From positions 68,866,018 to 68,930,017 of the forward strand of contig CM050453.2 in assembly GCA_027563935.2 (NCBI GenBank): a stretch of 64,000 nucleotides of DNA, read 5' to 3'. Position numbers and translations under genes: made by a program. Origin of the DNA: Costus lasius (taxonomy: Eukaryota; Streptophyta; Magnoliopsida; Zingiberales; Costaceae). The notes under the pieces are model-generated. The model did not search any database and was not told where the DNA came from. It saw only the letters and a list, made by a program, of their open reading frames with translations. This document shows, piece by piece, positions 1 to 64,000 of this stretch (position 1 is the first letter of the stretch; each line of letters opens with the position of its first letter).

Positions 1-422
1 TAGAGCTCGAGCATTAGGCATTCTGGGCTATCAAAACACTGAATTTCGACTTGAAGAACGCGGGTGAAAAATGAAAGTTACAATTGAATGAGCTTGATGA
101 AATTAGACTCACCGCTTATGAAAATTCAAGAATCTATAAAGAGAGGACTAATAGATGGCATGACTGACACATACTTAGAAAGGAATTCCAACCAGGTGAA
201 TTTGTTCTTTTGTTTAATTCTAGGTTGAGACTTTTTCCCGGTAAACTTAAATCTCGATGGTCTGGGCCTTTTCAGGTTAAGAAAGTCTATCCATACGGAG
301 CTGTGGAAATATGGAACAACAAAACGGGGGAAGAGTTTAAGGTTAATGGTCAGAGATTGAAACATTACTTCCATGAGGAACCTATTGAAGGTGGAGAAAA
401 ATTTTTACTTGATGAACCATGA
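1..422 (+). pseudogene. Athila integrase, C-terminal end (decayed)
   Basis: Translation in the frame of positions 3, 6, 9 gives the standard end of Athila/Tat-type integrase. It includes the block [14 protein letters not shown] (from about 228) and [10 protein letters not shown] near the end, ending at a TGA at 420-422. Upstream in the same frame are the family segments AFWAIKTLNFDLKNAGEK and [17 protein letters not shown]. In-frame stops at 15-17 (TAG), 72-74 (TGA) and 165-167 (TGA) break it; the TGA codons sit where the family usually has charged residues such as arginine. Catalytic DDE residues would be upstream, outside the window. Integrase joins element cDNA to host DNA; this copy cannot. 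Confidence 0.88.
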
Positions 423-440
423 GCAAACCTGAGTGCAGAA

Positions 441-490
441 AGGTCAAGCTAAAGACCTAAAAATTAGCGCTTCTTGGGAGGCAACCCAAG
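441..490 (+). other. Tandem hairpin motif directly downstream of Athila pol
   Basis: Two short inverted repeats follow the integrase stop. The first is AGGTC (441-445) with GACCT (454-458). The second is CTTGGG (473-478) with CCCAAG (485-490) around a loop AGGCAA. The block between them, TTAGCGCTTCTTGGGAGGC, is a signature I associate with Athila elements. The same motif follows the coding region of element A (45355-45402) and element B (54603-54650, minus), although those lack pol. Function unknown; packaging, RNA processing or translation control are possible. Confidence 0.8.
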
Positions 491-637
491 CACTCTTTCT
501 TTCCTTTTATTTTTATTTTATTTTTTTGCTTTTGTTTTAGTTTATTTGTGTACTAACTTTTTCTTTTTCTCTTTGTAGGTAATTCCAGATTGATTTTTTT
601 TTTGTAAAACAGCAATCTCTGAATTTTTTTTGATAAA

Positions 638-1160
638 TTACGGTAGTGCCGTAATGATTTTCACGGTACCATAATTCTTTTACGATACTACCGTAACATA
701 TTTTATCGCCCGTAATTTTGATCCATTTTCATCCAGAAGGTTTTACCTATTTTACGGCACCACCGTAATGTTTTCACGATATCCTAATTTTTAGTGATTT
801 TCGACCAGAAAAATTATAAGAGTTTATGGATTTTACAGCACCGTCGTAACGATTGTCACGGTACTGTATTTTCAAGTCATTTTCTTACATAAAGTTTTGA
901 GGTTTTTGCACAAATTATGGCAGTACCATAATTATTTTATGGTACCGTATTTCGGTCTGTTTTCCACCCGAGAGTTCTGAAATTTTAGAGTAAATTATGG
1001 TAGTACCGTAATTATTTTACGGTACCATAGTTTCGAGTCGTTCTTCTACCGAAAGTCTGCTCGCATTTTACGGCACTACCGTAATATCATTACAGTACCG
1101 TAATTATGCCGACCCCATGCGATTTTATTGCCGTAGTTTGGGTTTCGGTGCCGTGATTTA
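638..1160 (+). repeat. Array of near-palindromes TTACGG..CCGTAA
   Basis: About a dozen variants of two motifs occur here: TTACGGTAGTGCCGTAA (638-654 is the best copy) and the shorter TTACGGTACCGTAA type. They tend to alternate, and pairs recur roughly every 85-110 bp with a shared spacer containing a version of ACCGAAAGTTTTGA, so this looks like a decayed tandem repeat. The same motif occurs in the LTR of this element (about 4418-4700), in A's LTRs and in B's LTR and UTR. No protein-coding meaning is evident. Confidence 0.75.
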
Positions 1161-1529
1161 GGGTTTTTTCCGCTCGAGATCACGCCGACTTGCGATTTTC
1201 TTCAATCCTTTACTTCCAAACCCTCATGCGACCTTTCCTAACTGATTTCCGACCGATTTCCTCCTGAGATTTTGAAGTTTTCAAGCTCAAACGTGCTCAG
1301 CAGCTGTTTGTCCACCGACTTTCTGCCCTCTTCATTTTTCTTCAGCTTCATAGAGTTTCGAAAGAGGCAGGAGATCCTTCCTGGAAGTGATTGAAGACTC
1401 GATTTTAGCTCAGGAGTTCAGATTCAGAAGCTTGATTTAAAATCTGTTTGAAGCTGCCGCTCGCCCTGTTCGGTAACGTTACTGTTCATTCCAGTTTTTT
1501 CCTAAGTGTTCGAAATATTGCATATCACC

Positions 1530-2835
1530 ATGTCACCAGTAAAGAGAGCCATCTCAAAGAGGGCATCATCTTCAGAGATGAAGCGCAAGAACAGAGGTAC
1601 AACCATTTGATTACTAGATGCATTGTCAAGACTAAATACGCTGATACTAGTGCTTTGGAGCTCTTGGGGCTGAAAGAGGATGTATTGTGGATGTTTGATC
1701 AAATTGCTACGAAGAGATTCTTTGAGATGACTCCCCAGACCTATTTACCTCTATTGTTAGAGGTTCTCAATAGCTTGGAGATGGACTATGACGAGTACAC
1801 TAATGGACCAGCCAAGGGAGAGAATAGATTCAGAATGGCGAATGGATAAAAGAAGCTTACACTGAGGGAGCTTAGACACATTTTTTATCTACCGAATGAG
1901 GGACGCACCGAGCCACCTATTGGGTTTATCAAGAATGTTTTCTGGAACCAAATCACTGCAGAAACTAGATTCTCTCCCTCATCAGCCAGAGCAACAAGTA
2001 TCTCCAACCCATGTATCAAGTATGCGCACCGAGTCCTGGCTCATACCATTTTCAAGCAAGGGGACAGTGATGGTATGGTTCGACAAACTGCGTTATTCTT
2101 TCTTTGTGCATGTTGCATGGTTATTTTGTGGATGTTTCTTTCTTCTTTATGAGACACTTGGACAAGGTTGCTAGGGCCAAGAAAGGCACGATTGTGATAG
2201 GAGGATTTCTCACTCCTATTGCACTTTTTCTGGGTATTGAGCCCTATGAGATTGAGGTTGCAAGGGGCAATGCTAGGATAGACACTGAGTCCTGCGTTGC
2301 CATGAAAATGATTGTCAGAGAGGGAGATACTTATTGCTTGATTCTACAACCCGGTTTTCCCACTTTACCATTGCCTAATCCAGGAAGAACCACTATTCAA
2401 AACCCAGAGAATTTGAAGCTTTCCCCTGATGTTGCTTCTTATGCTACTCCAGCACCTGTAGACTCTATACCACCACCACCGGCTGCTTGGGGTGATGACC
2501 CATTTGGGATGGGTATAGATTCTTCACCCTCCAGAGCTGCCAATCCACCACCACACAGAGCAACTGGATCTTCCTCATGTCGTGCTGGCCCTGATCAGAG
2601 CAGGTGGCAAAGTCATCTAGATCCTGGCTTCCAAGCTCTTTCTACTGATGTGCACAGCTTGACATCTACCGTGGGGAGGATATTTGATTACGTAGTGCAT
2701 ATACATGACGACGTTGAAGAAATCAAGGACTACCTATGTCTCAAGCATAGAGGTGATGGAGAAGGAGGCTCTCAGGGAGATCCAATGGATGCCGCCCCAG
2801 CTGATAGAGACAAGGAGAGGACTGACTCTGATTGA
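1530..2835 (+). pseudogene. ATHILA ORF-1 / env-like protein (decayed)
   Basis: Translated pieces match the pattern of the plant ATHILA ORF-1 family (Pfam ATHILA, from memory). An N-terminal basic start (ATG 1530) is followed, after a frame change near 1600, by YNHLITRCIVKTKYAD and MFDQIATKRFFEM. A TAA lies at 1847-1849. The frame then continues with LTLRELRHIFYLPNEG, SARATSISNP and HRVLAHTIFKQGD. A second frame change near 2110 leads into GTIVIGGFLTPIALFLGIEP. The last third is proline/serine-rich, ends with an amphipathic IFDYVVHIHDDVEEIKDYL segment, and stops at 2833-2835. Function in the family is unproven; an env-like role has been proposed. This copy is not translatable as one protein. 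Confidence 0.82.
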
Positions 2836-4156
2836 GTAGAGTTTTGTGAGTATCTTCTCCTTTTCTTTACTTTACTGCACTTTTATAGACTTCTGATGAT
2901 TTACATATTCTTGTAGGGGAGGATGACCTTGTCATTGCTTCCCTTGTGTCCACCAGCTACGGATCTTCGATTTTTGAGATATCACTGCTAAAATTAATTC
3001 GATTTGGTTGTATAAGATGATAGTTCGATTTGGTTGTATGTGATGTTCTGATATTTGAGATTGATACTCTATGATTGGTATGATTCATGACTTGGTTAAC
3101 GCAATGATGATTTTAGTTCTGATTTAGTAATGATGTGATAAATGTCTGTGTGGTTTGTTCTAATCATGAAAATACTGTTGTTATCATGCCAAAATTTTTC
3201 TTGATGATAAATTACTGTACATGACAATACTTGAGAATTGGAAATAGACCTAATATGCTGAATTTATTTCTTTGATATAATTTATCAGTTGGAATTTTCC
3301 ATTGATTAATACATGAAGTTTTGGGTAAATATATTGTTTAATGAATGAAATCTGAAAGAGAAATAACTCCTTTAAATAAAATGAGCATATGTTGTATGAT
3401 TTTTGGATTGATATCGATTGATTTAACCTAGTAGATCCTTAAAGCCCATCTTGTTATTTGTTGGGAAGAAAGAATCTGAAATCCAAAAAGGAAAGTGACT
3501 CCCCTATTTGGCACTGCGTAAAATTGGCAATGAGACCTAAAGACATAGGTTGAAGTCTGAAAAGAATAACTCCTCTTCTTGGCATTGTATTTGCAATGGT
3601 ACCAAAGATAAGGGTTGAAGTTCAATTAAAAAGTATGTATCTATGTGGGTGCATGCCATGAGAGAGATTCTTTGACATTAACTCCACTATCTCAGAAGGA
3701 ATTTTTCCCACGTAAAGAGATATGAGTTCTATTATCTTGGTTATGTGACCAATATATTCTGAATTTGTCACCAGAAGAAGGGTGGTATTCATTTTAGAAA
3801 ATGTCAAAGATATATAAAAAAAAAGAAGAGAGAAAATTTGAGTGGAAAAAGATTTTGAAGTTCCTATTCCTGTAAACAAAGACATCATGGACTCAAATTT
3901 AAAATTAGGTGAACTCATGAGATTGAAGATCTATTTATGCACATTGCAAACTTTTATTTGATTGAGTCATGAATCTTAAAGATTGAATTCGGAGGACGAT
4001 ATATTTATTTAAAATTTTAAGTTGTTATTTGATGTGAATTTTTCATAAGTAATTGTATCTTAGAAATTTATTCATCATCTGAAAGCTTATTTTCCATAAT
4101 CAGTATTGATTTCTTTATTTGCTTGAGGACAAATAAAGTTTGAGCCTTATGCATTT
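2836..4156 (+). other. Athila 3' untranslated region
   Basis: No gene. The region aligns by eye with 45403-47747 (element A) and, inverted, 51904-54602 (element B). Around 3484-3640 it holds two tandem copies of a block that starts near CTTGGCA and continues to GGTTGAAGT. In A and B this block contains the inverted pair CACTGT/ACAGTG; here the pairs are decayed. At 4120-4150 is the conserved pre-LTR sequence GCTTGAGGACAAATAAAG followed by TTTGAGCCTTATG. No classical G-rich polypurine tract is present. Confidence 0.7.
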
Positions 4157-5043
4157 TGATGATTCTAAATTTCTTAGTAATTTTCATACTTATTAACTGT
4201 TTTTTTTTGGGTCATAATCATGCTCTTTTGCTTATTTTTATGCCTTATTTGTCAAGTACTTTGGAATCTACACCTTTCTTAGTTTTTGATTAATTTCAGG
4301 TAAAAAGATAATTATTCTGATGGGTTTTTAAGCAATCTCAATACGTACAAGGATTCTAATCATCAAGAGGAGTTTACACATCAAATTTCAAGTCAAACTG
4401 AGTTTTCTAGCGAAATTACGGCAGTGCCGTAATGAATTTTACGGCCGTAATATGCAAATATGGCACTACTGTAATGATTTTATGGCTGCTTCCCGCAGAA
4501 ACTTTTTGGAAAATTACGGTACTATCGTAATACTTTTACGTTGCCGTAATTCAAGTCCAAATTCATACAACAACTTTTGAAAAGAATACGGTACTACTGT
4601 GAGACTTTTTATGGTACCGTAATTTCAAGACAATTTCATACTGAGACTTCAGAGGGCATTACGACACCGCTGTAATAAATTTCACGGTACCATAATTACG
4701 GCCCAGTTGCCCGATTTTTTCGCTGGAAACTTAAAGAGACGATTTCTCAAGCTTTAGGGCACTAATTAAAGATCCGTAAAAAGAGGAGAAGGAGAAAAAA
4801 AAAAGCAAAATGACCAATTTTTATCATGAGTTCACAAAGAATTTCAGAGAATCGCTGCCGCCCTAGGGTTTGTCACCGATTCTCGTACAGACCACCTCCA
4901 GCCGTGAAATTCAAGAGGAAGCTTTGCCTGAAGAATGAGAACATACCACAGAAGTTTCAGAGTGAAAGGAGATTGATCGAGGGAGAAATCAACAAAAAAA
5001 AAGGGCGCCGCCACTGTTCATCGCATCCAGGAGCAAAATTACA

Positions 5044-5065
5044 GGCTGTAATTTTCATTACAGCC
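5044..5065 (+). other. Conserved R-region hairpin, Athila LTR
   Basis: GGCTGTAAT (5044-5052), loop TTTC, ATTACAGCC (5057-5065): nine perfect pairs. The homologous positions in element A (32117-32142) and B (50976-51001) also form perfect hairpins although the stem sequence differs. It follows a conserved CACTGTTCATCG. Confidence 0.7.
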
Positions 5066-5626
5066 CTATTTTGTAACTTTTACTCTTCTCTTTCAATTTC
5101 TAATCACTCTAAATGATGTTTTATTGTAATTCTTCAATCATGCTAGCTTAAACCTTTTTGGGACATGGGGTGTAGTCCTCTTGATTTCTTAATGACTGAA
5201 TAATTTCTATTTCATCAGAATATTTTTGATTTGATAATTTTACTTAAGTGATTAATGCCTTTAATTCTTTCTAGTTTCATATTGTCAACATGTGTTAGAG
5301 TTTTATGATATGGACTGAGAAGTGACATATAGAACTTGGAGTACTAAAATCAAGTATTCCGAACTTATTGTAAGAGATTAGGTTTGTTCTTAATTCTAAA
5401 TTTTAGAAGTTTATTGACTTGTTGATATTTTGTTCTAGGATGCATTAATGATATAGACATGAAAATATGCTAGAGATAGATGTTTGATTGTTAGAAAATC
5501 TTAAGTAAAACTTATGAAACTAAGGTATGAGAATACTTAGTTTCATTCGAGATATTGATATCGAGATAGAATGCATGAGAGTGATTCTTAATCTCTTTGT
5601 CAAGGTTTGCTTTTCTTAAACATAGA

Positions 5627-5688
5627 ATAAATCTGTGCGAGAGCGAGAATTATTTGATGTTAATCATCTGCGTGAGAGCGAGATGATT
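5627..5688 (+). other. Two bulged GNRA-loop hairpins in the Athila LTR
   Basis: Hairpin at 5662-5688: arms AATCATCT/AGATGATT (8 of 8 pairs), bulged G at 5670, inner pairs CGT/GCG, loop GAGA. Hairpin at 5627-5654: outer arms AATAAATCT/AGAATTATT with one mismatch, bulged G at 5635, inner TGC/GCG, loop GAGA. These share the plan of the five hairpins in element A with different stem sequences. Confidence 0.72.
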
Positions 5689-5955
5689 TCTTATTAAGGT
5701 AAATTATATCTTTATCATATTAAGAATAAACTGATGAACATTTATTTATATCCAGTCATAGAAATCAGGATGGATGAACCCCTAGTCCCAATTCTTTCTC
5801 TTTGACATTTCGTGAACTTTTTGATCATTTGCTTTCTTCATAATTGGTTCGCCTAGTTAGTGAGAAATTGATTATTCGGTACTTGACAAACAAGGTCTTT
5901 GTGGTTCGATATCTTAATTATTACTTCGAGTATCCGTGCACTTGAGGACACAACA

Positions 5956-7440
5956 CATATGTTGGCCCTCGGCATTGCGGTTAGGTTGGACGTAATTATA
6001 TTTTCATGTGTTAGTTTATGATGAGAGTCTAGAGGCAGCAGCCTGGTGGTTAGGGGTCTTACATTTTTTTCAACCCATGTTGGACACAAGGCGCCTTCAG
6101 AATCTTAACTAAGAGGAGTTGCACGGGGTGCAATTGGTCAGCATACCTACTTAACGAAGGATGGGTCATTCTATGCAATTCACCCCACCCTTGTGGGACA
6201 CAGAACCCTATGTGGATTTAGGATCCTATTCTCACTAGAAAATCTAGAATTATCTAAATTGACATTCTAAGTGTTGGTGAATCCTGGGCTATCTTTAAAA
6301 ATTTTAAGACAAAGTTAAAGCGATAGCCCAAAATAGGTTTTCAAAACTAACAAGGACTGTTCATGCGGGAGAAGCCAATGGATATGATATGAATCAAAGC
6401 ATACTACTTCTATATATGAAGCAAGAACAAAAGCTTTGTTGCTCGAGGGCTATTTTCGTTGTGAAGGAAATTCTGTTAAAGGAAGCCAATAGGAGTTAGT
6501 TTGGTTTGGATAAGCTCCAAGATCAACCACAAAACATTGATACACAAATGGAATAAGAGCCTATATCACATGTTGTTTGTCAACTTGAGGCCTAAGTTAC
6601 ATAGCCTCTATATTGGTTGGGTTGCATTCGTCGCTTAGTTGAGAGGTATGGGTCACTATCATCTCAAGGTGATGGAATATTCATCATTGAGGATGAACCA
6701 ATAACATATGAGGAAGCGATCTCTATATCGAACTATGAGAAATGGCTTAGTGCCATGGAAACCAAAATGAACTCCATGTCTACTAACAAAATATGAGATT
6801 TGATTGAGCTTCTTTAAAGGGCAAAACCTATAAGCTATAAATGGGTCTTCAAGAAGGAGACTAACATGGAAAGTAACATGGTTACCTACAAAGGCAGACT
6901 AGTTGCTAAAGTTTTCAAACAAGCCCATGGTATGGATTATGATACAAATTTTTTACTAGTTGTCATGTTCAAGGCTATTTGGATTCTACTTATGATAGTT
7001 GCATTTCATAATTATGAGATGTGAGAGATGGATGAAAAAATTGTATTTCTCAACAGGTTTCTGGATAAGGATGTCTGTATGACACAATCAAAAGGATTAT
7101 CCATTTAACATATGCTCATAAAATATATAAGCTAAAAGGGTCAATTTGTGGACTAAAACAAGTGTCTTAAAGTTGAAACATTAGTTTTGATAAAATAGTT
7201 AAAAACTATGGCTTTATCGAGAACAATAATGATGCATATGTATACAAGAAAATTAGTAAGAGAATTATCACATTCCTTGTCATGTATGTGGATGATATCT
7301 TCTTATTGGAAACAATATCCTAGCTCTACACGTGATGATGTCATAGTTAGAAAATAAGTCTTTCAAAATAAAGAATCTAGGGTATGTCACCTATATCGTA
7401 AGCGTGAGGATCTACATATTGTTTTGGAATAGATATAAAA
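5956..7440 (+). pseudogene. Decayed Angela-type copia fragment (integrase end to reverse transcriptase)
   Basis: From about 6370 the translation follows the Angela elements at 18976 and 59745: the GYYFY..KVFVAR..FLEKEFL linker region, then (6690-6800) TYEEAIS..EKWLSAMETKMNSMS, (6840-6920) KWVFKKETNM and VTYKGRLVAK. The DVKTAFLNG position reads DEKIVFLN, and near 7270-7300 comes FLVMYVDDIF. It ends near 7420 at a GYVTYIVSVRIY equivalent. Many stops and frameshifts make it non-functional. 5956-6360 is less certain: it holds leader-like hairpins (TTGCAC/GTGCAA near 6120; CCCAC/GTGGG near 6186) and may be the element's leader joined to pol by a large deletion. Confidence 0.75.
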
Positions 7441-8540
7441 AATCCATTTATATCCTAAAAAGATTATTTCTAATATATAAATCAATTTCAATATAAGATT
7501 ATTTGGAATTATTTTTATCTTATTATGATTAGTCTTAGTCTCGTTCACGAAGAGAGTGTCTAGAGAGATTGTAGCATCTTGGTAAGGACTTGATGTGTCT
7601 CTAAATTAATATGTAATTAATTTATCACCAAATTTTTTGCATTTTTTTAACTCTCTCCTTCTAGGTTCAAAATCTTATGCAGGTTCTAAAGGAATTAAAG
7701 AAAAAGAGTTAGATGATAAATAAGAAGATAATAGTGCATCAGATGAAAAAGAGTTAGATGATAAATAAAAAGATAATAGTCCATAAATGGTGACATTTTT
7801 ATTCTTAATAGAGATTATATCAATAATTAATCAAAATTATAGTAATGCACTCTAAAGATTAGATAATATAGCTTAAGATCATGACATTAACCATGCTAAT
7901 AATAATCATATTCTTTGTTTTCAGTACACCATTAGTACGAGGTGAATATGAAACTATCACTTGATAAGTTATACCACGTTTCTCATAAAAGTTCATTTGA
8001 GGTATATTCAACACCTTTATTGAATATTAAGATTTTTTTTTAATTTTTTCTGTCTTTTAATTTTTAACTTTGGCTTTAAAACCTTAAATTTATCAAAGTT
8101 GTCCTACTTAGTTCCTAATATACAATAGTTGTCCAAGAAGAAATCACTTATATTTTCTTAGGATGCGTGAAGCAATAGAACATTACTCAGAGTAAATATC
8201 TTTCGGTAAGTTGATGTGACTATATCTTAACTAATTAATAGGTGAATGATGGACGGATGCAAGGTGAATGAGGCTGTCCTGTGCATCTTTAAGACGACGT
8301 TAATTTAATCAAGCAGTTAGTGGATGCAGCCAAGAGATACAGCTAGACTTTGTGAAGCAAGCAGTTGCAACCAAGAGCGGAGAAATAACTACAGGTATTG
8401 AAAGAGGGAAACAGGCGACGCTTTTTCAGTTTTTTTTTTAAAAGTTTTTGAAACAGGTCCTTGGCAAAATGGCTTCAATTCAGGATGGTGGTGATCATAA
8501 ATTTGTGCACCAAAAACTTTAACTGCACCTGCAGCGTACT
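7441..8540. other. AT-rich intergenic stretch, no gene seen
   Basis: No reading frame with recognisable similarity. The only structure noted is a two-copy tandem repeat of about 44 bp at 7699-7784, containing AAAAAGAGTTAGATGATAAA in both copies. Confidence 0.6.
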
Positions 8541-9319
8541 ATTAACCATTACAAATTTTTTTTTTATATATATATTTCTGCTCAGCAATGGCTGACATTG
8601 TTATATAATCTTCTTCATTGCCTGCATTCACTGCAAATGCATCACTCTTATCAAATTATGAATCAATCAACCACCTCTCCTTAAGTTTGTTTAATTTCAT
8701 GCCTGTCTGCCTGCCTCCCTCTATCGTTTCAATCATACCTTGTGTCTTGTTCCAATGTTCATCTTTCAGATTGTCTTTACCTGCATTTATCACTAATTAT
8801 ATCTGTCTCCTCCCTCGTATTCAATTTTGGAATCTCCTCCGTTCCAAAAACACACCCAAACCATCCAATAGAAAGAAAATGGCAAAAGACATACATTTAA
8901 TCAACAAACAAAAAAAAATTGAATATTCGTAATTAATTCATTTGGGCAATGAACATACATCTCAACAAATTTCAGCATGTGTACGTAATTAAACTTGCAT
9001 ATTCCCTAAATCCAACATCGTTAGATAAATCCTCTGGCTTGCAAACCGTGTGGTTTACTATTAGCTTTGAATAAAGAGAGAGAAAGAGATAGAATAAGGA
9101 GGGACGCGAGAGAAGAAAGAGACCAAGAGTCTCAGCACAGCAAGCTGGGTGGGAAGGAAGGGGGAGAATCAGCCCCTATTGCTGCCCACCACCGGCAACT
9201 CCAACTCCCCACTCTGCTGTAGAGAAAGAGAGAGAGAGAGACAAGTAGCAGTACAAGGCAAGAGGAAAGACGCCACCTTCGGTGATCAAACATACGACGG
9301 CGGCGCCTGTTTCGCTAGG
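8541..9319 (+). promoter_or_regulatory. Promoter and 5' leader of the HD-Zip IV gene
   Basis: This is the upstream region of the gene at 9320. There is no ATG between about 8980 and 9320, so the chosen start is the first ATG of any plausible leader. A GA-rich stretch begins at about 9075, and a pure GA tract lies at 9221-9240, common in plant 5' leaders. An L1-box match lies at 8892-8899. The transcription start is not determined; a TA-rich stretch at 8562-8576 is too far upstream to claim as TATA box. Confidence 0.5.
8892..8899 (-). promoter_or_regulatory. L1-box match (TAAATGTA) upstream of the HD-Zip IV gene
   Basis: TACATTTA on the plus strand reads TAAATGTA on the minus strand and fits the L1-box consensus TAAATG(C/T)A bound by HD-Zip IV proteins. 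It is about 420 bp upstream of the start codon. Self-regulation through L1 boxes is known for ATML1 and PDF2; here it is only a sequence match. Confidence 0.4.
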
Positions 9320-12300
9320 ATGACGGATTCCGGCGACGAACAGGAAGTTGCCGACTCGCGCGGGCGGAAGAAGCGGTATCACCGCCACACCCCGCGCCAG
9401 ATTCAGGAACTCGAATCGTACGGCTTCTCGCTGATTTCCCATCTTACCATCTCGTCTTTTATCTCATCCTCAGATGGTGTTGTTGTTTGGATTGGTTTAG
9501 GGTGTTCAAAGTGTGCCCGCACCCGGACGAGAAGCAAAGGATGCAGCTGAGCCGCGACCTGGGTCTCGAGCCGCGGCAGATCAAGTTCTGGTTCCAGAAC
9601 CGAAGGACGCAGATGAAGGTATGCACCCCGTGATGCTGCTTCTTGTCCTCGTACAACTCTGCGTTTCGAAAGGAGCCATGTATCTTTGTTAATGTTTCGG
9701 ATGTTTTGCAGGCACAGCACGACAGGGCAGACAACTGCGTACTGCGGGCGGAGAACGATAAGATCCGCTGCGAGAACATCGCGATGAGGGAGGCGCTCAA
9801 GAACGTCATCTGTCCCTCTTGCGGAAGCACTTCCTCCAGTGAAGACTCCTACTTCGACGAGCAGAAGCTGCGCATGGAAAACACAAGGTTGAAGGAGGAG
9901 GTAAGCTTAAGCTGCTGATATACAACTTTTTAATAGATTTACTAGCATATTTCATGGTACATTACTAATTATGAAACATATCAATACTAATTTATACTGA
10001 AATAGTAATGCTGTATCTTCACTTCCCTCTTAAGACCATGCATGATTGAATTATTAGAGCTTAATTGGTTTATAGTAGAAGAAAGATGAAACAATACTCA
10101 AAATGTGTTGTCGTTTTGCATACAAGTTTGTGATGCTTCTTCTTGTTACTATGATCCATGTACTATATATACTTGCTTGTAGCTTGATCGAGTGTCCAGC
10201 CTTGCATCGAGGTACCTCGGAAGGCCCATCACCCAGTTTCCGCCGGTTCAGCCAGTATCCGTCTCATCCTTAGACTTATCTATTGGGGGTTACAGCAATC
10301 CAGGGATAAACCCTTCCCTTGATCTTGACCTTCTGCTGCGTAATTCCTCCTCTTCCTCCTATCCCTATCCCTATCCAACAAGAGTTACCGATCTTGAGAA
10401 ACCTCTCATGATGGAGATGGCCACTAATGCAATGGAGGAAGTCATCAGGCTAGTGAAAACTGATGAGCCGCTGTGGATCAAGTCCGGTGCCGATGGCAGG
10501 GACATACTTGAGCATGAAACCTATGACAGGGTGTTCAAAAGATCAGGCCATCAGCTCAAGTTCCCAGACCTCCGAGTTGAGGCTTCCAGGGATTCAGCGG
10601 TGATCGTCATGAGCGCAGTGTCTTTGATCGACATGTTCATGGATGTGGTAATTAAGACTGACCCTTGGTTTGTTCAAGAACAATCTCAAGTAAAAAAAAA
10701 AGAGGAAACAATTAATCCGTTCATTTGGTTTTGGATGCAGAGCAAATGGGCACAACTGTTTGCCACCATTGTTTCCAAAGCAAGGACCATTCAAGTGCTC
10801 GCATCAGGAGCGGCTAGGAGTAGAAGTGGATCTTTGACATTGGTACAAATATATTATAATAATTCTCAACGCTTTTGTTTGGTTGAATCCTAGCTAGCTT
10901 CTTCAATTCCTCATGATAGGCATGATGATGATGCAGATGTACGAGGAGCTACAGGTGCTTTCCCCGGTTGTGCCGACGCGGGAGTTCTGCTTCTTGCGGT
11001 GTTGCCAGCAAATTGAACAAGGCGTGTGGGTGGTGGCTGACGTTTCAGTGGACTCGCCTGCTTCCAGGTCAAGGAGGCTTCCATCTGGTTGCGTCATTGA
11101 GGACATGGCTGATGGCTATTCCAAGGTGACTTGGGTCGAACACACGGAGATGGAAGACATTATTCATCCCATCTCCCCACTCTTCAAGGATCTAATAGAC
11201 AGCGGAGTGGCGTTCGGTGCGCAACGCTGGCTCGCCACCCTACAAAGAATGTGCGATAGATTTGCTTGCTTAACCATGGCCGGACTCTCATCTTGTGACC
11301 TCGGAGGTAACAAAGCGACGTTTGCTCATAGTTTCAAGTGATTGCACAAGTCTCAAGCATCAATTAATTTTCTTTTTACGCCTAATATGTGAATGCCAGT
11401 GTCTCCATCGCCTCAAGGGAAGCGGAGCATGATGAAGCTAGCTCAGAGGATGGTGAACAACTTCTGTTCCAATATTGGTGCATCAAATGACCATAAATGG
11501 ATCACCCTCTCGGGCAACGATGTGGGTGTGAGGGTTACACTTCACAAGAGCACAGATGCTGGTCAGCCCAGCGGTGTGCTCCTCAGTGCAGCAACTACAA
11601 TTTGGCTCCCGGTCGCACCTGAGATTGTCTTCAGTTTCTTCAAGGATGAAGGAACTCGAACGCAGGTCTATACATACATAGCGCTATGTTGCTGAATTTA
11701 AATATGCTGCTGCGAGAATTTAGTTTGTCTAGTACCGACGCGAATTTTTAAATTTTCAGTGGGACGTTCTATCAAATGGGAACAATGTGCAAGAGGTGGC
11801 TCATATCATCAACGGTTCACATCCTGGGAACTGCATTTCTCTTCTTCGGGTACGTACGTATACAAATTGAAAATTGAAACATGCACAGCACACGTCATGT
11901 ATATTGGCCTCGTGCTTGTGAATTACAAGTTAGAATCGCATGCAAGATGCATGCAAATACTATTACGTGTTTCACAATTACATCGGGGGTGAATGATTGA
12001 TGTAGGGACTGAATTCAGGTCAGAACACCATGCTGATACTCCAAGAGTGCTGCACCGACGCATCGGGCTCCGTTGTGGTCTACTCCCCGATCGACGTACC
12101 AGCCATCAACGTCGTGATGAGCGGCGAGGATCCGTCCTACGTGCCCCTCCTGCCGTCGGGCTTCACCATCCTGCCGGATGGTCGGGCGGTGGGAGGACAC
12201 GATGGGGGCGCCTCGTCCAGCTCGAACCCCCGGATGGGTGGCTCGCCCGGCGCTCTGGTGACGGTGGCCTTTCAGATACTGATGAGCAGCTTGCCGTCGG

Positions 12301-12398
12301 CGAAGCTGAACCTGGAGTCAGTGATGACAGTGAATAACTTGATAGGCACCACAGTGCAGCAAATAAAGGCTGCCTTGAACTGTCCTTGTGATATGTGA
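9320..12398 (+). CDS. HDG11-like: HD-Zip class IV homeodomain-START transcription factor, HDG11/ROC8-like (9 exons)
   Basis: Exons read from splice sites and family similarity: 9320-9417, 9501-9618, 9712-9900, 10183-10647, 10741-10842, 10937-11306, 11400-11665, 11760-11849, 12006-12398. Together they give 696 codons plus stop with no frame break, normal for the family (about 700-800 aa). Homeodomain at about residues 16-74 with [16 protein letters not shown] and recognition helix [14 protein letters not shown]. Zipper-loop-zipper at about 75-135 with the class IV loop CPSCG (106-110). START domain at about 208-440, then the HD-START-associated domain to the C-terminus (DLGG.., [53 protein letters not shown]). 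The closest remembered relatives are Arabidopsis HDG11/HDG12 and rice ROC8, nuclear regulators of epidermal differentiation that bind L1 boxes. The donor of exon 4 could be three bases earlier. It is the only intact host gene seen here. Confidence 0.93.
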
Positions 12399-14280
12399 TG
12401 AAGAGAGAGATGAAACTTTCACTGCTGACCACCCTCCCTCAACTGCTTCATCACATTAAGCCCTCTTGATGCCTGTGGCATTGAAGGAGGGAGAGGGTGG
12501 GTTAAAGTGGGTCTGGTCTCCTTTTGTTGGTTGGTTGGCCTTGAATGCTTCCGTTGAGGGCTTCAATTCGAACTTTAAGATGCTGCAGCAACAGCTGCAG
12601 ATCATGGCAGTCCCAGGACAAGACGATATTTTTTTTACAGGAATCTTTCAGGCTTTACATTTACAACTAGTACTAAATGAAGTCAAGAACGCACCATGCC
12701 GGCTTCGATGGCAGTCCCCATTCTTTCCTTGCTTCACGTTAGCTAGCGGAGATGGTTCGGGTATTGACTTCTGTCTGTGCATCAGCATTCATCAACCATT
12801 TACTTTTGGAGAGAGGGAAGAGGGTGTGTGTTGTTATTGTATGGGCAGGTGCTTTTGTGAAATTGAGTGGTTGTGAATTGGATGCTGCAATTAAGATTTG
12901 ATCGACATATTGATTAAGCGAGGACTTGACAAATTAATGAGTGGTCCTTTGAGATACCAGGCTTCATCTTGATGCATGTATGCTTCTTTTAAGTATATAT
13001 CAATGCAATGCATCACTCGTCTTTCTCTACCATTCTAATCAATCACTCACATGCTAAATCTCAGATTTTTTTTTTTTTTCCGATAATAAGTGTGGAGTGA
13101 GAGCCAGCTATACTTTGACCCAGAATTTAATTTCTCGTACGTTGTGCAATCAAGCTACGGGTTAGCACAGCGCAGCACACGATTCTTGGCACCAACTTTA
13201 TGCAATTAACGCTATGGTATAGTCATGTGTAGGTATTATTTTCTATATTTATAATGCAGGCTTCAACTGTGGTCTACTTCCATTCCTCCAAGGTTCTAGT
13301 CCAACAAGACTGACTCCCAAATCTCGTCTAAAAACTGAAAACCTAAATAAAAGAAAATTGCTCTATATTCTCATCTTATTCCTCACATACTAAGAATTTG
13401 TTATTGGTGCATATTTATAACCTATCTATAAATAGAAATCAAGCCTTCCCAACATGCTATGTGTGATGCTCTCAAAACTTAGCCTATAAGTTCTATCATA
13501 CACCGAGCATGGATGACTTCATCCTCATCATCTAATGGTTGGACAAACACTAAGGTGGCTAAAGCTTAGGAGCGCGCTTACGACGATAGTTGACACACGA
13601 TTGTCTAAGGAGGACATTGAGACATTGATCTTCATAATCGGATTAGCACATGAGTCATGGGCCATGAGATCAATGGATTAGGATCCTTGACAACTTTGCA
13701 GGCCTAAGGCCAATAAGCCTTAAGCATGCAAACATGCGACTAGGCTTGGACCCCACAATTATTTAATAATTATAGGCGAGCCTAAGCGAACTAGTTTAAC
13801 CCAGTCCTCGATAGAGCCATATGTGGAAGATCCAAGAAGCCACGTGGACAATTGCGCAGGGCAGCAAGTGTTATGAATAAACCTTGGACATGGGGTGGTG
13901 ATAAGATTGACGATAATGACAACAATGAGAGTAACAGTTAAACAAGCAAAGGGTCTTGTGCTTTGTTGTGTTGTCGGCTAAGATTTTCTCCATGGCTCCT
14001 CGATGGCGATGCGAACCTAGGCGGGAGTGGATCGATGACATCAATCCTAGACTTACGCAATCTTACCCTCCATTAGTGAGGCGAAAGATAGTGATAAGAG
14101 AGAGAAGTCTTCTCTGTAGCCCCTCTCTCTCCTACTCAACATTAGAAGCAAGGGGAATGAAGCGGTTCCTTCCCCTCCTTCCTCCCTTCTAGCGGTGGCA
14201 GGGGCTCCCACATGCCTAGGTAGTAGGTACCATCACACATAGGCGCCACCAGATAATATTGCGCAAGACGATAGTGATAC
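12399..14280 (+). other. 3' UTR of the HD-Zip IV gene, then intergenic DNA
   Basis: The first several hundred bases are presumably 3' UTR; no clear polyadenylation signal was fixed. Beyond about 13050 (a run of T at about 13066-13079) no gene, RNA gene or recognisable element is seen up to the Athila-like LTR remnant at about 14281. Reading frames at 12466-12876 and 13956-14192 have no recognisable similarity and are not called. Confidence 0.5.
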
Positions 14281-15650
14281 CGGCAGCACCACAATCCCCA
14301 CACACGTCTCCGCAAGTGCATAGATGTATCGAAGTAATAAAATATCGATTCCATAGAAACTCTAGAATTAAGTACCGATTAAATCGTATTCTTGTAATCT
14401 AGGAAAATTGATTACTATGAAAGCTATGATTAAAGCACAATTAAATAGAAAAGGGTATTAAATGCTAGGGACGCTCGGGCATGGGATTCACCACATTAAT
14501 TTTTTTAAGTAATTCATATTAGCATACATCAAATATTTAGGAGTGTTAAAAGAAAATCTACTAATAGAATATATAGAATGTCCTCTTTCAGCAGCTTACC
14601 CTAATGTTTAGCCCATCTTATAACTGTCTATCGCTCTTACTACCTACCTTGATTAATTTCATTAAGCACACTATAGATTTTATGTTCCCCATATAAGTAC
14701 ATCACTTTCATAGGTCATTAGTTATAAGATTAAATGCAGGGTTCCAAAACTAAGAGTCACTTTTTAATCTTTGTCTTAGTTTCCAAGGCAATTAAATTAC
14801 TATATCTAAATTATTACATATAAAATTATTCCTACTAACTAAATTCTATAACCATAGCTACTTTCATAGACTATGACCTCGTTTGGCCTAGCTTTTAGGC
14901 CTGCTTATGGCTTTGCGGCCAGTAGAAATCAAGAAGTTGAAGTGTTTGGCCCTTTAGTTTCTCTGTTCCAACCCGCAAATTAGTTGCTTCTCTGAGAAGC
15001 AGGGATGAAACTGCTTCTTTTGCCCCCACCTGCTTATGCTCAATAACCCTTATATGTAATAATACTTTTTTAATAGTATAACTCATAATATTTTTAATAA
15101 ATATTTTAATTATAGTTAACTACAAATTTAATCATATAATTTTTTAATAGTATAACTCATAATATTTATTAGAAATAGAATAACCTAACCATAACTTGTG
15201 CATCAAAACACCCTCAAACTTCTTCAGCCAACATCTTTTCAACCATTACTTCTTCAACAAGCAAAAACTAGAAACAGAAGCTAGGCCAAACGAGACCTAT
15301 ATCTTATAGGATTAATAAGTGATTTTCAAGATTAGGAGTCGCCTTTCAGTCTTTATCCTAACCCTCAAGACATGCGATAAATTAAGAACTATTAATTAAA
15401 AGTATCATGAATCATCAATAATCAACACAACCAAATAAAATCCACATGCTTGATAATCGTTACAAAAATAAAATTAATGGGTTACTCCCCATAGCTTGAA
15501 ATCAAGTTTAGGCTATGAACATGTTCATAAAATTAATCTTAAACTTTTAAGCAAATAAATACAATCAGTTTAGAAAAGGTAAATTAATAAAATTTGCAAC
15601 TCCCTAACAAAAATTATAGAAAGTTGGATTTTTTCTCTCCTAGTCATGAT
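14281..15650 (-). repeat. Decayed Athila-like LTR remnant
   Basis: The left end aligns by eye with the U5 end of element B's LTR (50066 onwards), sharing CCGCAAGTGCA, CGAAGTAATAAA, AAGTACC and GGATTCA/GGTTTCA in order and spacing. Further matches continue weakly across the MITE at 14875-15297 to about 15650. Both edges are approximate. No coding region is attached. Confidence 0.5.
14875..15297. mobile_element. MITE, about 423 bp, with GTTTGGCCTAGCTT terminal inverted repeats
   Basis: The left end reads GACCTCGTTTGGCCTAGCTT and the right end is its near complement, ending AAGCTAGGCCAAACGAGACC. The core TCGTTTGGCCTAGCTT is perfect on both sides. TAT flanks both ends as a possible 3-bp target duplication. 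The terminus type and 3-bp duplication resemble PIF/Harbinger (Tourist-like) MITEs, whose usual target is TWA. The interior is AT-rich with a duplicated AATAGTATAACTCATAATAT segment (about 15072 and 15150). It lies inside the LTR remnant. Confidence 0.75.
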
Positions 15651-16997
15651 TACTGTCACAGGCAATTTTTCTTTTAACTAGAAATCTTGCACCGAGACCG
15701 GCAGAACTTCTTTCGAATCCCCCAAGCCCTAATCTAGAGTGAAGTATCCGGCTATGGACAGTTAAGCGGAAGCACAAGGACTCAATCACCCGCGTCCAAG
15801 AGGGGTTCAGTAACTCACCGCCCCTACGAGTATGCTCACAGAAGTCACACCACTAAATCTCTCAGCCCGCACTCCTCACTCATTGTAATACCTGAATTGG
15901 GCCGACAGACAATTAACTGGGCCTATGCCCAAGAGCAAGCAAGGCCGACCCTTTGAGGGGCCGGGCCGAATAATAGCAGTTATTAAAGCAGCTAGCCCTA
16001 TATGGGCTCACACAATAATCAGAAGAGGTCGGTCTAGCAGAAAGTCCAAAAAGAGCTCGACCGACGATGCAGGTACGATAGTTAATTTCTAAGTCCGAGG
16101 AGGTTAGATATTACCCTTGTAGCGTGCCTCGCTCCTCGGGCCTCGGATAATTGAAGAAAATGTGTCATAAAGCCCAAAATCTCAAAGCCCCAACGAAGCA
16201 CGTGAGATCCATGTCTCACCGCACGCGAGTTACGCGTATACCACTTCCTTCATGAATGTCCCTTCTCTGCCCACACTCGCCGACCTAGGTTCATTGCCGG
16301 CTACTATTGGTCACCCAGCCGACTACCGACGGGTTCGTTGGAACCCTAGCACTGAGCCGCCACCGAAGTCTAGCCCTAGCGCCGCCGCTAGGTCGCACAC
16401 GAACGTTTCGCGTGGAGTCGCCGAAGAATAGGGCTCGCCGCCTGGAGTCGCTAGCCGGCGAGGAGAGGTCGCCGGAGCCTAGGACAAGCCCGAGTACCAG
16501 GACTCTCATCGCGTGCTGCCTCACTCCATCCGCAGGCACGGGGAAGAAGAAGGTCGCCACTCATGTGCATGGGAGGCAACATCAAATCCACCGCCTGGAG
16601 GAGGAGACGCCATTGGACTGTACGCCGCCTGAGGGAAGGAGCACCACCTGAGGAAGGGGCCGCCGCCCCTGCTGTCACCAGGAACAAACGACGCCGCCGC
16701 TACCTTCCCCTATTGCGTCAATGTCCACGGGTAAAGGAGACACGGACGAACGCCTCTTCTCACTACGTACGACACCTTGATGGCACGTATGTGCGTGGAA
16801 CCGGAGAAGCGCACCATGCTTCCCTCTCCCTCGTCTAGGTCTCCAGCTGTAAGCTCAGTTCGCTCTCGAAAAACCTAGACTCGCCAATAGTTGACGCCAC
16901 CCCCGTGGCCCCTGAGGTTTATTTAAAACCTAGGGCGCCACCCACACACACACCACGTGTTGCCACGTGTGCGCCACCAGGGCCCGCACATAAGTTG
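15651..16997. other. Unassigned region left of the Angela element
   Basis: No protein-coding gene is recognised. The part from about 16290 to 16850 is GC-rich and gives several overlapping open frames on both strands, none with familiar motifs and all with low-complexity Arg/Pro composition. TGTAATACC at about 15885 resembles the start of a gypsy LTR, but no partner end was found. Confidence 0.4.
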
Positions 16998-18954
16998 TGT
17001 TGGGAAACCCCGGGGACATTTTACAATTTTCAGAGTTATGGACATACATTTTTCGCAGCGGAAGAATGTCCCCGAAACAGGCCAGTCCCAAAAACCCAGT
17101 GAAGATCGCAAGCAAAGGAGTCGACACGATGAGTTAGGAAATACCTTAAGAGCAATGTAGAGCGATGCCGATGTAGGCGCCCAAGTGTGTGCCCTCTGCA
17201 GTCTCACACACACGGATCTCTTGAGTTCTCTTCTCCCACGCCCGGTGCTAGCCTCGGGAAGAAGATCTAAGCCTTAGTTCTCTTCTTGAAAGCTTGCGCC
17301 ACCTCCAAGGTAGAAGCGCCAATTGAAGAAGAAGAGAGGAGAAGGGAGAATGCCGCCAAGCCTTTCCTTCTCTTGCGCCAAGGAGGAAGAAGGGAAGAAA
17401 CTCGCAGTTATGGAAGAAGATGCGCCCTTGTCCCAAGCCTTTCGCCCCTCCTCTTGTGTTCACGCCTTCAAGGATTGATTACCCACAAGAGGGGGCGACT
17501 AGGGTCATATTTATAGGGCAAGAGGCGGTTAGGGTAATGGCTAGGATCATAACAAGTGTAGGGCTAGGATGAGGAGGTTTGAGATAAGGAAAGTCTCCAA
17601 GACATTTCCATAATTCTCATTCAACCTTACCTTTTGTTCCCACGCCTTTCCTTGTGCGCCAAGGCCTTGCCTTGCGTCTCAAGCAATTCCATAGAGGCAT
17701 GCATTCCATCCTAGGAAGAGAGGGGGAGGCGCCCTTTACTTCCACAATGAAGCAAAGGCGCCAACATGACCCCATTATGCCCCTAGGCGCCTAATGGTTC
17801 ATGTTTCTCCCCATTATACCCTTTTAGCCTCTCATCTCTTCATGAGAACTTGTTATTGGGCCTCATTGGATAATGAGCTAGCCCAAACATCATTGCATAG
17901 GTTGATTAAGCACTTGGATCCAATCCAATGCAACCCTAATCCAAATGTGACCAACCATGGTCAAATACGGGTCAACCTGCCAAAAATGAAGTTTGGCTCC
18001 AATAACATTCTTCCATCTCATCAGGCCCATTGGCGCTGATGAAATCTCCCAATTAGATCCGAGTTATCCAATAACTCGATCATAAGGCTTCCCGATCAAT
18101 ACGAGAACTCAAGTATAAAGGTATGCGACCCTGTAGGTTCCTCTGACGCTGGCAGTGCTGACCAGAGGTCATCACAAGCAGTGAGTGGCACCTAGTAGTG
18201 CATCGCTACTACCCAGGTCATTGGAATGGATATCGACATCGACATCCCCATCATCGCAACTAGGTACAGATGCATTACAGTCTCTTTGCCGAACTGATAT
18301 CCGATTGGACAAGTGTGTCACCACTTGTTTTCATCCAATCACATGGCTATGACTAAAACAGGTTCTCACCTGGGTATGGCCATACACTCTCAGTCATAGA
18401 ACCATAAAGAGCTCCATGGATATCATACTTCCCTAGGGAAGGGGCAAATCGTATGTCTGTCCATTGATCTTCTCATATGGGTCGTGATATGCTCAATAAC
18501 AACCGTTATGACCTCCCAGCTACGGCAAGGTGTTAGGTTGTATCAAAGCAAGTCCCTAATCATATAGAATGATCAATGACCTCAAGTCAAGGGATCAATG
18601 CATCTCCTGTCACTTATGAGGATAACTCATGACACCAAGTCATAGCCTCATAGTGGGTCTATCCAGTATATCCCCAATGATATACCCATGTGTCTGCGTT
18701 AGCACCACGTGCCTAACCAGCCCACATACCAGTCTCACAAGTACCATAGCTGTCCCATATCCACTAAGGTACATCGACTCGGGATTATAATTCGAGCACA
18801 GATCCAATCTGTCTCCAGGGACATTATCATGTAAGTACACAATTGCAGGTGTAGTCAAACAATGATAACGACAATGCCAGAATGATATATAAATATCAGT
18901 GTCAAGTAGTACATAAGTTGACCAAAACTAGGTCCTAGGGCATATACACCAACA
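16998..18954 (-). repeat. 3' LTR of the Angela element
   Basis: On the sense strand it starts TGTTGGTGTATATGCCCTAG and ends TTCCCAACA. The start resembles BARE-1-type LTR starts. Many short open frames inside are repeated in the other LTR and are not genes. Confidence 0.95.
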
Positions 18955-18969
18955 ATCTCCCACTTGCAC
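18955..18969 (-). other. Polypurine tract of the Angela element
   Basis: The sense strand reads AGTGCAAGTGGGAGAT immediately before the 3' LTR, the usual copia plus-strand primer. The same AAGTGGGAGAT precedes the 3' LTR of the Angela element at 56202. Confidence 0.85.
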
Positions 18970-18975
18970 TAAGAC

Positions 18976-21900
18976 CTAGAAGTTGAGGAATCTCAACCCC
19001 ATATCTCTAGCGTGACCATCATGCTTCTGCTGCGCCAAAGCCTTGGTCAATGGGTCTGCCAGATTGTTCTCTGTGTCTACTCTGCTAATCTTGACATCAC
19101 CTCTGTCAATGATCTCTCTGATCAGGTAAAATCTTCTGAGTATGTGTTTGGATCTTTGATGAGACCGTGGTTCCTTGGCTTGTGCAATTGCTCCATTGTT
19201 GTCACAGTAGAGTTCAATGGGATCCATTGCACTAGGTACCACTTGAAGATCACATAAGAACTTCCTTATCCAAACAGCTTCCTTGGCTGCCTCAGAAGCA
19301 GCCACATACTCAGCTTCGGTTGTAGAATCTGCTATGGTGGATTGCTTGAAGCTCTTCCAACATACAGTGCCTCCATTTATCTTGAACACATAGCCGGCCT
19401 GCGATCTAAAGTTGTCAGGGTCAGACTGGAATGATGCGTCAGTATAGCCCTGCATACTGAGCTCTTCCTGTCCCCCATAGACCAAGAACAAATCCTTAGT
19501 TCTTCTCAGATACTTTAGGATGTTCTTTACAGCCACCCAGTGCTGCAGACCTGGATTGGATTGGTATCGGCTGGTTATGCTCACAGCATATGCCACATCT
19601 GGTCTAGTACATAACATTGCATACATGATCGATCCTACTGCCGAAGCATAAGGAATTCGACTCATGTCATCCCTCTCAGCCTGTGTTGTAGGACACTGGC
19701 TCTTTGAGAGAGTAAGGCCATGTCTCACTGGAAGGTATCCTTTCTTGGATTGCTCCATGTAGAACCTCTCCGGTACCTTATCAATGTAAGTACTTTGACT
19801 AAGGGCCAAGAGCCTCTTGGATCTATCCCGGTAGATCCTCACGCCTAGAATATAGGCGGCCTCCCCTAAGTCTTTCACCTCGAAACACTTCCCCAACCAT
19901 GTCTTCATAGCTTGAAGACTAGGGATGTCGTTTCCGATGAGCAGTATGTCATCAACATACAAGACCAGAAAAATCACCAATCTCCCACTGAATTTTCTGT
20001 ATACACAGGCGTCATCTTCGCTTTTGATAAAGCCATAATCTCTCACGGCCTCATTAAATCGAAGATTCCAACTTCGAGATGCTTGCTTTAATCCATAAAT
20101 GGACCTCTTTAGCCTGTAGACCTTATTAGCCTCTGCAGGATGGATGAAGCCATCAGGTTGTGTCATATACACATCCTCAGTCAGCTTCCCGTTAAGGAAC
20201 GCTGTTTTCACATCCATCTGCCATATCTCATAGTCATGATATGCAGCTATAGCAAGTAGAATCCGAATGGATTTAATCATGGCAACTGGCGAGAAGGTTT
20301 CATCATAGTCCACCTCGTGGACTTGTTTAAATCCTTTAGCCACTAGTCTACCCTTATAGGTAACTATTTTGCCATCCATGTCTGTCTTCTTCTTGAAGAC
20401 CCATTTACACCCTATGGGTTTTACCCCATCAGGCAGCTCAACCAAATCCCAGACTTGGTTAGCCGACATGGAATCCATCTCAGATCTCATGGCGTCAAGC
20501 CATTTCTCGGAGTTCGGTCCACTGACCGCCTCACCATAGGTTCTAGGTTCATCCTCAATGATGAAGATCCCATCGTGTTGGGTCGGTAGCGACCCATACC
20601 TTTCAGGTGCACGACAAATTCTCCCAGACCTATGCAGGACCTGTGTCTGAGCCTCAGGTTGCCTAGCAACCGGTGCAGGTAGCTCAGATTCCATCTCTTT
20701 GTCTTGTGCTTGCACTTGGACCTCATCCAAGTCAAACTTCCTCCCACTAACTTCTTTCATAAGAAATTCTTTCTCTAGAAAGACAGCACCCCGAGCAACA
20801 AAAACTTTGTTCTCGGTTGGGACATAGAAGTAGTATCCTTTAGTTTCCTTAGGATACCCCATAAACACACACTTATCAGATCTAGGTTCTAGCTTGCTAG
20901 AATCCTGACGTTTGACATAAGCCTCACATCCCCAGATCCTGATAAACGTGAGATTAGGGCGTCTCCCACTCCACACCTCGTATGGTATTTTGGAGACACT
21001 CTTAGATGGAACATTATTCAGTATCAGAGAAGCTGTTTCTAGTGCATGCCCCCAGAATGATGAAGGTAGAGTTGCATGACTCATCATGGATCGAACCATA
21101 TCTAATAAAGTTTGATTTCTCCTTTCAGACACACCATTCCATTGAGGTGTTCCAGGAGGAGTGAGTTGGGATATGATCCCACACTCTCTCAGATAGTCAA
21201 AGAACTCTCCGCTCAGGTATTCTCCACCTCGATCTGATCGAAGAGCTTTAATGGATCTTCCAAGCTGGTTCTCTACTTCATTCTTGAACTCCTTGAATTT
21301 CTTAAAGGATTCAGATTTATGTCTCATTAAGTAGACATAACCATACCTACTGAAGTCATCAGTGAAGGTAATGAAGTAGTTGTACCCTCCTCTGGCTTGT
21401 TTATTGAAGGGCCCACACACATCAGTATGTATGAGATCCAATAAACCTTCTGCCCTCTCACCAATCTTGGTGAAGGGTGCCTTTGTCATTTTCCCTAATA
21501 AACAGGGTTCACAAGTATCAAATTCCTCCAAGGAACTTGAATCTAACAATCCATTTGCATGGAGTTGTTGGATGCGATTCTTGTTTATATGGGCTAATCG
21601 ACAGTGCCATAGGAAAGCACCAACTGAACCACTCAGTTTGGTCCTTTTATTGCTTATGTTACAAACAGAACTTTCCATATCCAAGATATACAGACGATTG
21701 TATAAAGTACCCTTCCCATAGAACATATTTGCAAATGAAAAAGAACAGGAGTTCTTATTTATTTCAAATTTAAATCCTTTCCTTGCCAAGCAAGGAATGG
21801 ATACAATGTTCTTTGTTAGCGAAGGTACACAAAAGCAATTGTCTAGTTCTAATTGAAGTCCAAAAGGCAAGGAGAGAGTCAAAATGCCTACAGCAACAGC

Positions 21901-22896
21901 AGCAACCTGTGCCCCGTTTCCAACGCGTAGGTCAATCTCTCCAAGCTGCACCGATCTACTTTTCTTGAGCCCCTGCATATTTGTACAAATATGAGCTCCA
22001 CATGCGGTATCCAATACCCATGACATAGAAGTAGAAAGGTTGACTTCTGTAACATAAATACCTGAGCTAGAAGTTAAGGCCAAGCCTTTCTTCTCCTCAT
22101 TCTGAAGCTGCTTGCAGTCCCTTCTCCAGTGGCCCTGCTCGCCACAGTGAAAACACCTCTGTTCCTTTGACTTCTTCGCCCTTTTCTTCAGTGCTTTGGT
22201 AGGACCTCTGGCACTGCTCTTAGCACGTGCCATACCCTTCTTCTTTATCTTCTTGGTCGCAGGGACCAAAAGAACAGAATTGGGTTTGGTCTTACCCATC
22301 TCTCGCTCGGCTGTTTGGAGCATATTCATCAATTCCTCCCGTGTGCATTCAATCCGGTTCATGTTGAAGTTAATGATAAACGGACTGAAGCTAGGGGGCA
22401 GGGAATGAAGAATAAGATCCACAACCAGCTTGTTGTCTATGGTGTGTCCCAGTCTTCTGAGATGATCCACATTCCCAATGAGTTTGAGAACATGGGGTCT
22501 CACTGGTGCACCTTCAGACAACTTGCACCGAAAGACTGCTTTAGCGGTGTCAAATCTCTCAGTTCTAGCCTGAGCCTCGAACATCTGTTTCAGACGAGTA
22601 ATCATCTGAAAAGCGTTCTGCTCCTCATATTGCACCTGCAGTTCAGGTGCCATACTGGCTAGCATAAGACATGCAACCTCCAAAGAGTCATCCTGATGCT
22701 TTCTATAAGCATCTCTGTCTGCCGTTCGGGCATTAGGCGAAGGAGCCGCAGGAAGAGGCTGTTCAAGGACATACAGCTTCTTCTCGAGCTTGAGGACTAT
22801 CCCCAAGTTCCGATGCCAGTCCATAAAGTTAGTTCCAACTAACTTATCCTTGTCAAGGAGTGATTGCAGTGATAATCCGCCAGTGTTTGTAGCCAT
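18976..22896 (-). CDS. Angela-type copia gag-pol polyprotein, 1306 aa, open
   Basis: Start chosen at ATG 22896 (MATNTGG), which aligns with the start of the related element at 59745; an in-frame ATG at 22944 adds 16 residues of unlikely leader. Domains in order: gag with zinc knuckle CFHCGEQGHWRRDC (248-261); aspartic protease LDTACG (Asp296); integrase zinc finger H431/H435/C462/C465; integrase catalytic D492, D555, E591 (D35E spacing); reverse transcriptase with Asp895 in WQMDVKTAFLNG and YVDD at 980-983; RNase H with YTDA (D1153), TTEAE (1192-1196), CDN (D1232) and D1281. All expected residues are present. The polyprotein would supply capsid, protease, integrase and RT for its own retrotransposition. 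Confidence 0.96.
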   Translation of the reverse strand: MATNTGGLSLQSLLDKDKLVGTNFMDWHRNLGIVLKLEKKLYVLEQPLPAAPSPNARTADRDAYRKHQDDSLEVACLMLASMAPELQVQYEEQNAFQMITRLKQMFEAQARTERFDTAKAVFRCKLSEGAPVRPHVLKLIGNVDHLRRLGHTIDNKLVVDLILHSLPPSFSPFIINFNMNRIECTREELMNMLQTAEREMGKTKPNSVLLVPATKKIKKKGMARAKSSARGPTKALKKRAKKSKEQRCFHCGEQGHWRRDCKQLQNEEKKGLALTSSSGIYVTEVNLSTSMSWVLDTACGAHICTNMQGLKKSRSVQLGEIDLRVGNGAQVAAVAVGILTLSLPFGLQLELDNCFCVPSLTKNIVSIPCLARKGFKFEINKNSCSFSFANMFYGKGTLYNRLYILDMESSVCNISNKRTKLSGSVGAFLWHCRLAHINKNRIQQLHANGLLDSSSLEEFDTCEPCLLGKMTKAPFTKIGERAEGLLDLIHTDVCGPFNKQARGGYNYFITFTDDFSRYGYVYLMRHKSESFKKFKEFKNEVENQLGRSIKALRSDRGGEYLSGEFFDYLRECGIISQLTPPGTPQWNGVSERRNQTLLDMVRSMMSHATLPSSFWGHALETASLILNNVPSKSVSKIPYEVWSGRRPNLTFIRIWGCEAYVKRQDSSKLEPRSDKCVFMGYPKETKGYYFYVPTENKVFVARGAVFLEKEFLMKEVSGRKFDLDEVQVQAQDKEMESELPAPVARQPEAQTQVLHRSGRICRAPERYGSLPTQHDGIFIIEDEPRTYGEAVSGPNSEKWLDAMRSEMDSMSANQVWDLVELPDGVKPIGCKWVFKKKTDMDGKIVTYKGRLVAKGFKQVHEVDYDETFSPVAMIKSIRILLAIAAYHDYEIWQMDVKTAFLNGKLTEDVYMTQPDGFIHPAEANKVYRLKRSIYGLKQASRSWNLRFNEAVRDYGFIKSEDDACVYRKFSGRLVIFLVLYVDDILLIGNDIPSLQAMKTWLGKCFEVKDLGEAAYILGVRIYRDRSKRLLALSQSTYIDKVPERFYMEQSKKGYLPVRHGLTLSKSQCPTTQAERDDMSRIPYASAVGSIMYAMLCTRPDVAYAVSITSRYQSNPGLQHWVAVKNILKYLRRTKDLFLVYGGQEELSMQGYTDASFQSDPDNFRSQAGYVFKINGGTVCWKSFKQSTIADSTTEAEYVAASEAAKEAVWIRKFLCDLQVVPSAMDPIELYCDNNGAIAQAKEPRSHQRSKHILRRFYLIREIIDRGDVKISRVDTENNLADPLTKALAQQKHDGHARDMGLRFLNF

Positions 22897-24547
22897 TGTT
22901 CTACAACACCCAAGAAACAGCAGATTAGTACTACTTCGAATCATTTAAACTGGACTTGTTTTAAATGATTTCTGCTCTCACTATTTTAAATTCGCATTGA
23001 CAACCCACAAAGTCAATCGGGAATTTTAAGACTTCCTAGTGAGATGGGATCCTTATTTCACATGAGGCTTCGCGTCCCACGAGGGTGGGATGAGATGTAC
23101 AAAGTAACCCATGCTTCCTAAGGTGGGCGCGCCGGCCGGTTGCTCCAAGCAACTCCCCTTGTTGAGACAGTCTGGGCATTTCATGTCCAGCGAGGGCTGG
23201 ATACAACATGAAACCTATACCTCTCAACGATGCCTCTAGACTTTCACCATGTGCCCAGCACATGTGAACTTCTAGTCAAGTCCATTCCTAACCGTTATGC
23301 CCAGGGCCAACGAGTTTCCTTGCGAAGGCACGCCCAGGTTAAAACTGGACTGGGGAAACCATTGCCACCACGCACTTTCTAAAGATAAGTGGGTGTATCC
23401 CACGAGGGTGGAAAACAATTCACAACACTACTGATCGATAGCTTAGTGAGGGCTACGCGTTAGAAGGCTACCAGACTTGATATTTTAATTGAGGGTTTTG
23501 TTTAAGGTCTCATCATCTCAGTTTTATCTTATGTCTATCATTACAGGCATGCAATCCTATAGTGATAACATAACGGTAAAACATTTCAGGCATGCTTCTG
23601 CAGATAATAATAAAAGCAGTAAAGGATGATGTGATCATATCCTATACAAGACATTGAACCAATCCATGCCATGAAATAGGTTCAACTCTTGTCCTAGAAC
23701 TCAAGCCCCAAAAACTAGACCTAGCCTAGCCGACCTCTAGCTTGAACTTCAAGGTTGGCTCCAAGGTCCTTCTCTCATGGTTTAGCTCTCAAACCGTAGA
23801 GGAATACTTTCGAAGTTCCCCATAGGTTCGGCCAATGCCATGGTCTTCCTCCAAGGAAGGTGCGCCACCATGCAAGGGGCCAAGACCTTTTGCGCCACCA
23901 AGCAACCAAGCATCAGCTTGCATGCGCCACCTTGCATGCTTGCGCCATCAAGCAAGATGCGAGCATCAAGGTCCAAGAAGGATGCGCCTAGCCCTTAATC
24001 TTCCTCTTAATTTTTATAAAAATAATGAAAAAGATGGCACGCAGGCCGCACAAGGATAGATCGCAGGCATGCAAAGGGGGGGGGGCTTGACTAATGATCA
24101 CAACATCATGCACAATCAAGGTATTTACTCATGCAATTCTACATGCTCATGACAAACATAAAATCTGAAATTTTACTTTTTCACAAAACCAGTTTCTTTT
24201 TCTCATCTTCTTCTCACAAGTCTTTTGGTTTATTGCGATTTATTTTTCATGATGATTTCAGAGATCCTTTCGGCTGGCAATTTTGTCAGATCAAGAGACT
24301 TGGCCAGTCCGAAGACACAATGCCCGTCCTACTTGACAAAATCATGTGCGCCTTTGATCTTTAAATCAAACAAGAAAAATAGTCCAAAAATTCCAAAAGA
24401 GATTGAGAGGATGATAGAAACAAGAAACCCTAATTTTTCTATTTTTAGAAAAATCGATTTCCATGCATCATGCTATTTCCGAAAATAGAGATATGGCATG
24501 TGAGCATGGAAGAAAAGCATAAAACATCGTTCGAGTCTTGCAAGTCC
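22897..24547 (-). other. 5' untranslated leader of the Angela element with hairpins
   Basis: No coding region. On the sense strand a two-stem hairpin at 23179-23213 has outer arms TTTCATG/CATGAAA, a 5-nt bulge TTGTA on the 5' side, inner stem TCCAGC/GCTGGA and loop CCTC. Two more CCTC-loop hairpins with a CCCAC/GTGGG-type stem lie near 23073-23092 and 23396-23412. A run of ten G occurs at 24076-24085. The hairpin plan recurs in the leader of the Angela element at 56202. Confidence 0.75.
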
Positions 24548-24558
24548 CTCTGATACCA
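24548..24558 (-). other. Primer-binding site, tRNA-iMet type
   Basis: The sense strand reads TGGTATCAGAG, complementary to the 3' end of plant initiator tRNA-Met, one base after the 5' LTR. Confidence 0.92.
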
Positions 24559-24559
24559 C

Positions 24560-26514
24560 TGTTGGGAAACCCCGGGGACATTTTACAATTTTCAGAGTTA
24601 TGGACATACATTTTTCGCAGCGGAAGAATGTCCCCGAAACAGGCCAGTCCCAAAAACCTAGTGAAGATCGCAAGCAAGGGAGTCGACACGATGAGTTAGG
24701 AAATACCTTAAGAGCAATGTATAGCGATGCCGATGTAGGCGCCCAAGTGTGCGCCCTCTGCAGTCTCACACACACGGATCTCTTGAGTTCTCTTCTCCCA
24801 CGCCCGGTGCTAGCCTCGGGAAGAAGATCTAAGCCTTAGTTCTCTTCTTGAAAGCTTGCGCCACCTCCAAGGTAGAAGCGCCAATTGAAGAAGAAGAGAG
24901 GAGAAGGGAGAATGCCGCCAAGCCTTTCCTTCTCTTGCGCCAAGGAGGAAGAAGGGAAGAAACTCACGGTTATGGAAGAAGATGCGCCCTTGTCCCAAGC
25001 CTTTCGCCCCTCCTCTTGTGTTCATGCCTTCAAGGATTGATTACCCACAAGAGGGGGCGACTAGGGTCATATTTATAGGGCAAGAGGCGGTTAGGGTAAT
25101 GGCTAGGATCATGACAAGTGTAGGGCTAGGATGAGGAGGTTTGAGATAAGGAAAGTCTCCAAGACATTTCCATAATTCTCATTCAACCTTACCTTTTGTT
25201 CCCACGCCTTCCTTGTGCGCCAAGGCCTTGCCTTGCGTCTCAAGCAATGCCATAGAGGCATGCATTCCATCCTAGGAAGAGAGGGGGAGGCGCCCTTTAC
25301 TTCTATAATGAAGCAAAGGCGCCAACATGACCCCATTATGCCCCTAGGCGCCTAATGGTTCATGTTTCTCCCCATTATACCCTTTTAGCCTCTCATCTCT
25401 TCATGAGAACTTGTTATTGGGCCTCATTGGATAATGAGCTAGCCCAAACATCATTGCATAGGTTGATTAAGCACTTGGATCCAATCCAATGCAACCCTAA
25501 TCCAAATGTGACCAACCATGGTCAAATACGGGTCAACCTGCCAAAAATGAAGTTTGGCTCCAATAACATTCTTCCATCTCATCAGGCCATTGGCGCTGAT
25601 GAAATCTCCCAATTAGATCCGAGTTATCCAATAACTCGATCATAAGGCTTCCCGATCAATACGAGAACTCAAGTATCAAGGTGTGCGACCCTGTAGGTTC
25701 CTCTGACGCTGGTAGTGCTGACCAGAGGTCATCACAAGCAGTGAGTGGCACCTAGCAGTGCATCGCTACTACCCAGGTCATTGGAATGGATATCGACATC
25801 GACATCCCCATCATCGCAACTAGGTACAGATGCATTACAGTCTCTTTGCCGAACTGATATCCGATTGGACAAGTGTGTCACCACTTGTTTTCATCCAATC
25901 ACATGGCTATGACTAAAACAGGTTCTCACCTGGGTATGGCCATACACTCTCAGTCATAGAACCATAAGGAGCTCCATGGATATCATACTTCCCTAGGGAA
26001 GGGGCAAATCCTATGTCTGTCCATTGATCTTCTCATATGGGTCGTGACATGCTCAATAACAACCGTTATGACCTCCCAGCTACGGCAAGGTGTTAGGTTG
26101 TATCAAAGCAAGTCCCTAATCATATAGAATGATCAATGACCTCAAGTCAAGGGATCAATGCATCTCTTGTCACTTATGAGGATAACTCATGACACCAAGT
26201 CATAGCCTCATAGCGGGTCTATCCAGTATATCCCCAATGATATACCCATGTGTCTGCGTTAGCACCACGTGCCTAACCAGCCCACATACCAGTCTCACAA
26301 GTACCATAGCTATCCCATATCCACTAAGGTACATCGACTGGGGATTATAATTCGAGCACAGATCCAATCTGTCTCCAGGGACATTATCATGTAAGTACAC
26401 AATCGCAGGTGTAGTCAAACAATGATAACGACAATGCCAGAATGATATATAAATATCAGTGTCAAGTAGTACATAAGTTGACCAAAACTAGGTCCTAGGG
26501 CATATACACCAACA
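24560..26514 (-). repeat. 5' LTR of the Angela element
   Basis: Near-identical to 16998-18954 (about 1.3 percent different by eye). It contains the promoter and the start of the element RNA. The adjacent AGTTG is the target duplication. Confidence 0.95.
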
Positions 26515-27400
26515 AGTTGGACCATGGGCTAGCCAACAGTTCAATATGAACATTGGGTCTAGACCCATAATTACATGCACACCCTTCGAACGTGTTAGGG
26601 TGAGCGTCTGCGTCTCCTTTATGCATCCTTTGCTCAAATCCCCAAATTAGGGTGACCAATCGTGTCGACCCTTGGTGGACTCGAGCTCAGGCGATCTCAG
26701 TGACTATCCACCACGCCAAATGACTCGGGATCAACGTCATCCGTTACGCTCAATGTGCTTTAGGATTCGTGCTAAATCCCGAGGGCTGTGATTGTGCTTG
26801 AATAGTTCTACATCTTCCTTGCACGGCTGCTTTTGTCTCGGCTCATATCTCCCTTGATTTTGGACGAAACTCGATGAAGTTTTATTCGAAGGTCTTCCCT
26901 CTTGATGAATGTTGACCTACAATTTCATGTAACCTTGTGGTTACACTCGTTGAAAGTTGGGACTAGGGTTTCTCACCACCGTTGCCTTCCTGGCATTGAT
27001 TCAACGTGAGGAAGCAAGTGGAGAAGCTGGAAATCCACCAAAATGTTGCCCCGTGAGTGCTCTATCAAAGCCCTAAGCTTCGAGAAATTTTTATAGAGTT
27101 TCGGAAAAGAAATCAAATGAAAACTCGGCCTGGGTCGTCCACTAAATTGGTTTTGTATTTTAAGTGGAATCACAATCGTGATTATAAATCTGTCTCATAA
27201 CAACCTAAAATTTATGGATTGCTTTCTTCTCTCTTTTGGAAATGTTATTCTCACTTTACTTTTCCTGAAATCCGTTACCATCCTTGAATAACCGCCAATA
27301 ACCCACATTCAGCTTTGGGGTCCAGATCTTTAATGAAGGTGATGGAGCAAGTGGATCACTACCAAAAAAATATCACATCTTTGACTATGATCACAGCTAG
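26515..27400. other. Unassigned region right of the Angela element
   Basis: The first five bases are the target duplication. The remaining sequence has no recognised gene or repeat end. It is presumably the right half of whatever sequence the Angela element entered at 16997. Confidence 0.4.
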
Positions 27401-28371
27401 GCCGTAACACCCTTGGAAGGATATTACAGCCATGCATGGTCTTCATGCCATGTGCCAAGGATGCAAGCTTCCCTATTCTTCAATATAATTGCTAAACCTA
27501 AACTAGATTTACAATACATGAATTGAAATAACAAAGGCGGCACACAAGCCTCACAAAAATACATCACAGGCATGGTAAATGCTTGTTTATAACTATATCA
27601 CAATGCAAATAAAGGCACCTACTCATGCACTTTCTACATGCAATGAAAAACCAACAATTAAAATTAATTTTAGTTATTCATAAACTTGTTCATCACCCAA
27701 AATATTCATCACAAAGTTTCCTCTAATTAATTCTCTAGGTTATCTCTGAAAGTGGCACATGCATGCCCTAAGCATGCTTGTCGCCCCTTTCAGTCCACCT
27801 TACCATGTAAAATTTAAAGAAAACATCTCATATAAATTTTACATAGCTTGTGTGCAAGGCCTATCTTTGACTCACAAGGAGAATTAGAAAGCAAAAAATT
27901 TCGGATAATAATTTTAGTATGACAAACCTACCTTTTTCTAAATAGAAAAATCATAACATAAAAATTAAAAAAAATTTTCATGACATGTAGGTAGACAAAC
28001 GCATGTAGAAAAGCAAGTACACCGCATGGGTCTCATAAGTTCCCTCTAATACCACTATTGGTAAACCCTAGGCAATTTTAAAATTTTAATTAACAGCAGA
28101 AGCATAGCTCAAACTAGATTTCTTACAATATGCAAGATTGTCCTTATGAGTGATCTACCGGATGGGTCAGAGTTATACCTTTTCTGCAGTTCCTTGGGGC
28201 GACTGGTGATGATGTTCAAACGCGCAAGGGAGCATCCTTGGCACTCATGCACCCACGGGCTCCTCGAGACCTCTTCCATCTATGCTTGGTGCTAGCCTTC
28301 GGGAGGAAGATCCATCCATGCCTATGTTGTCCCATTGCTTGTGCCACCTCCAAGGTGCGACAAAGAGAGGG
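27401..28371 (-). repeat. Old Angela remnant: leader, primer site and start of LTR
   Basis: 27401-28045 resembles the leader of the element at 16998-26514, with matching order of ...CGCAGGC/CACAGGC.. and ..CTACATGC.. segments. At 28046-28060 is a decayed primer site (TCTAATACCACT), followed at about 28060 by TTGGTAAACCCTAGG, parallel to TTGGGAAACCCCGGGG. The LTR then shows GGTGCTAGCC and TTGTGCCACCTCCAAGGT in the same order. It is interrupted at 28372 by the small LTR element. Confidence 0.65.
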
Positions 28372-28775
28372 TGATGTAGGAAGAAAAAAGGTTTTTCACA
28401 AGACATTCACATATGTCAATTTTGACTATGAAGGAAGAAGACCTATTTTGACCATGAAGGAAGAAGACCTATTTTGACTACGAAGGAAGGAAACCAATTT
28501 TGAAGCATGCCTCAACTCTCAACTACTACCTACTTTCATTAAATGTTTAAGCTTTTTTTATTGGAATGCATAGTCTATATAAAGACTTGTAAGCTATCTT
28601 TTGAACTAAGTTGAAAGAAATATTTTTGGAAACCTTTTGGTTGGTGTGTTCTCCCTCCTTGTGAGGTTAGGGTTAGGGTATGTAGTCTCTCTCTTTCCCC
28701 CTTAGCTTGCTAAGGGTTCCCTCTTCTCCTCTCCCCTCCTCTCCTCTTCCCATCGCCAACTTCCGTCCTGCATTA
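28372..28775 (+). repeat. 5' LTR of the small LTR retrotransposon
   Basis: Starts TGATGTAGGAAG, ends CCTGCATTA. The 27-bp tandem unit lies at about 28420-28500 and the promoter-like TATAAAG at 28574-28580. Confidence 0.88.
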
Positions 28776-30018
28776 GTGGTATCAGAGGAACATATGGGCA
28801 ACTCTTGTCTGCCCATGACGATCCATTTCCACCTCCATGCTGTTGTCTTCCATGTTCATCACCGGAGCTGGCCGCCTGGTTCTTTTTAGAACCCACGACC
28901 AACGATGAAGGGAACCGTACGCATTGTCTTCTCCATAAGCTAGAAAACCTCTCCATTCACGATTCACATTTCCACCTCCTGCATCAACATGGAGCTACCA
29001 GCAGCACTCAATCCACCCCGTCATGACTGCACCTCTCTCTCGTTGTCACCTAGTTCGTTTCAGAACCCACGGCTAGCGATGAAGGATGAGCTCTTCACGT
29101 CGCTGTCGACTGGCCCCTCCATGATGTATTTCCGCCTCCAATCACCTCCAATGGAACAACCACGCAAGATCATCCCCATTGACGTCTAGCCTCTTCACCA
29201 GCGACCATCTCCTCTCCAACCTTTCAGCTGACAATCAGCGTCGGTACCCCCCCCCCCCCCCGAACCTCATCGTCTTCTTGGTTCTTTTAAAACCCGCGGA
29301 CGACATAGGTTGTGACTCTTCCTCGTTCGACCCTGAGAACTCCCCATCCAGATGTCTGATCGAGCTCAAATTTTGTCCACACCCTCCTCTCCGTTCGGTG
29401 AACCAGTGGCTAGAAGGATCTTTCCATCTGGCGATGGGATCACCAGGATCAAAAAAATATGTCGGCACCCTATTCCGCTTCAAACTTCCCCTTTTTGGCG
29501 TCAATCTCCCTCGATGCATCGCTGCCCGACTTCAAACTCCATCCAGGAGCTTGCCATGAAGCAAGAAGCTCCCATCATTCACAGATCTGGTGTTTGTGCA
29601 CTGGTTCGATGAGCGTTGCCAAAACTTCCTTCACTTGCTGCGGCTGTCTGCATCCCCTATTTCGAACACCACCGCCTCCGACACCTCACTACTCCTTCTG
29701 CCGTCAACCTCTTCTGCCGTCAACCTTTGCCGTCCGTCTGCGCGGAGGAGTGCCTCCCGCCGCCGTTCAAGCCACCGCACATGCGTGAAGGACACAAAGA
29801 GTCACACGAAGAGTCACGCGAAGAGGCGGCAAAGAAAAGAAAAGAAAAAGCTGAGGGAAATAAAAAAAAAAAGAAAAAAAATGATAGTTGTTTAAAAAAA
29901 AAGAGAGGGATATAAAAAAAAGCCGAGCAAAATCTAAAAACAATTAGGTTTGACTATTTTTACTTGCAGGCTTCAAATTAGTTCACCAGGAGGTGAAGTT
30001 TTCAAAGAGGGGAAGAGC
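28776..30018 (+). other. Internal region of the small LTR retrotransposon
   Basis: No gag or pol. Starts with the primer site at 28777-28788. It is CT/AC-rich with degenerate internal repeats (CCCACG..C..CGATGAAGG near 28900 and 29070), a run of 15 C at 29247-29261 and A-rich runs at 29840-29940. Open frames are low-complexity and not supported as genes. Confidence 0.7.
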
Positions 30019-30421
30019 TGATGTAGGAAGAAAAAAGGTATTTCACAAGACATTCACATATGTCAATTTTGACTATGAAGGAAGAAGACCTATTTTGACC
30101 CTGAAGGAAGAAGACCTATTTTGACTACGAAGGAAGGAGACCAATTTTCAAGCATGCCTCAACCCCCAGCCACTACCTACTTTCATTAAATGTTTAAGCT
30201 TTTCTATTAGAATGCATAGTCTGTATAAAGACTTGTAAGCTCTCTTTTGAAGTAAGTTGAAAGAAATATTTTTGGAAACCTTTTGGTTGGTGTGTTCTCC
30301 CTCCTTGTGAGGTTAGGGTTAGGGTATGTAGTCTCTCTCTTTCCCCCTTAGCTTGCCAAGGGTTCCCTCTTCTCCACTCCCCTCCTCTCCTCTTCCCATC
30401 ACCAACTTCCATCCTGCATTA
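30019..30421 (+). repeat. 3' LTR of the small LTR retrotransposon
   Basis: Homologous along its whole length to 28372-28775 with about 17 differences by eye. Followed by the GAGGG target duplication. Confidence 0.88.
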
Positions 30422-30426
30422 GAGGG

Positions 30427-30767
30427 TAACATCTTCTTGCGCCACTCTCCAATAGTAATGTGCCTATAGAAGATGATGGGAGGAGATTGGCCATAAGGAT
30501 AGGGAAGCTCTACCACTTGTGCCAATCTATGATCCTAGCCTCTTCCTCATGGCTTGCGCCACCATGATGGTGCGCCCATGAAGAAAATGTCCTTCTCCTT
30601 CAAAGCATGTGCCAATCTTCCAAGAAGGTGCGCCAAGATGAAGAGAAGAGATGCCATCAAGCCCTCTTCTTTTCCTTCCTTCATGAAATGTGCCAACTTC
30701 AGGGAAGTTACGCCTATGGAAGAAAATTAACCTTCCTCATCCACCAATCCCTCTATGGGATGCACTA
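30427..30767 (-). repeat. Continuation of the old minus-strand Angela LTR
   Basis: Resumes after the small LTR element and keeps the LTR composition of repeated TTGCGCCA/GTGCCAA/GGTGCGCC segments seen in 16998-18954. It stops near 30767, where the next sequence is Angela LTR in the opposite orientation. Confidence 0.55.
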
Positions 30768-31346
30768 TATATTAGTGTTATCCCTTAAGACCTATTTTTA
30801 GTCTTGGCTTTTGTACTATATTATTGATATTTTATTGATATCTTGGCATTGTCGTTGTCATGGTTTATTATACATCTATGCATATGTATGTTTAGATGAT
30901 GATGTCCCTTGAGATATTTCTATCTCAGTTTGTTTTGTCCCAAGTCTAGTACCATAGTGGATATGGGACAGCTATAGGTGTAAGTGAGACTTGTTTATGT
31001 GCTAGTTAGCACGGGTTACTTAATGCAGGCATATGTGTATATTAAGGGAGATATATTGGACCGACCTGCCATGAGGATCCTTCTTGGTGTCTCAAGAAGA
31101 ATCTCACAGTTACAAAGTTGTATCTATCCTTTGACTTGAGGCAGATTGTATCTCTGTATAGTAAGAGGTATGCTTCGATACAACCTAACGCCTCACTGTA
31201 ATAGAGAGGTCATAATGATTGTCATTGGGTATATCTTGAGTTGTATGAGAGGTGCATCTTACCAATAGAGGATTTGCACCTTCCTTGCGAGGAAGCTTGA
31301 TGTCCATGGGCTCCTAGATGGTGCATGATTGAAAGTGTGTGGCCAC
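30768..31346 (+). repeat. Old plus-strand Angela LTR, first part
   Basis: Starts near TATTAGTGTTATCCCTTAAG, parallel to an Angela LTR start, and follows the LTR of the elements at 16998 and 56202, for example GGCATTGTCGTTGTCAT, the ATATGGGACAGCTAT segment and GTGTGTGGCCAC. It is cut at 31346 by element A and resumes at 49559. Confidence 0.72.
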
Positions 31347-31856
31347 TGATGACACCGAAATTTATAGTAATTTCATGCCATTTTATATTTCTTTTCGTGT
31401 TATATTTATTAACTTTTGCTTGTTTTTAAGCATTATTTGCTAAATATTAAGGAATTTATAGAATTTCTTATTTTTCATGAATTTTAGATAAAAGTGCCAA
31501 ATTTTGATGGATTTTGAAAGATTTGAGCACACGAATGGATTCAGGACGTCGAAACGAAGCCGCCCGCTAATTTTCATGCAAATCAGAGCGAATTTGAAAA
31601 ATACACCCCGGGTGTAATGGATATTACAGGTGTAATTTCTGCCCAAAAATATGGCAGTGCCGTAAATAATAACACAGGCCGTAATTTAGAGAAATTTTTG
31701 ACCAGAAAGTTCGGTTGATTTTACGGCACTACCGTAATTTATTTTACGGCCGTAATTTGCACCTGGTCGCGCGACTCTTACAGGCCCGAAAATTGCGAGG
31801 GCCATAACGTTTGATCCAGAGCTCCAAATCAAAATCCGAAAGATGTTCCGGACTCG

Positions 31857-31864
31857 TATATAAG
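31857..31864 (+). promoter_or_regulatory. TATA box of element A 5' LTR
   Basis: TATATAAG followed by AGAATAAG. In the 3' LTR the same place reads TCTTTAAG (48259-48266), so only the 5' copy keeps a good match. Transcription would start about 30 bp downstream. Confidence 0.5.
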
Positions 31865-32116
31865 AGAATAAGATGCTCGAAGTGGAAAGGGGAACTTTTA
31901 TCACGTATCCAGGGAGAAATATCCAGAGAGGCGGCTAGGGTTTGTTCTCACGCCGAGAGGCGTAGAGGGCACCTCAGGCCTTGATTTTCACACAGAAGCT
32001 TCGCCTGGAGGAGAGGACAACAGCCCAAAAGTTGTAGAGGAAAAAGAGTTCAATTGGAGGAGGAATTGATGAAATCGGTGGTGACAGCACTATTCATCGA
32101 GTTCTGCTTGCAAAAT

Positions 32117-32142
32117 ACGGCTGTGAAATATTTCACAGCCGT
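32117..32142 (+). other. 26-bp perfect palindrome near the start of R
   Basis: ACGGCTGTGAAAT (32117-32129) is followed directly by its exact reverse complement (32130-32142). Outer arms AAAATAC (32112-32118) and GTATTTT (32146-32152) can extend it. The 3' LTR copy near 48519-48544 is one base off. Elements B and Athila 1 have homologous hairpins with a TTTC loop. Confidence 0.8.
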
Positions 32143-32547
32143 GCTGTATTTTCTAAAACCTCTTTTCTAGTTGATTTTTGATCTTCTGAATTTATGGATT
32201 ATTGTATTTTCTTCTCCATGCAAGCTTAATACTATTTTGGGACATAGGGTTTAATCCCTTTGATTTTTAATGATTAGATAATTCTTTTCTTTCATCATGA
32301 TAATCTTTGTTGTGATAATTTTACTCTTGTGATAAATTGTGCTTAGATTCTCTATAATTGCATGTTATTAATTATGTTCTTAGAGTTTTCGCAATGAGAC
32401 TGAAAGGTGATTTGCTTGAGAGCTTGGAACCCTAGAATTGCATGTTAGGAACCCTTCTTTAGGTAGATCCTATTTGATCTGTTCTAGTAGAATTATTGCC
32501 ATGATTATAACATGTATCTATAGATCGAGTCTATTTGTCAAACGTGA

Positions 32548-32791
32548 AGATCTTGCACGAAAGTGAGGATCTGAACGTTGGAGTTCCATGAGTAAAACTA
32601 GTGTAGAATCCGGATGCACGAAAGTGATCCTTGAGACTCCACTAGAGATTATCAACCTAGAATCCGGATGCACGAAAGTGATCCCTATAATCTTTGATTG
32701 ATGATTTACTTACCTTCAGCATTGAAAGTAGATCTTACACGAAAGTGAGGATCAGTTATCTGCATGATTGTCTGCACGAAAGTGAGACAAT
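32548..32791 (+). other. Array of five bulged GAAA-tetraloop hairpins
   Basis: Each has outer arms, one bulged purine on the 5' side, inner CAC/GTG and loop GAAA. 32548-32572: arms AGATCTT/AGGATCT, bulge G. 32612-32630: GGAT/ATCC, bulge G. 32666-32684: GGAT/ATCC, bulge G. 32731-32753: GATCTT/AGGATC, bulge A. 32767-32791: ATTGTCT/AGACAAT, bulge G. Arms differ but stay complementary (one T-G pair in the AGATCTT and GATCTT types). The array recurs in the 3' LTR at about 48950-49195. Confidence 0.82.
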
Positions 32792-33079
32792 ACCTTTATC
32801 AAGTAAATTAGGTCTTTATCATAACAAGATTTGATTGACGACCCTTTTTATTTATATCTTATCATTAGAATCAAGAAGGATGAAACCCTAATCCCATGTT
32901 TATCTCTCTGATTATCTCTTTAGCATATTCTCTACATAGTTACTTCTGTCAAATTCGATTTACTTAGCTAGCGAGAAAATGATTATTTGGTAATTAACAA
33001 TAAGGTCCCTGTGGATTCGATACTTTTCTTTATTACTTCGATAGTTCCGTGCACTTGCGGAAGCCTATCAACAAGTTTT

Positions 33080-33096
33080 TGGTGCCGTTACCAAGG
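33080..33096 (+). other. Relic primer-binding site inside the LTR end
   Basis: TGGTGCCGTTACCAAGG differs at four of 17 positions from the working site at 33157-33173. It is preceded by CTATCAACAAGTTTT, which resembles an LTR end plus primer-site spacer. It sits 77 bp upstream of the true site. The copy in the 3' LTR lies near 49483-49499. Confidence 0.75.
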
Positions 33097-33156
33097 ATTA
33101 GTCCAAGGTACACGCGTGCCAGACTTGTAGTGTTCCCTTTCGGGCTATCAAGTTTT

Positions 33157-33173
33157 TGGCGCCGTTGCCGGGG
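33157..33173 (+). other. Primer-binding site, tRNA-Asp type
   Basis: TGGCGCCGTTGCCGGGG is exactly complementary to the 3' end of plant tRNA-Asp(GTC) including CCA. This is the primer used by Athila elements. It lies six bases after the 5' LTR. Confidence 0.93.
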
Positions 33174-33407
33174 ACCTTAGTTTTGTTAATATCATAATAG
33201 TTGTTAGTTTTGCTAGACTAAGTATTTTTGTTTTAGATTTAACTTTGTTTTTTCTTTTTGCAGGTTTTGGATTTTCACAGTTGTGACAGAACTGTGATAT
33301 CTGAAGATTTGTGAATCTACTTATGTTTTGTGTTTTTTTATTTATTTTGAAAAAAAATATTCTCTGATTGATTGGTGTTGGATTATCTTTTTGATAGATT
33401 TGAAGAT

Positions 33408-33516
33408 ATGTCATTTTATCAAAATTCATGGGCTTCTGAAAGAAGTAAGGAAAACATGCAACAAGGTAAGCATAAAGATTATTCACAGATGACTCTTGGA
33501 GAAATATGAGAATTAA
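33408..33516 (+). pseudogene. Element A gag-like protein, N-terminal piece
   Basis: Starts at ATG 33408 with MSFYQNSWASERSKENMQQG, parallel to MSFNQNSWATKRGE in element B. A TGA at 33507-33509 ends the frame. The Tekay element is inserted at 33516/33517, a few codons later, and the frame resumes at 43945. The stop is not caused by the insertion. Confidence 0.75.
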
Positions 33517-36350
33517 TGTAACATCCCGTTATCTTAACCCCAAACAAATGGCACAATTCATGAATGATACAGGATGTTTCATATAAGATCGATTCATATG
33601 CTAGGTAAAACCGAGTTCAAGAAAACACGATCTGAAAATTTCCATAAATCCATACATACAAATTCACAAAACACAAATCTCATAAATCACATAAGGGTAC
33701 CTGCCACCACGCAATCCTTGCACTAGACATATGCAAGGCAACAGTTATATCAAATCCGATGGCATAAATACAATTCGATTCGAAATTCAAAGCAAAGCCA
33801 CAAAGTCGATTTTATAAACTCATACCAAACACCGAAACCAGGCTGAGCCCGCGGTGACACAAAAATCAAACTCATTAATTTGGCATCACAAGTTCACATA
33901 GTTCACATGGTTCACATAGCTCATATCATTCATATTAAGGCCACAACCGGCCCCAGATAATTAAGCACAAAAGTTCTTAACCAAACTAGCATAATGTCCA
34001 CGCCAATGCTAACTCAAGAAATGCGCCCCTGCTCTATGCCTGAAAATAGTGAGGGGTGAGCTACACAGCCCAGTGAGTGGATAGTCTAAATCGACCATCC
34101 ATAACATACACTCAAAAATATAGGCAGGTTATTTTAAAAATCTGTAACAGAACATTATGTCAACATATAACAAAATAAAGGAAACAGAAGTCATATAAAC
34201 AGCCAGATGTACACACCAACATATAACAAACTCAGGTTCTATACAAACTCAGGTTCTAGAGTTATACTCTAAACCAACTAAACACACCAATACTTAGTTA
34301 ACCTAGTTGTCCAGCATATTCAGTAGTGACCAATATGGTCTAACCCGGCTTTGGCCTAAGCACTGGGAGCTGCAAAATCTCGTGCAACACATAAACATGG
34401 ACAGTGAGTAGAATCAAGAGGTGGCCCCCGCCAGGTCACGACGTGGAACTTTGCTCTAAAACACCCCATAAACACATCGATGGCTTGTGTGTAGATTCAA
34501 GAGGTGGCCCCCGCCGGGTCACGGCGTGGCACTTTGCTCTACGACACCCCATATCACAAAAAGAGAGTGATGACATCAAGAGGTGGCCCCTGTCCGACCA
34601 AGACATGGCACTTTGCGTCAAAACCCGTTCTCCCAAAAGGTTCCTACTGGACAACAAACACATCTTATATCATATTTCATAAAGGTGGACTCCTAAGTGT
34701 CAACTAGACTCTAGGATAGTCATCACAAAAATCATATCGGGCAGGCTGAACATCAACCCCCATCACAATAATCATAGTAGGCAGGCTGAACATCAACCCC
34801 CGCACATATCAAATACAGGGCTGAAATTCAAACCCTTAACATATCACATAACGACTACCCCCTTGAGTACATAGTTACACTTAGCCTTAGTCCTAACATC
34901 ACATAACACATAATATCCGAAATCACATAACCACATAATTTCCAAAAATTACATAACCACATAATGTTCAAAGATCACATAATCCCATAATATTCAAAAA
35001 TCACATAATTACATAATATTAATAATCACATGATGTAGTGTAGTCTTTAGGTTTCATGCTGATTAGTTCAGTCTTAACCTTGCTATGTTATCACCCAATT
35101 TTTCTCAAACAAGGAATACATGCTACACTCATAAAGAAACATAAAATTACAATAAGCATCCATAAAATCAACATAAAATGTAAAACATGTATTCTTACTA
35201 ACGGGATAAAATCACTGATTTAATACTCAAAATTCATACTAAAAAAATATCTAGATAACAAGAATTTCATACTCAAAATTCAATGATTTAATGCTACCAA
35301 AATTCCCTATAAAAACACCTTAAATTTCATACAAATTTTCGGTTAAATAATCATCAAAATTTCGGTTTTCATAATTAAATCAAAATTTCAGTTTTCATAA
35401 CAATTATCAAGATTATTTCGGTTTTTATAATTAACATCAAAATTCGGTTTTCATAACAACTATCAAGATCATTTCGGTTTACATGGAAATTTAGGTTTTC
35501 ATGGAGAAATACAATTCGGTTCTCATGAATAACAATGCCCTAAATTCGGTTTTCATACCTTACATACACTTTGCATAATTACGGTTTTAACATGGTAAAA
35601 TTTCCAAAATTTCCAATCCATTCGATATATCAATTAACACAACTAAGTTGATAGAACTCGATTAAGTCACCCCACTCACCTCTTAACCGTGAACGCAAGG
35701 TGAAAATTCTCCAAAAATTGTCTAAAGCCTTGTCACCACCAATGGAAGAAAATGCCACCCAAACCAAAGATGCCGGCCAATGGAAGAAAGGAAGAGGAAG
35801 AAAAGATTTTCGCCTCCAAGCCTCCAAGCCGTCGCCCAAGATTTCTTCCAAGCAAAAATATCGCCAACTCTCCTACCCTAACCGAAATTACCACTTAAAC
35901 TTTGGGTTTTTAAATTTTAAACCCATTAAGCAATTAATTCAAATAGGGTTTAACCCATTTAACTAAAATTTCGAATTTTTAAACCCACTAACCCAAAGTT
36001 AACTAATTAATTTAATTAACTGACAAATAACCAATCACTTAACCGAAATCCAATAAGGACTTAATTAATATCCACTAAGGTCTAATTAACCAATAAGGTC
36101 TAATTAATTAACTAACAACTTACAACCCATAAATCCTAATTAATTTATCATGAACAACTAATAATAATTTATCATAAATTAACAGCCAATAATCAAACAA
36201 ATAATCTCTAATTAATTTACAATAAATTAACAACCAAAAATCTCTAGTTAATTAACTATTAACAACCAATACATAAAAAATATCACAGTCAATAATTTTA
36301 GACAAAATCAAAATAATGCTTACTAGGACTTAAGATCCTTGGATCTTACA
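33517..36350 (-). repeat. 3' LTR of the Tekay element
   Basis: On the sense strand starts TGTAAGATCC and ends GATGTTACA. It contains three tandem copies of a GGTGGCCCC..-type unit of about 85 bp (about 34408-34625), CACATAAT-rich repeats (about 34910-35030) and repeated TTCGGTTTTCATAA (about 35335-35570). Open frames here recur in the other LTR and are not genes. Confidence 0.95.
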
Positions 36351-36363
36351 TCCCTCCCTCCTT
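36351..36363 (-). other. Polypurine tract of the Tekay element
   Basis: The sense strand reads AAGGAGGGAGGGA directly before the 3' LTR. Confidence 0.88.
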
Positions 36364-36379
36364 ATAAAGCTTTAGTCCT

Positions 36380-39300
36380 CTAAAGCTCAGCATCCATATC
36401 ATCAAAAAGATAAGCATAAAACTTCCTCATATCAGCTTCAGTCTCCCATGTCGCCTCCTCAACTGACTGATTTCCCCAGATAACCTTTACCAAAGGTATA
36501 GTCTTGTTCCTCAGAACTTTATCCTTTCTATCCACAATCCGAAGAGGTCTTTCCTCAAATGTCAAGTCACTCTGAATCTGAAGAGGTTCTAACTCCAACA
36601 CATGAGATGGATCAGGATGATATTTCCTCAAAGTAGAGACATGGAATACATTATGCACATGATCCAAAGCAGGAGGTAAAGCTAACCGGTAAGCCACTGG
36701 ACCAATTCTCTCAATAATGTCAAAAGGGCCTACAAACCTAGGGCTCAACTTGCCCTTTTTGCCAAACCTCATAACACCCTTAGTAGGTGACACCTTTAAG
36801 AACACATGATTCCCTACTATAAACTCCAAGGAACGACGACGGTCATCAGCATAACTCTTCTGTCTGTCCCGAGCAATTTTCAATTTATCCTGAATCTCTC
36901 TGACCTTATCAGTAGTCTCCTGAACTGCATCAGATCTCAAAATCATTCTGTCACCAGTTTCTTCCCAACACAAGGGAGTCCTACACCTTCTTCCATACAA
37001 GGCCTCATATGGAGCCATCTGAATACTTGAGTGGAAACTATTATTATAAGTGAACTCTATCAAAGATAGATCCCGGTTCCACTCAGAACTCCAATCAACC
37101 ACATAAGCTCTCAACAAGTCTTCTAGAGTCTGTATAGTACGTTCCGTCTGGCCATCAGACTGAGGATGGTATGCTGTACTAAAACTCAACTTAGTACCCA
37201 AACCCTCCTGTAAACTCTTCCAAAATCTGGACAAAAACCGAGAGTCCCTATCAGACACAATATCAACAGGAACTCCATGTAGTCTGACTATCTCATCAAT
37301 GTACAATCTGGCCAGTCTCTCTAAAGGATAGGTCATCTTGATCGGAAGAAAATGGGCTGATTTAGTGAGTCTATCAACGATCACCCAAATAGCATCATGA
37401 CCCAATCTGGTTCTGGGCAAACCACACACAAAATCCATACTGATGCATTCCCACTTCCACTCAGGAATAGGAAGGGGCTGCAACAAACCACCAGGCTTCT
37501 GGTGTTCAGCCTTTACAGTCTGACAGGTTAAACACCTAGAGACAAAATCAAATACTTCTTTCTTCATACCCGGCCACCAAAAATTTTTCTTAAGGTCCTG
37601 ATACATCTTAGTCACGCCAGGATGTAGAGAATATTTGGAGTTATGGCTGTCCTCCAATATTTCTTTCCTCAAGCTCGGTTCCTCAGGGACACATACCCTT
37701 CCACGAAACCGAAGAATACCATCATCAGACAGGCTAAAATCCTGAACTGCGCCATCAACCAAACTATCCCTGATCTGAACTAATCTCGGATCCACAGACT
37801 GCTGATCTCTGATCTTCTGCAACAAAGCAGACTGTACTCTGAGGAAAGCCACATATCCAGTCTGAACTTTAGGAGAAACACTGATCCTGAGATCTCTGAA
37901 CTCCTGCAGTAACTGCCACTCACTAACCCGTAAAGCAGCTACTGAAGTAACTGGATGTCTGCTCAGCGCATCCGCCACTACATTGGCCTTTCCAGCCTGA
38001 TACTGAATGGAGAAGTCATAGTCTTTGATCAACTCCATCCATCTTCTCTGTCTCATGTTCAACTCCTTCTGAGTGAAGATATACTTGAGACTCTGGTGAT
38101 CAGTGAACAGATCAAACTCCTGGCCCAGCAAATAGTGACGCCATATCTTCAAAGCAAAGACTACGGCCGCCAACTCTAAATCATGAGTATGGTAGTTCAA
38201 TTCATACTCCTTCAGTTGTCTCGAAGCATAGGCTACTACAGAACCCTTCTGCATCAAGACACAACCCAACCCTTTGCCTGAAGCATCCGTATAAACAGTA
38301 AACCTTTCCCCATCACTAGGAATAATGAGGATCGGTGCACTAGTCAACCTCCTCTTCAGCTCTTGAAAGCTCTCTTCACACTTGTCCTCCCAAATAAACT
38401 TGGCCTCCTTTCTGGTTAATTTAGTTAAAGGACCCGCCAGCTTGGAGAATCCCTCAACAAATCTCCGGTAGTAACCTGCTAAACCCAGGAAACTCCTGAT
38501 CTCAGTAGCATTAGTCGGTCTTCCCCAATTGAGAATGGCTTGCACTTTAACTGGATCTACAGATACCCCCTGACCAGAAATCACATGCCCAAGGAAACTG
38601 ATCTTCTCTAGCCAGAACTCACACTTACTAGCCTTGGCATATAACTGGTTCTTCCTCAGAACCTCCAGCACTCTGCGCAAGTCACTGACATGATCTGAAG
38701 TAGTCCGTGAGTATACCAAAATATCGTCTATAAAGACTACCACACAAGAGTCAAGCAAATCATGGAATACCCTGTTCATCAAATCCATGAAGACAGCAGG
38801 TGCATTCGTCAGTCCAAAAGGCATAACTAAAAATTCAAAATGCCCATACCTGGTCCTGAAAGCAGTCTTAAATATATCCTCATCCTTGACCCTAAGCTGG
38901 TAATACCCTGATCTCAGGTCAATCTTAGAGAACACTGTCGCTCCCTGTAATTGATCAAACAGATCATCAATTCTGGGAAGAGGATACTTATTCTTGATAG
39001 TCACTTAGTTCAATTGCCTGTAGTCTATACACATCCTCAGGGTTCCATCTTTCTTCTTCACAAATAACACTGGCGATCCCCAGGGAGAAGCACTAGGCCG
39101 AATGTACCCTTTCTCTAGCAATTCCTCCAGTTGTTTCTTAAGCTCGGCCAACTCTGAAGTAGCCATACGGTAAGGAGCTCTGGAGATAGGTGCCGTTCCT
39201 GGCGCCAACTCAATGCCAAACTCCACTTCTCGAATCGGTGGCAAGCCTGAAAATTCCTCAGAGAACACATCAGGAAACTCTTTCACCACCGCCATCTGAG

Positions 39301-40984
39301 TCAAATCAGAAGTAGAATCATCCTGCACCTTAACATGCGCAAGATAACCCTTGCACCCACTAGCAAGTAACTTCCTGGCCTACAGGAAAGATATTACATG
39401 CGGTCCTTGGTCTGACACTAGACCTCTCACAAAAATCCGATTCCCATCTAGCAGATTTAAAGTGATTACTTTCTCAAAGCAATCCACAGAGGCATGATGC
39501 GAAGACAACCAATCCATACCTAGGATGACATCATAGTCTTGCATGTCTAAAAGGATTAGATCTACCAGAAACTCATAACCCTCTACATGCACTACACAAT
39601 CAGCACAAACAGTATCTGTAGACAATGATTTTCCTAAGGGAGTACTCACAGACACAACATAGTTCATCACCTTAGGTAACACAGGTAAACATGTAGCAAA
39701 CTTAACAGATACAAAAGACAAATTTGCACCAGGATCAAATAAAATGCGAGCTAACTGATCAAATACAAATAAGGTACCTTCCACAACGGATCGGGAAGCT
39801 CGTGTATCCTTCTCAGCCACAGCATAAACTCTAGTCTGGACTGTAGGCTTATCTGCGCCTCTAGGCTGTATCTCAGGCTCTTTGCAGTCCTTGACCATAT
39901 GCCCTGGTTTCTTACACCTGAAACATACACCATTCTTCTTATGGCAGTCTTTCACTAGATGTCCCTTGAGCCCACAATAACTACAAGTCCGGTCCTCTGT
40001 GATACCGTTTCTTACATCCCTAGCATCCCTGAACTGCTGCGGTGTATCCCTGGACTGCTGCGGTGCCTTGTAAGAGTAAGGCTTATACCTGCTCTTTTTG
40101 TAGTCCTTATGTTTAGGGTACTTCTTACCCTTGCCGCCACTGCCATACTGAGGAACCGCCGCCTCAGCTGCAGGAACCACTGTCACGGCAACATGAGAAC
40201 TCCTCTCAGCTATGTATCTCTCAATGGTGCGTGCTCGCCCAACAGTCTCAACATAGGTCTCCAAATGCTGAGCACCAACCTGCTCTCTAATGTCCCATCT
40301 GAGACCTCTGAGAAACTTGGTAGCTCTCCTCTTTTCAGTGTTTATCAGGTGAGGAGCATACTTTCCCAACTTAGTGAACTGCAACTCATACTGGTCCACA
40401 GTCATATCACCTTGCTCCAGGTGAATGAATTCCACCTCTCGGTCCTCCACCAAGCTATCGGGGAAGTACTTCTCATTAAATTGAGACAAGAAATAGGGCC
40501 AGTCTACTGTTTCATGTCTTTCTTCAGCAAGCCTCACCACGCCCTTCCACCACTCATCTGCGTCACCACGCATCATATAGGTGGTCAGACACAACTTGTC
40601 TTCGTCCGAGCAACGCATAACTTGGAAAATCTTTTCCAAGCACAACTGCCAGTTCTCGGCAGTACTGGATTCTGAGCCCCCATAAAAAGAACTAGGACCC
40701 AGTTTCTGGAATTCACTCACAAGTGAAGCATAGCGCCTGTGAGCGCCCTCCTGAGAGTCATCCCCCACCGCTCGAGTAGTAGTCTGGGGTCTCTCTTGAG
40801 TCAGCTGCTGCAAGAGCTGCTGTTGCGCCTCTTGATGCTGAGTCTGTTGCTGCTGCAGCATCTGAGCTTGCCTCTCTATCATGGCACCTTGTTGCTGTAC
40901 CATGCCAGTCAGAGCCTCAATAGTTCTCGTGAGATTCGGGGTCTGCTCGCCCTCATCACTAGCATTTCCTCTGGTTCGCACCAT
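36380..40984 (-). pseudogene. Tekay chromovirus gag-pol, one frame with two in-frame stops
   Basis: A single 1535-codon frame runs from ATG 40984 (MVRTRGNASDEGE) to the stop at 36380, broken by TAG at 39382-39380 (after protease) and TAA at 39007-39005 (within RT, after DYRQLN). Domains: gag with two zinc knuckles CSYCGLKGHLVKDC and CFRCKKPGHMVKDC; protease ILFDPGANLSF; RT with [10 protein letters not shown] and [10 protein letters not shown]; RNase [11 protein letters not shown]; integrase with [32 protein letters not shown] and [12 protein letters not shown]-terminal chromodomain [26 protein letters not shown]. Chromodomains target integration to particular chromatin. Frames on both sides of each stop are in register, so readthrough would restore the polyprotein; otherwise it is defective. 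Confidence 0.93.
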
Positions 40985-41095
40985 CTTAAATGCCTACACA
41001 CACATATCATAGTCAGGAAAACAATCATAAACCTAACAGGTGTCTAGCAATACACAAACATGTTTTCCCCCAAACTAAGTTTTAGCTAGCCAACT

Positions 41096-41107
41096 CCTCT
41101 GATACCA
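41096..41107 (-). other. Primer-binding site of the Tekay element, tRNA-iMet type
   Basis: The sense strand reads TGGTATCAGAGG, three bases after the 5' LTR. Eleven bases match the complement of initiator tRNA-Met. Confidence 0.9.
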
Positions 41108-41110
41108 TTC

Positions 41111-43944
41111 TGTAACATCCCGTTATCTTAACCCCAAACAAATGGCACAATTCATGAATGATACAGGATGTTTCATATAAGATCGATTCATATGCTAGGT
41201 AAAACCGAGTTCAAGAAAACACGATCTGAAAATTTCCATAAATCCATACATACAAATTCACAAAACACAAATCTCATAAATCACATAAGGGTACCTGCCA
41301 CCACGCAATCCTTGCACTAGACATATGCAAGGCAACAGTTATATCAAATCCGATGGCATAAATACAATTCGATTCGAAATTCAAAGCAAAGCCACAAAGT
41401 CGATTTTATAAACTCATACCAAACACCGAAACCAGGCTGAGCCCGCGGTGACACAAAAATCAAACTCATTAATTTGGCATCACAAGTTCACATAGTTCAC
41501 ATGGTTCACATAGCTCATATCATTCATATTAAGGCCACAACCGGCCCCAGATAATTAAGCACAAAAGTTCTTAACCAAACTAGCATAATGTCCACGCCAA
41601 TGCTAACTCAAGAAATGCGCCCCTGCTCTATGCCTGAAAATAGTGAGGGGTGAGCTACACAGCCCAGTGAGTGGATAGTCTAAATCGACCATCCATAACA
41701 TACACTCAAAAATATAGGCAGGTTATTTTAAAAATCTGTAACAGAACATTATGTCAACATATAACAAAATAAAGGAAACAGAAGTCATATAAACAGCCAG
41801 ATGTACACACCAACATATAACAAACTCAGGTTCTATACAAACTCAGGTTCTAGAGTTATACTCTAAACCAACTAAACACACCAATACTTAGTTAACCTAG
41901 TTGTCCAGCATATTCAGTAGTGACCAATATGGTCTAACCCGGCTTTGGCCTAAGCACTGGGAGCTGCAAAATCTCGTGCAACACATAAACATGGACAGTG
42001 AGTAGAATCAAGAGGTGGCCCCCGCCAGGTCACGACGTGGCACTTTGCTCTAAAACACCCCATAAACACATCGATGGCTTGTGTGTAGATTCAAGAGGTG
42101 GCCCCCGCCGGGTCACGGCGTGGCACTTTGCTCTACGACACCCCATATCACAAAAAGAGAGTGATGACATCAAGAGGTGGCCCCTGTCCGACCAAGACAT
42201 GGCACTTTGCGTCAAAACCCGTTCTCCCAAAAGGTTCCTACTGGACAACAAACACATCTTATATCATATTTCATAAAGGTGGACTCCTAAGTGTCAACTA
42301 GACTCTAGGATAGTCATCACAAAAATCATATCGGGCAGGCTGAACATCAACCCCCATCACAATAATCATAGTAGGCAGGCTGAACATCAACCCCCTCACA
42401 TATCAAATACAGGGCTGAAATTCAAACCCTTAACATATCACATAACGACTACCCCCTTGAGTACACAGTTACACTTAGCCTTAGTCCTAACATCACATAA
42501 CACATAATATCCGAAATCACATAACCACATAATTTCCAAAAATTACATAACCACATAATGTTCAAAGATCACATAATCCCATAATATTCAAAAATCACAT
42601 AATTACATAATATTAATAATCACATGATGTAGTGTAGTCCTTAGGTTTCATGCTGATTAGTTCAGTCTTAACCTTGCTATGTTATCATCCAATTTTTCTC
42701 AAACAAGGAATACATGCTACACTCATAAAGAAACATAAAATTACAATAAGCATCCATAAAATCAACATAAAATGTAAAACATGTATTCTTACTAACGGGA
42801 TAAAATCACTGATTTAATACTCAAAATTCATACTAAAAAAATATCTAGATAACAAGAATTTCATACTCAAAATTCAATGATTTAATGCTACCAAAATTCC
42901 CTATAAAAACACCTTAAATTTCATACAAATTTTCGGTTAAATAATCATCAAAATTTCGGTTTTCATAATTAAATCAAAATTTCAGTTTTCATAACAATTA
43001 TCAAGATTATTTTGGTTTTTATAATTAACATCAAAATTCGGTTTTCATAACAACTATCAAGATCATTTCGGTTTACATGGAAATTTAGGTTTTCATGGAG
43101 AAATACAATTCGGTTCTCATGAATAACAATGCCCTAAATTCGGTTTTCATACCTTACATACACTTTGCATAATTACGGTTTTAACATGGTAAAATTTCCA
43201 AAATTTCCAATCCATTCGATATATCAATTAACACAACTAAGTTGATAGAACTCGATTAAGTCACCCCACTCACCTCTTAACCGTGAACGCAAGGTGAAAA
43301 TTCTCCAAAAATTGTCTAAAGCCTTGTCACCACCAATGGAAGAAAACGCCACCCAAACCAAAGATGCCGGCCAATGGAAGAAAGGAAGAGGAAGAAAAGA
43401 TTTTCGCCTCCAAGCCTCCAAGCCGTCGCCCAAGATTTCTTCCAAGCAAAAATATCGCCAACTCTCCTACCCTAACCGAAATTACCACTTAAACTTTGGG
43501 TTTTTAAATTTTAAACCCATTAAGCAATTAATTCAAATAGGGTTTAACCCATTTAACTAAAATTTCGAATTTTTAAACCCACTAACCCAAAGTTAACTAA
43601 TTAATTTAATTAACTGACAAATAACCAATCACTTAACCGAAATCCAATAAGGACTTAATTAATATCCACTAAGGTCTAATTAACCAATAAGGTCTAATTA
43701 ATTAACTAACAACTTACAACCCATAAATCCTAATTAATTTATCATGAACAACCAATAATAATTTATCATAAATTAACAGCCAATAATCAAACAAATAATC
43801 TCTAATTAATTTACAATAAATTAACAACCAAAAATCTCTAGTTAATTAACTATTAACAACCAATACATAAAAAATATCACAGTCAATAATTTTAGACAAA
43901 ATCAAAATAATGCTTACCAGGACTTAAGATCCTTGGATCTTACA
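41111..43944 (-). repeat. 5' LTR of the Tekay element
   Basis: Same length as 33517-36350 and about 99.7 percent identical by eye, with no indel seen. Confidence 0.95.
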
Positions 43945-45344
43945 ATTAAACTCTCATATTGTTTCATGTAATATTTGTAAGTCTTCTGATCATTATACTT
44001 CTGATTGCAAATTTAATTCTGCAAATCCTAATTCTTCCTGGTATCAAGATGATCATTATGATTCTAGTTGGGAAAATCAAACTTCTTCTTATGATGATTA
44101 CTCAAATCATGTTTCTGTACCATACTATGAGGATACTAATGATGACTTGAATGAGACCATTAAACAACTCAATTCTAGGTTGGATGACATGATTGCGCAT
44201 GTTGAATTGCTAAAAACCCAGAAAGCACAACAAGCATGTTTATTTGAATTTGAAACTGAAAAGCTAAATTCTTCTTATTCTCCCATTAGATGTGATATTT
44301 GTGGATATTTAGATCATTGTACCTCTGATTGTCCATTTTTAAATCCCAATTTGTCATATAAAGAATCTTATGAAATGTATGATAGATGGAAAAATCGTCA
44401 ATCCTTGACTGTTAATACTGAACTGCTAGAAACCCAGATTGCACAGCATGATTGCTTATTTGAGTTTGATACTGAAAAACTTAATTTAAAAAATTCCCCC
44501 TGTGATCATGATTGTTTTGAGATTGAGCCTTATGTGAATCTCACTCTGATTTTGATAATTGTAGAACTGATTCATCTGCTAATTTATTTGAGGAAAAGAT
44601 TGAGAAAATTGAAATTGAAGAACCTTCTTTTGATGATAATTCTGATTTTGATAATATCTTGTTTATGGTTAAATCTGATGAGCATGATGAAGGTTCAAAA
44701 ATTATAGACATTGATGAGCCCCACTGTGATTTTGGTGATATTTTTAAAATTAATGATAAATCTCTTGTGGTCAATTCTGATTCTATTAATTCTTTTTCAT
44801 ATGATTCTGATTTTGACTCTTCTGATGATGAATTATTTGTGTGGAAGCATGAGGAAATTAATTTTGAAGAGTCTCATCTTGATTTTGTTGATAATTTTGA
44901 TATTGAAAAATTGTTTGATGATGAACATGAAGAAGTTGAAAAAGATTTGATGTTACAAACACTGATGAATCTCACTCTGATGTTTTGCCCTTATCTTTTG
45001 TTGAATCTTTTGATGAATTTGAAAATTTGAGCTTTATTGATGTATCTGATGTAGAACAGAAAGACTATTATTATGATGATCCAATGCTTGAATATTTTAA
45101 TAAAAGTCCTAGTATGATTGAAGGTCTAATTTTGAAGAAAGGGCTTATGATTCTGCTTGGTGACAAACATAGGAAGATTATTGAAAATTTTGATTTTGAT
45201 TTCTACATATTTGAGAAAGCCACTTTGATTTTGATTTATTTGCAATTCTGTATTTTTGAATTAGTGGCTAAAATTTTTGGACAACGGAAGAGGAAGAAAT
45301 TGCATACAATCTACTTTGGTACTGATTCACCTACTTCACCATGA
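43945..45344 (+). pseudogene. Element A gag-like zinc-knuckle protein, main part
   Basis: Resumes the frame begun at 33408. It has two CCHC knuckles, CNICKSSDHYTSDC (near 43978) and CDICGYLDHCTSDC (near 44290), a predicted coiled region around NETIKQLNSRLDDMIAHVE, and two copies of a LL.TQ.AQ..CLFEF.TEKLN block. An acidic Asp/Glu/Ser-rich stretch follows, then a conserved end GLILKKGLMILLGDKHRKII to LVAKIFG. Compared with element B, about 10 bases are missing near 44537 and another frame change occurs near 44960, so it is broken. Zinc knuckles suggest RNA binding, as in gag. The acidic tail and hydrophobic end are not recognised. Confidence 0.75.
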
Positions 45345-45354
45345 TTTGATTTTT

Positions 45355-45402
45355 GGTCAAGCTAATGACCTAAAATTAGCGCTTCTTGGGAGGCAACCCA
45401 AG
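45355..45402 (+). other. Tandem hairpin motif of element A
   Basis: GGTC (45355-45358) with GACC (45367-45370), then CTTGGG (45385-45390), loop AGGCAA, CCCAAG (45397-45402). Almost identical to 441-490 of the Athila copy although the upstream coding region is different (gag-like rather than integrase). Confidence 0.8.
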
Positions 45403-47747
45403 CCCTCTATCTTAATTTAGTTTCTTTTATCCTAGTTTATTTTTAGTATTAATTTTTCTGTTATTTTTGAAAAAAAAAACTACATTTTTCCTCCTATTGA
45501 TTGCTTATTGAGTAGGTGTTTTCTCGCAGCAATTTTTATAAATTGGGTTTAGAGAAATTTTGATCTTTGGCACAGCATTGAAATACTCATCTTTGTCTAT
45601 CATCTAGATATTTTTTCAGAATTTTAGAGTCCATCGATCATTCTAAAACATACAGCAACTTTTTCATTATGATTAATTTCTGTAGCAGTTTTTTTTTCTG
45701 ACTGTTCTGACTAGCACTTTTGCTGCCACTTTTAAAGATGTTTTGGTGACTTGAAACCCTGATTTTTCACTTGGAATATGAAGTTCGTGTGTCGTTCTAT
45801 CTCGTGGAATAGTTATTTTTATGAATATATTTTCCGATCATTCTAGGACACATAGCAACTTTTCGAATTTGATTAACTTTTGTACAGTTTTTGCAGTTTT
45901 GTAATCTGAGTAGCCTTCTTTCTGCTGATGCCCTAAATTTCTAATAGATTTTGATCCTTTGATTTGTATACTTCTGAAAAGAACATATCTTATTTTATTT
46001 CATGGTTCTGTCCATTTCTATTTTGATCATTAAATTTTATTCTAGGGTATGACTACTTTTCATAAAAAATTCAAAAACTGCACAGTTTGCTTTTTACCAG
46101 TTATTGCTTATTTTGCATCCAGATTCAGAAATCTTCAAGAGCAACTGTCTTCCACATCTAGCCACCACTGCATCTACCTCTGACATCACTGTTTCTAGCC
46201 GTCGACACTGGATCATACCATATGCAGACTCTTACTTCTTCTACTGCCTCTTATTCTATTTATTTTATTTATGTAGTAGAATATTCATTAATGACTGATT
46301 TTCTATTTTTGCAGTATTATCTCTTACATAGCCCGACGATCTCACCTCCATGACTGTGATCTCTAGCGGGCCACTAGAGATTGCTCACTCTACTGTCGGC
46401 ATCATCATTGACAGCAGCTTTTCAGCTAGCCTCTATTCACCCTCTACTTCTTGCCTGCTCGACTCTTTCCACCGGCATCCTCTTCAAACTTCTGGCGACA
46501 TCTCTGATCCTCTCTTGAGATTATTTTTTATCATTATTATTATTTTTTTGAGACTGTTTTTGATCTGAGCCTTATGTGAGCCTTATGTGCCTTAAATTTT
46601 GCAGGAAATTTTCAAAAGGCATATCTTTCGACCCAGCTGCATTGGCCTGACAATGATTGAGCATGATCTATTTAGTTTTGTGAGTATCACTTGCACTATC
46701 TTATTAATGACTATTTCTTATAGTGCATCTTTGACTTTATCATATTTATACTACTATTTGGTTTTCTCTTGAAAAATGATTTTATGGATATATGGAACTC
46801 ATTGTTTTGATGATGATATTATTCAAATTTGTTGTTAAAATTGATGAAAACATATGATCCACTTTCTACCATATGATGACATGATTTATTGATAAAATTT
46901 CTATTGATAAAATGTCTTCCTTGACGATGTGAGTATTTATACTTGTGATTAGAGAAAAACCCTATCATGTTAGATTTATTTCTTCAGTGCATATCTATTT
47001 TTGAAATTTGACATTGGTTGATGCATGAAATTTTGGGTAGATGTGTTATTTGAAGAATAAGACCTAAAGGTAAAACTATTCCTTATGAATAAAATGAGTA
47101 TATGACTATCATTATTGAATTGATGTCAATTGATCAACCTAGTAGATGTTTAGTCTATTTTGCTATTTATTGGGAAATAAGAAGCCAAGATCCATAAAAA
47201 TAGTGAGAGACTCCCCTACTTGGCACTGTATAAAATTGATAGCGGTACCTAAGAGATGGGTTGAAGTCTATGCATGAAAAATAATGAGAGTGAAAAATAA
47301 TAAGACTCCTCTACTTGGCACTGTGTAAAATTGACAGTGGTACCAAAGACAAGAGTTGAAGTCAAAAATAAAAAGTGTGTATCTAAGTGGGTACATGCCA
47401 TCTTCACAAAAACAAACAAAATAAAAGAAAATCATGTGTGGAAAAAGATCTTGGAAACCTAATTCCTGTAAACAAAAGCATGACAGATTTGAACTGAACA
47501 CTGGGTGAAATCATGAGATTGAAAATTCTATTTATTATACAAGTTGCAAGGTTTTATTTAATTAAATTGTGAATCTAGAGGGTTGAGTTCTAAGGATAAT
47601 ATGTTTATTTGAAGTTTTGTAAATCAATTAGTGGAATTTTTCATTGATGGGTTGTATTTTAGAAATTTATTGAGCATGAAAAGGTTATTCTTATGATCAA
47701 TTTTTGATTTTTGCTTGAGGACAAGCAAAGTTTGAGCCTTATGTATT
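45403..47747 (+). other. 3' UTR of element A
   Basis: No gene recognised. Matches, in order, the 3' UTRs of Athila 1 and element B. Around 47205-47365 two tandem blocks carry CTTGGCACTGT followed after about nine bases by inverted complements (ACAGTGGTACC in the second). It ends with GCTTGAGGACAAGCAAAG and TTTGAGCCTTATG before the LTR, instead of a G-rich polypurine tract. Confidence 0.65.
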
Positions 47748-49553
47748 TGATGACACCGAAATTTATAGTAAATTTCATGCCATTTTATATTTCTTTTCGT
47801 GTCATATTTATTAACTTTTGCTTGTTTTTAAGCATTATTTGCTAAATATTACGGAATCTACAGAATTTCTTGTTTTTCATGAATTTCAGATAAAAGTGCC
47901 ATATTTTGATGGATTTTGAAGGATTTGAGTGCACGAATGGATTCAGGACGTCGAAACGAAGCCGCCCGCCAATTTTCATTGAAATCGGAGCAAGTTTGAA
48001 AAATACACCCCGGGTGTAATGGATATTACGAGTGTAATTTCTACCCAAAAATATGGCAGTGCCGTAAATAATAACACGGGCCATAATTTAGAGCAATTTA
48101 TAACCAGAAAGTTCTGTTGATTTTATGGCACTGCCGTAATTTATTTTACGGCCGTAATTTGCACCTGATCGCGCGACTCTTACGGGCCCGAAACTTGCGA
48201 GGGCCATAACATTTGATCCAAAGCTCCAAATCGAAATCCGAAAGATGTTCCATACTCGTCTTTAAGAGAAGAAGATGCTTGAAGTGGAAAGGGGAACTTT
48301 TATCACGTATCCAGGGAGAAATCTCCAGAGAGGCAGCTAGGGTTTGTTCTCGTGCCGAGAGGCGTAGAGGGCACCTCAGGCCTTGATTTTCACGCAGAAG
48401 CTTCGCCTGGAGGAGAAGACAACAGCCTAGAAGTTGCAGAGGAAAAAGAGTTTCAATTGGAGGAGGAATTAACGAAATCGGTGGTGACAGCACTGTTCAT
48501 CGAGTTCTGCTTACAAAATATGGCTGTGAAATATTTCACAGCCGTGCTGTATTTTCTAAAACCTCTTTTCTAGTTGATTTTTGATCTTCTGAATTTATGG
48601 ATTATTGTATTTTCTTCTCCATGCAAGCTTAATACTGTTTTGGGACATAGGGTTTAATCCCTTTGATTTTTAATGATTAGATAACTCTTTTCTTTTGTCA
48701 TGATAATCTTTGTTGTGATAATTTTACTCTTGTGATAAATTGTGCTTAGATTCTCTATAATTGCATGTTATTAATTATGTTCTTAGAGTTTTCGCAATGA
48801 GACTGAAAGGTGATTTGCTTGAGAGCTTGGAACCCTAGAATTGCATGTTAGGAACCCTTCTTTAGGTAGATCCTATTTGATCTGTTCTAGTAGAATTATT
48901 GCCATGATTATAACATGTATCTATAGATCGAGTCTATTTGTCAAACGTGGAGATCTTGCACGAAAGTGAGGATCGGAACGTTGGAGTTCCATGAGTAAAA
49001 CTAGTGTAGAATCCGGATGCACGAAAGTGATCCTTGAGACTCCACTAGAGATTATCAACCTAGAATCCGGATGCACGAAAGTGATCCCTGTAATCTTTGA
49101 TTGATGATTTACTTACCTTCAGCATTGAAAATAGATCTTACACGAAAGTGAGGATTGGTTATCTGCATGATTGTCTGCACGAAAGTGAGACAATACCTTT
49201 ATCAAGTAAATTAGGTCTTTATCATAACAAGATTTGATTGACGACCCTTTTTATTTATATCTTATCATTAGAATCAAGGAGGATGAAACCCTAATCTCAT
49301 GTTTATCTCTCTGATTATCTCTTTAGCATATTCTCTACATAGTTACTTCTGTCAAATTCGGTTTACTTAGCTAGCAAGAAAATGATTATTTGGTAATTAA
49401 CAATAAGGTCCCTGTGGATTCGATACTTTTCTTTATTACTTCGATAGTTCCGTGCACTTGCGAAAGCCTATCAACAAGTTTTTGGTGCCGTTCCCAAGGA
49501 TTAGTCCAAGGTACACGCGTGCCAGACTTGTAGTGTTCCCTTTCGGGCTATCA
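47748..49553 (+). repeat. 3' LTR of element A
   Basis: Homologous over its length to 31347-33150. By eye the first about 810 bp differ at roughly 7 percent of positions and the last about 990 bp at under 2 percent. Followed by the GCCAC target duplication. Confidence 0.92.
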
Positions 49554-49558
49554 GCCAC

Positions 49559-50065
49559 ACCCAGGTTTAGCTTGATTTAGTCATGACCATCATCATTGGA
49601 ATAAACGAAGTGTGACACGCTTGTCCAATCTGAATGATCAGCATGGCAAAGGGACATGTATACATGTATACCTGATAACAGTTAAGGGGTTGTTGATGAC
49701 GACATTAATTCTAATGACTTGGGTAGCAGCGATGCACTACTAGGTGCCACTCATTACTTGTGATGATTAGGTCATCACTACCAACGTCTGAGGAACCTAT
49801 AGGGTCGCATACCTAGAAGCTAGAGATTCCATATTGATCGGATAGCATGAGATCGAATCTATCGATGATTCGGATCTATTTGGGAGACATATGCATCATG
49901 AATGCAAGTTATGAGTTGAGAGGAGCTTTAGTGATCAAGTTGACCCCAGTTGACCTTAGGTGATCACTTTTGACTCCAATTGACTAAGTCTTAGTCGACG
50001 GGTCAAAACTCGGGTTAGCACCAAAATATTTCGGTGGTTTAATAACTTGATCTACATAAGCTCAC
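49559..50065 (+). repeat. Old plus-strand Angela LTR, second part
   Basis: Continues the LTR cut at 31346: the join reads ..GTGTGGCCAC|ACCCAGG.., matching GTATGGCCATACCCAGG in the Angela LTR at 56202. Further matches include CGCTTGTCCAAT, GGCAAAGGGACATGTAT and the GGGTCGCATA segment. It is cut at 50065 by element B, whose left target copy is CTCAC (50061-50065). Confidence 0.75.
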
Positions 50066-50327
50066 TGTTGTAGTCCGCAAGTGCACGGATACTCGAAGTA
50101 ATAAAGAAAGATATTGAACCACAGAGACCTTATTGTTAAGTACCAAATAATTGTATTCTCACTAGCTAAGCAATCGATTATACTGGAAGTAAATGATAGA
50201 AAGAACACGAAATCAGAGAAAAATTAGGACTAGGGTTTCATCCACCTTAATTTCAATGACCAGATATGGATAAAAGTTTGTCAGACTAATTTTATCATGA
50301 TAAAGATATAATTTACTTCATAAAAGG

Positions 50328-50580
50328 ATTATCTCACTTTCGTGTAGACAATCATGCTGGGACCGATCCTCGCTTTCGCGCAAGATCTATCCCAAGCTGA
50401 AAATAAGTAAATCATCAATCAAAGAACTCAAGGATCACTTTCATGCATCCGAATTCTAAGTTGATTATCTCAAGTGGAATCTCAAGGATCACTTTCGTTC
50501 ATTCGAGTCACAACACAGGTTCTACTTATGGTTCTCCAACGCTCCGATCCTCACTTTCACACAAGATCTTCATGTTTAAC
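50328..50580 (-). other. Bulged GAAA-tetraloop hairpin array of element B
   Basis: Sense-strand features. 50328-50352: arms ATTGTCT/AGATAAT, bulge A, CAC/GTG, loop GAAA. 50365-50387: arms GATCTT/AGGATC, bulge G, inner CGC/GCG (compensatory to CAC/GTG), loop GAAA. 50433-50451: GGAT/ATCC, bulge G, CAT/GTG, loop GAAA. Two further copies near 50487 and 50555 have lost pairing. Confidence 0.75.
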
Positions 50581-50975
50581 AAAATAACTCAATCATAGAT
50601 TCAAGTTATCAAACATGACAATTATTCTTTTGAAATCAAGAAATAAGAATTAACCTAATTTCTTACGGTGAGTTGCTAAATTCAATTTTAGGGTTCCAAG
50701 TTCTCAAGCAAATCACTTTTCAGTTTATATTGTGAAAACTCTAAAACATACATGATAATAAGAAAACTATGGAGAATTATAGGCAATCATCACATAAGTA
50801 GAATTATCATAATAAAACTATTCTGACAAAATAGAAGTTATCTAGTCATAAAAAATCAAGGAGATTACACCCCATGTCCCATATGATGTTTAAGCTAGCA
50901 TGGAAGAAGAAATACAATAAACCATAGTTTTGATTTGATCAGAAATTGAAAAGAAGGGAAAATCAACTTTACAGC

Positions 50976-51001
50976 ACGGCTGTAATGAAAATTACAGCCG
51001 T
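50976..51001 (-). other. R-region hairpin of element B
   Basis: ACGGCTGTAAT and its complement ATTACAGCCGT form 11 perfect pairs around a 4-nt loop (TTTC on the sense strand). Homologous to 32117-32142 and 5044-5065. Confidence 0.75.
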
Positions 51002-51903
51002 AATTTGCTCTAAGAACCCGCGATGAACAGTGCCAGCGCTCACTCTTTCGTTGATTTCTCCCCCGACCGAGATCCTTTCTCTCTGAAACTTCTGGGGTAT
51101 CGTCTCCTCCTCCAAGTGAAGCTTCCCCTCAAATTTCATGGCCGGAGATGTGCTGTATGCTTCCCGGCGGCGAAACTTATGGTGGTGGTGAAAAACTCGA
51201 TTTCTCCCTCGATAGTGGATGAAAATTAGGGCTTTTGCCCTTGTTGTGTTCTCCTCCTCGGAGGCTCTCTTTTCCTTCTTACAGCTTGGAATTTAAGGGT
51301 CTGGATCGCCCGCAATCGATCACGCAAAAATCAGACTCCAATTTGATCGTGAAAATCGCGTTCCAGGAATAGAATTACGGCAGTGGTTTCTGTTACGGTG
51401 CTGCCGTATTTTCCTTTAAGTCTTCTGTACAGGATTCGACTAAAATTACGGTATTGTGGAAATGATTACGGCAGTGCCGTAATTTCTGGAAAACTCTCGG
51501 GTCGGAAGTAGTTTCAAAATACGGCACCATGATTTTAGTTACGGTAGTGCCGTAATTTCGGTGAAACTTTTTATACAAAATCATCCCAAAATACGGCAGT
51601 GCTCCAATATTACGGTACCGTAATATGAATTACGGCACTGCCATAATTTGGTATGTAGCTCCGATTTGCATGAAATTTGTAATATAACCTCTTCTTGATT
51701 ATGAGAATTCCTATATATATCTGATTTTGCATGAAAATGCCTTAAAATCATGCCTTTTTATCTGAAAATCATCAAAAACCAAAATAGAAGTAGATTCTGC
51801 AATATTTGATAAAAAGGGCATGAAAATAAGCAAAGTAGTATAAATGTGACACAAAAAGAGTAATGAAATGACACAAAATATACTATAAATTTTGGTGTCA
51901 TCA

Positions 51904-54602
51904 AACACATAAGGCTCAAACTTTGCTTGTCCTCAAACAAATAAAAAGAATAAAGAACAATGCTATGAAAAATATGACCTTTTATGAAAAACAAATTTCT
52001 AAAATATAATACTCATGAAATATTTCACTAATGCTGCATAAAGCTTCATATAAATACACTGTCCTCCGAATTTAATCTTTAAGATTCACAACTTTGATCA
52101 AATAAAACTTCACAACTCACATAATAAAAAGAATCTCAGTCTCATGAATTCACCCAAGTTTCAGTTTAAATCTATCATACCTTTGTTTACAGGAATAGGA
52201 TATCCAAAATCTTTTTCCATATCAAAATCTTTCTTTTCTAAATTTTCTTTTATTGTATTTTTGATGGTATGTACCCACATAGATACACACTTTTTATCTG
52301 GACTTCAACCCTTGTCTTCGGTACCACTGCCAATTTTACATAGTGCAAAGTACAGGAGTTAATTTTCTTTTTCTCTCTTTCCATTTTTACAGACTTCAAC
52401 CCACATCTTAGGTACCACTGTCAATTTTACACAGTGCCAAGTAGGGGAGTCTCTCTCTATTTTTGGATCTTGGATTCTTTCTTCCCAATAATTAATAAAA
52501 TAGACTAAACATCAACTAGGTTAATCAATTGACATCAATTCAAAAATTACACTCATATGCTCATTTTATTCAAGAAAGATGTCATTCATCAAACAACATA
52601 CCTACCCAAAACCTTATGCATCAATCAATGAAGAATTTCAACAAGTAGATATATATTGAAGAAATAAATTCGGCATAAGAGGTATATCTCCATTCATAGA
52701 CAGTGACATGCATAATCATAGAAAAATCCACACATCTCTCATCACAATGGATTCAAATCATAATTTTTTTTTTCAAACATCAAAAATATCAATATCAATA
52801 CAAAAGTACAAAGCATCAAACTCATGTAGTCAAAAGATGTAAAGTAGTAGATCCGTGTAATCACATAAGGCTCAAACAATGCAAAGAATGTAAAGTGATA
52901 GAAATTTTAGGAGAAGAAAAGTGTAGACAATCATATCAAGTAATCAAATCAAAAGAAAGTGCAAACAATACTCACAAAACTATATAGCAAGCTTAATCAT
53001 CATCTGGGGTACAAAATCGTGGTAGATATGGCTAGGTCCAAAGATGCCTTCCGAAATTTTCTTGCATAATTTTTAAGTACATAAGGCTCGGTTCTAAAAA
53101 TAGTCCCTTGCTAAAAAATAATAATAAAAATAATTCTCTCAAAGGAAAATCAGAAATATCGCTGGAGGTCCAAAGAGTGTACCGGTGGAAAGAGCAGATG
53201 TGGAATAGATACAGGTGGAGGAGCTGCTAGCATAGAAGATGATGGTGCCGACAGTAGAGTGATGATGAGTAGTCTTCAGTGGCCTGCTAAAGACTACAAT
53301 CGTGGTGGCGAAGTCATCGGCCGGTGAGTGCGAGAGATAGCACTGCGCATAAAAAAAATCAGAGTCACTAATGAAGATTCTGCTGCAAAAGTAGATAAAA
53401 TCAATGGAAATAGAGGCAGCAGAAGAAGTAAGAGGTTGCTGGTGGTAGAATCTAGTGTCGACGGCTGGAAACAGTGTTGTCAGAGGCAGCTGGAGTGGTG
53501 GTGGTTGGGCTGGTTAGAGGTGCTGTAAATCTGGAGAAGAAGCTGTAGGTGTCCAAGGATAGCAGAGCAGCCTACTAATTTAGTTACAAAAAGTAGCTAT
53601 ACCCAAGAATAAGATTTAATGATCCATAAAGAAAATAGACGAGTAGAATAAAACTTGTTCTTTCCGAGCGTATGAAAATCAAAGGATCAAAATCTGTCAG
53701 GAATTTATGGTATCAGCAGAAAGAAGGCTACTCATATTTTTAAATGAAAAACTGCACAGAAATTAATCAGTTACCAAAAGTTGCCATGCTTCCTAGAATG
53801 ATCAGAAAATATTTCCAAGAAAATAACAAATCCAAGAGATAGAATGAAACATATACTTCCAATTTCAAGTGAAAGATCAGGGTTTCAACTCATCAAAGCA
53901 TCTTAAAAATCCACAGCAAAAACGCTAATCAGAATAGTCAAAAGAAAACTGATGCAGAAATTAATCCGAATCGAAAAGATGCTATGTGTTTTAGGATGTT
54001 CTATGGACTTTAAAAATAAAAAAAAATATCCGAATAGTAGACAAAGATGAGTAGTTCATGTTTGTGCCAAAGATAAAAAATTTTTCCAACCCAGTTTCTC
54101 AAAATCACTGCGAGAAAACACCTAATCAGATAAGCAGAATGCAGTTTTAACATTACGAGCGTAATATTCCTTATGGCAGTGCCGTAATTTGCACAAAACT
54201 CTCGGGTCAGAAATATGATGGAATTACGGCACCGTAAAAATAGTTACGACACTACGGTAAAAGTCACCAAACCTTCTGGTCAAAACGAACCTAAAATACG
54301 GTACCGTGAAAATGATTTCACTACCGCCGTAAAAGTCATAAAACTTTCGGATAAGAAACACTCAAAATTACGGCACGTGAAATTTAAAACGGTAAAAAAT
54401 TACGGTACCGTAAAGTTTCTTGCGGTAGTGCCGTAAAAGATGAAAAACTGTTGGGTAAAAAATCAGCCGAAATTACGACACCTTGAAAAAGATTATAGCA
54501 GTGCTGTATTTTGTGCAAAATTCAATTTTCCCTACAAAAAGAAAAGAAAAATTAATTCTAAAAATAAACTAAAATAAAAGAAACTAAACTTAAGTAAGAG
54601 TA
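51904..54602 (-). other. 3' UTR of element B
   Basis: No gene recognised. Homologous to the 3' UTR of element A. The two tandem hairpin blocks lie at about 52300-52450 (CACTGTCAATTTTACACAGTG in the better one). A TTACGG palindrome array lies at about 54150-54500. The sense strand ends with GTTTGAGCCTTATG before the LTR. Confidence 0.65.
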
Positions 54603-54650
54603 CTTGGGTTGCCTCCCAAGAAGTGCTAATTTTAGGTCCATAGCTTGACC
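54603..54650 (-). other. Tandem hairpin motif of element B
   Basis: CTTGGG (54603-54608) pairs with CCCAAG (54615-54620); GGTC (54635-54638) pairs with GACC (54647-54650). Same order on the sense strand as in Athila 1 and element A, directly after the reading frame. Confidence 0.8.
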
Positions 54651-54722
54651 AAAAATCAAATATCATGGTGGAGCAGGAGGATTAGTACCATAGTAAATAG
54701 CATACAATTTTCTGCTTTTCTG

Positions 54723-55848
54723 TTATCCAAAAAGTTTAGCCACTAATCCAAACATCCAAAATTTCATATAAATCAAGATCGACATGGCTTTCTCAAATAT
54801 GCAGAAATCAAATTCAAAATTTTCAATTACACTCAAAGGATATTCAATGATCTTCCTATATTTGTTAGTAAGCAAAATCATTAGTCCTTTTTTCAAAATT
54901 ATATCTTCAATTGCAATAAGAGTAGGACTTTCATCAAAAGATTCAAGTATTGGATCATCAAAATAGTCTTTCTGTCTCACATTTGGTTCTTCAACAAAGT
55001 ACAATTTTTCAAATAAATCTGTAGACATGGGCAAAGCATCAGAGTGAGATTCATCAATATTCATAATTTTCAAATCCTTCTCAAGTTTCTCATGCATTTC
55101 ATCAATTTTAAAATTACTAACAAAATCAGAGTAAGATTTTCCTAAATCAGTCCCCTCATATCCTTCATCAGATTTAACCACAAATAATATATCATCAAAA
55201 GAATCAATTTCAAAACTATCACTAGAGTCAAAAGGAGATTTAACAAAATCAATTTCCTCAAACTTTTCCACAAATAAATTATTAGATGAATCAATTTTAC
55301 AATCATCAATCTCAGAGTGAGATTCATTAATGTTCACATAAGGCGCAATCTCAAAACAATCATAATCAGAGGGGGATTTTTCTAAATCAATTTCTTCAGT
55401 TTCCAAATCAAATTCAAATAAACAAGCATGTTGTGCTTTCCGTGCTTCTAACATTTCAGTATTAACAGATATAGATTCTACTTGAGAAGCAAGATGACTA
55501 ACTATCCTTTTAAGATCTACAATATTCTTACTTTGATTTGTCATGATTTGGTTTTGATTTGACATGAATTTTTCAAGCATGGATTTTAAACTAGAATTTT
55601 TTTGTATCCTCAAAGTATGGTTCAGAAACATGATTTGGAGGAGTTAAAAATTGGCAATCAGAAGTATAATGATCAAAACATCCACAGATATCACATCTAA
55701 TAGAAGAATAAGATGTCCTAGAAGGATGCATATAAGAGTGTAATTTCAATTTATCTGCAAGAGTACACAATGAATCATCTTCATACTTACCTTGTGGCAT
55801 GTATACCTCACCTCTTTTAGTTGCCCACGAGTTCTGATTAAAAGACAT
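54723..55848 (-). pseudogene. Element B gag-like zinc-knuckle acidic protein (one frameshift)
   Basis: Starts at ATG 55848 (MSFNQNSWATKRGE). One CCHC knuckle, CDICGCFDHYTSDC, lies near 55680. A single frame change near 55600 then leads into a coiled region with NIVDLKRIVSHLASQVE, a CLFEFD.ETEEIDLEKSPSD block, about 150 acidic residues (repeats of the type FVKSPFDSSDSFEID), and the conserved end IILKKGLMILLTNKYRKIIE to FGLVAKLFG. About 370 codons in total. Shared with element A from start to end, so this is a family protein and not chance reading. The zinc knuckle and coil suggest a gag derivative; the long acidic tail and conserved C-terminus are unexplained. Confidence 0.75.
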
Positions 55849-56091
55849 ATCTTCAAATCTATAAAGAACAGAAAGATTATCCAACACCAATCAATCAAAA
55901 TTTTTTTTAGAGTATTTTAAAAAATAGAAAATATAAAACACAAGCAAATTCATAAATTTCAGAAATCACAGTTCTGTCACAACTTGTGAAAATCCAAAAC
56001 CTGCAAAAACAAAAAACAAAGTTAAATCTAAAACAAATAAAACTTAGTCTAGCAATACTAACAACTATTTTGATATTAACAAAGCTAAGGT

Positions 56092-56108
56092 CCCCGGCAA
56101 CGGCACTA
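56092..56108 (-). other. Primer-binding site of element B, tRNA-Asp type (mutated)
   Basis: The sense strand reads TAGTGCCGTTGCCGGGG, two changes from the perfect complement of tRNA-Asp. It lies six bases from the LTR end. Confidence 0.8.
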
Positions 56109-56114
56109 AAAACT

Positions 56115-56201
56115 TGTTGTAGTCCGCAAGTCCACGAATACTCGAAGTAATAAAGAAAGATATCGAACCACAGAGACCTTATTGTTAAGTACCAAATAAT
56201 T
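56115..56201 (-). repeat. 5' LTR of element B, first 87 bp only
   Basis: Matches the corresponding end of 50066-51903 and stops at 56201, where the Angela element begins. The last five bases, TAATT, are the expected left target copy. Confidence 0.85.
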
Positions 56202-57896
56202 TGTTGGGGTATGCCCTTAAGGCTAATGTTTGAGGCCTTGGGATTCTTACAGTATCGTGTATATAAACTGTTATGTTTATAAAGGCAATGGTTGTTATTC
56301 AGTTTGTTACATTGTCTGCTCCAATAAGTGTGCTTCTGAATAATGTCTCAAAGCTGTTCAGCTTGGCTGACATGCTGTAATGTCCTTAGTCGAGATATCT
56401 TGGTGAACATGAGACAGCCTTGATATGATTGAGACTAATATGTATTCTAATCTTATAGGATGCTTCGAGCATGGAATAAGATGTAGACTCATGGGTACAT
56501 TGGATGTACTGGACAGACCCTACTAGGATATTCAATTGCTTGTCACAATGTGAATAATCCTTGTTTGCAACAAGTGGCACATGTCCTCTGACTTGAGATC
56601 ACTTGTGTTTCTAAATGATGATTGTCATTGTTTTGAGGTAGTTCAATATCATTTGAAACATAATGGTTATAGACTATCTTGGATAATGATCATGAGTCAG
56701 GTTAGGACACTAGTGATAGATATAGGATTGCCGTCTCCTTGTTTGAGGAGTGAGATGTTCTAAAGGGGCCCCCCTGAATGAGATGATTGAGAAAGTGTAT
56801 GGCCATACCCAGGTGACTATGATCATCTGATCTAATCATGCTCATCATATTGGAGTTACAGGCTTGACATGCTTGTCCAATAAGAACATCCAGTGGCAAA
56901 GGAAACATGTATGCCTAGTGATGTGGATTCACACTTGTGCTATGGTTTGGGAGTAGTCTTGGAAGACTCTTTCCTTTATATCGGGAGACAGTGATGTGTT
57001 GCTAGATACCCCTCACTGATCGTGATAACGTAAGTTATCGTTACCGACATTTAAAGGAAACCCTCAGGGTCGCACAATTTGATGATATGGCTTACTTAAG
57101 TCAGATCGTGTGGACTGAATTGTTTGGGTTCAGTTTAAAGGAGTTTAAACTCTGATTGTAAGTGAGATCTGGTCTGATCATGTTTGATTGATTAGGGCTT
57201 GAGATCGGTAAGCTTCGATCGAGAGAGTTGATGCTAGATCGGTGAGATCATGAGCATCAAGAGATGAACGGTTAGATTTGGAACCTTAGGGTTTACTATG
57301 GTCTAGACCAAATGGCTTGGGCTGATTTGATTTGGTTTTTTGGACCAAAGTCAATTGGATCGATTGAGCTTGAACCGGTTCACATGTGTGAACGCTTGGT
57401 TCAATGCTTAAGCGTTTTGGTCAGTTTTGAGAGCATTACTTCATGTCATTCCATTTTTGGAAAGTCATCAAGGCGACTTTGCAAAAAACGCCAAAACGCC
57501 TCAATGCTTCGCTCTTGGAGGGTGACCGCTTACACTCTCGTGTTGAGAAGAGTTGGTTGACGACAAGAAGAAGGATTGGGCCGAGCAAAGATATCTCTAT
57601 CATCTCCTTCATACGACAAGACCCCTTGAAGCTTTTGCTAGCACAAAGGTGTGAAGGGAGTAGCCATTGTCTTCTTGTGTGCGCGCCATTTGGAGGAGAT
57701 CTACTTTGTTCTCTTCTTCCAAGCCGCCTCCTTCATCATGGCTATGGTAAAGGATCTTAACTTGATCTTTGAAATAATATCAAAGTTGATCATATATATG
57801 TTCATGCAATCGATCTAGTTGAAACCCTAGAAAATTTTTCATGCGCCCCCATTTAGGGTTTCACCCCCTTGCGCTCCCCCTTGAAGGGGACTTACA
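56202..57896 (+). repeat. 5' LTR of the second Angela element
   Basis: 1695 bp, starts TGTTGGGGTATGCCC and ends GGGACTTACA. Short open frames inside are not genes. Confidence 0.93.
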
Positions 57897-57898
57897 AT

Positions 57899-57910
57899 TG
57901 GTATCAGAGC
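57899..57910 (+). other. Primer-binding site, tRNA-iMet type
   Basis: TGGTATCAGAGC, 12 bases complementary to initiator tRNA-Met, two bases after the LTR. Confidence 0.93.
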
Positions 57911-59744
57911 TATGGTTTATGCATGAGTCATATGATTGCTTTGAGTGATCCTTGTTTGCGCCAATATAGTAGATCTATCACCATGAGAACATGCTAGTCA
58001 TTAGATGTTGGCGCATGTTTGATATAACTTGTTTGCGCTAATGTAAAGATCTAATGTTAACATGCGAAACTTCATGACTTAGTTGTTTGCGCATGTATGA
58101 TTGTTTCATGTTGGCGCTTGTTGAATGTATTTGTTAAAACTCATTACATCTTGCGCGCCTATCACCTAGATCTACATTTGCGCCTGCTATAAACCCTTAG
58201 ACGGGTTATTAGGGTTGAAGTCATAGACTAGTTAAGATCCAACCAGTCTGATCAGACCATCTGACAGCCTAGATGGGTCGACTAGATGGCACCTGTGCGC
58301 AAGCAACAGGTGGCTATAGGTCGACTGCAGACAGGCGTGTAGCGATGTCTGGTTGAGACAACCAGTGAACACACATGAGTTAGGCCTGGGGTCACACCCG
58401 CTTGCCAGAACTCATGAGGGTAGTTCAGCCCATGTCATGCATTGTTGACCATTAGGTCAACTCAAGTCAGTTAGGACTTGGTGCATGCAAGGGCAGTGGA
58501 TCTGACTAGGTCTGATGAGTGGATCCCTATTAATGGACCGTTGTAAGGTAGCAGGGCACATAAGAAAAAAATAAAATTGATGCCTATGGGGTTTTCAAAA
58601 ATTTTATTTTCTTGTAATAGGATCACATGTTGGTTGAATACCATGATGCTTGTCTATTTCATCTTATGTGGGTTGCCCCTTTTTCATGTGTGCTGTGCTG
58701 GGGCCTGCGAGCCTGGATTAAAATTGTAAATTAATTTTTATTGTGATCTGCGCATCACTTTTAATTAATTTATAAAATGTAATTGACCTGCGAGTCAATC
58801 TTGTCTAGATAGATTAAAATGTACTTTTAATCTGACAAGAGCTCAAAGCACACAGAGCAGAGGCGCATGCAGTAGTGACATCTACCTGGTGGGCACACTT
58901 GAGCTGCAGAGAGCGCTTAGGCCCTGGTTTGGGCCAGGAGAGAGGCAAAAGACCCAAGAAGCATGTGAAGACTTAATATAACTTAAGGTCTTACCTAGGC
59001 TTAATGGGCGTTTACCACATAAGATCATCATGCTTTCTTTTATTGTTTATATAATTAGAATTGCATGATTTATTTATCTTCCTGCTATCACCATAGGGTT
59101 TGCATGATAGTTAAGAAGATAAAAGACCGTTAAAATCCAACGCTAAAATATCAAGCTCGATAGCCTTCTGACGCGAAACCTCACTGTTCTGACTATCGTT
59201 GGAGCCGTGTTGTACCCACTCAGTGGGCACGTCCATCTATCTTCAGACGGTGTGTGATTTCACCTGCGTGTTACAAAGAAGGGATTTATCGCTTCTCGTT
59301 GCTCAGCATAGCACGTGGTGGTCCAGGGAGTAGGTCAGGTCAGCTTGACCATGTGGGCTACATATGGGGCATATGTTAGCTATATGGAGGCAGCCATCTG
59401 TGGGATCAGAGACTGTGTTGTACCAACTCAGTTGGCACAGTCTGCTGGATTGCCTAGATGAAGGGGAATCGCACGGGTTGGCGATTGGCAGGGACTGCCT
59501 ACCAGAGATTAGTGCTTGTACTCTCTGTGCATCTTATCTCGCCTGAGCGGGACGCGGAGACCAAGTATGAAATCTGGATCCCATCTCACTAAAAGAGTTT
59601 TACTCTTTCGGGCTGTTTTGCTGGATTTTTCAGCCAGATAAAATAGTGAGAAAAGAATCATTCTTAAGTCCTAGATTGATTCTAAACATTGATACTGACC
59701 TTGCTGTTCTTGCATTGTTGTAGATTCCTGCAGCAACGAACACC
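57911..59744 (+). other. Leader of the second Angela element with covarying hairpins
   Basis: No coding region. Hairpin at 59411-59442: outer arms GACTGTG/CACAGTC, 5' bulge TTGTA, inner CCAAC/GTTGG, loop TCA. Hairpin at 59206-59231: outer CGTG/CACG, bulge TTGTA, inner CCCAC/GTGGG, loop TCA. A third hairpin, GCTACATAT with ATATGTTAGC, lies at about 59357-59380. The gag-pol start is preceded by TTGCATTGTTGTAG, which would also fit a 3' splice site. Confidence 0.78.
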
Positions 59745-62700
59745 ATGAGCTTCAATGTGCGATCCCTACTGGAAAGGGAGAAGTTTGCTGGGCCAAACTT
59801 CTCAGACTGGTACGGACACCTTAAGATTGTTCTTAAGGCAGAGAGGAAACTGTATGTCCTCGAGACGGCAATACCGCCTCAACCCGCTCCGAACGCCGCA
59901 AGGGCGGTTCGGGAAGCCTATGAGAAGCATGTCAATGATAGCATTGATGTCGCTTGCCTGATGCTAGCGTCTATGACGCCACCGCTGCAGCGTCAGCATG
60001 AGGATATGTCTGCTATAGAAATTATAGCAAACCTCAAGATGCTGTATGCTGCACAGGCGAGGACTGAACGCTATAATCTGACCAAGCTTTTCTTTCAGAG
60101 CAAACTGGCTGAAGGGAGTCCAGTGGGAGCTCATGTGCTCAAGATGATTGGGCACAAGGAGGCTCTAGAGAAACTGGGGCATACCATCAATCAGGAGCTT
60201 GCTGTAGACATTATTCTGCAGTCTCTCCCGGCCTCCTTCGATGCGTTCATTATTAATTTTAATATGAACAAGATCGATTGTACTCCGGCAGAGTTGCTGA
60301 ATATGCTCTTGACTACGGAGGAGACTCTGAAGGGAAAGCCTTCAACCTCTGTCTTGATGTTCCCTTCCAGGAACAAGAAGAAGGGGAAGAAGGGCAAAGT
60401 CCCTGTCAAGAGTTACAACAAGGCTCTGAAACAAAAGGTGAAGCGGTGCAAGGACAACAGATGTTTCCACTGTGGCCAGCTGGGTCACTGGAAAAAGGAC
60501 TGTAAAGCGCTCCAAGGAGACAAGAAGGGAAGCATCGCTTCTGGCTCAGGTATATTTGTGACTGAGGTCATGATATCTTCTTCTTCAATTTCATGGGTGT
60601 TGGACACTGCATGTGGAGTTCACATTTGTTCAAATGTACAGGAACTCAAGAGAAGAAGACAGGTGGGACAGCATGAGGTGGACCTACGAGTTGGAAACGG
60701 GGCACGGGTTGCTGCTGTTGCTGTAGGGGATTATTACATCTCTTTACCATCTGGACTTGAATTAGAACTAGACAAGTGTTATTTTGTTCCAAGCATTACT
60801 AAAAATATTATCTCTATTCCTGCTCTTGTCAGGAAAGGGTTTTCCTTTGAATGCAAGACTTCAAAGTGTTATCTTTCTTTTGATAATATTGTTTATGCTA
60901 CTGGATCAATTAACAATGGGTTATTCATGTTGGACATAGAATGTTCTATACAAAATATTGATAATAAGAAAGCCAAGTATGCTGATGACAGCACCTTGCT
61001 ATGGCATAGTCGTTTAGGCCATATTAACAAGAAACGCATTAAGCGGTTGCATGATCATGGACTGCTGGGATCATTCTCCTATAAGGAGATTGATACATGC
61101 AAAGCTTGTTTAATGGGCAAAATGACGAAGTCTCCTTTTTCTAACAAAGGTCAAAGGGCTTCAGGTTTACTTGACCTTATACACAGTGATGTGTGTGGGC
61201 CATTTAGTAAACATGCCAGAGGTGGCTATTCGTACTTCATTACCTTTACTGATGATTTCAGTAGATATGGGTATGTCTATCTAATGAGACATAAGAGTGA
61301 ATCTTTTGACAAGTTCAAAGAGTTCAAAAATGAAGTACAAAATCAGCTAGGCCGAAATATCAAGGCACTTCGTTCTGATCGAGGTGGAGAATACCTAAGT
61401 CGAGAGTTTATTGACTATCTGAAGGAGTGTGGGATTATCTCACAGCTCACTCCGCCAGGAACACCGCAATGGAATGGTGTGTCCGAAAGGAGGAACAGAA
61501 CCTTATTGGATATGGTTCGCTCTATGATGAGTCAGGCTACTCTACCTTACTCCTTTTGGGGTTTTGCACTGGAAACAGCTGCAAAGGTACTAAACCGAGT
61601 GCCATCCAAGGCAGTTTCAAAGACTCCATATGAGTTATGGTATGGGAAACAGCCAAGCTTGACATTTATCAAGATCTGGGGTTGCGAGGCTTATGTCAAA
61701 AAGCTCGCCTCTGGGAAACTAGAGAGCAGATCTGACAAATGTATCTTTGTCGGATACCCTAAGGAAACTAAGGGTTATTATTTCTACGATCCCAAAGAGA
61801 ACAAGGTATTTGTTGCTCGGACGGCTATTTTTCTTGAGAAGGAGTTTCTTCTGCAAGAAGCCAGTGGGAGAGAAATAAAGCTGGATGAGAATCCAGAGGA
61901 AGGACAAAGTAGTCAAGCACAGTTGGATGAGCCTGAGCCGGTAGAACAGGTTATTGAACAACCTGAGGCTCAGATATCACGGGAACCGCAAAGATCGGGA
62001 AGGATCCATCGACAGCCTGAGCGCTATGACGGAGTCTACATCATTGATAATGATGAACCCCTTACTTATGCGGATGCGGTCAGTGGACCGGAGTCAGCTA
62101 GGTGGCTTGAAGCTATGCGAGCCGAGATGGACTCCATGTCAGATAACCAGGTCTGGGATTTGGTTGATCCGCCTCCGGGAGTAATCCCTATAGGCTGTAA
62201 ATGGATCTTCAAGAAGAAGATTGACATGGATGGTAACGTGGTTACCTATAAAGGCAGGCTAGTTGCGAAAGGTTTCAAACAAATCTACGGGATAGATTAT
62301 GATGAAACTTTCTCTCCTGTAGCCATGTTCAAGTCTATTCGGATTCTTCTCGCAATAGCAGCATATTACGATTATGAGATCTGGCAGATGGATGTGAAGA
62401 CCGCTTTCCTTAATGGAAAACTGGATGAGGATGTGTATATGACACAACCTGAAGGTTTCACTAATCCATCAGATCGTCATAAAATATGCAAGTTAAAGAA
62501 GTCCATTTATGGACTTAAACAAGCATCTAGAAGCTGGAATATTTGTTTTGATGAATCAATCTGTGAATTTGGTTTCATCAAGAATGAAGATGACCCGTGT
62601 GTATATAAGAGGTTTAGTGGGAGCGTGATTACTTTCCTAGTCCTCTACGTCAATGATATCTTAATCATTGGAAACGATATTCCTGAACTTCATGCTGTTA

Positions 62701-63629
62701 AAGCATGGTTAAGAAAATGTTTCCAGATGAAAGATCTAGGAGAAGCAGCCTATGTGTCAGGTGTGAAGATCTACAGGGATAGATCTAAGAGGCTTCTCGG
62801 GCTGTGCCAGAGTACTTACATCGACAAGGTCCTGGAGAGATTTCATTTAGAGAATTCTAAAAGAGGATATCTTCCAGTCAGACATGGTCTGAATCTTTCA
62901 AAGAGTCAGTGTCCACAAACACAGACTGAGAAAGAGGAAATGGACAATACGCCTTATGCTTCGGCTATTGGGTCCATTATGTATACGACGTTGTGTACTC
63001 GCCCAGACGTCGCTTACGGGTTAAGCGTGACCAGTCGATTCCAAAGTAATCCAGGTCAGGCACACTGGATTGCGGTCAAGAACATTCTAAAATATCTGCG
63101 GAGGACCAAAGATATGTTCTTGATATATGGTGGTCAGGAAGAACTCAGTATAGAAGGATATACTGACGCTTCGTTCCAGTCGGACCAGGATGATTTCCGA
63201 TCGCAATCAGGCTATGTTTTTAGCTTGAATGGTGGAGCAGTGGTGTGGAAAAGTTTCAAACAGTCTACTGTTGCTGATTCCACAACAGAAGCCGAGTATG
63301 TTGCAGCCTCAGAAGCATCTAAGGAGGCAGTGTGGATTCGTAAGTTCATTAAGGAACTTGGTGTCGTTCCTTCGAGTGCAGATCCTTTGGTTATCTTCTG
63401 TGATAACACTGGAGCAATCGCACAAGCAAAGGAACCACGGTCGCACCAGAAGTCCAAACACATACAGAGACGGTTTCACTTGATCCGGGAGATCATTGAT
63501 CGTGGTGAGATCAAAATCTGCAAGGTACATACAGATGACAATCTGGCTGACCCGCTTACCAAGCCTCTGGCGCAGCAGAAGCATGAGAAGCACTGTAATA
63601 ATATGGGTTTGAGATTTCTCAACCATTAG
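59745..63629 (+). CDS. Angela-type copia gag-pol, 1294 aa, open but RT motif YVND
   Basis: Starts at ATG 59745 (MSFNVRSLLEREKF) and is open to the stop at 63627-63629. Zinc knuckle CFHCGQLGHWKKDC (240-253); protease LDTACG (Asp287); integrase zinc finger and D..D35E residues as in the element at 18976; RT with WQMDVKTAFLNG intact. The active-site box reads YVND (residues 968-971, Asn codon at 62652-62654) where copia RT has YVDD, as the sister element does. RNase H residues (YTDA, TTEAE, CDN) are intact. The equivalent Asp-to-Asn change in HIV RT (D185N) abolishes polymerisation, so this protein should be RT-dead while its other activities may remain. Confidence 0.95.
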   Translation: MSFNVRSLLEREKFAGPNFSDWYGHLKIVLKAERKLYVLETAIPPQPAPNAARAVREAYEKHVNDSIDVACLMLASMTPPLQRQHEDMSAIEIIANLKMLYAAQARTERYNLTKLFFQSKLAEGSPVGAHVLKMIGHKEALEKLGHTINQELAVDIILQSLPASFDAFIINFNMNKIDCTPAELLNMLLTTEETLKGKPSTSVLMFPSRNKKKGKKGKVPVKSYNKALKQKVKRCKDNRCFHCGQLGHWKKDCKALQGDKKGSIASGSGIFVTEVMISSSSISWVLDTACGVHICSNVQELKRRRQVGQHEVDLRVGNGARVAAVAVGDYYISLPSGLELELDKCYFVPSITKNIISIPALVRKGFSFECKTSKCYLSFDNIVYATGSINNGLFMLDIECSIQNIDNKKAKYADDSTLLWHSRLGHINKKRIKRLHDHGLLGSFSYKEIDTCKACLMGKMTKSPFSNKGQRASGLLDLIHSDVCGPFSKHARGGYSYFITFTDDFSRYGYVYLMRHKSESFDKFKEFKNEVQNQLGRNIKALRSDRGGEYLSREFIDYLKECGIISQLTPPGTPQWNGVSERRNRTLLDMVRSMMSQATLPYSFWGFALETAAKVLNRVPSKAVSKTPYELWYGKQPSLTFIKIWGCEAYVKKLASGKLESRSDKCIFVGYPKETKGYYFYDPKENKVFVARTAIFLEKEFLLQEASGREIKLDENPEEGQSSQAQLDEPEPVEQVIEQPEAQISREPQRSGRIHRQPERYDGVYIIDNDEPLTYADAVSGPESARWLEAMRAEMDSMSDNQVWDLVDPPPGVIPIGCKWIFKKKIDMDGNVVTYKGRLVAKGFKQIYGIDYDETFSPVAMFKSIRILLAIAAYYDYEIWQMDVKTAFLNGKLDEDVYMTQPEGFTNPSDRHKICKLKKSIYGLKQASRSWNICFDESICEFGFIKNEDDPCVYKRFSGSVITFLVLYVNDILIIGNDIPELHAVKAWLRKCFQMKDLGEAAYVSGVKIYRDRSKRLLGLCQSTYIDKVLERFHLENSKRGYLPVRHGLNLSKSQCPQTQTEKEEMDNTPYASAIGSIMYTTLCTRPDVAYGLSVTSRFQSNPGQAHWIAVKNILKYLRRTKDMFLIYGGQEELSIEGYTDASFQSDQDDFRSQSGYVFSLNGGAVVWKSFKQSTVADSTTEAEYVAASEASKEAVWIRKFIKELGVVPSSADPLVIFCDNTGAIAQAKEPRSHQKSKHIQRRFHLIREIIDRGEIKICKVHTDDNLADPLTKPLAQQKHEKHCNNMGLRFLNH

Positions 63630-63637
63630 ATTAAGTG

Positions 63638-63649
63638 CAAGTGGGAGAT
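63638..63649 (+). other. Polypurine tract of the second Angela element
   Basis: CAAGTGGGAGAT directly before the 3' LTR. Confidence 0.88.
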
Positions 63650-64000
63650 TGTTGGGGTATGCCCTTAAGGCTAATGTTTGAGGCCTTGGGATTCTTACAG
63701 TATCGTGTATATAAACTGTTATGTTTATAAAGGCAATGGTTGTTATTCAGTTTGTTACATTGTCTGCTCCAATAAGTGTGCTTCTGAATAATGTCTCAAA
63801 GCTGTTCAGCTTGGCTGACATGCTGTAATGTCCTTAGTCGAGATATCTTGGTGAACATGAGACAGCCTTGATATGATTGAGACTAATATGTATTCTAATC
63901 TTATAGGATGCTTCGAGCATGGAATAAGATGTAGACTCATGGGTACATTGGATGTACTGGACAGACCCTACTAGGATATTCAATTGCTTGTCACAATGTG
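63650..64000 (+). repeat. 3' LTR of the second Angela element (first 351 bp)
   Basis: Identical by eye to 56202-56552. It continues beyond the window. Confidence 0.93.

Follow-up and report, generated by a model that had tools for sequence, protein, structure and literature searches.

The window analysed here is the whole stretch of Costus lasius DNA, 64,000 nucleotides long, and it holds long terminal repeats (LTRs) of several retrotransposons together with parts of their internal regions. The features other than hairpins are as follows.

31347-33150, plus strand: 5' LTR of element A, with the target-site duplication GCCAC at 31342-31346
47748-49553, plus strand: 3' LTR of element A (earlier "element B"), with GCCAC at 49554-49558
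33157-33174, plus strand: primer-binding site 3' of LTR A, seen as sequence
43928-45344, plus strand: zinc-knuckle reading frame of element A, in pieces
50066-51903, minus strand: LTR of element C (3' LTR; ends judged by eye)
54723-55890, minus strand: zinc-knuckle frame of element C, homologous to that of A
4160-5955, plus strand: LTR of element D (3' LTR, Athila-type; ends judged by eye)
3-426, plus strand: terminal part of an integrase frame that precedes LTR D, 91.6% identical over 119 amino acids to a D-family integrase frame
14309-15600, minus strand: LTR E, more distant, split by an inverted-repeat insert

The LTRs at 31347-33150 and 47748-49553 are 96.1% identical, the GCCAC duplication flanks both, and they are the two LTRs of one element, A. 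The original prediction had taken the second for a separate element B; given this identity and the duplication on both sides, it was rejected as an independent copy and is A's own 3' LTR, so that the arrays in the two LTRs do not count as independent evidence. Two LTRs, a target duplication and a primer-site sequence at 33157 identify A as an LTR retrotransposon, and the primer site we take to be of the tRNA-Asp type. Nested inside it, at ~33.5-41.4 kb, lies a second LTR element. The end of LTR A also contains a second primer-site-like sequence (33074-33174), as if the LTR had outgrown an older end. LTR C is 74% identical to LTR A across the 3' 1.1 kb, and LTR D is 66% identical to it across 0.9 kb.

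The LTRs of A, C and D carry arrays of five small hairpins each, at the following positions, with one further site upstream.

32548-32572, plus strand: A hairpin 1, bulge G, inner pairs CAC/GTG, loop GAAA
32612-32630, plus strand: A hairpin 2
32666-32684, plus strand: A hairpin 3
32731-32753, plus strand: A hairpin 4, bulge A in the window copy
32767-32791, plus strand: A hairpin 5
32399-32408, plus strand: upstream GAAA site with a 3-bp stem and an irregular outer arm
48952-49194, plus strand: array of the A 3' LTR (48952-48974, 49015-49033, 49069-49087, 49134-49156, 49170-49194)
50327-50568, minus strand: C array (50546-50568, 50486-50504, 50432-50450, 50365-50387, 50327-50353)
5463-5688, plus strand: D array (5463-5485, 5514-5546, 5568-5588, 5630-5651, 5662-5688), every loop GAGA

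All five sites of element A, spanning 32548-32791, are present as first described, and at all five the outer arms differ from site to site yet stay complementary. The copy with inner pairs CGC/GCG (50365-50387) is likewise real, but its placement in element B was wrong, as it lies on the minus strand of a third LTR, that of C. The GAGA copy at 5662-5688 in the diverged LTR is genuine too, though not alone, D having five sites. Individual hairpins vary: the fourth of the A 3' LTR (49134-49156) has two G.U pairs and so falls outside the strict scan described below, the C site at 50486-50504 has two mismatches in the window copy, the D site at 5630-5651 has an extra 3' bulge and was missed by that scan, and the bulge of A hairpin 4 is G in 24 of 28 A-family copies. 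Near-equal distances between successive loops (61, 54, 67 and 37 in A; 62, 54, 65 and 36 in C; 56, 48, 62 and 35 in D) make the five sites colinear, and a structure-free MAFFT alignment sets those of A, C and D opposite one another.

The strict plan was defined as at least four outer pairs (at most one of them G.U), one bulged purine on the 5' side, three inner pairs and a GNRA loop. It has 18 matches on both strands of the 64 kb, 17 in the four LTR arrays and one elsewhere (49896-49914), against a mean of 1.4 and a maximum of 5 in 20 dinucleotide shuffles of the window. Control plans gave, within the arrays and elsewhere respectively, 0 and 2 matches with a pyrimidine bulge, 0 and 3 with a 3' bulge, 0 and 4 with no bulge, 0 and 3 with two inner pairs, 1 and 1 with four inner pairs, and 2 and 46 with non-GNRA loops. 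Chance does not explain the five bulged GNRA hairpins. Similarly, in the host loci L002-L089 (463 kb, both strands, at most two G.U pairs), matches outside the query arrays comprise 7 singletons and 7 clusters of at least two, and all 7 clusters are array sequence: those in L003 and L060 are by position the window's own neighbouring arrays, and those in L027, L033, L065, L082 and L088 align at 71-93% with the array of D, C or A. Rfam gave no window match at gathering score, and a relaxed search returned only weak D matches far below the cut-off and none for A. Neither the array pattern nor the primer-site pattern had a match in viral_contigs, where the integrase fragment gave 19 candidate stretches with none confirmed, and a similarity search in plasmids returned nothing. 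In keeping with the original prediction, a full-text literature search that covered mainly openly accessible papers had no description of such an array among the papers listed.

The array is present in no fewer than five LTR families of the host genome (1.28 Gb): A, C, F, D and G. The genome was searched with the arrays of A, D and C and with LTR E, the best 40 of thousands of candidates being scored for each array query, and families F and G were found in the flanks of fetched loci. Including the window copies, 28 copies of A, 30 of C, 30 of D, 19 of F and 13 of G were used (13 of 14 for G, copy L134 being short). A tree of eight copies per family resolves five clades (support at least 97/95) in the order ((D,G),(F,(A,C))), with the A-C fork at 96/85. 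Family F has an extra copy of site 3 (F3b) and a degenerate site 2 (F2), in which 68% of the core is paired and 18 of 19 copies have the loop TAAA, and site D4 keeps its extra 3' bulge with a core pairing of 84%. Gapped copies were dropped from within-family rates (26/28 A, 24/30 D and 27/30 C copies used) and gapped units from pooled unit counts (29/30 for D2 and D3, 18/19 for F5); the pooled counts of loops and pairs exclude F2, and the tree change count excludes F3b. A model built from A and C alone finds D3 (E 1.4e-4), D5 (0.002) and D4 (0.29) and does not recover D1 and D2; sequence-weighted models thus fall short of the most diverged sites.

The 16 fetched copies of LTR E and its window copy have no purine-bulged match and one T-bulged match, and the array model finds nothing in the 16 fetched copies up to E 2. 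By eye, LTR E has one GAAA hairpin without the bulge plan in the corresponding region; its best 40 genome matches besides itself are 76-82% identical. A Streptomyces clavifer record, BMWJ01000030.1 (L001), resembles a plant LTR element and is therefore probably contamination; this element has no strict plan match, and its best model match is at E 3.5.

The hairpins keep their pairing while their letters change. One array each of A, C and D gives 15 units, in which 102 of 105 core pairs are formed and all seven core pairs covary, with none of 500 shuffles reaching any of five measures; for D alone four of the measures are reached by none of 500 shuffles and the fifth by 2 of 500. A comparison of A with D shows 15 pairs unchanged, 14 that have changed on both sides and 5 on one side while still pairing, and 1 broken. 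The five-family set, drawn from five real copies with F2 and F3b included, comprises 26 units (25 distinct) and shows double-sided changes in all 7 core pairs, 97.7% of its cells being paired against a shuffled mean of 66.2%. None of 500 shuffles of this set reaches its covariation score, paired percentage or number of double-change cells; 1 of 500 reaches the number of pair types and 9 of 500 the number of pairs with a double change. Sliding the partner columns by 1-3 positions lowers pairing to 28-46%. Counted along the tree over the five sites, with one real copy per family and ties resolved in favour of paired ancestors, 13 double and 19 single changes kept pairing, 4 broke it and 1 restored it. 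Pair columns variable on both sides number 17, and 14 of them pair in every one of the five families, as against 3 of 73 mismatched partner columns. RNAalifold, applied to four rows, yields all five sites together with helices that enclose them, and 19 of 92 pairs show compensatory change. The array thus has the conserved RNA structure looked for in a packaging signal, and covariation across five families supports the original prediction of selection on RNA shape. Within families, changes per site amount to 0.027-0.051 in the inner stem, 0.031-0.117 at the bulge and 0.014-0.024 in the spacer, with loops about equal to the spacer and outer arms somewhat lower (0.007-0.018), and many of these changes look like the CpG decay expected of dead methylated copies. 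Units are not generally restrained within a family, so that conservation is visible between families and not within them.

The imperfect pairs bear on the question of which nucleic acid is conserved. Off-pairs in the window copies (A, C and D; 105 cells) number 13 G.U, 1 A.C and 2 others, and over all copies (4179 core cells, F2 left out, the copies not being independent) they are 419 G.U, 57 A.C and 77 others; off-pairs that are G.U rather than A.C point to sense RNA as the conserved form. Fold energy z-scores are -4.4 (A 5' LTR), -3.4 (A 3' LTR), -3.9 (C) and -2.4 (D) for the plus strand of the array and -2.0, -2.7, -1.6 and -3.7 for the minus strand, and being low on both they cannot settle the strand by themselves; other LTR stretches are structured too. 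It is very unlikely that the hairpins are DNA palindromes bound by a transcription factor in the way proposed for the LTR motifs of Sireviruses. Palindromic LTR motifs are indeed known in other plant elements, according to the available part of PMC2829016, and a separate CGG-CCG set lies in the U3-like part of the array-bearing LTRs. However, DNA palindromes would tolerate A.C as often as G.T, seen here once and 13 times respectively; the variable outer arms offer a factor no shared letters to bind; and the bulge is kept. The likeness to the Sirevirus motifs is that of repeated palindromes in plant LTRs, but those motifs, in the portions of PMC2829016 and PMC10760457 covered, lie upstream of the TATA box and are DNA dyads with fixed letters. 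In the array it is the bulge and the loop that stay fixed while the letters change, the G.U pairs are a mark of RNA, and neither a fixed-letter dyad nor an indifference to strand is found.

The loops behave as a set. In families A, C and F, with F2 excluded, 381 of 384 units have A as the third loop base, and in D and G 209 of 213 have G; of 616 units, 615 carry a purine at the bulge. Site by site, D most often has the inner stems CTA/TAG, TAT/ATA, CAC/GTG, TGC/GCG and CGT/GCG under a constant loop; conversely, G4 and A4 have like stems in the chosen copies, and what separates them is the loop and a single base outside the stem. The upstream site, a sixth (ACT-GARA-RGT), shows the same split between families: GAAA in 7 of 8 A copies (1 not found), in 19 of 30 C copies (11 not found) and in the single F copy examined, and GAGA in 18 of 30 D copies, with GAAA in 1, GATA in 1 and 10 not found. 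Given that loops shift together while stems differ between sites, a trans-acting reader of the loop is suggested, which may be a single reader that shifted between the groups A/C/F and D/G.

That no selection is involved, and that the pairing comes from template switching that corrects the palindrome, from conversion among the sites or from CpG decay affecting both arms, is hardly credible. Some double changes in F1 (CGA/TCG versus CAA/TTG) could be paired CpG decays, but correction would erase the bulge, where a purine is kept almost without exception. D's common loop sits on differing inner stems, and conversion tracts would consequently need to be ~4 nt long; gene conversion of the whole unit was rejected on this ground. 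Equally improbable is that the hairpins persist through Dicer-type processing or silencing by the host. Structured palindromic LTR regions in maize do show a small-RNA excess, as the consulted part of PMC10760457 reports, but silencing predicts, by those authors' own account, pressure to lose structure, and it leaves the kept bulge, the GARA loop and the five colinear sites unexplained.

A leader position had been derived from an LTR TATA box upstream of the array. The box, TATATAAG, is present in 1 of 8 A-family copies, the others being mostly TCTTTAAG-like, and TATAWA is absent from the 14 C and 24 D copies where the region was found. A box private to the window copy of A was discarded as a basis, so that the leader position of the array can only be inferred. 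What fits it is a step from variable to conserved sequence. Identity among 7 A copies runs at 69-87% in 60-base steps to offset 480 and at 87-100% from offset 540 (~31887), in a profile biased by the choice of copies for array similarity, and the boundary near 31887 would fit an RNA start there. The rise in conservation is less sharp in C and D and lies further into the LTR. The U3-like parts (31347-31887; 51360-51902, minus strand; 4161-4750) contain CGG(N0-6)CCG dyads above base shuffles, two nested patterns giving 4, 8 and 4 matches (2, 4 and 2 dyads) against shuffled means of ~0.1; such dyads are a signature reported for Sirevirus LTR motifs (PMC2829016, as far as its available text goes).

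The families differ in coding capacity. Between two D-family arrays 10.4 kb apart (L138/L139), Pfam finds RVT_1 (2e-30), RT_RNaseH (4e-34), Integrase_H2C2 (4e-13) and rve (6e-10), so that D has the reverse transcriptase (RT), RNase H and integrase domains of an Athila-type Ty3/Gypsy pol. Upstream of the window's LTR D lie the integrase frame and an ORF whose match to PF03078 ATHILA (E=0.002, 17.5 bits), looked for as the extra ORF specific to Athila elements, is under the 20.2 cut-off. The Gag-like frames of D have one CCHC knuckle, recognised by motif only. The stretch between two F-family arrays 10.2 kb apart contains an RT with 85% identity to the D-family one and the beginning of an RNase H, and the Gag-like piece of F, in one copy, has no knuckle. 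For the A family, nothing in L140, L141 or the window's internal stretches of A matches the RT, RNase H or integrase of D, and element C has no D-family pol match in the 6.0 of 12.8 kb searched. A is classed, by LTR homology, as no more than a non-autonomous relative. Elements A and C have both kept a long acidic frame with zinc knuckles (also at L140:139-1581). At the knuckle Pfam reports eIF3g, at 3.6e-7 in the window A piece (above cut-off) and 6e-4 in L140 (below it), and a protein search with the zinc-knuckle frame of C gave 560 candidates, none at E <= 0.001.

What these families share, then, is a five-fold RNA element of bulge plus GARA loop, recognised by its shape, sense strand, colinearity and joint loop change. 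That it is a cis-acting sense RNA element read by a trans-acting protein, the element's own Gag, for packaging is a proposal to which we give an even chance. The array in the 3' part of Athila-type LTRs would act as sense-strand RNA, presumably within the leader, with each hairpin built of a variable outer stem, one purine bulge and three inner pairs capped by a GARA tetraloop. The five hairpins would be several equal binding sites for one trans-acting protein, and the predicted reader would sense loop and bulge and not the letters of the stem. If this reader is a protein, it may be the element's own zinc-knuckle Gag, a reasonable candidate on sequence grounds, which would pick the element's RNA through the array for packaging and perhaps for dimerisation. 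A and C, with no pol match in the pieces searched, could be chosen through the same array by a helper such as F, and an RNA-selection signal shared across families is our best guess at its role.

Two other readings accept a functional RNA. A host RNA-binding protein might bind the array, or the array might serve translation, export or stability instead of packaging; we consider this unlikely yet worth keeping in view. The sense-strand, loop-read evidence is silent on the identity of the reader, although a joint shift of loops among co-resident families would be easier with a partner that the element itself encodes than with a single host protein common to all of them. Distinctly less probable is a function between RNAs with no protein, in which loops dock into helices and so compact or dimerise the leader. 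GNRA loops are known docking motifs, and all four aligned rows keep the pairing of a helix that encloses sites 4 and 5 (in A, GATTTACTT against AAGTAAATT).

The proposal of packaging by Gag has a bolder extension, tentative and in our judgement more probably wrong than right, in which the loop code, GAAA versus GAGA repeated five-fold, sorts the RNAs of co-resident retrotransposon families, with one nucleocapsid for each loop group. If true, packaging in plant LTR retrotransposons would use a multivalent signal of the lock-and-key kind, a single genome would display its co-evolutionary switch, and the autonomous and parasitic families of a group would share one loop and one matching nucleocapsid. 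Little is known of how plant LTR retrotransposons choose their RNA or how non-autonomous families borrow helpers. The natural GAAA and GAGA versions within one genome supply matched RNAs and candidate partners, so that recognition is directly testable in vitro. More broadly, covariation offers a route to RNA signals inside LTRs, which have mostly been studied as promoters.

The array resembles the retroviral Psi and the multi-hairpin signals of viruses in having short stem-loops, several to an RNA; in those systems they lie in or near the leader, as the array presumably does, and the parts of the literature covered describe them for the purine loop and PBS in MMTV packaging (PMC8096270) and for the dispersed packaging signals of RNA viruses (PMC6281560). 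It differs from them in consisting of five regular copies of one bulge-plus-GARA plan in an LTR retrotransposon, and recognition by Gag or coat protein, which belongs to those systems, is for the plant array only proposed. The coat-protein hairpin of RNA phages likewise has a short stem topped by a tetraloop, with a single bulged purine underneath; its loop letters and spacing differ, and no homology is claimed. BARE1 and BARE2, Copia elements and thus of another superfamily, are also comparable. Barley BARE2 has no Gag of its own yet is packaged, and the passages covered of PMC3735527 state conserved dimerisation and packaging signals and contain no bulged hairpin array. Endogenous pararetroviruses, too, have autonomous and non-autonomous partners that share noncoding signals changing in concert, in the portion of PMC5491270 consulted; there, region-specific recombination homogenises the sequence, whereas in the array loops are uniform and stems differ.

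A further putative hairpin lies near the LTR end, at 33047-33060, 50075-50088 (minus strand) and 5934-5947. Of the copies examined, 5 of 8 in A, 12 of 30 in C and 8 of 30 in D have its CGG form, most others giving no match. The sequence, CCGTGCACTTGCGG (CCGTGCACTTGAGG in D), would have the palindrome GTGCAC in its loop and is sited like a dimer-initiation hairpin.
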